A stretch of DNA of 48,065 nucleotides from the NCBI GenBank assembly GCA_027448805.1, contig DAIDMU010000080.1, positions 1-48,065 on the forward strand, written 5' to 3'. How positions within the stretch are numbered: the stretch's first letter is position 1; the number at the start of each line of letters is the position of its first letter. The stretch is from Sulfurimonas sp. GTDB lineage: Bacteria; Campylobacterota; Campylobacteria; Campylobacterales; Sulfurimonadaceae. Positions 1 through 48,065 of this stretch are shown one piece after another. The notes beneath the pieces were generated by a model, which was given only the letters and a program-made list of their open reading frames with translations, was not told the DNA's origin and made no database searches. Made by a program: the position numbers and the translations under genes.

Positions 1-1213
1 GACTTATTGCTGTATGATCCTGCATACCGAAATATTGAGCTAGTTGAGGCATAGTATTTTGTGTAAGCTCACGGCAGAGATAGATAGCAATTCTTCTTGC
101 ATAGACAAGATTTTTACTTCTGCCTTTTGAGCGAATTTCACTTGGTTTTATATTTAGATCTTTTGCTACACTTTGTGTAATTATGTCAAGAGTAAGATTG
201 GCGCGATTTTCTTGCAGTTGGTCTTTTAAAACATTTTTTGTAAATTGTAAATCTATATCGACATGCATAAGTTGTGAGTAGGCATGAAGTTTTGATAAAA
301 TGCCCTCTATTTCGCGAACATTGCTCTCTATAACTGTTGCTATATAGTAGATAATATCTTTTGTAAGAACGACTTTATTTATTTTGCACTTATTTTCAAT
401 AATTGCTATCTTCGTTTCAAGTTCTGGGGGTTGAATATCAGCAACTAGTCCGTGTTCAAAACGGCTTTGGAGTCTTTTTTCAAGTCCTGCTATCTTTTTT
501 GGGTGTTTATCCGCTGTTAAAATAATCTGTTTTCCAACGCCTTTTAGTGCTTCAAAAGTGTGGAAAAATTCCTCCTGAATACCCTCTTTATTACTTAAAA
601 ACTGGATGTCATCTATAAGAAGAACATCACATTTTCTGTATTTTTCTTGGAATCTTTCCATTGTTTTGTTTCTAACATGACGTATAAAATCATTTAAAAA
701 TTGCTCAACCGTAGTGTAAATAACGATTTTACCCTGATTTTGAAAAACATTTCCGGCAGCTTGCATAAGGTGTGTTTTACCAAGGCCGACACCACCGTGG
801 ATAAAGAGAGGATTGTAGAGCTCACCGGCTTTTTCACTGACACTTTTAACCGCGGCATAAGCAAACTGGTTTGAACCGCCAACCATAAAATTTGCAAAAG
901 TATGAGACGGATTTAAGAGTGAATGTTGTGCTTTTTGTTCAGGTTTTTGATGAATTTTTTTCGTATCGGTCTGATTTTTTAGTAGAATATTAACGTTAAC
1001 TTTTGTTGAGTTTTGTATATCAAACAGATGTTTTATTTTTGCACAATATTTATTTTTTATCCAATTTAGAACTAAAGAGTTTGGAGCATAAAAAATAGCA
1101 TTATCATCGGTAGATTTTTTTATATCATAGACCAAGTGTTTAATATATCTGTTATACTCAATTTCCGGAATCTCTTCTTTTAGAAGAAGTAAAATTTTTT
1201 GACCAATGTTCAC
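1..1213 (-). CDS. dnaA: Chromosomal replication initiator DnaA (3' end cut by window)
   Basis: AAA+ initiator that binds DnaA boxes and opens the origin. The minus-strand translation is open for 404 codons to the window edge. It shows a Walker A motif GGVGLGKTH near residue 140, a Walker B stretch LLIDDIQFL near residue 197, and at the very end QDHTAIS, matching the RDHT-type signature of the DNA-binding domain IV, so only about 30-40 residues are missing. I take GTG at 1213 as start, because the ATG one base upstream of it (ATGTGA) runs straight into a stop and the translation NIGQKILLLL looks like a DnaA domain I. The gene is absent from the ORF track; the 694-897 entry is a shadow of it. 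Confidence 0.96.
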   Translation of the reverse strand, partial: MNIGQKILLLLKEEIPEIEYNRYIKHLVYDIKKSTDDNAIFYAPNSLVLNWIKNKYCAKIKHLFDIQNSTKVNVNILLKNQTDTKKIHQKPEQKAQHSLLNPSHTFANFMVGGSNQFAYAAVKSVSEKAGELYNPLFIHGGVGLGKTHLMQAAGNVFQNQGKIVIYTTVEQFLNDFIRHVRNKTMERFQEKYRKCDVLLIDDIQFLSNKEGIQEEFFHTFEALKGVGKQIILTADKHPKKIAGLEKRLQSRFEHGLVADIQPPELETKIAIIENKCKINKVVLTKDIIYYIATVIESNVREIEGILSKLHAYSQLMHVDIDLQFTKNVLKDQLQENRANLTLDIITQSVAKDLNIKPSEIRSKGRSKNLVYARRIAIYLCRELTQNTMPQLAQYFGMQDHTAIS

Positions 1214-1320
1214 ATAAAGCCTTATCTGAAATATAATTTATATGTGAATAGTAGCTATAATTCCCATAAATAAAGTTAAAATTATGTGAATAGTATATCT
1301 ATAACATGTGAAAGAGAATA
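1214..1320. other. oriC: dnaA-ruvC spacer, probable oriC element with DnaA boxes
   Basis: AT-rich spacer between divergent dnaA and ruvC. Two identical 9-mers TGTGAATAG (1243-1251 and 1285-1293; reverse complement CTATTCACA) lie in the same orientation 42 bp apart, about four helical turns, and a weaker TGTGAAAGA follows at 1307. CTATTCACA differs by one base from TTATTCACA, the DnaA box type described for epsilon-class bacteria. A TATAAT at 1256-1261 for ruvC lies between the two boxes, so DnaA binding could also control transcription here. Origin activity is inferred. Confidence 0.7.
1256..1261 (+). promoter_or_regulatory. Probable -10 element for ruvC
   Basis: A perfect TATAAT 60 bp upstream of the ruvC ATG, placed between two DnaA-box-like 9-mers. 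No clear -35 is seen, which is usual for sigma-70 promoters in this phylum. Confidence 0.5.
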
Positions 1321-1800
1321 ATGACAATTTTAGGAATTGACCCGGGTACGAGAAAAATGGGCTATGCTCTTATCTCTTTAGAGAAGGGAAAAATAGCACT
1401 TATTGAAGCTGGGCTTATAAAGATAAAAGCCGAGGAGCTGCAGTTTCAGATTCCGCAGATGGTTGAAGCTTTTGAGAGTATTTTTAAAACCCATAAAATA
1501 GATGAAGTAGCAATTGAGGATATTTTTTATGCGCATAATCCAAAAACAACCATAAAACTTGCCCAATTTCGCGGAGCGATTATGCTTATGCTTCTTCAGC
1601 AGTTTGGACAGTTTAACGAATATACTGCACTTCAGGTAAAAAAAGCACTGACCGGAAACGGCAAAGCGACGAAAGAGCAGGTTTCTTATATGGCAAAGAT
1701 GCTTTTAAACATAAAAAAAGAGATAAAACCGCTTGATATAACAGATGCTATCGCCGTTGCAATAACCCACTCGCAAAGAGTCAGACTAAAACAGCAATAA
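1321..1800 (+). CDS. ruvC: Holliday junction resolvase RuvC
   Basis: Endonuclease that cleaves Holliday junctions with the RuvAB branch-migration motor. The 159-residue length fits the family. Acidic catalytic residues are in place: D7 in LGIDPGT, E66 and D67 in VAIEDIF, and D142 in the [11 protein letters not shown] motif. The start ATG follows an AAAGAGA ribosome binding site. It is transcribed divergently from dnaA across the likely origin spacer. Confidence 0.96.
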
Positions 1801-1844
1801 TTTCTTATCTTGCCTTAAATCAAATAGTAAAATTTTTAAAACAG

Positions 1845-1850
1845 TATAAT
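1845..1850 (+). promoter_or_regulatory. Probable -10 for the hemerythrin-PAS gene
   Basis: TATAAT 27 bp before the ATG at 1878, followed by an AAAGGA ribosome binding site at about 1862. The stretch upstream is AT-rich without a recognisable -35. Confidence 0.5.
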
Positions 1851-1877
1851 TTTTAAAAAATAAAGGATTTTTAAATT

Positions 1878-2843
1878 ATGAACTCATTTGCTTCTTTGCC
1901 AGAAGGACATCCGGCTAGGGTTTATCTGGAAGAAAATATGCTCATGCGAGGCTTGATTGCAAGTATAAACAGCATCAATATAGTAGAAAATTTTGAAGAG
2001 TTTGAAGAGAAATTTAGAAGATTATGTCTTGTTGAGAAACATTTCGCAAGAAAAGAGAATCAGCTTTTTCCATATTTGGAGAAGTACGGTTGGACATCGC
2101 CGTCGCAAAATATGTGGGCTTTTCATGATGATATAAGAGCAGAGATAAAAACTGCAAGAGCTTTGGTACAAGAGAAAAATATGCCTGCTTTGACGCAACA
2201 GCTGCAGAGAGTTTTTGGAAATCTAGAACATATCATGCAGGTTGAAGAGGGGAGACTTCTGCCAAATGCGATGAATATGCTCGATGAAGAAGATTGGAAA
2301 GAGATGCGCGCAGGAGATGAGGAGATAGGCTGGATGTTTGATAAAGCTCCAGTAGCATATCCTCCGCATGTTGAGGGCGAATATATTCACCCGTCTCAAG
2401 ACAAACAGAAGAGAAAACTCCCGTTTTCGCTTGATAACAGAATCAAGCTTGACGAGGGTTATATGCTGCCTGAGCAGATTAACTGGCTTTTGAAGTTTAT
2501 GCCTGTTGATATCACTTATGTTGATGAGAATGACATCGTTATCTTTTATAACCGCGGGGATGACAGAGTATTTCCAAGAAGTGCGGGGATAATAGGGCGA
2601 GAGGTAAAGTTTTGCCACCCTCCAAAGAGTGTTGACCAAGTTTTGATGATTCTACGCGAGTTTAAAGCAGGCCGCAGAGATGAGGCTGAGTTTTGGATAA
2701 CTTTTAAAGGTAAATTTATTCATATCCGCTATTTTGCTATTAGGGATGATGAGGGCAATTACAAAGGTGTTATAGAGGTTTCTCAAGATGTTACTCATAT
2801 TAGAGGGCTAGAGGGTCAGCAGAGATTGTTGGATTGGGAATAG
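1878..2843 (+). CDS. Hemerythrin (HHE)-PAS domain protein, DUF438-family related
   Basis: Likely a cytoplasmic sensor with a diiron or oxygen/NO-binding HHE domain followed by a PAS domain. Residues 10-145 form a helical HHE-type region with candidate metal ligands H11, H55, E60, H83, H118 and E123/E124. Residues about 190-315 resemble the PAS domain of DUF438 proteins (MPVDITYVDENDIVIFYN, then GREVKFCHPPKSV). The N-terminal DUF438 domain that usually precedes these two modules is missing; the ORF has its own RBS and promoter, so this looks like a natural shorter architecture. No output domain is present, so the partner is unknown. It has its own promoter and lies upstream of ppnP, which also appears to have one. 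Confidence 0.82.
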   Translation: MNSFASLPEGHPARVYLEENMLMRGLIASINSINIVENFEEFEEKFRRLCLVEKHFARKENQLFPYLEKYGWTSPSQNMWAFHDDIRAEIKTARALVQEKNMPALTQQLQRVFGNLEHIMQVEEGRLLPNAMNMLDEEDWKEMRAGDEEIGWMFDKAPVAYPPHVEGEYIHPSQDKQKRKLPFSLDNRIKLDEGYMLPEQINWLLKFMPVDITYVDENDIVIFYNRGDDRVFPRSAGIIGREVKFCHPPKSVDQVLMILREFKAGRRDEAEFWITFKGKFIHIRYFAIRDDEGNYKGVIEVSQDVTHIRGLEGQQRLLDWE

Positions 2844-2845
2844 GA

Positions 2846-2851
2846 TATAAT
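2846..2851 (+). promoter_or_regulatory. Probable -10 for ppnP
   Basis: TATAAT within a 20-base string (2840-2859) that occurs again, identically, upstream of znuA at 42604-42623. It begins right at the stop codon of the preceding gene. Confidence 0.5.
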
Positions 2852-2879
2852 TTCAAAAAAACTAAGGATAATAAAAAAG

Positions 2880-3191
2880 ATGTCAAAATTTGAAAATGTA
2901 ACGGTAGTAAAAAAAGCAAATATCTACTATGATGGAAAAGTTACAAGCAGAACGGTTGAATTTGCAGACGGTTCAAAAAAAACTCTTGGAATTATGATGC
3001 CGGGTGATTACAGTTTTGGGACCGATGCTGCCGAAATTATGGAGATAATGAGCGGAGAACTTGATATTAGACTGCCAAATGAAGAGTGGAAAACGCTTCA
3101 TACTCCTGAGACATTCAGCGTGCCTGCTAACTCGTCGTTTGATTTAAAAATTAAAACAGTTACAGATTACTGCTGTTCATATATAAAATAA
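2880..3191 (+). CDS. ppnP: Pyrimidine/purine nucleoside phosphorylase PpnP (cupin)
   Basis: Small cupin-fold enzyme that phosphorolyses several nucleosides to base plus ribose-1-phosphate (family formerly DUF1255/YaiE). The 103-residue length and the conserved strings [27 protein letters not shown] and [12 protein letters not shown] fit the family well. Its own TATAAT-type promoter lies directly upstream. The gene ends 11 bases before the convergent gltA stop. It could take part in nucleoside salvage with the phosphorylase-like gene at 13.2 kb, which is inference. Confidence 0.9.
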
Positions 3192-3202
3192 CCTGCTCCA
3201 GA

Positions 3203-4483
3203 TTAATACTCTGGAGTTCTCTCTTTTGAGCCTGTGTAAAGCTGGCGAGGACGAGCAATTTTTATAGTTTTTTGCTGATTTAACTCGCTCCACTGTGCTA
3301 TCCAGCCCGGCGTTCTGCCTATAACAAATATAACGGCAAACATCTCTTTTGGGATTTTGAGTGCCTGAAGAATCAGTCCTGAGTAGAAGTCAATATTTGG
3401 GTACAAACTGCGGCTTATAAAGTACTCATCGCTTAGAGCGATTTTTTCTATTTTGTTTGCAACTTCAACGAGTTCACTGCTGATACCAAGCTCTCCCATA
3501 AGCTCATTGCGAATATTTTTTAGTATTGTTGCGCGAGGGTCAAAATTTTTATATACGCGATGCCCGAACCCCATCAGTTTAAACGGGTCATCTTTATCTT
3601 TCGCACGCGCTATAAACTCATCTACTCTATCCAGCGTTCCTATCATCTCCAGCTGACGAATGACACTCTCGTTTGCCCCGCCATGACTTCTTCCCCAGAG
3701 CGCGCCTATGCCGGCACTTATTGCCGCATACGGATGGGCGTTTGTTGAAGCTAGATTTCTAACAGCCGTAGTTGATGCGTTTTGTTCATGATCGGCATGA
3801 AGAGTAAAGATAGTGTCAAGTGCTTTTATCTCAATGGGTTTTAGTTCAACATAGCTGTGGGGGTAAGCTCTTAGCATGTAGAGAAAATTCTCCGTAAATC
3901 CTTTATTCATATCAGGATATATAATAGGCAAACCGTTAGAGTATCTGTACGAAAAAGCCGCAAGAGTTGGGATTTTGGCAACAATTCTGTTTGACATTTC
4001 AGTGTACTCTTTTTTAGTTTTTATATCCAGATGATTATAGTAAAATGTTGAGAGTGCGGAGACGCCTGCCGAGAGAATCGCCATCGGATGTGCGCCATCA
4101 GGAAAAGAGTCAAAGAGTTTTTTTACTCCCTCATGCACAAATGAGCGTTTTTTCATCTCTATGGTAAAATTTTCCAGCTCCTCTTTGGTCGGCAGCTCGC
4201 CGTTTAAAAGAAGATAGGCAGTATCTAAAAAACTTTTTTTCTTTGCAAGGTATGCTATATCATACCCTCTGTACATAAGTTTCCCCTCTTCACCGTCTAT
4301 GTACGTTATATCTGATTTGCAAGATGCGGTAGACGTATAGCCTTCATCATATGTAAACATTTTAGTCTCTTTGTAAAGAGTTGAAATGTCAATTACAGAC
4401 GGACCTACCGTCGCATCGAGTATTGGAAACTCATAGCTTTTGCCGTCACGATTGTTTGTTAGTGTTACTGTGTCTCTGCTCAT
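3203..4483 (-). CDS. gltA: Citrate synthase (GltA type)
   Basis: Condenses acetyl-CoA with oxaloacetate to citrate. The 426-residue length is typical of the hexameric bacterial type. Substrate-binding and catalytic histidines are visible in FTLHADHEQNAST (around residue 230) and GFGHRVYKNFDPRA (around 305). An AAAAGGGG ribosome binding site precedes the ATG and a TATAAT lies at 4510-4515. It follows trxC on the same strand with 32 bases between. If the host fixes carbon by the reductive TCA cycle, as many relatives do, this oxidative-direction enzyme would need control; that cannot be judged here. Confidence 0.96.
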   Translation of the reverse strand: MSRDTVTLTNNRDGKSYEFPILDATVGPSVIDISTLYKETKMFTYDEGYTSTASCKSDITYIDGEEGKLMYRGYDIAYLAKKKSFLDTAYLLLNGELPTKEELENFTIEMKKRSFVHEGVKKLFDSFPDGAHPMAILSAGVSALSTFYYNHLDIKTKKEYTEMSNRIVAKIPTLAAFSYRYSNGLPIIYPDMNKGFTENFLYMLRAYPHSYVELKPIEIKALDTIFTLHADHEQNASTTAVRNLASTNAHPYAAISAGIGALWGRSHGGANESVIRQLEMIGTLDRVDEFIARAKDKDDPFKLMGFGHRVYKNFDPRATILKNIRNELMGELGISSELVEVANKIEKIALSDEYFISRSLYPNIDFYSGLILQALKIPKEMFAVIFVIGRTPGWIAQWSELNQQKTIKIARPRQLYTGSKERTPEY

Positions 4484-4509
4484 AATCTGCCCCTTTTTTA
4501 TAATAAATA

Positions 4510-4515
4510 ATTATA
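4510..4515 (-). promoter_or_regulatory. Probable -10 for gltA
   Basis: Minus-strand TATAAT located at the end of trxC, 27 bases before the gltA ATG, followed by an AAAAGGGG ribosome binding site. It allows gltA to be expressed independently of trxC. Confidence 0.5.
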
Positions 4516-4938
4516 CTATATAAACTGTGCAATCAGTTTGTTTAAACTCGCCTCATCCAAAGCGCCTGAAACTCTGTGAACCTCTTTGGAATTTTTGAAA
4601 ACTACAATTGTAGGAATGCTTCTTATGCCAAATTTGCCGCCTAGATTCTGTTCATTTTCGGTGTTTACTTTTGCGTAGAGTGCTTTTAGCGGAAAATTTT
4701 TAGCACTTTTTTCAAAGTTTGGGGCCATCATCTTGCATGGTCCGCACCAAGGTGCCCAGAAATCAACTATTACTGGAATATCGCTATTTACGATGATTTC
4801 GTCAAAGTTAACAGTTGTTAACTCGATAGGTTTGGTTTCTAAAAGCGAGCCTTTACACTTTCCGCAGTTAGCTTTTGCGTAACTATCTCTTTGCGGAACA
4901 TTATTGACGCTTTTGCAATGTGGACATACGATTCTCAT
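4516..4938 (-). CDS. trxC: Thioredoxin 2 (TrxC) with N-terminal zinc ribbon
   Basis: Cytoplasmic disulfide reductase. Residues 1-30 carry two CxxC pairs (CPHC at 5-8, CGKC at 25-28) that bind zinc in the TrxC family, followed by a thioredoxin fold with the WCGPC active site at 64-68 and the cis-proline motif SIPT. At 140 residues it matches TrxC rather than TrxA. It starts 9 bases after the degP/htrA stop and is probably co-transcribed with it; gltA follows with its own promoter. Confidence 0.94.
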   Translation of the reverse strand: MRIVCPHCKSVNNVPQRDSYAKANCGKCKGSLLETKPIELTTVNFDEIIVNSDIPVIVDFWAPWCGPCKMMAPNFEKSAKNFPLKALYAKVNTENEQNLGGKFGIRSIPTIVVFKNSKEVHRVSGALDEASLNKLIAQFI

Positions 4939-4947
4939 AGGACCTCC

Positions 4948-6333
4948 CTAAAGTACAATGGCTAATATATAGCCCTTTCTATAGATGAAAACTCTCTTCT
5001 TCTCTTTTGAAGCAGTTGCTTTTTTAAAGTCGTCTAATGTAGCGATTTCACTCTCCTCCACCTGTACGATTATGTCATTTTTTCTAACACCAGCACTGTA
5101 AGCTTCGCTTTTTTCATCTACATTAACTACTAACACGCCGTTGATGGTTAGGTTGAGCTGTTGTTTATGCGTAGAGCTGATTTGGGTTAATTTTAGCCCC
5201 TTGTACTCAAGCTCTCCATTTACGGTTTTGCTCTCAAGTGTTGAGAGTGTTACACTTTTCGTATTGACTTTTTTGTCTCTTAGAAATTTTACGGTTACCG
5301 TTTTAGACGGTGCGTATGAACCTATAGTGTTTTTTAATTCACTCGCACTTCCTATTTTTTTGCCGTTGACTTCTATGATGAGATCTCCTCTTTTTAGTTC
5401 AGCTTTTGCAGCCGGCGAGTTATCTTCCACACCTGTTATTAGAGCTCCGTAGCTATTGTTATAAAATTTACTCATATCGTCGCTTATATCTGAGATATTT
5501 ACTCCCAGATATGCACGGGTGTATTTACCGCTCTCAATCAGGCTTGTTGCAACTGTCGTAACCATATTTGATGGGATTGCAAAACCTATGCCCACGTTTC
5601 CGCCGGATTTTGAAATAATTGCAGAGTTGATTCCAATAAGGTGCCCAGCAGAGTTTATAAGCGCACCGCCTGAATTTCCGGGATTTATGGAAGCGTCTGT
5701 TTGAATGAAGCCCTCATACTCTACGATTCCTACACCGCTTCTGCTTGTTGCCGATACGATTCCCTGAGTGATAGTCTCACCGACTCCAAACGGATTGCCG
5801 AGCGCAAAAACAACATCTCCGACTTTTACTTTGTCAGAGTTGTAAAATGTTATGGCATTCAGGTTTTTTGCCTCTATTTTGATGATAGCCAAATCACTCT
5901 TCTCATCTTTGCCGATAAGTTTGGCTTCATACTCTTTTTTGTCGCCTGCCAAATTGACAATAATTTTATCCGCACCGTCAATAACATGGTTATTGGTAAC
6001 AATATAGCCATCCTGTGAAACTATAACGCCTGAACCTAACGCTTGCTGAATTCTCTCTTGAGGGATATCCCCATATCCTTTAAAAAACTCTCTAAAAAAC
6101 GGATCATTCAAAAAAGGATTTGCATTCAACTGGGTGCCGTTTATCCCTTTTTTTATGGATATGTTTACAATGCTTGTTCTTACATTTTCTAAAATATTAT
6201 TGTAAGAGAGTATGCGGCTTTGATTTGTTGGATACTCTCGTTCCATATTATGCGGCGAGTATTTGAACTCCACGCTACTTTTTGCATAAACAAATGTTAG
6301 TGTTATTAAAGACAGAAAGAAAAGTTTTTTCAT
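4948..6333 (-). CDS. htrA: Periplasmic serine protease DegP/HtrA (Do family)
   Basis: Envelope quality-control protease and chaperone. A signal peptide spans residues 1-18 (MKKLFFLSLITLTFVYA). The trypsin-like domain has the triad H116 (TNNHVIDG), D147 (KSDLAI) and S221 (NPGNSGGAL). Two PDZ domains follow, roughly residues 260-350 and 370-455. The 461-residue length is normal. A minus-strand TATAAT at 6364-6369 and an AAAGGAG ribosome binding site precede it. It heads a short operon with trxC. Confidence 0.95.
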   Translation of the reverse strand: MKKLFFLSLITLTFVYAKSSVEFKYSPHNMEREYPTNQSRILSYNNILENVRTSIVNISIKKGINGTQLNANPFLNDPFFREFFKGYGDIPQERIQQALGSGVIVSQDGYIVTNNHVIDGADKIIVNLAGDKKEYEAKLIGKDEKSDLAIIKIEAKNLNAITFYNSDKVKVGDVVFALGNPFGVGETITQGIVSATSRSGVGIVEYEGFIQTDASINPGNSGGALINSAGHLIGINSAIISKSGGNVGIGFAIPSNMVTTVATSLIESGKYTRAYLGVNISDISDDMSKFYNNSYGALITGVEDNSPAAKAELKRGDLIIEVNGKKIGSASELKNTIGSYAPSKTVTVKFLRDKKVNTKSVTLSTLESKTVNGELEYKGLKLTQISSTHKQQLNLTINGVLVVNVDEKSEAYSAGVRKNDIIVQVEESEIATLDDFKKATASKEKKRVFIYRKGYILAIVL

Positions 6334-6363
6334 CTAAGCTCCTTTGTTTTTTGGTAATAAAAT

Positions 6364-6369
6364 ATTATA
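6364..6369 (-). promoter_or_regulatory. Probable -10 for htrA-trxC
   Basis: Minus-strand TATAAT about 30 bases upstream of the htrA ATG, followed by AAAGGAG. Confidence 0.5.
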
Positions 6370-6404
6370 ACCAAATGGTTTACGAAGTGCTAATGAAGTA
6401 CTAT

Positions 6405-6770
6405 TTAGAATGAATCTTCTTTGTATTTGAGTGAAGTTGATTTTAAGTAACATGAGGAGTTTGTTATAGCTGAAAAGTTGTCGTAAGCACCAATTCCAAA
6501 TCCAAAACAGTTGTCGGCGTATATTAAAGTTATCCCATTGCTCATATCTACATATGGAAGTTTTGAGGCTTCAAGCAGTCTTGCGTCGTAAACGCCGCTG
6601 AATTCTAATTCTACTGTTATCCAGTCAAATCCTCTAGCGCTGTCTTGTGTCGCTAGGGTAATTTTAATGGCAGTAGGAGTAATTATCTCTATGGAGCGAA
6701 GCTCCGCATCAATAAAGTTATTAAATCTCTTTAAAAACGTATTTAAATCATTTTTTAAAAGAGGCTTCAT
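6405..6770 (-). CDS. Conserved-looking hypothetical protein, 121 aa
   Basis: I do not recognise this family. The protein is mixed alpha/beta in appearance, has no signal peptide or membrane segment, and has two cysteines (C88 region NCFGFG and SSCYLK near the end). Its ATG lies one base after the nrdA stop, so it is almost certainly translated from the nrdA message. Base composition and codon use look like the neighbours. The tight coupling may hint at a role near deoxynucleotide synthesis, but nothing in the sequence proves this. Confidence 0.75.
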   Translation of the reverse strand: MKPLLKNDLNTFLKRFNNFIDAELRSIEIITPTAIKITLATQDSARGFDWITVELEFSGVYDARLLEASKLPYVDMSNGITLIYADNCFGFGIGAYDNFSAITNSSCYLKSTSLKYKEDSF

Positions 6771-6771
6771 C

Positions 6772-9138
6772 TTATTGGCAACCTACACACTCCATGCTTC
6801 TATCTTCAACATCTTTTGACATCTCAGGAGATTGTGAACGAAGGTAGTAGGTAGACTTAAGACCCAGTTTCCAAGCTAACATGTAGATTTCATTTAAGTA
6901 CTTTCCGCTTGCTTTATCAAGAGTTATAAAGATATTTAGACTCTGACCTTGATCTAACCATTTTTGACGGATTGCCGCTGCTTTTATCAGCAGTGTTTGG
7001 TTCAAATCATAAGCAGGAGTGTAGTAAGCCCAAGTCTCCGGCGAGAGTTCTGGAACTACAACCGGAATAAGTCCCGATAAATTCTCTTCGTACCACTTTC
7101 TTTTAAATACAGGTTCTATAGCCTGAGTCGTTCCGGTAAGGATGGAGATAGAGCTTGTAGGTGCTATGGCCATTAGATAGCCGTTTCGCATACCCTGTTT
7201 TTTAACTTTTGTACGAAGCTCATCCCACTCATAAGATGAAGCAAAAAGTCCGCCGCGGTCAACAAGTTTTTTAACATCAGCCGTAGCGTAATCCATAGGC
7301 ATTATCCCTTTGCTCCATTTAGAGCCTTCAAACTCAGGGTAGGACTTTTTTTCAAGTGCTATGTCACTTGATGCCGAGATGGCGTTATAACTAACTGCCT
7401 CCATAACTTCGTCTATTTTGTCAAAATGTTCTTGAGTTCCCCAAGCTATTCCTTGTTGCGCCAGCATTTGAGCTTCACCCATAACACCAAGACCTATTGC
7501 TCTTGTTTTCATGTTAGTGCGTTTTACCTTCTCAATCGGATAAAAGTTTAAGTCGATAACATTATCCAGAGCACGGATAGCAATTGGAACGATTCTGTCA
7601 ATATCCTCTTTTGTGTTAATGCGAGAGAGGTTCACCGAAGCAAGATTACAAACGGCGGTATCGCCGTTTATCTTCTCTTTTTCAACAACATAAATCTCTC
7701 TGCCGCCTATTGAGTCAAGTGCCGTAACCTTTTTAGCAGGTTTTTCAAGACCGCTGTCAACTCTTATTATTTCATCCTCTTCGTGGCTCGTGCTCTCTCC
7801 ATTTTCAAAAATAAACTTTATTTTATAGTGGTTAGGATTTGTGTTTTGAAAAATTTCCGTACAGAGATTTGAGCTTCTGATAACACCCGTGTGGTTATTT
7901 GGATTAGCTCTGTTTGCGTTATCTTTAAAGCATAAAAACGGACTTCCTGTTTCAAAATATGATGTCAGTATTTTTTTCCAAAGATTTTTAGCTTTTAACT
8001 TCTCTTTTACTATGCCCTGATTCTCTTCAAGTTCTTTATATCTTTTGTTGAACTCTTCACCGTAAAGTGTTGAGAGCTCTCTGCAGTCATAAGGGTCAAA
8101 AAGAGTCCAGATGCCGTCTTCTTCCACTCTTTGTAAAAATAGGTCATTCAACCACATTGCGGGAAAAAGGTCATGAGCACGTCGGCGCTCTTCGCCGGAG
8201 TTTTTCTTCAGATCTAAAAAGTCGTTGACATCAATGTGCCAAGGCTCTAAGTAGACGGCAATAGCACCTTTTCTTGTACCCAGCTGATCAACCGCAACAG
8301 CAATGTCGTTTGTTATTTTTAAAAACGGAACTGTTCCGCCTGCCGCGTTTTTATGCCCGTCGATGTAAGATCCCATTGAACGTACGTTTGTCCAATCCCA
8401 GCCGATTCCTCCGCCGAATTTTGATAACATCGCCATCTCGGCGTAAGAGTCAAATATCCCCTCTATGTTATCAGGAGTTGAACCGATGTAGCATGAGCTT
8501 AACTGGTGTCTTGTCGTTCTTGCATTGCTTAGAGTCGGAGTAGCTAACATAACTTCAAAAGTAGAGATCATGTTATAAAACTTGATTGCCCACTCCTCTT
8601 TTTTAGCTTCTCTTTGAGCCAAAAACATCGCTATTGCCATAAACATATGCTGAGGAAGTTCTATCGGATTGCCGTTTCTGTCTTTTATGAGATATCTGTC
8701 GTAGAGTGTTTTAACGCCCAGATAGTTAAACTGCATGTCGCGTTCAGGCTTTATATGTTTTTCTAACTCATCAAGGTTATACATCTCTTTTAGGCCAAGA
8801 AGTAGTCTCCCCTCTTTTTCGCCCTTTTCAAAGTAGCTCTTTAGCGATGAGTATCCTGTAAATCCGTTTACTTCATGATACAGGTTAAACAAAAAAAGTC
8901 TTGATGCCACAAACGTCCAGTTTGGAGCGTCTATATCTATCTTGTCAACCGCGGTTTTGATAAGAGTCTGCTGTATCTCTTTTGATGTAATTCCGTCACG
9001 GAAGTGAATCTGCGCATCGACTTCAAGTTCGCTTTGAGAAACATTGTCTAAACCTTCAACGGCCGCTGAAGTATACTTCTGTATTTTAGTTATGTCCAGA
9101 GCTTCTGTTCTGCCGTTTCTTTTTATAATTGTTATCAT
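6772..9138 (-). CDS. nrdA: Class Ia-type ribonucleoside-diphosphate reductase, alpha subunit
   Basis: Reduces ribonucleotides to deoxyribonucleotides together with a NrdB radical subunit. Residues 1-90 form an ATP-cone allosteric domain. Active-site cysteines are visible: SSCYIG (about 215), the radical site NLCTEIF (about 425), AVCNLASVNL and the C-terminal redox pair in ECVGCQ at the very end. The 788-residue length fits NrdA. No nrdB is in the window, so the small subunit must be encoded elsewhere. purB lies upstream on the same strand with a 93-base gap, and a hypothetical gene is coupled downstream. Confidence 0.96.
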   Translation of the reverse strand: MITIIKRNGRTEALDITKIQKYTSAAVEGLDNVSQSELEVDAQIHFRDGITSKEIQQTLIKTAVDKIDIDAPNWTFVASRLFLFNLYHEVNGFTGYSSLKSYFEKGEKEGRLLLGLKEMYNLDELEKHIKPERDMQFNYLGVKTLYDRYLIKDRNGNPIELPQHMFMAIAMFLAQREAKKEEWAIKFYNMISTFEVMLATPTLSNARTTRHQLSSCYIGSTPDNIEGIFDSYAEMAMLSKFGGGIGWDWTNVRSMGSYIDGHKNAAGGTVPFLKITNDIAVAVDQLGTRKGAIAVYLEPWHIDVNDFLDLKKNSGEERRRAHDLFPAMWLNDLFLQRVEEDGIWTLFDPYDCRELSTLYGEEFNKRYKELEENQGIVKEKLKAKNLWKKILTSYFETGSPFLCFKDNANRANPNNHTGVIRSSNLCTEIFQNTNPNHYKIKFIFENGESTSHEEDEIIRVDSGLEKPAKKVTALDSIGGREIYVVEKEKINGDTAVCNLASVNLSRINTKEDIDRIVPIAIRALDNVIDLNFYPIEKVKRTNMKTRAIGLGVMGEAQMLAQQGIAWGTQEHFDKIDEVMEAVSYNAISASSDIALEKKSYPEFEGSKWSKGIMPMDYATADVKKLVDRGGLFASSYEWDELRTKVKKQGMRNGYLMAIAPTSSISILTGTTQAIEPVFKRKWYEENLSGLIPVVVPELSPETWAYYTPAYDLNQTLLIKAAAIRQKWLDQGQSLNIFITLDKASGKYLNEIYMLAWKLGLKSTYYLRSQSPEMSKDVEDRSMECVGCQ

Positions 9139-9231
9139 TTATTGTCCTAAGTCATACAAAAGCGTTATCATTTGTACTTTAATATTTTTGTATTTTTCAT
9201 TTTATGCTAAAGGAATATTAGCAGAATTTTG

Positions 9232-10566
9232 TCATTTTTTTGTAAAAACTCTTGCAAAAATTTTATCCACATTTTTAGTATAGTAATCAAAGTTGAAGCA
9301 TTCGCGAATCGCCTCTTCGCTCAGACTCGCTCTTAACTCATCGTCCGCTAGAAGATGGTTTAGATATAGACTCTCACCTTTCTCATTTGTTGTAGGTTTT
9401 CCTTGCTGTATCTCTTCCCAGACCTTCATTGCGTTTCTTTGAACTATACGGTAAGCATCTTCACGGCTGACACCTTTTAGCGGAAGCTCAAGCAAAACTC
9501 TTTGTGAAAATACAAGCCCGCCCGTAAGGTTTAGATTTTTCATCATATTTTGCGGATAGACTGTTAGGTTTGCTATAACATTGTTCATGCGGTGCAGCAT
9601 AAAGTCGCTTGTTATAAACGAATCGGGAAGCCAAAATCTCTCCGTTGAAGAGTGGCTAATATCTCTCTCGTGCCAAAGCGCCACATTTTCCATAGCAGGA
9701 ATAGCGTAAGCTCTTATCATACGAGCAAGTCCTGTTATGTTCTCTGTTAGTATAGGATTGCGTTTGTGAGGCATTGCAGATGAGCCTTTTTGACCCTTTG
9801 CAAAATACTCTTCACACTCATAAACCTCTGTTCTTTGCCAGTGGCGAACTTGAACCGCAAATTTCTCTATTGAGCTTGCCATAAGAGCTAACGCAGTAGC
9901 AAGTCTTGCATATCTGTCTCTCTGAATTACTTGGTTAGATGCAGGTGCAGGTTTTAGTCCCAGCTCTTCACATGTATATTCTTCAAGCTCTAATGGAGCA
10001 TGTGCAAAGTTACCCATTGCTCCGCTGACCTGCCCTACACTTATAACCTCAAGTGTTTGCTCTAGGTTTTCTAAATGTCTAGCCATTTCGTCATACCAAA
10101 CAGCTAACACAAGACCAAATGTTATTGGCTCGCCGTGTATACCGTGGCTTCGTCCAACCATAAGAGTCATCTTGTGTTCGTATGCTCTTTTTTTGATTGT
10201 CTCCATAATCATTTTGACATCTTCTATGATTAACTCCAAAGAGCTCTTCATTTGAAGTGCTACCGCAGTATCAACAGTGTCTGAACTTGTCATGCCGTAG
10301 TGAAACCATCGGCTCTCTTCCCCAAGTGTCTCAGATACGCTTGTGGTAAATGCTATAAGGTCGTGGCGGGTAACTGCTTCTATCTCATCAATTCTCTCGA
10401 TATTAAATCCAGCGTTATCGATAATTTTCTGCGCATCTTCATCAGGAATTAGACCAAGTCTATTCCAAGCTTTGACAACTGCCTTCTCCACATCTAGCCA
10501 AGCTTGATATTTTGCCTGCATTGTCCATTTTGAGCTCATCTCAACTCTCGAGTATCTTTCGATCAT
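9232..10566 (-). CDS. purB: Adenylosuccinate lyase
   Basis: Cleaves adenylosuccinate to AMP and SAICAR to AICAR in purine synthesis. The superfamily signature GSSAMPHKRNP is present near residue 260, with the conserved GRSHGIHGEPITFG and MTSSDTVDTA segments before it. The 444-residue length is typical. The start MIERYSR is the classical PurB N-terminus. It is divergent from the pseudouridine synthase gene; a 10-base palindrome GATAATTATC lies just upstream at 10582-10591. Confidence 0.96.
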   Translation of the reverse strand: MIERYSRVEMSSKWTMQAKYQAWLDVEKAVVKAWNRLGLIPDEDAQKIIDNAGFNIERIDEIEAVTRHDLIAFTTSVSETLGEESRWFHYGMTSSDTVDTAVALQMKSSLELIIEDVKMIMETIKKRAYEHKMTLMVGRSHGIHGEPITFGLVLAVWYDEMARHLENLEQTLEVISVGQVSGAMGNFAHAPLELEEYTCEELGLKPAPASNQVIQRDRYARLATALALMASSIEKFAVQVRHWQRTEVYECEEYFAKGQKGSSAMPHKRNPILTENITGLARMIRAYAIPAMENVALWHERDISHSSTERFWLPDSFITSDFMLHRMNNVIANLTVYPQNMMKNLNLTGGLVFSQRVLLELPLKGVSREDAYRIVQRNAMKVWEEIQQGKPTTNEKGESLYLNHLLADDELRASLSEEAIRECFNFDYYTKNVDKIFARVFTKK

Positions 10567-10581
10567 ATATGTTACCCTTCT

Positions 10582-10591
10582 GATAATTATC
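10582..10591. promoter_or_regulatory. Perfect palindrome between purB and rluD-like gene
   Basis: GATAATTATC is a perfect 10-base palindrome in the divergent promoter region. It could be an operator half of a Fur-like or purine repressor site, but it is short and AT-rich, so the call is weak. Confidence 0.2.
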
Positions 10592-10668
10592 TTATGTTTT
10601 TATGTTAAAATTAAGTCATTTATTTTACAGAAAATAATGTAAATAGTTGATTAAATAGGGGCTAAAAT

Positions 10669-11592
10669 TTGCCATTTGTTATAAAAAAAATGTTTGCACA
10701 AGAAAGAGAAAGGGCTTTTCTTTTTCTAAAGCGAGAATTGGGATATTCTCAAAGAGATATTCAAAGATATATAGCCGTAGGGAGAGTTCTTGTAAATGGC
10801 ATTCCGATTACGAAGCCATCTGATTATCTGGAGGGCGAATTTGAGTTCATATATTTTGAACCGATCTCAAAAGGTTTAATTCCGCATGTCGTAGATGAGA
10901 AGTTTGTGGTTTTTGACAAACCAAGCGGAATGCTAATCCATCCTCAGAATAGACATACTGAATACTCTCTCATAGATGAGCTAAAGTTTCAGTTTGGAAT
11001 GGAAGCAAATATCGCTCATAGAATAGATCAGGAAACAAGCGGGCTTGTGCTGTGCGCAAAAGATAAAAAGAGCGAAGTTGATATAAAGATGATGTTCCAA
11101 GAACGCGATATGAAGAAGAAGTATTTGGCAATGGTTCATGGAGAGTTAAAAAGTGAACTTCGCATTGATGCTCCGCTGCTTAGATACGATGATGAAAAAA
11201 GTGCGCTTATCAGAATGATTGTTAAGGTAGATGAAAGCGGTAAGGAATCACTTACGTATGTAAAGCCGATTAAATATTATCCGGAATTAAATATGACCAT
11301 GGTTGAATGTTCTCCCTTTACCGGAAGACAACATCAAATCAGGGTGCACATGTTTCATGTGAAACATCCGATAGTCGGTGATCCGGTTTATGGACAAGAT
11401 GAAGAGAATATTGTAAAGTATCTTGATAGAGAATTAGACAGAGATACTAGAGTTATAATAAGCGGAGCGAGAAGATTGCTTCTGCATGCCAATGAGTTAG
11501 AGTTTGAGTTATACGGCAAGAACTATAATGTTAAGAGCAGTGTAGATTTTGAAAAAGTTTGTTTTGAAAATATGAAACCTTGGAGAACATAA
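10669..11592 (+). CDS. RluA-family 23S rRNA pseudouridine synthase
   Basis: Isomerises uridine to pseudouridine in RNA. Residues about 1-60 form an S4-like RNA-binding domain (YSQRDIQRYIAVGRVLVNG), followed by the RluA catalytic core with D120 in HRIDQETSG and the motif FTGRQHQIRVHM. Length (307) fits RluD-like enzymes; the exact target is not clear. TTG at 10669 is supported by an AGGGG ribosome binding site seven bases upstream. A parS-like 16-mer is embedded in the coding sequence at 11351-11366. Confidence 0.93.
   Translation: MPFVIKKMFAQERERAFLFLKRELGYSQRDIQRYIAVGRVLVNGIPITKPSDYLEGEFEFIYFEPISKGLIPHVVDEKFVVFDKPSGMLIHPQNRHTEYSLIDELKFQFGMEANIAHRIDQETSGLVLCAKDKKSEVDIKMMFQERDMKKKYLAMVHGELKSELRIDAPLLRYDDEKSALIRMIVKVDESGKESLTYVKPIKYYPELNMTMVECSPFTGRQHQIRVHMFHVKHPIVGDPVYGQDEENIVKYLDRELDRDTRVIISGARRLLLHANELEFELYGKNYNVKSSVDFEKVCFENMKPWRT
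11351..11366 (-). promoter_or_regulatory. parS: parS-like centromere site 1
   Basis: TGTTTCATGTGAAACA matches the general bacterial parS consensus TGTTTCACGTGAAACA at 15 of 16 positions. It lies inside the pseudouridine synthase gene and is the exact reverse complement of the second site at 14659-14674. Position about 10 kb from dnaA fits ParB binding near the origin. No parA or parB is in the window. Confidence 0.7.
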
Positions 11593-12007
11593 TCTAGCTG
11601 TTTTCTATATATATTCAAAAGTCTAGATATTATATGTGAATAACTTTATGTAGCTTTTGGAGACATTCTGATTATAATTATAACAGCTCATAATAAAACT
11701 CTTAAATATTCGTAAAATAGGCACTTTGTGGCTTGCTTGCTCTTTTAAAATTCAGCATACTTTTATATAAATTTGTTCTTAAATCAAAGTCAAATTTTTG
11801 AATTCTTTTTATATTTTTCTTTATGTTGTTCACACTTTAGAGCAATGTGTGAATAGTACACACATTAAGAAAAAAAGTCATTTTTTTATATGGTAAAACT
11901 TTCTTTAAGAGTGTTGTGTAAATTTTTATTAATAATTTTCATATAAGAAAAGTAGGGTATTATTATATTCATAAACGACCTCCCTGGTGTGTTGGTCGTT
12001 TTGTCAA
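11593..12007. other. 415-base AT-rich spacer with DnaA-box-like cluster
   Basis: No gene is seen. It holds a perfect TTATTCACA (as TGTGAATAA, 11635-11643), a CTATTCACA (as TGTGAATAG, 11848-11856) and TTGTTCACA (11826-11834, one mismatch), separated by a very AT-rich stretch around 11760-11825. The end holds a hairpin (11973-12001) serving the small gene downstream. It could be a second origin element or a DnaA-titrating or DnaA-regulating locus, lying within 300 bases of a parS-like site. Confidence 0.5.
11973..12001 (-). terminator. Hairpin after the 35-aa gene (probable terminator)
   Basis: AAACGACC pairs with GGTCGTTT in a perfect 8-bp stem around a 13-base loop, immediately downstream of the stop of the small membrane peptide. 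U-tracts are short on both sides (three to four), so it may work in both directions. Confidence 0.5.
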
Positions 12008-12115
12008 TTAATATTCGTTCTTTTTATCTGATGTAGCAGCTTTTATAAAACCAATTATTCCCACTGCAAAAACAACAATCAAAAATATAATCTGGAATAT
12101 TTCTACATAGCTCAT
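12008..12115 (-). CDS. 35-aa single-pass membrane peptide coupled to rlmN
   Basis: Too short for the ORF track. ATG at 12115 overlaps the rlmN stop as ATGA, so translation is coupled. The product has a short N-terminal segment, one hydrophobic helix at residues 9-24 (IIFLIVVFAVGIIGFI) and a charged tail ending KKNEY. A hairpin lies just after the stop. No family is recognised; size and layout resemble small membrane subunits or regulators. The hydrophobic helix and exact coupling support a real gene. Confidence 0.7.
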   Translation of the reverse strand: MSYVEIFQIIFLIVVFAVGIIGFIKAATSDKKNEY

Positions 12116-13227
12116 TTTAACTCACTCCCAGTTTTTCCATCTAGGTGGTCCCTCTCTTTAGCTTTGCTAAATTCACCTTGTTCTTTTAGCTGTCCGCATG
12201 CTGCACTGATATCTATCCCTTTTGAGTCTCGTATGGTACATAAAAGACCATGATTTACAAGATACTCTTGAAAAGCTATCATATCTGCTTTATTAGGTCT
12301 CTGATATACAGTTTCCGGATATGGATTGAAATATATAAGATTTACTTTCGCCTTGATACCTGAGAGAAGTTTAACAAGCTTTTTGGCAGAGCCAATATCG
12401 TCGTTTTTATTTTTTATAACAAGATACTCAAACATAACCCTTTTTCTGGTATCAATAGGAAAACGTTTAACCGCTTCTATAATCGATGAGATATTGTGTG
12501 CTTTATTCATAGGTATAAGCTCTGTTCTGAGCTCATCATCAACAGCGTGAAGGGAAATAGCTATATGAACTCCCAAATCCATCTCTCCTAGCCTGTCAAT
12601 CTTGTTGCTGAGCCCGCTAGTTGAAACTGTTTGTCTTTTGCCTGAGATACATAAACCATCTTCTTCTTTAAATATCTCTATCGCATGTGCGAGATTATTA
12701 AGATTGTCTAGCGGTTCGCCCATTCCCATATATACAATATTTATCATTCTGTTGTGTTTGTGGTTATTGTCTCTTTTTAGGTTAACAACTTGCGCGACTA
12801 TTTCGCCTGCAGTTAAATCTCTTGTAAATCCGCCTTTTGCAGTTAGACAAAATGCGCACCCGACTTTGCACCCTACTTGAGTAGAAACACATATTGTATA
12901 TTTTGCTTCCTGAGTAATATTGCCATTTTCGTCGGTAATCTCCTCTTTCATTTTAAGCCAAACGCTCTCTATTGTTTTGCCGTCTTGAAGCTCAAAGAGG
13001 TACTTGATGGTTCCATCTGTTGAGAGTTCTTTTTTTACTATTTTAAGCGGATCTACAATAAATTTCTCAGAGAGCTCATCTTTTAATACTTTTGGTATAT
13101 TTTTCATCTCATCAAAGTTTTGCACATAGTTGTGGTAGAGCCATCCATAAATCTGCTTAGCTCTAAATGATGGTTTTATCTGTTCTTGCAGCTCTTTTAG
13201 TGTAAAATCAAGCAGTGATTGTTTCAT
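12112..13227 (-). CDS. rlmN: Dual-specificity 23S rRNA/tRNA adenine-C2 methyltransferase RlmN
   Basis: Radical SAM enzyme that methylates A2503 of 23S rRNA and A37 of some tRNAs. The iron-sulfur cluster ligands are C120, C124 and C127 in VGCKVGCAFC, with C-terminal SAACGQL providing the methyl-carrying cysteine. The 371-residue length fits. It starts three bases after the nucleoside phosphorylase-like gene and overlaps a small membrane peptide downstream. Confidence 0.96.
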   Translation of the reverse strand: MKQSLLDFTLKELQEQIKPSFRAKQIYGWLYHNYVQNFDEMKNIPKVLKDELSEKFIVDPLKIVKKELSTDGTIKYLFELQDGKTIESVWLKMKEEITDENGNITQEAKYTICVSTQVGCKVGCAFCLTAKGGFTRDLTAGEIVAQVVNLKRDNNHKHNRMINIVYMGMGEPLDNLNNLAHAIEIFKEEDGLCISGKRQTVSTSGLSNKIDRLGEMDLGVHIAISLHAVDDELRTELIPMNKAHNISSIIEAVKRFPIDTRKRVMFEYLVIKNKNDDIGSAKKLVKLLSGIKAKVNLIYFNPYPETVYQRPNKADMIAFQEYLVNHGLLCTIRDSKGIDISAACGQLKEQGEFSKAKERDHLDGKTGSELK

Positions 13228-13230
13228 TTT

Positions 13231-13788
13231 TTAAAGAGCCTTTTTGTTTGAAGTTAGTTCTTTGATTCTTTTTTTTACATGAAGAGTTAAAACCCTTTTC
13301 GCCTCTTCGTGATTTTTTAAAAAATCATTATGGGCATTTTTGTTAGTATAGTTTGTTATACAAAAAACTCCTCCAGCCGGAATATCAAACTCCTGCGCAA
13401 CTCTTAAAACGGCAAAAAATTCCATATTTTCTATGGCTACTCCAAGCTTTAAAAACTTTTTTGTAAGCTCTTCGTTTGTGGAGATATAGTTGGATGAGTT
13501 GACTATAACATCTATTTTTTTTTGGTCTATGTTAGTTGAAATTACATTGTCCAAAGGTGTATATGCATCATTATTTAAAAACCCGAGCTCAATATTTGAT
13601 GCTGTTTTTGACTCTATAATATCAAATATTTTGTGTTCACCATAGCTTCCAGCACTTCCTACAAACAACAAAAACTCAGGTTTGTCAAAAAGACATGCTC
13701 TGGTTAAGTTAATTGACATCTCAATAAGGCCAACTCCCATAGGGTGGGCAAAATCAAAAGTTTCGTTATTTCCGGCACAAATTATCAT
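13231..13788 (-). CDS. Short nucleoside phosphorylase/MTAN-superfamily protein
   Basis: Belongs to the purine nucleoside phosphorylase / methylthioadenosine nucleosidase superfamily: FVGSAGSYG near residue 50 matches the phosphate-ribose loop, and IENMEFFAVLRVA near residue 138 matches the conserved glutamate motif that binds ribose. At 185 residues it is about 45 shorter than typical members, mainly at the N-terminus, so substrate and activity are uncertain. It is the second gene of the hisF-rlmN operon (10-base gap to hisF). Confidence 0.8.
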   Translation of the reverse strand: MIICAGNNETFDFAHPMGVGLIEMSINLTRACLFDKPEFLLFVGSAGSYGEHKIFDIIESKTASNIELGFLNNDAYTPLDNVISTNIDQKKIDVIVNSSNYISTNEELTKKFLKLGVAIENMEFFAVLRVAQEFDIPAGGVFCITNYTNKNAHNDFLKNHEEAKRVLTLHVKKRIKELTSNKKAL

Positions 13789-13798
13789 ACAGCCATCT

Positions 13799-14557
13799 TT
13801 ATAATCTTACCGGTATATTATTATCATGAAGAAAGTGTTTTAAATCCATTATATTAATCTCTTTATAGTGAAATATACTTGCAGCAAGTGCTGCATCGGC
13901 GCCATGCTCAAATGCTTCTTTTATGTGTTCCATTGTTCCTGCACCGCCGCTTGCGATTACAGGAACATTTACAGCACGGCTTATTTGCTCTGTAATGCTT
14001 AAATCAAAACCGGCTTTAGTTCCGTCTGCATCCATCGATGTAAGAAGTATCTCCCCGCTTCCGCGCCCTACAACTTCTTTTGCCCACTCCAAGGCGTCTA
14101 TTCCGGTGTCTTCTCTGCCGCCGTTTAGATAAACATTGTATTTGTTACCTGTCTTTTTAACGTCAATTGCGGTAACAATACACTGTGAGCCAAATCTTTT
14201 TGCACCTTCATCTATTAGCTGTGGTCTTTTTATCGCTGCTGAATTGATACTTACTTTGTCACATCCGACATTTAGCAGTTTGTATATATCATCAAGCTTT
14301 CTGATGCCTCCGCCGACAGTAAGCGGTATAAATATTTCGCGTGCTACTTGTGCAACTATATCAACTATGGTGTCGCGGTTGTCGCTTGAGGCGGTTATGT
14401 CTAAAAATGTAATCTCATCTGCGCCCTCTTCGTTGTATCTTTTTGCAACTTCAACCGGATCGCCGGCATCTCTAAGGCCAACAAAGTTAACGCCTTTAAC
14501 AACGCGTCCATCTTTAACATCAAGACACGGAATGATTCTCTTTGCAAAATAGTTCAA
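13799..14557 (-). CDS. hisF: Imidazole glycerol phosphate synthase subunit HisF
   Basis: Cyclase subunit that makes IGP and AICAR in histidine synthesis, using ammonia from HisH. It is a beta/alpha barrel with catalytic aspartates in [10 protein letters not shown] and VTAIDVKK and phosphate-binding glycines in VGGGIR and ASGGAG. I prefer TTG at 14557 (252 residues, starting [13 protein letters not shown]) over the track's GTG at 14566, because AAAGG lies eight bases upstream and the length fits better. hisH is not nearby. Promoter TATAAT lies at 14585-14590. Confidence 0.94.
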
Positions 14558-14584
14558 AAACAGCACCTTTTATAATATAGTGAA

Positions 14585-14590
14585 ATTATA
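14585..14590 (-). promoter_or_regulatory. Probable -10 of the hisF operon
   Basis: Minus-strand TATAAT about 28 bases upstream of the chosen hisF start, followed by AAAGG. Confidence 0.5.
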
Positions 14591-14658
14591 CACTTTGTGC
14601 CTTATATTTACTTTTTGTAATTTTAGCCGGTAACAAAGAGAGATATATAAATATAAAA

Positions 14659-14674
14659 TGTTTCACATGAAACA
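14659..14674 (+). promoter_or_regulatory. parS: parS-like centromere site 2
   Basis: TGTTTCACATGAAACA, 15 of 16 matches to the bacterial parS consensus, in the 278-base hisF-rsmA spacer. It is the reverse complement of the site at 11351-11366. The rest of the spacer is AT-rich with no ORF. Confidence 0.72.
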
Positions 14675-14844
14675 TAGAGAGTTTATGATTGTAATAATAA
14701 ATATTATATAAAAGAATAATAATTTACATTTATACGCAAAAAATAGATAATTTTTAACAACAAAAAGGCGTTATATGGGGTAATAGGCATTTTTTTTCTT
14801 TATATTAACTAATTATAAGTAAAAATAGTATAGAATAGCCGCTC

Positions 14845-15645
14845 ATGGAAAAAATTGTAGCAAAAAAGAAGTTTGGACAAAATTTCTTAAAAGATAAGAG
14901 TGTTTTACAAAAAATCGTCGAAGCGATGCCCAACAACGATAATAAAATCGTAGAGATTGGGCCTGGCTTAGGTGATTTAACTAAATTTTTAGTAGATGTC
15001 AAAAGTGTAGAAGCTTTTGAGGTCGATACCGATTTGTGTAAACTGTTACAAAATAAATTTGAAAAAGAGATCGCAACCAAACAGCTTCGCATACACTGCG
15101 GGGATGTTCTTAATGTTTGGAAGAGTGAACTTATAGATGAGTCGTATGATTTGGTGGCAAATTTGCCATACTATATAGCGACTAATATAATTCTAAAAGC
15201 CCTCGCAGATCCAAAATGCAAAAATATACTTGTAATGGTACAGCTTGAAGTAGCAGAGAAATTTTGCGCGCATGAAGGTGATAAAGTGTTTGGGTCTTTG
15301 GGCATTATAACCCAGAGCGTGGGTGACGCACACATAGTTGTGAAGGTTCCGCCAACAGCATTTGAGCCGCAGCCAAAAATTGATTCTGCAGTTTTTTTGA
15401 TACAAAAAAACAGTGATAGAAGTGATAAGGGTTTTGAGGATATGCTTAGAGTTGCATTTACGCAGCCTCGGAAAACCCTTATGAAAAATCTATCTGCGAC
15501 TTATCAAAAAACTATACTTCAAGAAGCTTTTCTTAAGCTTGGTCTCGCACAAACGATTCGCCCTCATCAAGTCTGCACGGATGACTATCACCAACTCTAT
15601 AAACTAACAAGGAGTTTGGATGGAACAAGAGAATCAGGAAATTAA
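14845..15645 (+). CDS. rsmA: 16S rRNA dimethyladenosine transferase RsmA (KsgA)
   Basis: Dimethylates A1518 and A1519 of 16S rRNA. SAM-binding EIGPGLGDLT at residues 38-47 and the catalytic NLPYYIAT near 110 are seen, plus the N-terminal KKFGQNFLKD. Length 266 is typical. The start has only a weak ribosome binding site. Its last 26 bases overlap the start of the RNase J gene, so the two are likely translated as a coupled pair. Confidence 0.96.
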   Translation: MEKIVAKKKFGQNFLKDKSVLQKIVEAMPNNDNKIVEIGPGLGDLTKFLVDVKSVEAFEVDTDLCKLLQNKFEKEIATKQLRIHCGDVLNVWKSELIDESYDLVANLPYYIATNIILKALADPKCKNILVMVQLEVAEKFCAHEGDKVFGSLGIITQSVGDAHIVVKVPPTAFEPQPKIDSAVFLIQKNSDRSDKGFEDMLRVAFTQPRKTLMKNLSATYQKTILQEAFLKLGLAQTIRPHQVCTDDYHQLYKLTRSLDGTRESGN

Positions 15646-17581
15646 TAGTAATATTTCTCAAGAAAATCGTAAACCAAATAATTACAACAACAAAAGACAC
15701 AGCAATAACGGTAAGCCAAATAATCAAAATGGCAACAAACAGGCAGGCAGCAACAGCAGTTCCGCAAGCAGCAATCCAGCTAACAGCAGCAAAAACAAGA
15801 ATGCGTCAAGAGGGCGTCGCCGTCAGAGCACACCAGTAGATGAGAACTTAAGAGCATTTGTTGAACTAAATCAAGAAGCTCACAGACAGAGACTTAATCC
15901 GCACTATAAACTAGATTTAAACTCAAGAGAGAAAATCCGTATTACTCCGCTTGGCGGACTTGGTGAAATCGGCGGAAATATTACAGTTTTTGAAACTCAA
16001 AATGAAGCTATACTTGTCGATGTCGGCATGAGTTTTCCAGATGAGGATATGCATGGTGTTGATATTTTAGTACCGGACTTTACATATATTCGTGAAATCA
16101 AAGATAAAATTAAAGCCATAATTATAACGCACGCACACGAAGACCACATCGGTGCTATGCCATACCTTTACAAAGAGATGCAGTTTCCGATATACGGTTC
16201 TCCGCTTCCGCTTGCTATGATAGGAAGCAAATTTGATGAGCATCATATAAAAGAGTTTAAACAGCACCTGCACCCTATTGAAAAGAGAAAAATTTATAAA
16301 ATAGGTGAAGATTTCGAGATAGAGTGGATGCACATGACTCACTCTATCGTAGATTCATCATCGTTGGCAATTACAACAAGCGCAGGAACGATTATTCATA
16401 CAGGTGACTTTAAAATTGACCACACGCCTGTGGACGGTTATACGGCAGATTTGCATAGACTTGCTTATTATGGTGACAAAGGTGTTCTTTGTCTGCTCAG
16501 CGACTCTACCAACTCTTATAATACTGCTCCGACACCATCTGAACTTAGCGTCGCACCTGCTCTTGATAGAGTATTTGCAAAAGCTGAGGGAAGGGTAATT
16601 CTTTCTACTTTTAGCTCAAACATTCACCGTGTTTTTCAGGCTATCCAGTACGGCGTAAAGTACGGACGTAAAGTTTGTGTAATCGGTCGTTCAATGGAGA
16701 GAAATATTGAAGTGGCTATGCAGTATGATTATATTAAATTGCCAAAAAATATATTTGTTGAGCCTGAGCAGATTGCTTCAATGAATGATAAAGATATCCT
16801 TATAGTTACAACAGGTTCACAAGGCGAGCCAAGTTCTGCGCTATTTAGAATGTCAATCGGTGAGCATAGACATGTAAAGATAAAACCAAATGATTTAATC
16901 GTTCTTTCATCTCGCCCTATTCCTGGAAATGAAGGCTCAATCTCCGGAATGTTAAATCATCTCCAGCGTGCCGGAGCAAAAATAGCTCTGGACAGAGAAC
17001 TGCATGTTTCAGGTCACGCTTCGATAGAGGAGCAAAAACTTATGCTTCGCCTGGTTAATCCTAAGTTCTTCTTGCCAATCCACGGTGAATACAATCACGT
17101 AATGAAGCATAAAGAGACTGCGATGATGTGCGGTGTTCCTGAGCGTAATATTTATATTATGAATGACGGAGATACGGTAGAGATAGCTCCAAAATATATG
17201 AGAAAAGTAAAAACCGTAAGAACGGGTAAAACATATATTGACAACCAAAACAACCACAAGATAGATGATGACATCATAATAGACCGTCAAAAACTTGCAT
17301 CTGACGGTATCGTAATGATTGTTGCTCAGATTGACGGGCAGCACTCTACAATGCTTTCTAAGCCTGTTGTAACTTCATTTGGTTTGGTTTCTGACAAGCA
17401 GGATAAATATTTTGCTAAAGAGATAGAAGAAGTGCTGGAGCATTTCCTTGCTAACATCAAAGAGGGTCTTGTTGAAAATCCAAGAGCACTGGAAAACGAC
17501 CTTCGCCAAGTTGTAAGAAAACATATTTATAGAAAAATGAAAAAATATCCGCTAATTGTTCCACATATTTTTGTGATGTAA
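15620..17581 (+). CDS. rnj: Ribonuclease J
   Basis: Metallo-beta-lactamase/beta-CASP ribonuclease used for RNA decay and maturation. The metal motif HAHEDHIGA is at 171-179; other motifs are THSIVDSSSLAI, HTGDFKID, and HGEYNH near the C-terminus. Residues 1-75 are a low-complexity tail rich in Asn, Ser and Lys, like the extra N-terminal region known from Helicobacter RNase J. AAGGAG precedes the ATG. The start lies inside rsmA by 26 bases. Confidence 0.95.
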   Translation: MEQENQEINSNISQENRKPNNYNNKRHSNNGKPNNQNGNKQAGSNSSSASSNPANSSKNKNASRGRRRQSTPVDENLRAFVELNQEAHRQRLNPHYKLDLNSREKIRITPLGGLGEIGGNITVFETQNEAILVDVGMSFPDEDMHGVDILVPDFTYIREIKDKIKAIIITHAHEDHIGAMPYLYKEMQFPIYGSPLPLAMIGSKFDEHHIKEFKQHLHPIEKRKIYKIGEDFEIEWMHMTHSIVDSSSLAITTSAGTIIHTGDFKIDHTPVDGYTADLHRLAYYGDKGVLCLLSDSTNSYNTAPTPSELSVAPALDRVFAKAEGRVILSTFSSNIHRVFQAIQYGVKYGRKVCVIGRSMERNIEVAMQYDYIKLPKNIFVEPEQIASMNDKDILIVTTGSQGEPSSALFRMSIGEHRHVKIKPNDLIVLSSRPIPGNEGSISGMLNHLQRAGAKIALDRELHVSGHASIEEQKLMLRLVNPKFFLPIHGEYNHVMKHKETAMMCGVPERNIYIMNDGDTVEIAPKYMRKVKTVRTGKTYIDNQNNHKIDDDIIIDRQKLASDGIVMIVAQIDGQHSTMLSKPVVTSFGLVSDKQDKYFAKEIEEVLEHFLANIKEGLVENPRALENDLRQVVRKHIYRKMKKYPLIVPHIFVM

Positions 17582-17739
17582 AATTCTTTCTTTTGCCCTA
17601 GACTTTTTGGTACTGGGGTGAGAGAAAAACCGATTTCTTCATACAAACCGCAACAAATACGAATATAAACTAAATTACATAAACTTCTCAGCAAATTTCT
17701 TGTACTCTATCATTATTAAAAACTTTCAAAGGTATAACA

Positions 17740-18324
17740 TTGTCAGAAAAACAAGATACAGAATTTGAAAAAGCAGTAAAGTGTATGATGCTTCATGTCG
17801 GGGAAAATCCTGAGAGAGAGGGACTTTTAAAGACTCCGGAGAGGGTGAGAAAAGCGCATGAGTTCATCTTCGGCGGCTATAAAGAAGACCCTCAGGAGAT
17901 ATTGAAATCCGCACTCTTTACAAGCTCAAATGATGAGATGGTTCTCTTAAAAGATATAGAGTTTTACTCTACATGCGAACATCATCTTCTGCCTATAATC
18001 GGGCGTGTTCATGTGGCGTACATACCAAACGGCAAAGTGGTCGGACTCTCAAAAATCCCTCGTGTTGTAAATGTTTTTGCGCGCCGTATGCAGATACAAG
18101 AGCAGCTGACTGAACAGATAGCAGATGCCATAATGAGCACGATTGAGCCAAAAGGCGTTGCTGTCGTGATTCAGGCGCGACATATGTGCATGGAGATGAG
18201 AGGGGTTGAGAAAATTAACTCGACAACGACATCTTCTGCGCTTCGCGGGTTGTTTAAAAAAGACGAGAAAACAAGAAGCGAGTTTTTCTCTCTGATAAAC
18301 TCTCCTAACGGTTCCCGTTATTAA
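17740..18324 (+). CDS. folE: GTP cyclohydrolase I (FolE)
   Basis: Converts GTP to dihydroneopterin triphosphate, the first step of folate and pterin synthesis. Zinc ligands C79 and H82 are in STCEHHLLP and the third cysteine in HMCMEMRGV; the [10 protein letters not shown] motif is present. Length is 194, at the short end of the family. The TTG start is supported by AAAGG seven bases upstream. The 158-base gap before it, after rnj, contains no recognisable gene. fliI follows 27 bases downstream. Confidence 0.95.
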
Positions 18325-18351
18325 GCTTTTTATCAATCAAGGAGATTTTTA

Positions 18352-19662
18352 ATGCCTCTTGCTTCACTCAAAGAAAAAATCTCAGATAAAAAATATTCGG
18401 TTGCATTCGGCGAAGTTGTTAAAATAAACGCAACCGTTATCACTGCCTGCGGATTAAAAGTCAGTATTAGCGATATTGTAAAAATTGTCTCAAATGACAC
18501 AAATCAAGAGACCATAGGAATGGTTACTGAGATTGACGGCAGCACCTTTTTTATTACGCCGTTTAGTTTTGTTGAGGGGTTTTGTTCCGGTGACAGGGTA
18601 TTTTTGGACCAGACCGGTTTGAACATACCGGTTGGTTCATCTCTTTTGGGGCGCGTGGTTGACCCCTTTATGAGACCTATTGACGGAAAAGGGAGTGTAA
18701 ATAACTCAAAGTTCTCTCCTATTATAAAAGCCCCGATAGCCGCAATGAAGCGCGGTATGATAAATGAGGTGTTTAGTGTCGGGGTAAAGAGCATTGACGG
18801 GCTTTTAACTTGCGGCAAAGGTCAAAAACTGGGAATTTTTGCAGGAAGCGGTGTCGGAAAATCTACCCTGATGGGGATGATTGTGCGCGGTGCGAACGCT
18901 CCCATAAAAGTAGTCGCACTTATCGGCGAGCGTGGCAGAGAGGTTCCAGAATTTATAGAAAAAAATCTTGGCGGAAACTTAGAAAACACGGTTATAGTCG
19001 TGGCAACTTCTGACGACTCTCCTTTGATGAGAAAATATGGCGCATTTGCGGCGATGAGTGTCGCGGAGCATTTTAAAGACCAAGGTCTTGATGTTCTGTT
19101 TATTATGGACTCCGTTACAAGATTTGCAATGGCTCAAAGAGAGATAGGGCTTGCTCTTGGTGAACCACCAACCTCAAAAGGGTATCCGCCCTCATCTTTG
19201 ACGCTTCTTCCGCAGTTAATGGAGCGCGCCGGAAAAGAGGAGGGGAAAGGTTCCATAACCGCCTTTTTTACAATCCTTGTGGAGGGAGATGATATGAGCG
19301 ACCCGATTGCCGACCAGTCGCGCTCTATATTGGATGGACACATCGTTCTCTCCCGTGAACTTACGGACTTCGGTATATATCCTCCTGTTCACATTTTAAA
19401 CTCCGCTTCAAGGGTTATGAACGATATAATTTCTCCTGAGCATCTAAAGGCTGTGCTGAAGTTTAGAAGGCTATACACGCTTTTAAAAGAGAATGAAGTG
19501 CTTATCCGTATCGGTGCTTATTTAAAAGGGAGTGATCCTGAGCTGGATGAAGCGATAAGCAAAAAGAAAGATATGGAGAATTTTTTAATTCAAAATTCAA
19601 TGTATAAAAGCAAGTTTGACGAGACCGTAAATAGTCTTTTAAAGCTTATGAGCTCTTCATAA
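18352..19662 (+). CDS. fliI: Flagellum-specific ATP synthase FliI
   Basis: ATPase of the flagellar type III export machine. Walker A is in GIFAGSGVGKST near residue 165; VLFIMDSVTRFAMAQRE and the GEPPTSKGYPPS loop are typical of FliI and its F1-beta relatives. Length 436 fits. It has an AAGGAG ribosome binding site and follows folE. Its last 17 bases overlap the end of the convergent propeller gene. It implies a motile host, though no other flagellar gene is in the window. Confidence 0.95.
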   Translation: MPLASLKEKISDKKYSVAFGEVVKINATVITACGLKVSISDIVKIVSNDTNQETIGMVTEIDGSTFFITPFSFVEGFCSGDRVFLDQTGLNIPVGSSLLGRVVDPFMRPIDGKGSVNNSKFSPIIKAPIAAMKRGMINEVFSVGVKSIDGLLTCGKGQKLGIFAGSGVGKSTLMGMIVRGANAPIKVVALIGERGREVPEFIEKNLGGNLENTVIVVATSDDSPLMRKYGAFAAMSVAEHFKDQGLDVLFIMDSVTRFAMAQREIGLALGEPPTSKGYPPSSLTLLPQLMERAGKEEGKGSITAFFTILVEGDDMSDPIADQSRSILDGHIVLSRELTDFGIYPPVHILNSASRVMNDIISPEHLKAVLKFRRLYTLLKENEVLIRIGAYLKGSDPELDEAISKKKDMENFLIQNSMYKSKFDETVNSLLKLMSSS

Positions 19663-21787
19663 TAATATCGAAATCTCTCCAGCTGTCTCTTCTTGGTCTT
19701 TGGGTTTGAGCCTCTGTGATGGCTAGTTTGTGTGTTGAGATTTTTTCAAATTTTTTCATAATCTGGGCAATCTCGCTGTCTATGCCAAAAATATCTATGT
19801 AGGTGTAGATGATTGCCTCCGCACCTTTTAAATCTTTTTTATTCAGCAGAGTCTTAACCCTTACATGGAAACTGACTCTCAATAAATCTCCAATTTTGTT
19901 GCGTCGGCTATAAAGGCCGATAAGCTCACCGAGCGTTTTTTTAATATCTCTTATGTTTCCATCAAGTGCGTACTCTTCACACTTTTGCATAAGTTTTGAC
20001 CAGTGGTTTTCTAAAAGTACCCCAAGCTCAACAGTTCTAAGATATTTATGCAGATCTAAAATCTCATAACAGCCCTTAAAATCACTCTCTTCATAGGCTT
20101 TTTGCAGGGAGAGGACATATTTGCATTTTGTTTGTAGCTGCTCTACCCTTTGTGAAACATCCGGAACCTCATTGACGCTTAGAAGGAGTTTTTTTGCGCG
20201 CTCTATCTCGCCGCTCTTTATATTTGCCTCTATCTCCTGCAAAGTCTCTTCTATCTGGTTGTTTAGGGCAATATAGTTTGGAATCTGCTTGAAGAGCTCA
20301 TTTGTGCTTATAAGTTTATTGATAGTTTTAAAATCTCTCTTTTGAATCGCTTTTAACAGCTCTACGAACTCCCTGTTTTGGGTAAGCAGCAGCTTTATAA
20401 GCGGTTTTTTTGAGATTACAGTGTTGTACTCTGCAAGCAGCGCTCTGGCACCCGCGACATTGTTTTGCAATATGTGCCTTTGTGCGTTTGAGAAGGCAAG
20501 TCTAAAAACCTGCTCCATTTTTTTGTACTGCACCGTCTTCTTAAGCGGCTCGTATTTGGAGCACATTGCATAGGCTATGGCATATTTTTTCTCCAAAAAG
20601 AGAGCCTGAAATCTAAGATAGTTTTTAAAAGCATCAAAAAGCTCTTTTATCTTGAGCTGCTTTGATTTAACATTTTTGTATATATCTAAAATCTGGAGAG
20701 CGTGAGCTGTGTTTTGGTTAATAAGGGCTTTTACAGCCTCATCGTAGCTCTTCTCAAACCTCTCCTCAAGCATTTTATGCTCGTTTGAGCCTTGCAGCAT
20801 AGGTTCTTTAGTTATCAGCTCAAATGCTGATTCTAAGGAGTTATGGGCAATCAGTGACCTTAATTTTGAAATCCCTGGGAGTTCTACATGTAAAATTTTG
20901 TTATTCACTAGCGCAACCGCCAAAGAGTCGCCTTTGACAATATCAACCATATTTATATTGGTATCCAGCTCTATATATTTGCTGTGTGTAATTTTATAAT
21001 TTTTTACATCTACTATCGTGACTATATTTGATCTGCCGATAACCATAATATAGTTTGGATTTGACATTATAAGTATCTGTTTAATTCCTAAAATAGGAGT
21101 TTGTATGCTTTTATAACTGTGCTCTTCATTCGTGGAAATTATATAAATAACCCCATCGCTTTTTCCGCAAACAAGTCTGTTTTCATCTAAAAACAGCATA
21201 ACATCAATGCGATTTTTATTGTAAGTAATAACATTTTTGTTTGCCTGTGTTTGCAAATCGATTATAAAGATTGCGCCGCCATAGCCGCTGCATGCAAATC
21301 TGTTTTTGTAAAAAGCAAAAGCGCTTACAAAATTTTTGTTATCACTGATTTTTGAATCTATATCTTCTCTGTTGTAGGGGAAGGAGCAGAGTCTTGAGAG
21401 CAGGGAGGACTGGTTTGTTTTATATTGCAGAACTCTGCCGTTTTTGCTTCCGGCAATAATGTATGTAGAGGAGGGATCAAAGCTTATAATCTCTATCTCT
21501 TCGTCGTTTATCTCAATCTCGTGAACTATCTCTTTGGTCTCTATATCAAGAATATAGATGATTTTGTTGTTTACAAAAGCAAACAGCTCTGAGTTTGGGC
21601 TAAAAGCACAGATGCTAACATCTGAATTGAGATACATGTTTGCAATGCTTTTTTTAACATCGCACTCATCAAAGTCAAATATTTTAATCCCGTGAAATTT
21701 GGTATTGTAGGCGACTAGCGAGCCGTTTAAGACTTTTAATCCCGTAATATTAGACTTGGCCACTTGGCATTCATATATTTTAAGCAT
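19646..21787 (-). CDS. Cytoplasmic beta-propeller plus alpha-helical repeat protein, function unknown
   Basis: Residues 1-310 are a WD40-like propeller: repeated blades such as SICAFSPNSELFAFVNNKI and IISFDPSSTYIIAGSKNG, each of beta strands about 40 residues apart. Residues 315-700 are almost entirely helical, made of repeated helix pairs (for example AVKALINQNTAHALQIL, RAKKLLLSVNEV, KGAEAIIYTYIDIF) like TPR or solenoid repeats. There is no signal peptide and no membrane helix. I do not recognise a defined family. The gene converges on fliI with a 17-base overlap, and lies downstream of the secreted hydrolase gene on the same strand. Confidence 0.85.
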   Translation of the reverse strand: MLKIYECQVAKSNITGLKVLNGSLVAYNTKFHGIKIFDFDECDVKKSIANMYLNSDVSICAFSPNSELFAFVNNKIIYILDIETKEIVHEIEINDEEIEIISFDPSSTYIIAGSKNGRVLQYKTNQSSLLSRLCSFPYNREDIDSKISDNKNFVSAFAFYKNRFACSGYGGAIFIIDLQTQANKNVITYNKNRIDVMLFLDENRLVCGKSDGVIYIISTNEEHSYKSIQTPILGIKQILIMSNPNYIMVIGRSNIVTIVDVKNYKITHSKYIELDTNINMVDIVKGDSLAVALVNNKILHVELPGISKLRSLIAHNSLESAFELITKEPMLQGSNEHKMLEERFEKSYDEAVKALINQNTAHALQILDIYKNVKSKQLKIKELFDAFKNYLRFQALFLEKKYAIAYAMCSKYEPLKKTVQYKKMEQVFRLAFSNAQRHILQNNVAGARALLAEYNTVISKKPLIKLLLTQNREFVELLKAIQKRDFKTINKLISTNELFKQIPNYIALNNQIEETLQEIEANIKSGEIERAKKLLLSVNEVPDVSQRVEQLQTKCKYVLSLQKAYEESDFKGCYEILDLHKYLRTVELGVLLENHWSKLMQKCEEYALDGNIRDIKKTLGELIGLYSRRNKIGDLLRVSFHVRVKTLLNKKDLKGAEAIIYTYIDIFGIDSEIAQIMKKFEKISTHKLAITEAQTQRPRRDSWRDFDIIMKSS

Positions 21788-21845
21788 TAAATATTATAGA
21801 TTAAAAATGTAGTATTTGAACTGAAAGTTGTGATGTTACGCGGAG

Positions 21846-21870
21846 TTTGAGCCATCTTAAATGGCTCAAA
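21846..21870. terminator. Strong hairpin after the metallo-hydrolase gene
   Basis: A perfect 10-bp stem (TTTGAGCCAT with ATGGCTCAAA) around the 5-base loop CTTAA, starting five bases after the hydrolase stop codon. Neither strand has a clear U-tract after it, so it may stabilise the message or terminate weakly. Confidence 0.45.
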
Positions 21871-21874
21871 AATA

Positions 21875-22849
21875 TTAGAAATCTAAAGCTTCAACTTCAG
21901 AGTAAGCTTTCATTAGATGTTTGCCCATTTGACCCTCATAAGCGTCCCATGAGTGGTAATCTTTCAGCTCTTCATGAACTATCGGTTTCATGTCATAGCT
22001 CTCTATGCCTTCTGCATAACCTTTTTTAGCGGCTGCAACGATGATTTTCATATAGTTTAAGAAAGGATCGATAAGTTTGTTTGCATCTGTGTTTGAAGGT
22101 CCATGCCCAGGAACATAGAGTTTATATTTTTTTAAACCGTCTTCTTGATTTTTAATCTTCTCCAAGAGGGCAATGTTTTCAATTATACTAGATGATTCAT
22201 CAAACGCCCCAAAACGATTTGTTATAAGGTTATCCCCTATAAAAAGCGTGCTAGAGTTGACATGTTCAATCAATATATCAGTATCTGTGTGACCTTTTGT
22301 AAAGTGGCGCATTACAAAAGTCTCTCCGTCAACAACAACTGTTTGCTTGTTTTCTACGCCTTTCGTTGGAAATGCGAAAGGTTTTGTTCCTTTTAGATTA
22401 CCTGTTAATCTGTCAAGAATACCGTACCAAGTCTCAGCCGCATTATCTTTTACCTGCTCTATCATATATGTAAGAGCGTAAATTGGCACATTAGGATATT
22501 TTTCTTGAATATTTTTATTTGCAAACCAGTGGTCGCCGTGTTTGTGCGTATTGAAAATAGCAATTATCGGTTTTTTACTTACTTTTTCAATCTCAGCAAC
22601 TATCTTCTTGCCTACATTGTAGTTTCCGCCCGGATCGACTATGATAAGCCCATTTTTGCTCTCAATAATCGCCGGATTGTTCATAAAACCTTCGTTCTCT
22701 TTGCTCGGTTCTAGTTCCGGTCCATGCATAACGTAAACATTGCTGTTTACTTTTTCAAATTTAAAATCACCTAATTTTCCGAGTGTGAACGCATTTAGTG
22801 ATAGTGAAAATATAATAGCAACCGAAGTCAAGAGGGTAATTTTTTTCAT
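21875..22849 (-). CDS. Secreted metallo-beta-lactamase-fold hydrolase, SoxH-like
   Basis: A signal peptide (residues 1-20) sends it to the periplasm. The metal-binding motif THKHGDHWFA is at 101-110, with GHTDTD near 190, GDN and PGHGPS after it. The family contains SoxH-like and quinoprotein-relay-type hydrolases; the physiological substrate is unknown, thioester or sulfur-related compounds being possible. It follows the sqr gene on the same strand with a 95-base gap that contains a hairpin, so it is probably part of the same unit and may share the periplasm with the exported SQR. Confidence 0.87.
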   Translation of the reverse strand: MKKITLLTSVAIIFSLSLNAFTLGKLGDFKFEKVNSNVYVMHGPELEPSKENEGFMNNPAIIESKNGLIIVDPGGNYNVGKKIVAEIEKVSKKPIIAIFNTHKHGDHWFANKNIQEKYPNVPIYALTYMIEQVKDNAAETWYGILDRLTGNLKGTKPFAFPTKGVENKQTVVVDGETFVMRHFTKGHTDTDILIEHVNSSTLFIGDNLITNRFGAFDESSSIIENIALLEKIKNQEDGLKKYKLYVPGHGPSNTDANKLIDPFLNYMKIIVAAAKKGYAEGIESYDMKPIVHEELKDYHSWDAYEGQMGKHLMKAYSEVEALDF

Positions 22850-22912
22850 CTGTTCTCCTATTTTTTTGTGAGTGTTTAAAAGTTTGTGAGGGGCAGTTGT
22901 ATTGATATATAG

Positions 22913-22935
22913 CTAATCCCCCAAAGGAGGATTAG
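22913..22935 (-). terminator. Hairpin between sqr and the hydrolase gene
   Basis: CTAATCCCCC pairs with GGAGGATTAG (one mismatch) around AAA, ten bases after the sqr stop. No U-tract follows on the minus strand, so it may attenuate or protect the upstream message. Confidence 0.45.
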
Positions 22936-22944
22936 AAAGTTTGA

Positions 22945-24426
22945 TTATGCTCTACCAGAAAGCATACCGTACATTGTCATTGGCTTAAGAAGATAAACTT
23001 TTAACAACCACATCAACCATCTCTCTTTAGTCGGGTCTAGAGGGAATGAAGGAGTTGGTTTTTTAGTCCAGTTAAACTCTGCCATCATAACAGTACCGAT
23101 ACCTGTAATAAGTGGACAAACAGTGTATCCATCATATTTAGCTACCGGCTCTTTGCCGCCCATAACAGAGATGACGTTCTCAACAATAACTTTGTACTGC
23201 TTACGAGCTGAACCGCCAGTTTTACCCATTGGAACGCCTGCATTATCACCAACCGCCCAAACATTTGGATAGAAGCTGCTTTGTAGAGTCTCTTTGTTAA
23301 CAGTAATCCATCCGCCAGCAGCAGATCCGATTTTTGAAGTACCGACAGCATCAGGTGCTTTCATCGGAGGAGCGATATGCATAAAGTCATACTTGAATTG
23401 AACAGGCTCTCCAACTTTTACTTCTTTAGTGATTTTTTCACCCATCTCATCTTCAGCTTCTTGTTTCTCCATTTTCCACTTGTCAAATGTTGCTGTTTTA
23501 GTTGCTGCGTCCACTTCTACAAGATTGTGTTTAAAGTTCCATTTAAAGCCTCTTGCTTCAAATTGCTTAACAACTGCATCATTGTATTCAGGAATTCCAA
23601 ATAGTACTCCGCCGTCAGTATTGAAAGTAAGTTCCACTTTATCACGAACACCAGCCTCAACAAGACGAGCATGAGTCAAGTACATAATTTTCATAGGAGC
23701 GCCACCACATTTAAGAGGCGTGTTTGGATGAGTGAAAATTGCTTGCAGTTTCTCTGCACCTGTATGAGATTTAGCTTTAGCAATCAGCTCTTGAATTCCT
23801 TCCCATGTTGCTTTTGCACCATCTTGGAAATAAAGAGAGTGAAGACCATTTTTAGTGATAGTCTGCTTAGTAGCGGCATTATCTGCACCAGCCGACGTTA
23901 TCTCGCCTTCGATACCTTTAATAGCTTTGTAGTTAAGGTTTGCACCGGCAGCAACAATCAGTTGATCATAAGTTACCTCTTCTTTGCCATCAACAATAAC
24001 TTTATTGTTGTCCGGATCAACTGAAGTAACACTGCCTTTGATTAGCTTAACACCGCTTGGAACAAAATCATCTCTTTTGTAAACGATATCGTCTAGTTTC
24101 CAAATACCGCCTGCAACCAATGTTTGACCTGGTTGGTAAGAAACAGATATAGGATCCGGCTCAATTACAGTAATGTCTGCATTTGAGATAGAGTTATTAA
24201 GGCGTGCTGCCGTACTCATACCAGCCAAACCGCCGCCGATGATAACGATTTTGCCTTTTACATCAGAAGATGCAACCGCAGTTGAAGTACCAACAGAGGC
24301 ACTCGCTATTACAGATGCCGCCAATGGAGACATTGTTAAGTATTTTAAAGCCTCACGGCGAGACATAATCTCAGGATGTTTGTCTACTTCGTTTAAAATC
24401 TCTTCTAAGATCTTATTCTTTTTCAT
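22945..24426 (-). CDS. sqr: Sulfide:quinone oxidoreductase, type II, with Tat signal
   Basis: FAD enzyme that oxidises sulfide and feeds electrons to quinone. RR at residues 23-24 in SRREALKYL and the alanine-rich stretch after it are a twin-arginine export signal, so the enzyme should face the periplasm. The dinucleotide fold GGGLAGM is at 64-70. The only two cysteines are C240 (TPLKCGGAP) and C437 (YDGYTVCPLITG), which align with the redox disulfide cysteines of human SQOR. The C-terminal FPLDPTKERW and WLLKVYLL segments are also SQOR-like. Length 493. A TTGATAACTTTATCA inverted repeat lies upstream. Sulfurimonas denitrificans has several SQRs; this appears to be the type II one. Confidence 0.93.
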   Translation of the reverse strand: MKKNKILEEILNEVDKHPEIMSRREALKYLTMSPLAASVIASASVGTSTAVASSDVKGKIVIIGGGLAGMSTAARLNNSISNADITVIEPDPISVSYQPGQTLVAGGIWKLDDIVYKRDDFVPSGVKLIKGSVTSVDPDNNKVIVDGKEEVTYDQLIVAAGANLNYKAIKGIEGEITSAGADNAATKQTITKNGLHSLYFQDGAKATWEGIQELIAKAKSHTGAEKLQAIFTHPNTPLKCGGAPMKIMYLTHARLVEAGVRDKVELTFNTDGGVLFGIPEYNDAVVKQFEARGFKWNFKHNLVEVDAATKTATFDKWKMEKQEAEDEMGEKITKEVKVGEPVQFKYDFMHIAPPMKAPDAVGTSKIGSAAGGWITVNKETLQSSFYPNVWAVGDNAGVPMGKTGGSARKQYKVIVENVISVMGGKEPVAKYDGYTVCPLITGIGTVMMAEFNWTKKPTPSFPLDPTKERWLMWLLKVYLLKPMTMYGMLSGRA

Positions 24427-24442
24427 GAATTTCCTTTTTTTG

Positions 24443-24456
24443 TGATAAAGTTATCA
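24443..24456. promoter_or_regulatory. Inverted repeat upstream of sqr
   Basis: TGATAAAGTTATCA, two 6-base arms with a 2-base centre, lies 17 bases upstream of the sqr start, close to the AAAAAAAGGAAA ribosome binding site. A possible operator; no regulator is assigned. Confidence 0.3.
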
Positions 24457-24558
24457 ATTTTACATCTTTGAGGCTTAAGATAGTTTTAAACATTACCGTT
24501 TTTATAAGTTTAATGCTATTTTAGGTGTTTATGTATCAGTTTGTGAAGGAAATTTTAT

Positions 24559-26172
24559 TTAATAATTATATATTTTATTTATAATAAGCTGTACTGATAC
24601 TTTAGAGTTGAATTCATTTTTAGTAACTCGATAACTGCATGTTAATTTTTTTTCGCTAGGAATGTTTATAACTTTTTTAAATTGTATAAGTTCTATACCG
24701 TCTTTTTCATGCGAAAACTGTCTAAGTGTAACTTTAGAGTGAGAGTTATCTTTTCCAAAAGTTTTTGTCTCTAATACCTGAGCATCTTTTATTAAAAAAA
24801 GCGGACGGGAGTTTGCCTCGCCGTAAGGTTCAAAACTCTCAAGCAGATCTAAGAGCTCAAGGTCTATCTCGCTGCTTGGAAGTATTCCTACTACTTTGTC
24901 AAGCGATCTGAAATCGTCAGGGTTGATGGTCTTGGCACTTTTGTTTATGGCATTTCTAAAGGCATCTATATTTTTCTCATCTGCTCCTAGACCGGCTGCC
25001 ATTTTATGTCCGCCGAATTTAGTTAAAAGATGGCTATTTTGTTTTATAAGTTCATATATATTTACGCTGCCTATGCTTCTCGCACTGCCTTTTGCAATAC
25101 CGTCCTTTATGCTGAGCACGATTGCAGGTTTTGAGAAGTGCTCTACCAACCTTGCGGCGACAATCCCTACAACGCCCTCATGCCACCCCTCTTTCGCTAC
25201 TACTATAACTGCATTATCACCGTCTGCAAGCTCAATAGCCTCCTTTGCAGTCTCTGCTTCCCACTCGCGCCTTTGCTCATTAAGAGAGTTTAGTTTTTCA
25301 AACTGTCCATAAGCTTCGTTTATTGACTCGGCTGTTAAAAACTCTAGTGCTATGCTTGCATCTTCAAGTCTTCCTGCCGAGTTTATGCGTGGAGCAATCT
25401 GAAAAGCGATATCTTCAGAGGTTATAACTTTTTTGTTTAAAAAATCTCTTATTATAATAGAAGATGCTCTTTGTGAGCTCATTAAAACTTTTAGCCCCTC
25501 TTTTACCAGAGTTCTATTCATATCGGTTAATGGCATTATGTCGGCGATAATCGCGATTGAGAGGATGTCCAAGAACTGTTTCATATCGACGGCGAGGTTT
25601 AGCTCTTTTTTAAGTAGCCCAAGAAGCAGCCATGCAACCTGCGCGCCGCATATCTCCTCAAAGGGATAACTGCATGCAGATAGTTTTGGGTTGACGATTG
25701 CATAGGCGTGAGGAAGTCTGTCTAGCGGCGTATGATGGTCCGTAATGATTAGCTCAATGCCTCTCTCTTTGCAAATCTCTGCCGCTTCGATGGCTGTTAT
25801 GCCGTTATCCACGGTAATTACTAAGTCTGCTTCAACCCTTTTTAGGAGATTTGGACTCACACCGTAACCGTCGCTGAAACGGTTTGGGATTATTGCATCC
25901 AGCGGATAAGGAATTTGTCCAAAAAAATCAACCATTATGGCTGTTGAACTGACTCCGTCAACATCATAGTCGCCGACAACTGTTATCTTTTTGCCTTCTC
26001 TTATGGCATCGGCTATCTTTTTAGCGGCTCTGGGGGCATCGTGAAGCAGGGCTGGATTTGGGATTTGAGAGAGTTTTTTTTCTTCGCCTCCAAATCTTTG
26101 AATAAGCAGCTCGCAAAGAGAGGCTTTATCCAGGATTGGCACATCATCAAAAATTTGCATAGTTGCTGACAA
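24559..26172 (-). CDS. recJ: Single-stranded-DNA-specific exonuclease RecJ
   Basis: 5'-3' exonuclease for recombination and mismatch repair. DHH-family motifs are visible: VVGDYDVDGVSSTA, ITVDNGI, ITDHHTP, and the DHHA1 motif FGGHKMAAGLG. Length 537 is close to the family. The TTG at 26172 is one base after the pyrG stop; an in-frame ATG at 26160 (MQIFDDV) is an alternative start. It forms a unit with pyrG. Confidence 0.95.
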   Translation of the reverse strand: MSATMQIFDDVPILDKASLCELLIQRFGGEEKKLSQIPNPALLHDAPRAAKKIADAIREGKKITVVGDYDVDGVSSTAIMVDFFGQIPYPLDAIIPNRFSDGYGVSPNLLKRVEADLVITVDNGITAIEAAEICKERGIELIITDHHTPLDRLPHAYAIVNPKLSACSYPFEEICGAQVAWLLLGLLKKELNLAVDMKQFLDILSIAIIADIMPLTDMNRTLVKEGLKVLMSSQRASSIIIRDFLNKKVITSEDIAFQIAPRINSAGRLEDASIALEFLTAESINEAYGQFEKLNSLNEQRREWEAETAKEAIELADGDNAVIVVAKEGWHEGVVGIVAARLVEHFSKPAIVLSIKDGIAKGSARSIGSVNIYELIKQNSHLLTKFGGHKMAAGLGADEKNIDAFRNAINKSAKTINPDDFRSLDKVVGILPSSEIDLELLDLLESFEPYGEANSRPLFLIKDAQVLETKTFGKDNSHSKVTLRQFSHEKDGIELIQFKKVINIPSEKKLTCSYRVTKNEFNSKVSVQLIINKIYNY

Positions 26173-26173
26173 A

Positions 26174-27802
26174 CTACTCTTTTTGTGAAATATTTAGAGT
26201 TGCTTCAACAAACGCCAATATCGAAGGGTTTGGAGTTTGAAGTCTTGATGTGAACTCTGGGTGAAACTGTACACCTAAAAACCACGGATGACCTTTTATC
26301 TCAACAGCTTCGATTAGTCCGTTTGATTCACCCGTTACTATCATACCTGCATCTTCGAGCTGTTTGCGGTATGTCGGATTTGCTTCGTATCTATGACGGT
26401 GTCTCTCATATATAGTTTTTGCTCCGCCGTAAGCTTTGCGTAAAATAGAGCCCTCTTTCGTATCGCATGGGTACTCTCCAAGTCTAAGAGTTCCGCCCAT
26501 CGGCGATTTGTGGGTTCGAAGCTGGGTATTTCCGCTTTGGTCAAGAAAATTATCAATCAGATAAATCATCGGGTAAGGTGTCTCTTCATCAAACTCAACA
26601 GAGTTTGCGCCTTTGAAACCAAGCACATTTCTTGCATACTCTACAAGGGTTAGCTGCATTCCAAGGCAGATGCCGAGATATGGGATTTTGTTTTCGCGAG
26701 CGTATCTTATGGCTTCTATTTTACCCTCAACGCCGCGATTTCCAAATCCTCCTGCAACCAAAACAGAGTCACAGTCGCTAAGAAGTGCTTCTGCTCCCCT
26801 CTCTTCTATCTTTTCGCTGTCAACCCAGTGAATATCAACGCGGGTGTCAAGATGTGCGCCTGCATGGATTAGGGATTCTGTTAAAGATTTGTAGGCCTCT
26901 TTTAGCTCGAGATATTTCCCGACAAAACCAAGAACAATACGATTTTTAGGCTGAACTATCTTTTTAACAAGAGAGTCCCACTTTTCCATATTTGGATTAA
27001 GTTCGCCCAAGCCTAACTCTTTTGAGATGGGCTTTAGGATATTTTGTCTCAAAAATGTAATAGGAATATCATAAATAGTTGCAGCATCAAGCGCCTCTAT
27101 AACGCTATCTGCTGAGACGTCACAGCTCATTGCCAGTTTTTTCTTGAAAGTTTTTGGGAGTGCGTTTTCGCTTCTTGCAATTATCATCTGCGGAGTTATA
27201 CCGATGCGGCGAAGTTCTTGAACAGAGTGCTGAGTAGGTTTGGACTTTAGCTCGCCCGCAGCTTTTATGAACGGAATAAGCGTAACGTGAACAAAAAATG
27301 TTCCTTCAACCTCATCATCATGTTTCATCTGGCGAATCGCTTCCATAAACGGAAGACCTTCGATATCTCCGACTGTTCCGCCAAGCTCAACTATGAGAAT
27401 ATCATGACCCTCTCCAGCCTCTTTAATGCGCTTTACAATCTCTCCGACTATGTGCGGTATAACCTGAATAGTCTGTCCTAGATATCCGCCTGCGCGCTCT
27501 CTCTCGATTACGGCCGAGTATATCTGGCCGGTAGTGAAGTTGCTTGATTTAAGATAAGATGTATCTAAAAATCTCTCATAGTTTCCGATGTCAAGGTCAG
27601 TCTCTGCGCCGTCTTTTGTAACAAAAACCTCACCATGCTCCAACGGGCTCATGGTCCCAGGGTCAACATTTATGTATGGATCTATCTTTAACATACCAAC
27701 TTGTATGCCGGAGTGTTTAAGCAAAGTGCCAATGCTAGCCGCTGTTATCCCTTTTCCAAGAGAACTTAAAACACCACCGGTTACAAAGATATATTTAGTC
27801 AT
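26174..27802 (-). CDS. pyrG: CTP synthase
   Basis: Converts UTP to CTP with glutamine. The N-terminal synthase domain starts [17 protein letters not shown]; the glutamine amidotransferase domain has the nucleophile cysteine in [13 protein letters not shown] (about 375) and the [11 protein letters not shown] motif near the end. Length 542 is typical. A minus-strand TATAAT is at 27835-27840 and GGAG lies upstream of the ATG. recJ follows directly, probably in one transcript. Confidence 0.97.
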
Positions 27803-27834
27803 AAAATAGCTCCAAAATGTTAAACATTAACGCG

Positions 27835-27840
27835 ATTATA
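27835..27840 (-). promoter_or_regulatory. Probable -10 for pyrG-recJ
   Basis: Minus-strand TATAAT 32 bases before the pyrG ATG in the divergent 164-base spacer. Confidence 0.5.
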
Positions 27841-27906
27841 ATATAGAGTCTCTTAAAATTAAGTACATAGGCTCTTTAAAAATAGTAAGCTAAAAGGTTC
27901 TTTTGC

Positions 27907-27912
27907 TATAAT
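27907..27912 (+). promoter_or_regulatory. Extended -10 promoter for the antiporter operon
   Basis: TTGCTATAAT, an extended -10 of TGN-TATAAT form, 55 bases upstream of the antiporter ATG. Confidence 0.55.
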
Positions 27913-27966
27913 TGTAGCTCCTAGGGGTTTTTAAAAAAACAGAAATAAAATATTTGAAAGAATTTA

Positions 27967-29595
27967 ATGGATTTTGCACTTTTATATATAGTAGCCGCGC
28001 TCGGAATATCGACTGTTTTAAATATTGCTTTTAAGCATTTCGGTATATCACAGATAATAGGATATATATTGACGGGTACTGTTATAGTATATGCTTTTGA
28101 TTTGCGAGAATACGGCGGTTCCGCAATGCTTGGGCATATAGGAGACTTTGGAGTCGTTTTTTTAATGTTTACCATAGGTCTTGAAGTCTCTTTATCAAAA
28201 ATGAACAGTATGAAGACGGAGATTTTTTTTAACGGTTTTTTACAAGTAAGCCTCACCGCCATTTTTATTTTTACAGTATCTTACTATTATTTTAGACTCC
28301 CGGCCGTTTCCGCTATTATAGCTGCACTTGCTATCGCACTCTCGTCGACCGCCGTCGTGCTTAGTTATTTAAAAAACTCAAAAGAGATTAATAACCCTTA
28401 TGGGCAGAGAGCTATGGGAATTTTGATATTTCAAGATATTGCCGTTATACCCATTTTAATCTTTTTGGGATTTTTAACAAGCAAAGGCACCCAATCCATA
28501 TCTACGGTATTGATAGACACATTCATAAGCGCTGTTTTGGTTATAGCGCTTTTGTTTGTTGTCGGAAAAAGGGTTATGACATGGCTTTTGCATTTTTCTG
28601 CTAGAAGCGAAGTAGATGAGCTTTTTATGAGTTCTGTACTTTTTATAGTTACAAGTGCGGCGCTTGTGGCTTCGTTTATGGGTTTTACATATTCTCTTGG
28701 AGCATTTGTTGCAGGGATGATTATCGCGGAGACAAAATATCACCATAAAGTCGAATCCGATATAGCGCCGTTTAAAGATATACTTCTTGGAACATTTTTT
28801 ATTGTTGTTGGAATGAAGATAGATCTCGCTTTTTTTATGAACCATATCGGTTTGATAGTTATGACTTTTATTCTTATCTTTATTTCAAAAACTGCTATAA
28901 CATATCTAATAATGCGTATCACTTCGTCGCATACCCGCTCGCTCAAGACGGCTCTTGCCCTCTCACAAGTCGGAGAATTTTCATTTGTTATTTTTGCCGT
29001 CTCCAGCACCGGCGGGCTTCTTGATAAAGAGATAGAGTCTATGTTTATTTTAGTAGTTATCTTTTCCATGATAATAACACCGTTTTTTATATCAAAAATC
29101 AATCGTTTTGTAAGTTATATCAGTAATTATCAATATTTGGGTTTAGATACTTCGGCATTTACTTCTACAAAAAACCATGTTATAGTCTGCGGGTATAGCA
29201 TAACCGGTAAATTTGTTGCAAAAAATCTTGACCTTATCGACGCACATTATATTATTATAGACAATAACCCAAAACATGTTCAAGAAGCATTAAATGATGG
29301 CAAAGAGGCGTATCTTGGGGATATGTCAAAACTCTCTTTGCTTGAGGCGCTTCATGCAGAGAGTTCTGCGGCGGTGATTGTAACACTTGATAATCTTGAG
29401 AAAAAAAGAGCTGTCTGTGAAGCAGTACTAAAACATACAAAAAATATAAACCTTGTTGTCAAAGTAGCTACACTTGAGGATAAAGAGAATTTAGAAGATT
29501 TGCCAATCACATCAGTAGTGGATGATAAAATGGAGATAGGGCGTATCTTGGTTGAGAGAATGATGACATGCCAAATCGGAGGAAAGAGGCAATGA
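27967..29595 (+). CDS. CPA2-family cation:proton antiporter with RCK domain (KefB-like)
   Basis: Inner-membrane exchanger, probably K+ or Na+ for H+. Residues 1-385 form about 12-13 hydrophobic helices; the conserved FQDIAVIP motif and charged GEFSFVIFA helix are present. Residues from about 395 form a TrkA-N/RCK nucleotide-binding domain (HVIVCGYSITGKFVAKNL) that usually gates the channel. Length 542. No auxiliary KefF/KefG-type subunit is nearby. The stop TGA overlaps the start of the HAD gene as ATGA. Confidence 0.92.
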   Translation: MDFALLYIVAALGISTVLNIAFKHFGISQIIGYILTGTVIVYAFDLREYGGSAMLGHIGDFGVVFLMFTIGLEVSLSKMNSMKTEIFFNGFLQVSLTAIFIFTVSYYYFRLPAVSAIIAALAIALSSTAVVLSYLKNSKEINNPYGQRAMGILIFQDIAVIPILIFLGFLTSKGTQSISTVLIDTFISAVLVIALLFVVGKRVMTWLLHFSARSEVDELFMSSVLFIVTSAALVASFMGFTYSLGAFVAGMIIAETKYHHKVESDIAPFKDILLGTFFIVVGMKIDLAFFMNHIGLIVMTFILIFISKTAITYLIMRITSSHTRSLKTALALSQVGEFSFVIFAVSSTGGLLDKEIESMFILVVIFSMIITPFFISKINRFVSYISNYQYLGLDTSAFTSTKNHVIVCGYSITGKFVAKNLDLIDAHYIIIDNNPKHVQEALNDGKEAYLGDMSKLSLLEALHAESSAAVIVTLDNLEKKRAVCEAVLKHTKNINLVVKVATLEDKENLEDLPITSVVDDKMEIGRILVERMMTCQIGGKRQ

Positions 29596-30422
29596 AAAAT
29601 ATATACATTACAGACCTGGACCACACATTTTTACGAACCGACCTCTCGGTGAGCGACTTCACAAGAGAGATTTGGAATGCCCAAGCATCAGACTCCATCA
29701 TGAGCATCGCAACTGCCAGAACATACAAAAAAACCGCACAGTTTTTGCAAAATATAGATGTGAATGCCCCGATGATACTTCTTGATGGCGCACTTATTGC
29801 CACGATGGATAAAAAGATAGTTGAAACAAAGTTTATAAACAAAGAGGTTGCCGATACCATTATTGACGAGGGTGCAAAGTTTGGCATCTATCCGTTTGTT
29901 TTGGCTCTGGCGGATAAAAATCTAAACGAGGCATTTTTATACTCTGATATTTTAAACAGGCATCAAAAAAAAGTTTTAAAGAAGTACAGCAAGGATGATA
30001 ACCTGCAGGAGCATAGAAATATTCGAGCGATGAGTGATAATTTCAAGATTGTCTATTTCGGAGAAGAGACACAGCTTCAGGCTCTCTCATCGCATCTGCA
30101 AGCTATTTTCGGAGAAACTCTTAAATATATTCTTGCTCCCGAGGCTTATGTGGGGTGCCACTTTTTAACTCTTCTTCACAGAGACGCAGATAAATCTCAT
30201 GGCATCAGAAGTGTAAGCGAATATGTAGGTTTTGATTTAAAAAAACTTACCGTTTTTGGAGATAACTTCAATGACGTCGGTATGTTTGAGTTAGCGGGAG
30301 TCTCCGTTGCCGTTGCAAATGCGCAAGAGGGTGTGAAAAAATTGGCAAATATTGTTCTGCCTCATACAAACGATGAGGATGCGGTTGCGAAATATCTCAA
30401 AGGTTTAAAAAGTGCAAAGTAA
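29592..30422 (+). CDS. HAD-superfamily (Cof-type) sugar phosphatase
   Basis: Predicted phosphatase acting on phosphosugars or similar small substrates. The nucleophile pair is in ITDLDHTFLR at the N-terminus and the C-terminal motif is VFGDNFNDVGMFELAG, with a Cof-type cap between. I choose ATG 29592 (276 residues) over the track's 29568, because it overlaps the antiporter stop as ATGA and follows GGAGGAAAGAGG. It is coupled to the sugar permease behind it. Confidence 0.9.
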   Translation: MKNIYITDLDHTFLRTDLSVSDFTREIWNAQASDSIMSIATARTYKKTAQFLQNIDVNAPMILLDGALIATMDKKIVETKFINKEVADTIIDEGAKFGIYPFVLALADKNLNEAFLYSDILNRHQKKVLKKYSKDDNLQEHRNIRAMSDNFKIVYFGEETQLQALSSHLQAIFGETLKYILAPEAYVGCHFLTLLHRDADKSHGIRSVSEYVGFDLKKLTVFGDNFNDVGMFELAGVSVAVANAQEGVKKLANIVLPHTNDEDAVAKYLKGLKSAK

Positions 30423-31680
30423 ATCAACTCTTGTGCCTATGGCAATCATAGGTGTTCTCTTTTTTATATTTGGATTTGTCACATGGCTCAACGGTTCGCT
30501 CATTCCTTTTTTAAAAGTTATCTGCAATCTCAACGAGTTCCAAGCGCTTTTTGTAACTTTTGCCTTCTACATCGCTTATACCGTTATGGCATTGCCGATG
30601 GCTTATCTGCTTGAGAAAACCGGGTATAAAAACGGCATGGCTCTGGGCCTTGGCGTTATGGCAATGGGTGCTCTTCTTTTTATACCTGCGGCGCAGAGTG
30701 CAAGCTTTATGCTCTTTCTAATCGCACTTTTTACGCTCGGAACAGGGCTTACTATCTTGCAAACCGCTTCAAACCCGTATATAGTCTGTATCGGACCAAT
30801 CGAGAGTGCGGCTATGCGCATAAGCATTATGGGGCTTATAAACAAGGGTGCGGGTGTTATTGCTCCTCTTCTTTTTACTGCTTTTATACTCTCTGATATC
30901 GGCTCATTGGAAAATCTGACAGCAGAGTCAAAAGAGGCTCTTGCTTCAAAACTTATAACTCCATACATCTTTATGGCTGTTGTTTTAAGCGGTTTGATAG
31001 CACTTGTGAAATTCTCCTCGCTTCCTGAGCTTGAGTTTCTTAAAGAGAATTCATCTGAGGAGAAAAAGAGTATATTTGAGTTTCCTCGTGTTGTTTTGGG
31101 TGCTGCGGCACTTTTCTTCTATGTCGGTATTGAGGTGATTGCAGGAGATACCATCGGACTTTACGGCCAGCACTTGGGAGTTGAAAACTACACCTCGCTC
31201 ACATCTTTTACTATGATTTTTATGGTTTTGGGCTACCTTGTCGGAGTTCTATTTATACCTAAATATCTTTCGCAAGAGCGCGCGCTTGTCGGCTCTGCTC
31301 TTTTTGGAGCTCTGTTTTTGTTTGGAATTGTGTTTTCGTCGCAAAGCCACGGCATATCTGAGATTTTATGGGGTTGGAGCGGGGTGATAACTCTTCCGAA
31401 TACGGTGACGTTTGTGGCACTTTTGGGTTTTGCAAACGCACTTGTCTGGCCTACCATCTGGCCGTTGGCATTGGATGGATTGGGCAGACATACGGCGAGG
31501 GGAAGCGCACTTCTGATAATGGCAATAGCAGGAGGGGCAGTGCTTCCTCTTATTTTTGGAAAAATTTCTCAAACAAGCGGCGATATGCAATCAACCTACC
31601 TCATCGGCATAGTTTGTTATGCCTTTATCCTTTTTTATGCCATCAAAGGACATAAAATCTCATCTTGGAGGGGTGAATGA
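30412..31680 (+). CDS. FHS-family sugar:H+ symporter (FucP/GluP/NagP-like MFS)
   Basis: Inner-membrane permease with about 12 helices. Family signs are the N-terminal FFIFGFVTWLNGSLIPFLK and LTILQTASNPYIVCIGP in the fourth or fifth helix. Relatives import fucose, glucose, galactose or N-acetylglucosamine; substrate cannot be assigned. GTG at 30412 overlaps the end of the HAD gene, and the stop overlaps the mutarotase start as ATGA. Confidence 0.92.
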   Translation: MQSKSTLVPMAIIGVLFFIFGFVTWLNGSLIPFLKVICNLNEFQALFVTFAFYIAYTVMALPMAYLLEKTGYKNGMALGLGVMAMGALLFIPAAQSASFMLFLIALFTLGTGLTILQTASNPYIVCIGPIESAAMRISIMGLINKGAGVIAPLLFTAFILSDIGSLENLTAESKEALASKLITPYIFMAVVLSGLIALVKFSSLPELEFLKENSSEEKKSIFEFPRVVLGAAALFFYVGIEVIAGDTIGLYGQHLGVENYTSLTSFTMIFMVLGYLVGVLFIPKYLSQERALVGSALFGALFLFGIVFSSQSHGISEILWGWSGVITLPNTVTFVALLGFANALVWPTIWPLALDGLGRHTARGSALLIMAIAGGAVLPLIFGKISQTSGDMQSTYLIGIVCYAFILFYAIKGHKISSWRGE

Positions 31681-32513
31681 TTGTTCATAATAAACTGGCT
31701 AACGGTTTTGCCTACATTGAGGTAAATAACAGCTCTGCGGAGGCAAAAATAGCACTTCAGGGCGCACATCTGTTTCACTATAAAAGAGTCGGCGAAGAAC
31801 CGGTTCTCTGGCTCAGCGAAGTTAGTGATTTTGAAGCGGACAAGGCAATCCGCGGAGGTGTTCCCGTCTGCTGGCCGTGGTTTGGGTTTAATGAAGATAA
31901 AACTTTGCCGCAGCACGGTTTTGCAAGAACGGCTTTGTGGGAGTTTGTTTGTGGCGATGAGGTTGATGAAAAAAGTTCATCGGTAACTATAAAGCTGACG
32001 CACAGTGATGAAACGCTTAAAATGTGGCCGTACAAGTTTCTTTTGGAGCTAAAAATAACCATTTCGGATAAACTCGTTATGGAGCTGAAAACTACGAATT
32101 TGGATGATAAATCTTTTAGTATAACGCAAGCTCTTCACACCTACTTTAGTGTTTCGCATATCTCGGATGTAACCATCAAAGGGCTTGACAATAAGCCATA
32201 TCTTGATGCGCTTACTTGGAAAAAAGAGCTGCAAAAAGGTGATATAACTTTCAATCAAGAGGTCGACAGAGTTTACCAAGAGGTTGATTGCGAGATAGTT
32301 TTGAGCGATAAAAAAAGGGTTATCCATGTTAGAAATGAAAACTCATCTTCGGTCGTTGTCTGGAATCCGTGGATAGAGAAGTGCGGCAGAATGAGCGGTA
32401 TGAAAAAAGATGCTTACGAGAGTATGCTCTGCATAGAATCGGCCAACGCATTTGATGATTTTAAAGTTATAAAACCCCAAGAATCGCACACTTTAATGGC
32501 TGCTATATATTAA
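31677..32513 (+). CDS. D-hexose-6-phosphate mutarotase-like protein (YeaD type)
   Basis: Aldose-1-epimerase-fold protein acting on hexose-6-phosphate anomers. The motif GGVPVCWPWFG near residue 60 and the NPWIEKCGRMSGM segment are characteristic of YeaD-like enzymes. Length 278. With the sugar permease and HAD phosphatase it forms a small sugar-handling operon. Its last four bases overlap the end of the convergent transglycosylase. Confidence 0.9.
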   Translation: MIVHNKLANGFAYIEVNNSSAEAKIALQGAHLFHYKRVGEEPVLWLSEVSDFEADKAIRGGVPVCWPWFGFNEDKTLPQHGFARTALWEFVCGDEVDEKSSSVTIKLTHSDETLKMWPYKFLLELKITISDKLVMELKTTNLDDKSFSITQALHTYFSVSHISDVTIKGLDNKPYLDALTWKKELQKGDITFNQEVDRVYQEVDCEIVLSDKKRVIHVRNENSSSVVVWNPWIEKCGRMSGMKKDAYESMLCIESANAFDDFKVIKPQESHTLMAAIY

Positions 32514-33514
32514 GGTAGCGAAGCTTGTCTCTCCGGAGGCAGGTTTGTAAGCCCCTTTTTTGCCTCATAAGCCAGGCGCATTACACCCACTGCGTAGTTG
32601 GATGAGTTGTTGTAGCGCATGATTCTTTTTGTGTACTCTCTTAGATAGTCAAGCTCGCTGTTTTTGCAGGCAAAGCAGTCGTAAGCTTTTCCTGATTTTA
32701 TGTTTTGTTCATGAGCAAAAGAGGCGTCTTCGTTTTCAAACTCAAACTCGTACCATTTAGACTCAATATCTGCGATATCCGGTACTTTGCTCCAATCTAT
32801 CAGCTCTTTAAAATCAGCTTTTTTATTTAAAAAATTGCTGGCAGAGGTAATGGCATCTTCCATTTTGCTCAAATCGGCAAGCTCTGTTTTATATCCTTGT
32901 GCATATACAAAACTGCTTGGCATAAACTGCGGTATTCCGACTGCCCCTGCATAAGAGCTTGGAAGATTGCACTCATCGGGAGTCACACCCTGTTTGTAGC
33001 AGTGCGTGATTATTGAAGCCATATTGTTTTTGCCCATAGTTAAAAGCCACTCTTCTCTTTTCGTGCTAGGCTCTATTCTGGTTACAAGAGTGTTAAAAAC
33101 GATAAAAGCATCATGTTTGGGTTGGATTTTTCCGAGTTTTGTCTCTTTTAGCAAAATAGCGGCTACTATCTCGCGGTTTACGCCATACTTTTGCTCGGCA
33201 TAGTCGTAAACTTCACTATACTCTCTTAGGTGCTCAACCATTTCGGGTACATAACCCAGAAGGGTGTTGTTCGCTCTCTTCTCATTTTTTTTATGGGTGG
33301 CAATATGCTCCGGCTGAAGGTATTTAAAACTTACTTCGTCAAACTTCTGCGTCTTAAAGTAGGAGAGTAAAAAGCTGTTTGCATACTCGTAGGAGACACC
33401 ATCCTTTACAACTTTGTTGCAGATGTCCGTATAATTTCTGTTTTCAAACTCGCAACTATCAAATTTTGCAAAAAGTATGCTGCCCGACAGTAGTATAAAT
33501 AATAATTTTATCAT
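32510..33514 (-). CDS. mltB: MltB-family lytic murein transglycosylase
   Basis: Cleaves peptidoglycan glycan strands giving 1,6-anhydromuramoyl ends. Catalytic glutamate in AILLKETKLGK (about residue 120 of the shortened form) and the family motif YAGAVGIPQFMPSSF are present. ATG 33514 (MIKLLFILLSGSILFAKF) is preferred over 33544: it has AAAAGGAAA upstream and gives a signal peptide. I see no lipobox, so a soluble periplasmic form is likely. It is a plausible supplier of anhydromuropeptides to the recycling cluster at 35.6-40.9 kb. Confidence 0.92.
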   Translation of the reverse strand: MIKLLFILLSGSILFAKFDSCEFENRNYTDICNKVVKDGVSYEYANSFLLSYFKTQKFDEVSFKYLQPEHIATHKKNEKRANNTLLGYVPEMVEHLREYSEVYDYAEQKYGVNREIVAAILLKETKLGKIQPKHDAFIVFNTLVTRIEPSTKREEWLLTMGKNNMASIITHCYKQGVTPDECNLPSSYAGAVGIPQFMPSSFVYAQGYKTELADLSKMEDAITSASNFLNKKADFKELIDWSKVPDIADIESKWYEFEFENEDASFAHEQNIKSGKAYDCFACKNSELDYLREYTKRIMRYNNSSNYAVGVMRLAYEAKKGLTNLPPERQASLP

Positions 33515-33621
33515 CGAGTTTCCTTTTTTGATTTTTGCTATCACATTTCACAATGATAACAAAATATTTTTCAAATTATATTAATATTTTATGGTGACAG
33601 CATTTAGAGAGCCTATTTTGA

Positions 33622-33627
33622 TATAAT
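33622..33627 (+). promoter_or_regulatory. Extended -10 promoter upstream of the small Cys-rich gene
   Basis: TTGATATAAT, an extended -10, 37 bases before the ATG at 33664; GATAGGA serves as ribosome binding site. Confidence 0.55.
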
Positions 33628-33663
33628 TACAAAAAAATATTACAAATTGAGATAGGACGACAA

Positions 33664-33807
33664 ATGGTAGACAAAGCATGTGATAACAAAGTATGTATTA
33701 ACAGCAAAGAGTGCGCTAGATTTCAGTCATTTTTAGACGGAAATAAAGATTATAAAACATTTAAGGGCACTGAAACAAAAGGGTGCGGACAGTTTATACA
33801 AAAATAA
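33664..33807 (+). CDS. 47-aa cysteine-rich peptide upstream of the signalling gene
   Basis: Too short for the ORF track. It has its own promoter and ribosome binding site. Four cysteines at positions 6, 11, 17 and 41 (KACDNKVC, KECARFQ, KGCGQF) suggest a metal- or disulfide-stabilised fold; there is no signal peptide. The stop lies 20 bases before the preferred start of the PAS-HD gene, so the two are probably co-transcribed. No family is recognised. Confidence 0.65.
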   Translation: MVDKACDNKVCINSKECARFQSFLDGNKDYKTFKGTETKGCGQFIQK

Positions 33808-33827
33808 ATAAGAAGAGTTGGTTAAAA

Positions 33828-34925
33828 GTGGGCGAACAAAAAAACGATCTGTTTGAACAGTTTATGGAAGAGATTCCTGCGGTTATCGGTATCCATGATG
33901 ATGAAGAACGAATTGTTTACATAAATAGCAGTGCCAACTCATTTTTTACAAATCAAAGTGTAGTGGGCTCTTTTCTTTCCGATCTGCTCCCCAAAGAAAC
34001 AGCCGATAAAGCCACTCAGCTGCTAAAAGAAGCAAAGCGCAATGGCCATGCAAGAATGATTATTGAAGCAGAAGATTTAAAAAACAACACCATCCATATT
34101 TTTAAGGCTCTTGCTTTTACCATCAAGGATAAAGAGCAAAATGTTCAAATCGGAACTATATACATTGATATTACTAGGCAGCAAGAAAATATTCATGAAA
34201 TTTTAAAATTGCAACATATATTAGACAGCAGTCCGGTTTCGATAGTTATAACAGATATTGACGGAAATATAGAGTATGTAAATCCATTCTTTAGTGAAAT
34301 AACGGGCTACTCTCTTGAAGAGGCCATCGGTAAAAACCCAAAAATTCTAAAGAGTGATTTTCATCCTGATGAAGATTATAAAGAGCTGTGGGAGGATATT
34401 TCAAGCGGTGAAGTTTGGAACGGTACTTTTAGAAATATAAAAAAAGGCGGCGAGGAGTACTGGGAATCGGCGATTATCGCGCCTGTCAAAAACAGCTATG
34501 GAAAAATCACCAATTACATCGGCATCAAGCAAGAGATTACGGAGCATGTATATCTCAAAGCGCAGCTCCAGCAAAAAGAGGAGGAGAGAGCCCAGAACTT
34601 TGAAAAAACTCTTGAATCTTTTGTCGCCATTGTTGAGGACCGTGACGCATATACGGGCGGACATTCACAAAGAGTAGCAACTTATTCAAAAATGATAGCG
34701 CAGGAGATGGGCTGCTCATCGGATGAGTGCGAGCTTATTTACAGAGCCGGAATACTCCACGACATCGGAAAAATCTCTACTCCTGATAATATTTTATTAA
34801 AGCCTGATAAGCTTAGTGAGCTTGAGTACAAGCTAATAAAAAGACACGTAGAGGTCAGCTACACAATATTAAACACTATTCCCATGTATAAAGAGATAGC
34901 AGATATCGTGCTGTGCCCATCATGA
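33828..34925 (+). CDS. PAS-PAS-HD-GYP signalling protein, N-terminal part of a frameshifted gene
   Basis: Predicted cyclic-di-GMP phosphodiesterase input part. Two PAS domains (about residues 10-115 and 125-250; the second starts ILDSSPVSIVITDIDGNIEYVN) are followed by a coiled stretch and the HD part of HD-GYP with GHSQRVATYSKM and LHDIGKISTPDN. Then an extra C at 34917 shifts the frame and a stop follows (LCPS). I take GTG at 33828 as start rather than the track's 33783, which overlaps the upstream peptide gene. The remainder continues in the next entry. Confidence 0.82.
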   Translation: MGEQKNDLFEQFMEEIPAVIGIHDDEERIVYINSSANSFFTNQSVVGSFLSDLLPKETADKATQLLKEAKRNGHARMIIEAEDLKNNTIHIFKALAFTIKDKEQNVQIGTIYIDITRQQENIHEILKLQHILDSSPVSIVITDIDGNIEYVNPFFSEITGYSLEEAIGKNPKILKSDFHPDEDYKELWEDISSGEVWNGTFRNIKKGGEEYWESAIIAPVKNSYGKITNYIGIKQEITEHVYLKAQLQQKEEERAQNFEKTLESFVAIVEDRDAYTGGHSQRVATYSKMIAQEMGCSSDECELIYRAGILHDIGKISTPDNILLKPDKLSELEYKLIKRHVEVSYTILNTIPMYKEIADIVLCPS

Positions 34926-35613
34926 GCGATATGATGCAAAAGGGTACCCAAGAAGCTTGGGCGGTGATGAGATACCGCTTCTCTCACAAATCATGATTGT
35001 TGCAGATGCTTTTGATGCGATGACTACAAACCGCATCTACAAAGTGGGCAAAAATATAAATGAGGCGCTGCAAGAGCTTAGAGAGCAATCTTCAAAGCAG
35101 TTCCATCCCGAGGTTGTGGAGAGTGCCATAAAGGCGTTAGGGCATGTTGAGCTTGCAGGCAACATAAATCAGCTTCCGGTAACAGAGCTTGAAAAAGAGC
35201 GTTTCGCATATTTTTACAGAGATCAGGTAACGGATGCATACAACTCAAAATATTTAAACAATATACTGAATCAAAATAGTATAAAAAAAGAGTTTATCTG
35301 CGTAAATACGATATATATGCACAATTTCAGCATATATAATGAGAAGCATGGATGGGCGAAGGGCGATCTTTTTTTGAAAAAATTTGCCAAAGAACTTATT
35401 GAGAAATTTCCGTTATCTTTTATCTTTAGAATTCACGGCGACGATTTTGTCATCATCGGAAAAAGCCATACAGACATAGCGCTGGATGATTTGATGCAGC
35501 AAGAGATATTTAAAGAGAGCAATATAACACTTAGCTATAAACATGTAGATTTGCGCCAATATAATATAAACAATCTGCATGAACTTGAGACGGCAATACT
35601 AAAACACAACTAG
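34918..35613 (+). pseudogene. C-terminal part of the frameshifted HD-GYP gene, with degenerate GGDEF domain
   Basis: In the +1 frame from 34918 the sequence continues the HD-GYP motif as HHERYDAKGYP, then SLGGDEIPLLSQIMIVADAFDAM, completing the domain. Residues after about 80 resemble a GGDEF domain (DQVTDAYNSKYL, KHGWAKGDLF, then RIHGDDF in place of R-GGDEF), which is probably inactive. The track's ATG at 34957 is only an internal codon. Removing one C from the CCC at 34916-34918 would restore a continuous protein of about 594 residues. It may be a real mutation, a phase-variable state or a sequencing error. Confidence 0.78.
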
Positions 35614-35628
35614 AGCCTTTATAGCCTC

Positions 35629-36282
35629 TTAGTTTTGAACTTCTGAGAGTCTCTGCGGTGTGCCTATATCGCGCCACTTGCCTTTGTAGAGAGAGCCGCT
35701 TATACGATTGTTTTTGATTGCCTCGCGAAGCAGCGGTGCGAGAGGAGTTTTTTTGCACTCCAACCCTTCAAAGAGCCTTGCGGAGTAGTAACCTATGCCT
35801 GAGAAGGTATATTTTTGCTTTGCATCGTTAACTACTCTCTCTTTATTGAGTGCGAAATCACCATCCGGATTATGCTGTGGATTTGGAACCAAAATGAGGT
35901 GAGCTAAATCATTACCCAAATCAAAGCTGCTCTCAAACTCAAAGTCACACCAGATATCGCTATTTACTACTAGAAACACTTCGTCTTTTATAAGAGGAAG
36001 CGCTTTTATAATCCCTCCTGCACTCTCCAGAGCGCCGCACTCCTGCTCGTCAGAGTAGATTATACTTACTCCCCATTTTGAGCCATCCCCCAGAGCTTCT
36101 GGTATTTTATGACCTAGATGGGCAATATTTATAACTATCTCGCTAAAGCCCAGAGAGGCAAGTTTTTCAATGTGCCAGACTATAAGCGCTTTGCCGTTAA
36201 CTTTTAGCAGCGGTTTTGGTGTCTTGTCTGTAAGCGGACGCATCCTCTCGCCGCGGCCGGCCGCCAAAATCATTGCTTTCAT
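35629..36282 (-). CDS. murU: N-acetylmuramate-1-phosphate uridylyltransferase MurU
   Basis: Nucleotidyltransferase that makes UDP-MurNAc from MurNAc-1-phosphate and UTP. The signature LAAGRGERMRPLTDKTPKP is at residues 7-25 and the metal-binding aspartate is in LVVNSDIWCDF. Length 217 fits MurU. Its ATG overlaps the kinase stop as ATGA, so it is translationally coupled. It is the last gene of the recycling cluster and its end meets the signalling gene tail to tail. Confidence 0.88.
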   Translation of the reverse strand: MKAMILAAGRGERMRPLTDKTPKPLLKVNGKALIVWHIEKLASLGFSEIVINIAHLGHKIPEALGDGSKWGVSIIYSDEQECGALESAGGIIKALPLIKDEVFLVVNSDIWCDFEFESSFDLGNDLAHLILVPNPQHNPDGDFALNKERVVNDAKQKYTFSGIGYYSARLFEGLECKKTPLAPLLREAIKNNRISGSLYKGKWRDIGTPQRLSEVQN

Positions 36283-37217
36283 TTTAGGTTTTTTAAGAGG
36301 TTCGCAAACTCTTTGGTTTCACTGTATCTGTCTGCCGTATCAATGACGTACTTCAGCGTTAGCGGCATATCTTTCAAGTAGCCGTTTTTTTTATCACGGA
36401 TATGCAGACGCGAAAACACTCCAAGCACTTTAATGTGTCTTTGCATCCCCATAAAATCAAACCATTTTAAAAATGTTTCATCGGCAACTTTAAGCCCTTT
36501 TTTGTCACGAAATTCCAGGGCCAGTTTTTTTATCTCTTTTCGCTCATATGCAACATAGCAATCTTTGAGCAGTGAAACCAAATCGTATGTAATTGCACCG
36601 CTCATAGCATCTTGATAATCGATTATGCCGATTTTGTTGTCACTTTTTAACATAATGTTTCTTGAATGAAAATCGCGGTGTACAAAAACATCCTGAGGCT
36701 GCTCCAGCACAACATCCGATATAGCATTTAAAGTAGTTGCGATAAGCTCTTTTTGGGAGCTGTTTAGTTCAATATGCAGAAATTTGTCTAGGTACCACTC
36801 CTGCATCAAATCCATCTCTGCATGCAGAAACTTTTTGTCATAAAGCGGCAGCTCTTTGACATCTGCTTTTTGCATCCTCAGAATTGTGTTCATAGCTTTT
36901 GTGTAGAATGCTCTGAAGTTGTTTTGATTTAAAATATCCAAATAGTGGGTTGTTCCAAAATCTTCCAAAATCAGATAACCCTCTTCCAGGTTTTGTTCAA
37001 AAATTTTTGGTGCGCACACGCCTGCACCTGCAAGTCTGCAAGAGACGTCAAGAAAGGATATGAGAGAACTTTTCTCAAGCGAAGAGTCCATTAAAAGAGC
37101 CGTTTTGTCGCCGTCTCGGAGTCTGTAATATTTTCTAAAACTGGCATCTGCCAAAGCAGTTTCAATCGTATATTTTTTAAAAAGTGTTGTTTTTAACCAC
37201 TCGTTTATTTTATTCAT
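36279..37217 (-). CDS. amgK: N-acetylmuramate/N-acetylglucosamine kinase AmgK
   Basis: Aminoglycoside-phosphotransferase fold kinase that phosphorylates the anomeric position of MurNAc or GlcNAc. The Brenner motif VFVHRDFHSRNIM (near 190) and metal-binding IGIIDYQDAMSG are complete. The preferred start ATG 37217 has AGGTG upstream (track start 37226). Length 312. Its pairing with murU is the known AmgK-MurU couple of the anabolic recycling route. Confidence 0.88.
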   Translation of the reverse strand: MNKINEWLKTTLFKKYTIETALADASFRKYYRLRDGDKTALLMDSSLEKSSLISFLDVSCRLAGAGVCAPKIFEQNLEEGYLILEDFGTTHYLDILNQNNFRAFYTKAMNTILRMQKADVKELPLYDKKFLHAEMDLMQEWYLDKFLHIELNSSQKELIATTLNAISDVVLEQPQDVFVHRDFHSRNIMLKSDNKIGIIDYQDAMSGAITYDLVSLLKDCYVAYERKEIKKLALEFRDKKGLKVADETFLKWFDFMGMQRHIKVLGVFSRLHIRDKKNGYLKDMPLTLKYVIDTADRYSETKEFANLLKNLK

Positions 37218-38316
37218 AAATAGCACCTAAAATAGAATCTTTTAAAGCCCCTGTAACGGATGAAATTTTAACACATTTTTTGTGCATTCTCTCATGAGCA
37301 AGCCATGCAAAAGCCATGGCCTCCATAAATTCACTGCTAACCCCATGCTCGTCGCTTAAAACAATCTCTACACCGCTCAGCTCATTTTTGAGCCTCTCCA
37401 TAAGATAGAGATTTCTACCGCCTCCGCCGCAGACAATCAGCAGCTTTGCCATACTCTTTTTGACCTCGTTTGCAATACTTTTTACCGTTAGTTCCAAAAG
37501 CGTTGCTTGGATATCTCTGCTTTTTAAATAGATGCTGTTTCCATTTTTTTTAGCAAAATTCTCAAGCTGTTTTTTAAGCCATTTTCCATTGAAAAGCTCA
37601 CGACCAGTGCTCTTTGGAGCTTTTTTTAAAAAGTAGGGCTCAAGCAGCATCTGTTTTAAAAGCCACTCGTTGACAACTCCGGATTTAGCCCACTCCCCGT
37701 CTTTGTCGTAAGCAGCGCCGCTCTTATGTGAAATCCAATAATCCATAAGAACATTTCCGCATCCTGTGTCATAGCCCATAACCGTATCTCCGAGTATGCT
37801 CAGGTTTGCCATCCCGCCGATATTTAGCACCGCGACACTGCTTCCAAGCTTTGAGAATAAAAATTGATGAAAGGCGGGAGCAAAGGGAGCGCCTTGACCT
37901 CCAAGGGCTATATCCTTTCGTCTGAAATCACTAACAACACTAACGCCTGTTTGTGCCGTTATAACATTTGCGTTGCCCAACTGCATCGAAAAAGGGTGCT
38001 TGCTGTTTGGCTCGTGCCAGAGTGTTTGACCATGCAGACCGATAGCGGCAATATCTTTTTTGTCTATCATATTTTCTGTTATAAAACTCTCTATGGCATC
38101 GGCATACATCTCGCCTAGGCGAGTATCGAGTTCGCCTATTGATTTTAGAGTTGTTAAGCCGTTTATAGCGTTTAAAATCTCAATTTTCAACTTTTTATCA
38201 AAAGGGTAGGAAGCAGAGTGGATGAGCTCAAGGCTCTCGTCTTTAATCTTGCAATACGCTATATCTACCGCGTCAAGGCTTGTTCCGGACATTATGCCGA
38301 TATAAAATTCACTCAT
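37210..38316 (-). CDS. anmK: Anhydro-N-acetylmuramic acid kinase AnmK
   Basis: Opens the 1,6-anhydro ring of anhMurNAc with ATP to give MurNAc-6-phosphate. Motifs: GIMSGTSLDAVDIA at the N-terminus, VLNIGGMANLS (about 165) and CGGGGRNLYL (about 300). ATG at 38316 is preferred over the track's TTG at 38328; GGA lies upstream. Length 368 fits. It overlaps the end of the symporter gene by eight bases and the kinase by eight. Confidence 0.95.
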   Translation of the reverse strand: MSEFYIGIMSGTSLDAVDIAYCKIKDESLELIHSASYPFDKKLKIEILNAINGLTTLKSIGELDTRLGEMYADAIESFITENMIDKKDIAAIGLHGQTLWHEPNSKHPFSMQLGNANVITAQTGVSVVSDFRRKDIALGGQGAPFAPAFHQFLFSKLGSSVAVLNIGGMANLSILGDTVMGYDTGCGNVLMDYWISHKSGAAYDKDGEWAKSGVVNEWLLKQMLLEPYFLKKAPKSTGRELFNGKWLKKQLENFAKKNGNSIYLKSRDIQATLLELTVKSIANEVKKSMAKLLIVCGGGGRNLYLMERLKNELSGVEIVLSDEHGVSSEFMEAMAFAWLAHERMHKKCVKISSVTGALKDSILGAIYE

Positions 38317-39778
38317 TTTTAGTTCCAAGCTGCATAATCAAAAAGGAGACAACGGTTCCGATGACCATCTGCCAAGAGAAACCTATGGTAAAACCAAAAG
38401 TATATGGCTGAAGTGCCAAAACAGTAACAAAACCGCCAATAAGAGCCCAAAGAACAGTAGTTTTATTTCCGCGAGAGGTGAAGATTGCCGCAAAATATAC
38501 GCCCAAAAGCCCAGTGTATGCAAATGCCATTACGCCGAGTGCAAAGCTTATCAAAGAGAGGTCGCTGTAACGCTGCCAGAAGTAGCTGACAACCGCCATA
38601 ACAGAGAGTGCAAATGCGAAAAGAAGTACCGCCGCTCTTGAAGCTTTTATAAAGTGTTTCTCATCTACTGCGCCTCTTTTCATCTTCCACGGTCTATACA
38701 AATCTTCAACCCCGACAGATGCCATAGCTCCCAAAACAGAGGTTGTACTCGAGAGAGCCGTTGCAACTGCTCCGACTGTAACCAACCCTCGCAGACCCTC
38801 CGGCATCTCATTTAGGATGTAGTACATAAAGATGGTGATTTTTTCGCCCTGAAAATTTTGCATGACACTGCTCTGGAGATAAAAAACATAAAGAAGTGCG
38901 CCTATTGCCAGAAATATCATAACAATGGGAACGGTAAGAATCGTTGAGATGAAGAGCGATTTTGCCGCCTCGTTTTTATTTTTGCAAGCCAGAACTCTCT
39001 GGGTTAAATCCTGATCAAGCCCGTATGCCGCAATATTTAACAAGAGCCATCCGCTGAGAAGCCCAAATATATTGAAATCTCCGCTGAGCGAGGTGTCTAT
39101 AAAAACGAGCCTGTTGTGCTCTTTGAGTGTTTTTATAATCTCTACATTCTCAAGCGAGTAGTAGAGAAAGATAAGTACACAGAGCGCCGCAGTTACATAG
39201 GTGACCGCTTGGATAATATCGCTTAAAATTATTGAGCGGATACCGCCGAAGTAGGAGTAGGCGATAGAACCTGCCATCAAAACAAAAATCGAGATGCCCA
39301 CATGTAAAAATGCGATGTCGTTAAAGAGAATCATGGAGATTGCGAGTGCCCCGATGTAGAGCCTTGCGCCGCTTGCCAAGACACGCCCAAGCAAAAACAT
39401 CACTCCAGCCTGCTTTTTTGCACTCTCGCCGTATCTCAACTCCAAGAGTTCATAAACGGTAACTGCCTTCATTGCATAAAATTTCGGAACAAGTACGAAA
39501 GCGACAAAAAAAGCTCCGATTACAGCCGAGAGATAAAAACCTATAAATGTAAAATCATGATTGTATGAGTATTCAGGAGCGCCTAAAAATGTGGCCGCGG
39601 ACTGTGAAGTGGCAATTACGGATATGGCAACCGCAAATGTCGACATATGGTTTTTTGAGATGAAAAAATCGCGTGACGACTCTATCTTTGTACGGCTCAG
39701 TATCACGGAAGTAACCGTTATAACTAAGAAATAGATACCAAAAACAAGCCAGTCAAGAGGTGAAAAACTGCTCTGCAT
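38309..39778 (-). CDS. SSS-family sodium:solute symporter, probably for muramyl sugars
   Basis: Inner-membrane sodium symporter with about 13 hydrophobic helices. LDWLVFGIYFLVIT opens it and the SSS-typical region LIFLYYSLENV to LLNIAAYGLDQDLTQRVLACKNK follows in the middle. Length 489. Its ATG overlaps the nagZ stop by one base. Position between a secreted NagZ and AnmK suggests that it imports the sugar released in the periplasm (anhMurNAc or MurNAc), replacing AmpG; the substrate is inference. Confidence 0.88.
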   Translation of the reverse strand: MQSSFSPLDWLVFGIYFLVITVTSVILSRTKIESSRDFFISKNHMSTFAVAISVIATSQSAATFLGAPEYSYNHDFTFIGFYLSAVIGAFFVAFVLVPKFYAMKAVTVYELLELRYGESAKKQAGVMFLLGRVLASGARLYIGALAISMILFNDIAFLHVGISIFVLMAGSIAYSYFGGIRSIILSDIIQAVTYVTAALCVLIFLYYSLENVEIIKTLKEHNRLVFIDTSLSGDFNIFGLLSGWLLLNIAAYGLDQDLTQRVLACKNKNEAAKSLFISTILTVPIVMIFLAIGALLYVFYLQSSVMQNFQGEKITIFMYYILNEMPEGLRGLVTVGAVATALSSTTSVLGAMASVGVEDLYRPWKMKRGAVDEKHFIKASRAAVLLFAFALSVMAVVSYFWQRYSDLSLISFALGVMAFAYTGLLGVYFAAIFTSRGNKTTVLWALIGGFVTVLALQPYTFGFTIGFSWQMVIGTVVSFLIMQLGTKNE

Positions 39779-40884
39779 CAGCGTAACTCATTTTTTTTAT
39801 GCAGCAGCTCTACTCTTTTGTTTGACTCTAAAATTCTCTCAAGCGGGATTGCACCGCTTTTAACCTGCGCCAAAATAACCTCTACCAGTTCATCAATATT
39901 TTGGGTTGCAAGCTGATTTCCAAAAAGAAGCATGTCGACTCCGGAGTTTATCGCCAGAGTAACAATCTCTTTTAGTGAGTAGTGCTTCAAAATCGCCCCC
40001 ATCTGCAAATCATCACTGACAACTACTCCATCGTAGCCCAACTTCCCACGCAACAGTTCCGTATTTATCTTATATGAAAGAGTAGCAGGATAAATATCAT
40101 CAAGTTTTGAGTTAAATACATGAGCCGTCATTATCATTGCTACATCGCCAGATTTTATAAGCTTTTCATATGGCTCCAGCTCAACATCGCTCCAAGTTTT
40201 GCTGATGTCAACAAACCCCTCATGTGAGTCACCCAGCGATGAGCCGTGCCCCGGAAAATGTTTCAATACGCTGATTATATTCTCGTTTTTTAGTGAATCC
40301 ATAAAGATTTTTGCATACTTTACAACCTCTTTAGCGTCACTTCCGTAAGAGCGGTTAAGTCCGACTATCACCCTGTTTTCTTGGTTTACTGCCAAATCAA
40401 CAACTGGCGCAAAGTCGCAGTTTATTCCGCTCTTTTTTAGTGTTTTTGCCAGAGAGTTGTAGATCTGTTTTGTCATATACTCATCCGTCTCTGAAACAAC
40501 CTTTGCCGATGGTGTCGCTTCAAATCCGTATGCAGGTTTGAGTCTTGCGACTTTTCCGCCCTCTTGGTCAACTGATATCAGAAGAGGTTTGTTTGAGAGG
40601 GATTTTAGTTTTGAAGTTAAGAGTTGAAGCTGCTCTGGAGAGCTTATGTTTTTTGTTCTGTTTCTGTCATTGTAGAAGCGGTCAAATAAAATTACACCGC
40701 CGAGCTCATAATTTTTTATATGCCTTGTTATCTCACTCTTTTCGTCAATCACTTCATCAGGAAATCCGACGAGAAGCATTCTGCCAATCATCTTTTTTAG
40801 TTTTTCATCATCGTCTGTTACGGTTGCCGCACTTAGGTTTAAAACGCTAAGCGCAAGGGCAAAAAATAGTCTAATCAGTTTCAC
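39778..40884 (-). CDS. nagZ: Beta-N-acetylhexosaminidase NagZ (GH3) with signal peptide
   Basis: Removes the GlcNAc from GlcNAc-anhMurNAc units. Family 3 motifs: SVDQEGGKVARL, KHFPGHGSSLGDSHEG (catalytic histidine region) and the nucleophile aspartate in GVVVSDDLQMGA. Residues 1-20 (KLIRLFFALALSVLNLSAA) are a clear signal peptide, whereas classical NagZ is cytoplasmic, so this one should work in the periplasm. Length 368. The gene starts 24 bases after the pyrE stop. Confidence 0.93.
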   Translation of the reverse strand: MKLIRLFFALALSVLNLSAATVTDDDEKLKKMIGRMLLVGFPDEVIDEKSEITRHIKNYELGGVILFDRFYNDRNRTKNISSPEQLQLLTSKLKSLSNKPLLISVDQEGGKVARLKPAYGFEATPSAKVVSETDEYMTKQIYNSLAKTLKKSGINCDFAPVVDLAVNQENRVIVGLNRSYGSDAKEVVKYAKIFMDSLKNENIISVLKHFPGHGSSLGDSHEGFVDISKTWSDVELEPYEKLIKSGDVAMIMTAHVFNSKLDDIYPATLSYKINTELLRGKLGYDGVVVSDDLQMGAILKHYSLKEIVTLAINSGVDMLLFGNQLATQNIDELVEVILAQVKSGAIPLERILESNKRVELLHKKNELR

Positions 40885-40908
40885 AAACGATACCTTTAAA
40901 AGTGTTGC

Positions 40909-41517
40909 TTAATTTCCTCTAGAGCCCGGTTTAATGGCTTCGCTGCCATTTTTGCAGAGCGGGCACTCATCGGGCGCATACATCTCAAATGTAAAGTCTT
41001 CAAGAGCAAAAAACGGGATGTTTTGCGGAAGGCGGCAGTTTGGTTTTGTTGCAATATTGCTATTTTCTCGTTTGCAAAAACCGCGGTTAGCCAAAGCGGC
41101 AACACCGACTATCTCTCCGCCAAGACTCTTTACAACGGCTGCTGCTTCCATAGCAGAACCGCCTGTTGTTATGATATCTTCGCACATCAAAACTCTTTCG
41201 CCTTTTTTTACCTCAAAGCCGCGGCGTATGCTCATTTCGCCGTTTACTCTCTCTGCAAAGATTGAGCGAACATCAAGAGCTTGAGCAAGAGCAAAGCCGG
41301 CAATAAGTCCGCCAAGGGCAGGCGCGCAAACCGTGTCTATTTCTATGCCGCTCTCTCTGATTTGAACAGCTAAAGCATCTGCAAGAAGTTTTGCTGTTTT
41401 TGGATCCTCTAAAACTTTTGCGGACTGCAGATAAAACTGTGAGTGATTCCCGCTGCTAAGTTTGAAATGCCCCTCTAAAAGAGCATTTGAATCCATATAT
41501 ATTTTTTTGACATCCAT
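40909..41517 (-). CDS. pyrE: Orotate phosphoribosyltransferase PyrE
   Basis: Makes OMP from orotate and PRPP. The PRPP-binding motif [16 protein letters not shown] is near 118, and [14 protein letters not shown] before it. Length 202 and a C-terminal cysteine-containing extension ([14 protein letters not shown]) fit the epsilon-type enzyme. The start ATG is one base after the frr stop, so it is coupled to frr. Confidence 0.95.
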
Positions 41518-41518
41518 G

Positions 41519-42076
41519 TTATACCTTTAGTATTTCTGCTTCTTTTGTTTTTAATATGCCGTCAACTTCGGCAATAAATTTATCAGTTATTTTTTGAATA
41601 TTATCTTGAGCGGATTTTGACTCATCTACTGTTATCTCTTTGTCTTTTTCAAGTTTTTTAACTTTGTCGTTTGCATTTTTTCTATCATTTCTTATAGCAA
41701 CTTTTGCATGTTCGCCCATGACTCTCATCTGTTTTGCGGACTCTTGTCTCTGCTCAACTGTCATAGCCGGAAAAAACAGTTTGATTTGATTGCCGTCGTT
41801 GTTTGGGTTTGCACCGATATTTGCTTTTGATATCGCGCTCTCAATCGCTTGAAGAAGATTTTTTTCCCATGGATTTATAATAATTGTTGTTGCGTCCGCT
41901 ACCAAAATAGAGCCGACTTGGTCAAGCGCGGTTAAAGTTCCATAATAGTCAATTTTAACATTATCCAAAACAGATGTTGTAACTTTACCTGTTCTAAGTG
42001 TTTTGAAATCTCTTAGCATATGGTTTACACTTGCTTTCATTTTTGATTCACACTCGTTGAATAATTCGTTTAGCAT
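41519..42076 (-). CDS. frr: Ribosome recycling factor
   Basis: Splits post-termination ribosomes with EF-G. The 185-residue length and the strings [27 protein letters not shown] and [30 protein letters not shown] are typical of the three-helix bundle. It lies 94 bases after secG and just before pyrE. Confidence 0.97.
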
Positions 42077-42151
42077 GTTGTTCCTTTGTAATATGAAAAA
42101 TAATTGCGTAATTGTAGCGAGAAATATTTAAAAAAAAGAAGCAGGATGGTC

Positions 42152-42174
42152 ATAGTTGCAAAAGATGCAACTAT
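42152..42174. terminator. Hairpin at the secG stop codon
   Basis: ATAGTTGCA pairs with TGCAACTAT (perfect 9-bp stem) around the 5-base loop AAAGA. On the plus strand a run of Ts follows (TATTTTTGTG), which is terminator-like for plus-strand reading, though the gene here is on the minus strand. It may block antisense transcripts or stabilise the secG message. Confidence 0.45.
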
Positions 42175-42551
42175 TTTTGTGTTGTAGAATTACTCTCGAT
42201 AATAGTAGAGTTGTTTTCAGCAGGTACCGGCATTGCAGGTGCGGCAGGATCAGCAGGAAGAGCGGCTGAGGGAGCTACAACATGAGTTGATTCAACCATA
42301 TTGTCAACAACCGATTCAGCTGAAGCCGATGAGTACATGTAACCTAAAGTTATCGTGTTTACAACAAATAAAAACCCTATAATAAAAGTTGTTTTTGCTA
42401 AAAAACTGCCTGGACCCTTTGCTCCAAAAACAGACTCATTTGAGCCGCTGTACGCGCCAAGACCGATGCTTGAGCTTTTTTGCAGAAGTACTGCTATCAC
42501 AAGCATTACAACCAAAATTATTTGAACAATAAGCAGAAAACTAGTTGTCAT
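42171..42551 (-). CDS. secG: Preprotein translocase subunit SecG
   Basis: Small subunit of the SecYEG channel. Two membrane helices (residues 3-23 and 54-74) with the conserved LQKSSSIGLGAYSGSNESVFG loop between; LAKTTFIIGFLFVVN opens helix two. The tail (residues 78-126) is rich in Ala, Pro and Ser and longer than usual. A minus-strand TATAAT at 42582-42587 supplies its promoter. It begins the long gene row ending with murU. Confidence 0.93.
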   Translation of the reverse strand: MTTSFLLIVQIILVVMLVIAVLLQKSSSIGLGAYSGSNESVFGAKGPGSFLAKTTFIIGFLFVVNTITLGYMYSSASAESVVDNMVESTHVVAPSAALPADPAAPAMPVPAENNSTIIESNSTTQK

Positions 42552-42581
42552 TATATATATCCTAAGTTTTAAAAGTGGCGA

Positions 42582-42587
42582 ATTATA
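42582..42587 (-). promoter_or_regulatory. Probable -10 for secG-frr-pyrE row
   Basis: Minus-strand TATAAT in the divergent secG-znuA spacer, about 31 bases from the secG ATG. Confidence 0.5.
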
Positions 42588-42609
42588 CCCAAAAAACTAG
42601 CATATAGGA

Positions 42610-42615
42610 TATAAT
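42610..42615 (+). promoter_or_regulatory. Probable -10 for znuA operon
   Basis: TATAAT within the same 20-base string (42604-42623) found upstream of ppnP. The znuA ATG is 24 bases downstream. Confidence 0.5.
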
Positions 42616-42638
42616 TTCAAAAATTTTTGGGAATATTT

Positions 42639-43559
42639 ATGAAATTTAAAAATAAAATTTTTGCAGTGCTGCTCTTTAGTTTTATACCTTTAATATTATT
42701 AAATGCAAAAGAGCCAAATGAAAAGCCAACTATTGCCGCGAGTACATTCTCACTCTATGACATAGCAAAAAATATCGCATCGGATACGGCGGAAGTTTTT
42801 ATGATTCTTCCGTTTGGGGTAGATGCGCACAGCTACGAGCCCACGCCAAAAGATATGATAAAGATATCAAAAAGCGATTTGGTTCTCTACAACGGTGCCG
42901 GTTTGGAGCCGTGGATAGACGGATTTGAGTTTAAAAAGAGAGCCCTCAACATAAGCCTGCATGTAAAACTAAGGGAGTTGGGCAAAGACGAGCATCAGTG
43001 CGATGGTAAAAATGCCAACCATCGCCACGTAAGCGTTGACCCCCACTATTGGCAAGACCCTCAAAATATGATAATGGCGGCGGAATATATTGCCAAAGAG
43101 CTGATGGCTATGTTTCCAAAAAACAGAGATTTGTATCTGAAAAATAGAGATAACTATATAAATATGTTGAAAAATCTTGACAAAAGCTACAAGGAGAAAT
43201 TATCAACATGCAAGCAGGGCACAATCATTGTAAACCACAATGCATTCTCATATCTCTCCCAGAGATACGGCTTTCATGTCGAATCTCTCAGCGGATTGTC
43301 TCCTGAAGCCGAGCCAAGCGCAAACAGCATGATAAAACTGATTGAACATGTAAGAGAGCACAAGACACCGGTTGTTTTTTTTGAGAGTTTCGCAAGCGAC
43401 AAGGCTATAAAAAGTATAGCAAAAGAGGCAAAAGTTGGAGTTGACGTGCTTCAGCCGCTAGGAAACATCACTGCCGATGAGGCAAAACAAAAACTTAGCT
43501 ATGAAGATATTATGAGAAAAAATTTAGAAAAAATATCTAAAGCTTTGAAGTGCCAATGA
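42639..43559 (+). CDS. znuA: Metal (zinc) ABC transporter substrate-binding protein
   Basis: Periplasmic zinc- or manganese-binding protein of cluster 9. A signal peptide spans residues 1-24 (FAVLLFSFIPLILLNAKE). Candidate metal ligands: H in GVDAHSYEPTP, H in VDPHYWQDP with the HRH stretch before it, H in IIVNHNAFSYL, and the E in FFESFASD. I prefer ATG 42639 over the track's TTG at 42627. The stop overlaps the ATPase start as ATGA. Confidence 0.92.
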   Translation: MKFKNKIFAVLLFSFIPLILLNAKEPNEKPTIAASTFSLYDIAKNIASDTAEVFMILPFGVDAHSYEPTPKDMIKISKSDLVLYNGAGLEPWIDGFEFKKRALNISLHVKLRELGKDEHQCDGKNANHRHVSVDPHYWQDPQNMIMAAEYIAKELMAMFPKNRDLYLKNRDNYINMLKNLDKSYKEKLSTCKQGTIIVNHNAFSYLSQRYGFHVESLSGLSPEAEPSANSMIKLIEHVREHKTPVVFFESFASDKAIKSIAKEAKVGVDVLQPLGNITADEAKQKLSYEDIMRKNLEKISKALKCQ

Positions 43560-44320
43560 AATTTCGCGTCCCTATTTTTGATATTAAAAATCTGAGCTTT
43601 GTTGTCAAGGGTCAGACTATTTTATCAAATATCTCTTTGGAGATTTTTCGCTCCGAGTACATCGCTATCATCGGTCCAAACGGAGGCGGTAAAACAACGC
43701 TTATCCGTATGCTTTTGGGACTTGAAAAGCCAACAAGCGGTGAGGTGAAAATATACGGCAAAAAACTCTCAAATTTTAAAGAGTGGCATAAAATAGGCTA
43801 TGTCCCTCAGCGCGCTTCACATGTGGATGCTTCATTCCCCGCTACGGTTTTAGACATCGTAAAAATGGGCAGAACATCACAAAGAAGTATGTTTGGGGCT
43901 TTTAGCGAGTTGGATAATCAGCTTGTAAATGATGCAATGCTCAAGATGGATATAGTCGATTTAAAAGATAAGATGATAGGGACGCTCTCGGGCGGGCAGA
44001 GACAAAGAGCTATGATTGCCCGCGCTCTTGCTTCAAAACCTGAGATTTTGATTTTGGATGAGCCTAACACAGGCGTGGATGCGGTATCGCAAAAAAAATT
44101 CTATGCTCTGCTTAGAGAGCTGAACAAAAAAGAGGGCATTACCATCGTTTTTATAACACACGACATAGGCGTAATCGCGGACGATATAGCAAGGCTATTT
44201 ACAATAAATCAAAAAGCCGTAATCTGCAATAACCCGAAACAGACTCTAAGCTGTGAAGAGATGAGCGAGCTTTACGGCATTGACGCTCACCTTCTGCATG
44301 TTCATAAACACGAGCACTGA
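43556..44320 (+). CDS. znuC: Metal ABC transporter ATPase
   Basis: Energises zinc or manganese import. Walker A GPNGGGKTTL (about 40), signature LSGGQRQRAMIARAL, Walker B LILDEPNTGVD and the switch histidine in FITHD are complete. The ATG at 43556 overlaps the znuA stop. Length 254. The C-terminal tail is histidine-containing (HLLHVHKHEH), which could bind metal. Confidence 0.94.
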   Translation: MKFRVPIFDIKNLSFVVKGQTILSNISLEIFRSEYIAIIGPNGGGKTTLIRMLLGLEKPTSGEVKIYGKKLSNFKEWHKIGYVPQRASHVDASFPATVLDIVKMGRTSQRSMFGAFSELDNQLVNDAMLKMDIVDLKDKMIGTLSGGQRQRAMIARALASKPEILILDEPNTGVDAVSQKKFYALLRELNKKEGITIVFITHDIGVIADDIARLFTINQKAVICNNPKQTLSCEEMSELYGIDAHLLHVHKHEH

Positions 44321-44321
44321 T

Positions 44322-45119
44322 ATGTTAGAAATGTTTGAATACGATTTTATGCAGAGAGCTTTTGCGGCTGGTATAATAATTGCCATATTGGCCTCTGTCA
44401 GCGGAACTTTTGTAGTGCTAAGACGCTACTCTATGATAAGCGAAACACTTGCCCATTCAGCCTTAGTGGGTGTTGCGGTCGGTCTTGTAGCAGGATTTAA
44501 TCCTCTTTGGATGGCAGTTGTCTTTGCAGTCATCTCTGCTTGGCTTATTGAGTATCTAAGAAGCGCTTTTACGCTTTACAGCGATGCGGTTCTTGCCATT
44601 TTACTCTCCGGTTCTCTTGCCATTGCCGTGATTATCGTCTCTCTTGGCGGGGCTTTTAACAACTCACTTTTTTCATATCTCTTTGGTTCTATACTCTCCG
44701 TAAGCAGTGAGGATGTTGTTACCATTGCAATTTTTGGGAGTATCTCTTTGGGTGCATTGCTGCTCTTCTCAAAAGAGTTCTATTTTATCGCCTATGATGA
44801 AGAGGTGGCAAAAACTAGCGGCATAAAAGTAAATCTTTTAAATTTTCTGCTTGTGAGCGTAGTAGCCGTTATCATCGCTCTCTCAATCAGAGTGGTCGGA
44901 AGCCTGCTGATAGGCGCTCTTATGATTATTCCTACAATCGCCGCACTGCAGTTTAGGGTGGGATTTTTAAAAACCGTCATAATCTCTCTTGTTTTTGCGC
45001 TCCTTAGCGTAGCTGCGGGAATGACGCTCTCCTTCTACTTTTCGCTTCCATCGGGTGCGACAATAGTTCTGTGCGTGCTTTTCATTTTTATACTCTCCTT
45101 GATCTCAAACAGAAGATGA
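44322..45119 (+). CDS. znuB: Metal ABC transporter permease
   Basis: Inner-membrane permease of the zinc/manganese ABC-3 family with about eight helices; VLRRYSMISETLAHSALVGVA near the N-terminus is a family hallmark. I prefer ATG 44322, just after the znuC stop, over the track's TTG at 44280 inside znuC; ATG 44331 is an alternative. Length 265. The end overlaps the methyltransferase start as ATGA. Confidence 0.93.
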   Translation: MLEMFEYDFMQRAFAAGIIIAILASVSGTFVVLRRYSMISETLAHSALVGVAVGLVAGFNPLWMAVVFAVISAWLIEYLRSAFTLYSDAVLAILLSGSLAIAVIIVSLGGAFNNSLFSYLFGSILSVSSEDVVTIAIFGSISLGALLLFSKEFYFIAYDEEVAKTSGIKVNLLNFLLVSVVAVIIALSIRVVGSLLIGALMIIPTIAALQFRVGFLKTVIISLVFALLSVAAGMTLSFYFSLPSGATIVLCVLFIFILSLISNRR

Positions 45120-45808
45120 AAGTCAGTTCCGAGTTTTCCAAGCGCGCTTTGGAGTATGAGAGTTACAATATTATACAAAATATGGTTATAGAAAAACTTC
45201 TTGAGCATGTAAAGCAAAAACCGAAAAATATTTTAGACATCGGGTGCGGAAGCGGTGCCCTTTGCAGAGCGATAAATTGGGAGTATGAGCACTTTTACGG
45301 CGTTGATTTTGCGCCCGGTATGCTGGAGTTGCATCCAAAATCTTCAAAGATAGAGACTATCTATGGAGACTTTAATGATGATAAGCTATTTGAAAATATG
45401 CTTACATATATATATGATTTTATTTTTTCGGCATCTGCTCTGCAGTGGGCGGACGATTTAGACAGAGTATTTAGAAAAATCAAAGAACTAAACGCTCCAG
45501 TAGCTTTGGCCATTTTTACATCAAACACTTTTAAAACTATAAACCAAACAGCATCAATAAATTCTATTTTGAAAAGTGCCGATGAGGTTAATGAGCTTCA
45601 AAAGAAGTATTTTAATGCGGAGTTCGAGGTATTGAACTATAAACTTGAGTTTGAATCAACAAGAGATATGTTTAAGTACATAAAGAGAAGCGGTGTGAGC
45701 GGGTCAAGAAAAATATTAAACTACAAAGAGAGCAAAAAGCTATTAAATGAGTACCCTTTAAACTATCTGGAGTTTGAGGTCGCTTTTATCTATAGCTCTG
45801 CCATATAA
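45116..45808 (+). CDS. bioC: BioC-like SAM-dependent methyltransferase
   Basis: Class I methyltransferase resembling malonyl-ACP O-methyltransferase, which starts the pimeloyl route to biotin. The N-terminal FSKRALEYESYNIIQ helix and ILDIGCGSGALCRA (SAM-binding motif) are BioC-like, as is FSASALQWADDL. Its ATG overlaps the znuB stop, giving 230 residues (track start 45071 is inside znuB). Linking biotin to the zinc operon is unusual. The end overlaps the convergent MOSC gene by 19 bases. Confidence 0.82.
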   Translation: MKVSSEFSKRALEYESYNIIQNMVIEKLLEHVKQKPKNILDIGCGSGALCRAINWEYEHFYGVDFAPGMLELHPKSSKIETIYGDFNDDKLFENMLTYIYDFIFSASALQWADDLDRVFRKIKELNAPVALAIFTSNTFKTINQTASINSILKSADEVNELQKKYFNAEFEVLNYKLEFESTRDMFKYIKRSGVSGSRKILNYKESKKLLNEYPLNYLEFEVAFIYSSAI

Positions 45809-46236
45809 ACCTTATCACCGTTTTTTATCTCACCATCGCTTATTACTTTGGCAAAAATCCCTCTGTCGTTTTTTAGAAGCGTAGGTATCTTTACATCTAT
45901 CACGGCAAGATGGTTGCAGATTGTGCAGTGTTGAGAAATTTCCAGAGTGGCGCTGCCGATTTTTAACTTTGTTCCAACCTCTAGGGCATAAGGGTTGTAG
46001 TCAAGCAGAATATTTTCGCCAAGGTAGCCAAAGGGCATCTCAAGGCCGTAATTTTTAATTAAATTGTAGCTCTCAATGGAGGCAATAAGAACTGATCTTT
46101 GGATATTTTTGTTATAAAATTTATCTTCAACCACGCCAAGTTCGTCCAAAGCAACAGCATCTCTCTCAACTCTCTCTGAAACTCCGGATTTGGAGATGAA
46201 AAGTTTTAAAACCTGTCCGACCATCTTGCTTGACAT
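45790..46236 (-). CDS. MOSC-domain protein
   Basis: Small MOSC-fold protein, a family that binds molybdenum-cofactor-related sulfur groups. Motifs: GVVEDKFYNKN, IASIESYNLIK, FGYLGENILLDY and the conserved C in ISQHCTICNHLA. I choose ATG 46236 (148 residues; SSKMVGQVLKLFISKSG) over the track's 46338, because AAGG lies just upstream. It is near the molybdenum enzyme SoxC, but on the other strand. Confidence 0.87.
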   Translation of the reverse strand: MSSKMVGQVLKLFISKSGVSERVERDAVALDELGVVEDKFYNKNIQRSVLIASIESYNLIKNYGLEMPFGYLGENILLDYNPYALEVGTKLKIGSATLEISQHCTICNHLAVIDVKIPTLLKNDRGIFAKVISDGEIKNGDKVYMAEL

Positions 46237-46393
46237 AAAGGCGCCTTGTTTTATTTTTGTGTGAAATATTAGCATATTTTTTGTTACATCAAAAATAGTC
46301 GCTGCATGTACAATAATAAATTTATAAATAAAGAACATAAGTGTGCATTATTATAAAAATGTGAGAAAATTATTACATTTTTGATATTATTGC

Positions 46394-46423
46394 TTGACAA
46401 TTTAATTTAATTTCATATATAAT
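46394..46423 (+). promoter_or_regulatory. Sigma-70 promoter of soxCD
   Basis: A perfect -35 TTGACA (46394-46399) and perfect -10 TATAAT (46418-46423) with 18 bases between, unusual in this phylum where -35 elements are mostly absent. Initiation should fall near 46430, giving a leader of about 90 bases before soxC. Confidence 0.72.
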
Positions 46424-46443
46424 CTCCGTCTTGCATTTTGTAT

Positions 46444-46480
46444 TATGCATATAAGTTTGTACTGTGTATGCTATGCATAC
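46444..46480. promoter_or_regulatory. Paired palindromes in the soxC leader
   Basis: TATGCATA, a perfect 8-base palindrome, occurs at 46444-46451 and 46472-46479, 28 bases apart. The second is embedded in a larger inverted repeat GTATGC-TAT-GCATAC (46466-46480). They lie just after the predicted start of transcription, a place typical for repressor operators or an RNA hairpin. Confidence 0.45.
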
Positions 46481-46521
46481 TATGAAATCTACAACATCAA
46501 AGAGAAGGAGGTAGATAATAA

Positions 46522-47862
46522 ATGAGTAAAATTTCTGAAAACAATTTAGAAACTACTACAAATATAGAGCAGTCAAGTAGAAGAGATTTCTTTAAAAAAA
46601 CTGCTGTTTATTCAGTGAGCGCAATAGCAGCTGCTAATATTTTAGCACCGGCTAAGTTACTAGCTGACGATGAGAACATAATTCACCATACGGAGTGGGG
46701 AACAACTCTTGGTGATGAGCTTAATAAATATCCATATGGTATACCATCTGCATATGAGCATAATGTTGTAAGAAGAACTTCAAGTCTTCTTTCTTCTGCG
46801 GGGGATATGCACGCTGCGGTTTCAATGACTCCGTTGCATGAGCTAGAAGGTATAATCACTCCAAACGGATTACACTTTGTAAGAACGCACAACGGTGTTG
46901 CTCACATAGATCCTAATAAGTTTAGACTTATGATTCACGGTCTTGTTGATAAACCAATCGTTCTAACTCTTGATCAGTTGAAAAAGTATCCGGCTGAGAG
47001 CAGAATTCTATTTATGGAGTGCCCTGCAAACGGTGCTGCTGAGTGGAAAGGCCCTCAATTCAACTCTTTACAATTCGTAAAAGGTATGATGAGCAATGCT
47101 GAGTGGACAGGTGTTCGTCTAAAAACTATCCTTGATGAAATCGGCTTAAAGCCGACTGCAAAATGGATGTTGGCAGAGGGTTCTGATGGTTCAGAGATGA
47201 GCAGAACGATTCCTGTTGAAAAAGTACTAGATGATGCAATGATAGTTTGGGCTCAAAACGGTGAAGCAATTAGACCGGAGCAGGGTTATCCTGTTCGTTT
47301 AATGTTACCGGGCTGGGAAGCCAACCTATGTGTTAAGTGGTTGAAGCGTTTAGAGTTCGGTGCAGAGCCTTGGTACTGTAAAGAAGAGACATCTAAGTAT
47401 ACTGTTCTTACTAAAGACGGCAGAGCGATTCAGCACTTCTATCCATTAGAAGTTAACTCAATTATTACAAATCCTTGTCCTGAAAAACCATGGAATGACC
47501 TTAAAAAAGGTGATTTAGTGGAGGTTGAAGGTATAGCTTGGAGCGGACATGGCACTATTACTGCCGTAGATATATCATTTGATGGCGGAGATAACTATGT
47601 TAAGGCAAGTCTTAAAGGTTTAGTTCTTCCTAAATCATGGACAAGATTCTCTTACATGTACAAATATGAAGGTAAGCCTTTATTAATCCAATCTCGTGCA
47701 ATTGATGACGCTGGATTCGTTCAACCGTCAGTGACGCAAGAAAAAGAGATTATCGGTGTTGAGGGTGTTTATCATAGAAACTCAATTTGTACTTGGGAAG
47801 TAAGACAAGATGGTTCAGTTCACAATGTTCAAGTTAGAACAGACAACTGTCCAAGTTCATAG
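46522..47862 (+). CDS. soxC: Sulfur oxidation molybdopterin subunit SoxC
   Basis: Molybdenum subunit of SoxCD sulfane dehydrogenase, which oxidises the sulfane sulfur bound to SoxY. A Tat signal (SSRRDFFKKTAVYSVSA, RR at 20-21) and an alanine-rich stretch direct export. The molybdenum-ligating cysteine C167 is in FMECPANGAAEW; the dimerisation-type C-terminal domain starts about residue 310. Length 446 fits. A strong AAGGAGGT ribosome binding site precedes the ATG. SoxD follows 13 bases downstream. Confidence 0.95.
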   Translation: MSKISENNLETTTNIEQSSRRDFFKKTAVYSVSAIAAANILAPAKLLADDENIIHHTEWGTTLGDELNKYPYGIPSAYEHNVVRRTSSLLSSAGDMHAAVSMTPLHELEGIITPNGLHFVRTHNGVAHIDPNKFRLMIHGLVDKPIVLTLDQLKKYPAESRILFMECPANGAAEWKGPQFNSLQFVKGMMSNAEWTGVRLKTILDEIGLKPTAKWMLAEGSDGSEMSRTIPVEKVLDDAMIVWAQNGEAIRPEQGYPVRLMLPGWEANLCVKWLKRLEFGAEPWYCKEETSKYTVLTKDGRAIQHFYPLEVNSIITNPCPEKPWNDLKKGDLVEVEGIAWSGHGTITAVDISFDGGDNYVKASLKGLVLPKSWTRFSYMYKYEGKPLLIQSRAIDDAGFVQPSVTQEKEIIGVEGVYHRNSICTWEVRQDGSVHNVQVRTDNCPSS

Positions 47863-47875
47863 GGAGATTTAGGTA

Positions 47876-48065
47876 ATGATTAAATTAAATAATAAATTAA
47901 TTGTTTTAGGGGCTTCGATTATTGCAAGTTCGTTTTTAGCTACAAGTGCTTTTGCTGCTACTGCAACTAAAGTTGATCCTGCTGCTGCAGGTGTTTATAA
48001 CCCAACTAAAAATGCTTTGGATGGCGGTGTTACTTATAAAAGAGCGAATGGCTCATATACTGCAT
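47876..48065 (+). CDS. soxD: SoxD cytochrome c subunit (5' part, cut by window end)
   Basis: Only 63 codons are visible. They show a Sec signal peptide (LIVLGASIIASSFLATSAFA, cleavage after residue 27) and a mature start ATATKVDPAAAGVYNPTKNALDGG. No heme motif is reached before the window end. Identity rests on its position directly behind soxC with AGGGAG ahead of the ATG, so it is likely the SoxC electron-transfer partner. Confidence 0.75.
   Translation, partial: MIKLNNKLIVLGASIIASSFLATSAFAATATKVDPAAAGVYNPTKNALDGGVTYKRANGSYTA

Follow-up and report, generated by a model that had tools for sequence, protein, structure and literature searches.

The window analysed here, a stretch of 48,065 nucleotides from a Sulfurimonas draft genome, carries a type II sulfide:quinone oxidoreductase gene (sqr) and, 95 bases downstream on the same strand, the gene of an MBL-fold hydrolase (hereafter MBL), together with a conserved motif upstream of sqr, a stem-loop between the two genes, and the start of a sox cluster towards the contig end:

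21875-22849, (-) strand: gene of an MBL-fold hydrolase, SoxH-related, candidate for Sec export (324 aa; assigned by Lactamase_B match, metal ligands and fold model)
22913-22935, (-) strand: stem-loop after sqr, 10 nt past its stop codon (z -4.45; no U-tract in the window)
22945-24426, (-) strand: type II sqr gene, candidate for Tat export (493 aa; assigned by SQOR match, cysteine pair and SRREALK motif)
24457-24490, (-) strand: conserved promoter motif upstream of sqr, TTTAAA-N5-CTTAAG plus TGTAAAAT (HP1043/CosR-like box, extended -10)
45790-46338, (-) strand: gene of a MOSC-domain protein beside soxC, whose relatives in other genera adjoin MBL orthologs within sox clusters
46522-47862, (+) strand: soxC, start of a soxCDYZH cluster, ~22 kb from sqr (TIGR04555 604.6 bits, cut-off 420)
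47876-48065, (+) strand: soxD, cut by the contig end, the rest lying on contig C98 with soxY, soxZ and soxH

The products of sqr and MBL

Inspection of the SQR sequence reveals exactly two cysteines, C240 and C437, which align with the human SQOR cysteines in PDB 6mo6 and 6oi5 (C201 and C379 in the human numbering), while the third cysteine of type I enzymes is absent. Human SQOR is the closest solved structure (phmmer E=6.6e-77, alignment over the whole domain), compared with E=2e-20 for FCSD (FccB) and E=6e-13 for the type I SQR of Aquifex, and the best match in named records is a Sulfurimonas MAG (95% SQR identity). Both cysteines are kept in 66 of 67 aligned homologs. A reading of the protein as FccB of flavocytochrome c sulfide dehydrogenase (FccAB) was rejected, SQOR being far closer and no cytochrome gene being adjacent. 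These comparisons support membership of the type II family, for which sulfide oxidation with quinone reduction is predicted.

The N-terminal region of the SQR contains MSRREALKYL, after which come a hydrophobic stretch and AVASS. SRREALKYL matches the Tat motif S-R-R-x-x-L-K, with the arginine pair present in 67 of 67 aligned homologs and the lysine in 66, and these conserved residues support predicted Tat export. Tat motifs on Sulfurimonas type II SQRs have already been published by Han and Perner 2015 (PMC4584964). An earlier note on this DNA had reported the gene positions with their 95-base gap, a human-SQOR-like cysteine pair at C240 and C437, and a twin-arginine signal; the ORF listing of the window, the alignment of these sole cysteines with SQOR structures and the invariance of the arginines bear out all three.

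The MBL product has the N-terminus MKKITLLTSVAIIFSLSLNAF, by inspection a Sec-type signal, and matches Pfam Lactamase_B (E=1.9e-19). Its metal-site set is complete, comprising HKHGDH at 102-107 (H102, H104, D106 and H107) with H187, D206 and H249, and in the alignment these residues are conserved among orthologs and are common to SoxH as well. For the AlphaFold2 model (pLDDT 76.7), Foldseek returns an MBL fold (probability 1.00), with 8d2z first, followed by alkylsulfatases, chlorothalonil dehalogenase and B1/B2 lactamases. Sequence and model together place the protein among predicted MBL-fold metallo-hydrolases; the fold by itself does not reveal the substrate. Persulfide dioxygenases (ETHE1/PDO) were found neither among the sequence matches at E<0.001 nor among the best 50 Foldseek hits of the model. 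Assignment to the quinoprotein relay (PQQ) metallohydrolases was rejected on scores of 130 bits for TIGR04558 (cut-off 300) and 125 bits for TIGR04559 (cut-off 280). Identity with the SoxH of soxCDYZH was likewise rejected, given 25% identity within the genome, a separate clade, and the genome's own SoxH on contig C98. The earlier description of a "SoxH-like" hydrolase thus holds loosely, in that the two are related and have an MBL fold, and fails in that MBL belongs to a distinct clade in a genome with a separate SoxH in soxCDYZH.

Conservation and putative control of the sqr locus

In a family sample of 151 genomes, MBL, counted at an identity of at least 60%, was found in 19 Sulfurimonas genomes, all of which have it at the sqr locus. 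Its distance to sqr is no more than 0.8 kb in 18 of them and 6.7 kb in the exception (G073), where it stands behind a psrABC-like operon. The locus is flanked by pyrG-recJ on one side and by a conserved gene, then rho and folE, on the other. Its variable content comprises a DUF3373 porin-like gene upstream of sqr and, downstream, a 107-aa three-cysteine protein, then MBL, a lipoprotein, or a cytochrome and a psrABC-like operon. In the tree the MBLs form one clade apart from SoxH. Two MBL allele types within Sulfurimonas conflict with the SQR tree (in G137 the SQR groups with that of the window and the MBL with that of G064), which suggests in-place exchange of MBL. MBL is present in 25 of 120 Sulfurimonas genomes; since most of the genus lacks it and soxCDYZ is described as general in Sulfurimonas (PMC7952632), MBL is accessory.

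Other occupants of the locus were also recorded. At five loci (L085, L093, L096, L098 and L111) sqr is followed at ~26 bases, in place of MBL, by genes of a cytochrome c lipoprotein and a cytochrome b561-like protein and by a psrABC/phsA-like molybdoenzyme operon. The exported 107-aa protein adjoins type II SQR at L007:7717-8040, L009:7635-7958, L120, L123 and ~25 more loci, occurs in two SQR clades, and has three invariant cysteines, one of them C-terminal (DSGNVPSC); it belongs to no Pfam or NCBIfam family, its PDB matches do not go below E=0.12 and its model is of low confidence. Such a protein is possibly a sulfur carrier; the window genome encodes no more than a 33% homolog, elsewhere (C33). 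One MBL ortholog (G131:C18:5676-6647) contains an internal TGA and is either a pseudogene or an assembly error.

Most Sulfurimonas loci share a conserved block of sequence upstream of sqr. When 10 genomes were searched with the 34-base pattern TTTAAAANNNNCTTAAGNNNNAANNNTGTARAAT, allowing up to 2 mismatches, nine gave one match each and G111 gave two, while the reversed pattern, used as a control, gave no match in the 10 genomes. The matches lie upstream of sqr in all searched genomes but G087, where an opposite-strand gene is inserted between sqr and MBL and the only match lies 83 bases upstream of MBL (C3:26350-26383); the second match in G111 is upstream of the DUF3373 porin-like gene beside sqr. 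TTTAAA-5-CTTAAG fits the HP1043 consensus TTTAAG-5-TTTAAG, with CTTAAA occurring in hp1227 (PMC8345958). An HP1043/CosR ortholog is encoded in the genome (2hqr, E 4.3e-86), and we infer that it may bind the motif at 24457-24490.

The stem sequences after sqr differ yet all pair in 12 loci, mostly without a U-tract in relatives (pairing was judged per sequence; the MAFFT alignment slips in some rows), and the stem-loop is absent where the cytochrome-psrABC operon follows sqr at ~26 bases. A pattern scan of the sqr-MBL gap found no intrinsic terminator; TATAAT-like strings, candidates for a separate promoter of MBL, occur there in several relatives and are weak in the window. Because a stem-loop is conserved at this point, co-transcription across the gap cannot be assumed. 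The structure could act by trimming, stabilising or attenuating the transcript, and the level of MBL could therefore be below that of SQR.

Association with sox genes

Contig C98 carries the remainder of soxD, soxY, soxZ, soxH and a thioredoxin-like gene, and when placed on G101, a relative in which the cluster reads soxC-D-Y-Z-H-trx, the end of the window contig (C80) and the start of C98 are separated by 23 bases. Where a relative has both loci on a single contig, 20-27 kb lie between soxC of the soxCDYZH cluster and sqr. In other Sulfurimonas (L116, L118 and L119) another type II sqr, of 54-58% identity, immediately precedes soxCDY, separated from soxC-soxD by nothing but small genes; G099 likewise has an additional type II SQR gene just ahead of soxCD. 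Outside Sulfurimonas, the MBL ortholog lies in a soxCDYZ(H) cluster at 9 of 20 homologous loci (L114, L115, L179, L180, L181, L187, L188, L190 and L192; 52-59% identity, one 40%), placed at the end of a soxC-D-Y-Z-H-trx-MOSC cluster in other genera and families and directly after soxYZ in one. The remaining 11 loci, which include L133-L135 (37-39% identity) and some at contig ends, show no sox gene nearby. Thus three pairwise associations, of MBL with sqr, of sqr with sox and of MBL with sox, meet. Exported proteins that by eye look like DUF302 adjoin MBL orthologs outside Sulfurimonas at L114, L184 and L189.

SoxB was not detected in the draft window genome (87.9% complete) or in its close relative G101 (99%), and SoxB-independent sulfate release would therefore be needed there. 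A role of MBL as SoxB replacement was rejected: among 120 genomes, SoxB occurs in 7 of 25 with MBL and 39 of 95 without it, and the anticorrelation is not significant (Fisher p=0.26). In Black Sea Sulfurimonas, soxCDYZH is co-expressed with sqr, and SoxH was proposed as a stand-in for SoxB (PMC9122950); a SoxH-type hydrolase has been proposed for SoxY2-bound sulfonate (PMC10045233).

A proposed periplasmic route from sulfide to sulfate

A functional link between SQR and MBL, as the earlier note had supposed, is well supported by the conserved neighbourhood, the common promoter motif and the occurrence of MBL orthologs in sox clusters, and conserved motifs support the export that it had assumed for both proteins. 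We propose, with about even confidence, that sulfide is converted to sulfate in the periplasm, with SQR producing sulfane sulfur, SoxYZ and SoxCD oxidising it and MBL hydrolysing an intermediate. SQR would fold with FAD in the cytoplasm, be exported by Tat and attach to the periplasmic side of the inner membrane, converting sulfide to sulfane sulfur (polysulfide) with reduction of quinone; SoxYZ would then take up the sulfane sulfur, SoxCD would oxidise it, and hydrolases would release sulfate. MBL would be one of these releasing hydrolases, alongside SoxH, acting most probably on SoxY-linked S-sulfonate or polysulfane-sulfonate; the sox context makes SoxYZ-bound intermediates its likely substrate pool, and the note's suggestion that the pair could make and process a polysulfide or persulfide intermediate is a hypothesis. 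A more specific version is tentative and rather doubtful as a whole, namely that the SoxCD-YZ route has in MBL a second hydrolase which releases sulfate independently of SoxB and acts specifically on polysulfane chains loaded by SQR on SoxYZ, and that a single co-regulated pathway, without SoxXA, SoxB or O2, unites sqr, MBL and soxCDYZH.

The genes could also be chance neighbours in an insertion hotspot between pyrG-recJ and rho, with MBL unrelated in function. Such an arrangement would fit the presence at this site, in other genomes, of the DUF3373 porin, the three-cysteine protein, a lipoprotein or the psrABC-like operon, as well as the swapping of two MBL allele types in conflict with the SQR tree and the stem-loop between the genes, but it is unlikely in view of the 19/19 linkage in Sulfurimonas combined with independent Sox linkage in other families, the rare promoter motif common to sqr and MBL (G087), and the plausibility of several alternative occupants as sulfur genes. 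It is quite improbable that MBL instead acts directly on the SQR product, as the periplasmic counterpart of SQR plus persulfide dioxygenase, and hydrolyses or oxidises a low-molecular persulfide or polysulfide without SoxYZ. Although the SQR-then-MBL order resembles the sqr-pdo gene pairs that occur in heterotrophs, and type II SQR is present in all MBL-positive Sulfurimonas of the sample, the lack of any persulfide dioxygenase among the sequence and Foldseek matches described above speaks against direct action, as does the association of MBL orthologs in other genera with soxYZ rather than sqr. Glutathione persulfide is also not expected in the periplasm, which makes such a substrate unlikely.

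We regard as distinctly unlikely a role of SQR in sulfide detoxification or metal tolerance rather than energy, with MBL clearing reactive sulfur species from periplasmic thiols. Han and Perner 2015 (PMC4584964) note that type II SQR binds sulfide with low affinity and put forward metal tolerance as its role, and SQRs of types IV and VI are general in the genus (PMC7952632); the adjacent or nearby sox genes, however, point to lithotrophy.

The proposed route through SoxYZ bears on organisms that, with their relatives, account for a large share of sulfide oxidation at anoxic redoxclines and vents. For sulfate release where soxB is absent or barely expressed, the Black Sea work proposed SoxH; the locus adds another candidate hydrolase and ties a putatively periplasmic SQR genetically to SoxCDYZ. 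What is new is the genomic context, i.e., MBL at sqr, MBL in sox clusters and sqr upstream of soxCD, Tat on type II SQRs being already known.

The window SQR shares with type II enzymes (human SQOR; Pseudomonas and yeast HMT2-like) a two-cysteine active site without the third cysteine, and differs from the human SQOR type as a candidate for Tat export, and in that glutathione and coenzyme A, the acceptors used by SQOR, do not occur in the periplasm. Family and export motif are common to it and the Sulfurimonas type II SQRs with TAT motif of Han and Perner 2015 (PMC4584964), whose SQR passages draw no connection to an adjacent hydrolase, whereas the window SQR adjoins one. As in sqr-pdo pairs (persulfide dioxygenase, ETHE1 type), a type II SQR lies beside an MBL-fold enzyme, but both proteins of the window carry predicted export signals and no PDO similarity was found. 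Finally, MBL resembles the SoxH of Campylobacterota soxCDYZH as a putatively exported MBL-fold protein with common metal-site residues, often in the same cluster, and differs from it in its low identity (25%) and separate clade, the two co-occurring in one genome.

Follow-up and report, generated by a model that had tools for sequence, protein, structure and literature searches.

A one-base frameshift at the HHExxD motif splits a predicted HD-GYP phosphodiesterase gene in a Sulfurimonas assembly

In the window analysed here (the whole stretch of DNA, 48,065 nt), a gene encoding a predicted HD-GYP c-di-GMP phosphodiesterase is split into two reading frames by a single additional C (Table 1). 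We think it probable that this is a real and very recent one-base insertion, present either in a Sulfurimonas population or in the dominant strain of the assembly. A sequence-only reading had proposed that the extra C, giving CCC in place of CC, breaks a PAS-PAS-HD-GYP-degenerate GGDEF frame at the HHExxD motif and that both halves keep intact domains. Comparison with relatives and with Pfam bears out both points: pairwise alignment shows a single-base difference at position 34918 against all three syntenic orthologues, and domains are intact on both sides of the break, with PAS and the N-terminal part of HD_5 upstream and the C-terminal part of HD_5 and GGDEF downstream. HD_5 (PF13487) is not complete in one frame, with profile positions 3-103 and 104-170 falling in separate frames, and is complete only if the frames are read through. 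The HD and HHExxDGxGYP motifs are both present in the DNA, as HDIGK before the break and as HHERYDAKGYP, with A for one G, after it. The start of the gene is most likely GTG 33829, which lines up with the ATG of the orthologues. The 3' fragment closes at TAG 35611-35613, and its only start codon is a weak internal TTG at 34957. ATG 34922, in the ATGA overlap, was rejected as a restart site for the 3' half because reading from it follows the third frame, which soon ends.

Table 1. Features of the split gene, its surroundings and the other broken c-di-GMP genes of the assembly.
Feature	Location	Strand	Basis or remark
Window	48,065 nt		Sulfurimonas contig C80, from a fragmented assembly
Split HD-GYP gene, PAS-PAS-HD-GYP-degenerate GGDEF	33829-35613	+	reading frames and Pfam domains
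5' fragment: PAS-PAS and first part of HD-GYP, including HDIGK	33829..34925	+	premature TGA 34923-34925
One-base length difference (CCC) in the codons for HHExxD	34916..34918	+	alignment to relatives
3' fragment: rest of HD-GYP from HHERYDAKGYP on, followed by degenerate GGDEF (RIHGDDF)	34919..35613	+	other frame
Conserved 47-codon ORF with four cysteines, just upstream of the HD-GYP gene	33664..33807	+	intact in three relatives
Second HD-GYP gene (PAS-PAS-HD-GYP)	C121:31701-32175 (L065:11701-12175)		frame change just after GYP, near 32016
GGDEF-EAL gene	C113:12290-12480 (L145)		lacks one base that intact relatives have, within or next to an A run
PAS-GGDEF gene	C83:14680-14720 (L146)		lacks one base that intact relatives have, within or next to an A run
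PAS-PAS-GGDEF-EAL gene	C54:2436-2439 (L147)		in-frame stop inside PAS domain

The syntenic orthologues, from JAURYA010000056.1, MIBZ01000060.1 and MICF01000001.1, all belong to Sulfurimonas (their records also gave the window its genus name), share their neighbourhood with the window and are about 92, 87 and 77% identical, respectively, over the aligned protein. Two are full-length, each a single open frame of ~595-600 codons, which rules out a chance overlap of two ORFs in the window; the third (MICF01000001.1) lacks the N-terminal part. At the HHExxD motif the frame is open in all three, as well as in all the listed homologues, which number more than 25. Because the relatives are open and one base shorter at this site, the length change at 34916-34918 would have arisen on the branch of the window or in its assembly. 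With a frame-breaking lesion that is absent from its orthologues, the gene would classify as a recent pseudogene. The earlier reading had taken relatives with CC as the sign of a sequence error. Relatives with CC were indeed found, but they are other species, and such relatives would look the same whether the extra base is a genuine mutation of this species or strain or an error.

Substitution patterns place the break close to the present. In a three-way comparison, the lineage-specific changes of the window number 34 synonymous and 12 nonsynonymous before the break and 22 and 6 after it. The intact sister, at 40 and 17 before and 13 and 11 after, fares no better. By these counts, purifying selection has acted on both halves along the window's lineage up to the very recent past, and may be acting still. 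Since the changes are mostly synonymous in both halves, the break should be either very young or an error.

The frameshift is isolated among its neighbours. Comparison of sister proteins with the window revealed one frameshift in ~44 genes, that of the HD-GYP gene, and the remaining flagged cases were over-extended starts. For a wider sample, stretches totalling 349 kb of the assembly were set against stretches from two sisters (271 and 714 kb). Among the 127 genes (126 kb) tested in this sample, which are those with orthologues in the sister species and are thus biased towards conserved genes, no genuine frameshift was found besides the HD-GYP gene. Two candidates, L053 and L064, were dismissed: the first is an ORF that fuses two genes and the second is antisense. 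The 126 kb sampled gave no sign of an assembly generally riddled with frameshifts.

Further lesions were found among other c-di-GMP genes of the assembly. Two of its four HD-GYP genes are broken, both within the motif region, and all relatives examined are open at the break position of the second. Small lesions of varied kinds break ~5 of 41 c-di-GMP genes, compared with 0 of 126 other genes (Fisher p ~0.0007), although this excess was spotted after the fact, the test is post hoc, and the figure of ~5 of 41 is our own count. Broken HD-GYP genes are likewise more frequent here than in 20 relatives (2/4 against ~2/155, p ~0.003), while a GGDEF-only comparison with two sisters gave 3/35 against 2/83, which is not significant (p 0.15). 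In domain screens, 30 matches to ABC ATPases and 25 to histidine kinases contained nothing similarly split except for one truncated PstB. This PstB-like ATPase (C36:25570-25795, L148) ends after ~75 codons near a contig end and may be a misassembly. This pattern favours real recent loss over random error and lends moderate support, not proof, to the view that dispensable signalling genes have truly been lost. A literature search on c-di-GMP gene decay found no matching account, and of the listed papers that mention Sulfurimonas together with c-di-GMP none had a title pointing to the subject.

The extra base could instead be a consensus error or reflect a collapsed strain mixture, with the population's gene intact and the insertion absent from most cells. 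We regard this as possible but do not favour it. The assembly is fragmented (1.86 Mb in 122 contigs, 87.9% complete) and is probably metagenome-derived, the relatives are intact at 34916-34918, the two halves are otherwise undamaged and under purifying selection, as expected of an intact gene, and three of the other c-di-GMP lesions are also small length changes, all of which would suit an error. However, the other coding sequence that was tested (126 kb) contains no such error, and the lesions concentrate in c-di-GMP genes, where one of them is a nonsense codon. Moreover, the longest homopolymers of the HD-GYP gene, four 7-base A or T runs and several of six, are unbroken, while the affected run changes from two to three C, making homopolymer sequencing error a poor fit.

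The sequence-only reading had also allowed that the change is reversible. Recency and error survive as explanations, but reversibility finds no support in a CC/CCC run at which no orthologue varies, in a gene whose four 7-base A or T runs are unbroken. We consider it very improbable that slippage phase variation or programmed +1 frameshifting at the break yields some full-length protein, even though the break falls right on the catalytic motif with the domains kept intact, and even though a c-di-GMP phosphodiesterase of C. difficile is known to phase-vary by a different mechanism, DNA inversion (PMC9286219). The run is of three C only, no Shine-Dalgarno-like stimulator lies just upstream and no recoding signal is visible, the TGC or CCA codons would re-pair poorly one base on, and a shift at TCA-TGA would not yield the HH pair. 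Typical contingency tracts are also much longer than a CC/CCC run. The locus has no long simple repeat or invertible segment, and no length variant was seen among the relatives. As the orthologues need no shift, both programmed +1 frameshifting and slippage were rejected on the site sequence and the intact orthologues.

A real and recent insertion would end translation a few bases on, leaving an upstream product with the PAS sensors. This product is missing both paired histidines along with the GYP loop and an aspartate ligand further on, and the HD is missing from the downstream piece. In PmGH, the two histidines of the HH pair, His276 and His277, are each essential for activity (PMC4159591). 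With these elements absent upstream, and with neither the HD nor a good start downstream, phosphodiesterase activity should be lost and the enzyme inactive. No cyclase would be lost with it, since every listed homologue carries a degenerate GGDEF domain (GDDF or ANDF); the RIHGDDF found here does not match the active diguanylate cyclase signature GG[D/E]EF. We infer that the break is of true biological origin, with the gene being one of several c-di-GMP genes lost to small lesions in a genome where ~40 such genes presumably overlap in function, so that single members could be dispensable. It is unlikely, in our view, that c-di-GMP enzymes, above all HD-GYP phosphodiesterases, are being lost in parallel in this lineage, whether as an adaptive change or because its c-di-GMP network is collapsing. 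Taken alone, the locus is an ordinary emerging pseudogene, one redundant signalling enzyme broken in a fragmented genome. If the lesions are real, it could join the other damaged c-di-GMP genes in showing how large c-di-GMP networks lose members.

The read-through HD-GYP domain matches PmGH from Persephonella marina (PDB 4MCW), an active HD-GYP c-di-GMP phosphodiesterase, over residues 273-450 with an E-value of 1.6e-31, and the window protein shares its HD, HH and GYP motifs. The PmGH ligand E185 is replaced by a tyrosine (YTGGH), as in the other HD-GYP subgroup (PMC4159591). Unlike PmGH, the window gene is split by a frameshift, has DAKGYP instead of DGxGYP, and encodes a degenerate GGDEF after the HD-GYP domain. 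The best solved-structure match to the domain is 3'3'-cGAMP-specific phosphodiesterase 3 (PDB 5Z7C, E 1.5e-39), which differs in architecture. The Sulfurimonas HD-GYP-GGDEF orthologues have the same protein and neighbourhood as the window but a single open frame at the break site, and the family is predicted to consist of c-di-GMP phosphodiesterases. The motif DAKGYP (34919-34951) occurs in the window species and two sisters, while the third orthologue and nearly all homologues have DGxGYP. The small four-cysteine ORF just upstream of the HD-GYP gene is possibly co-transcribed with it.
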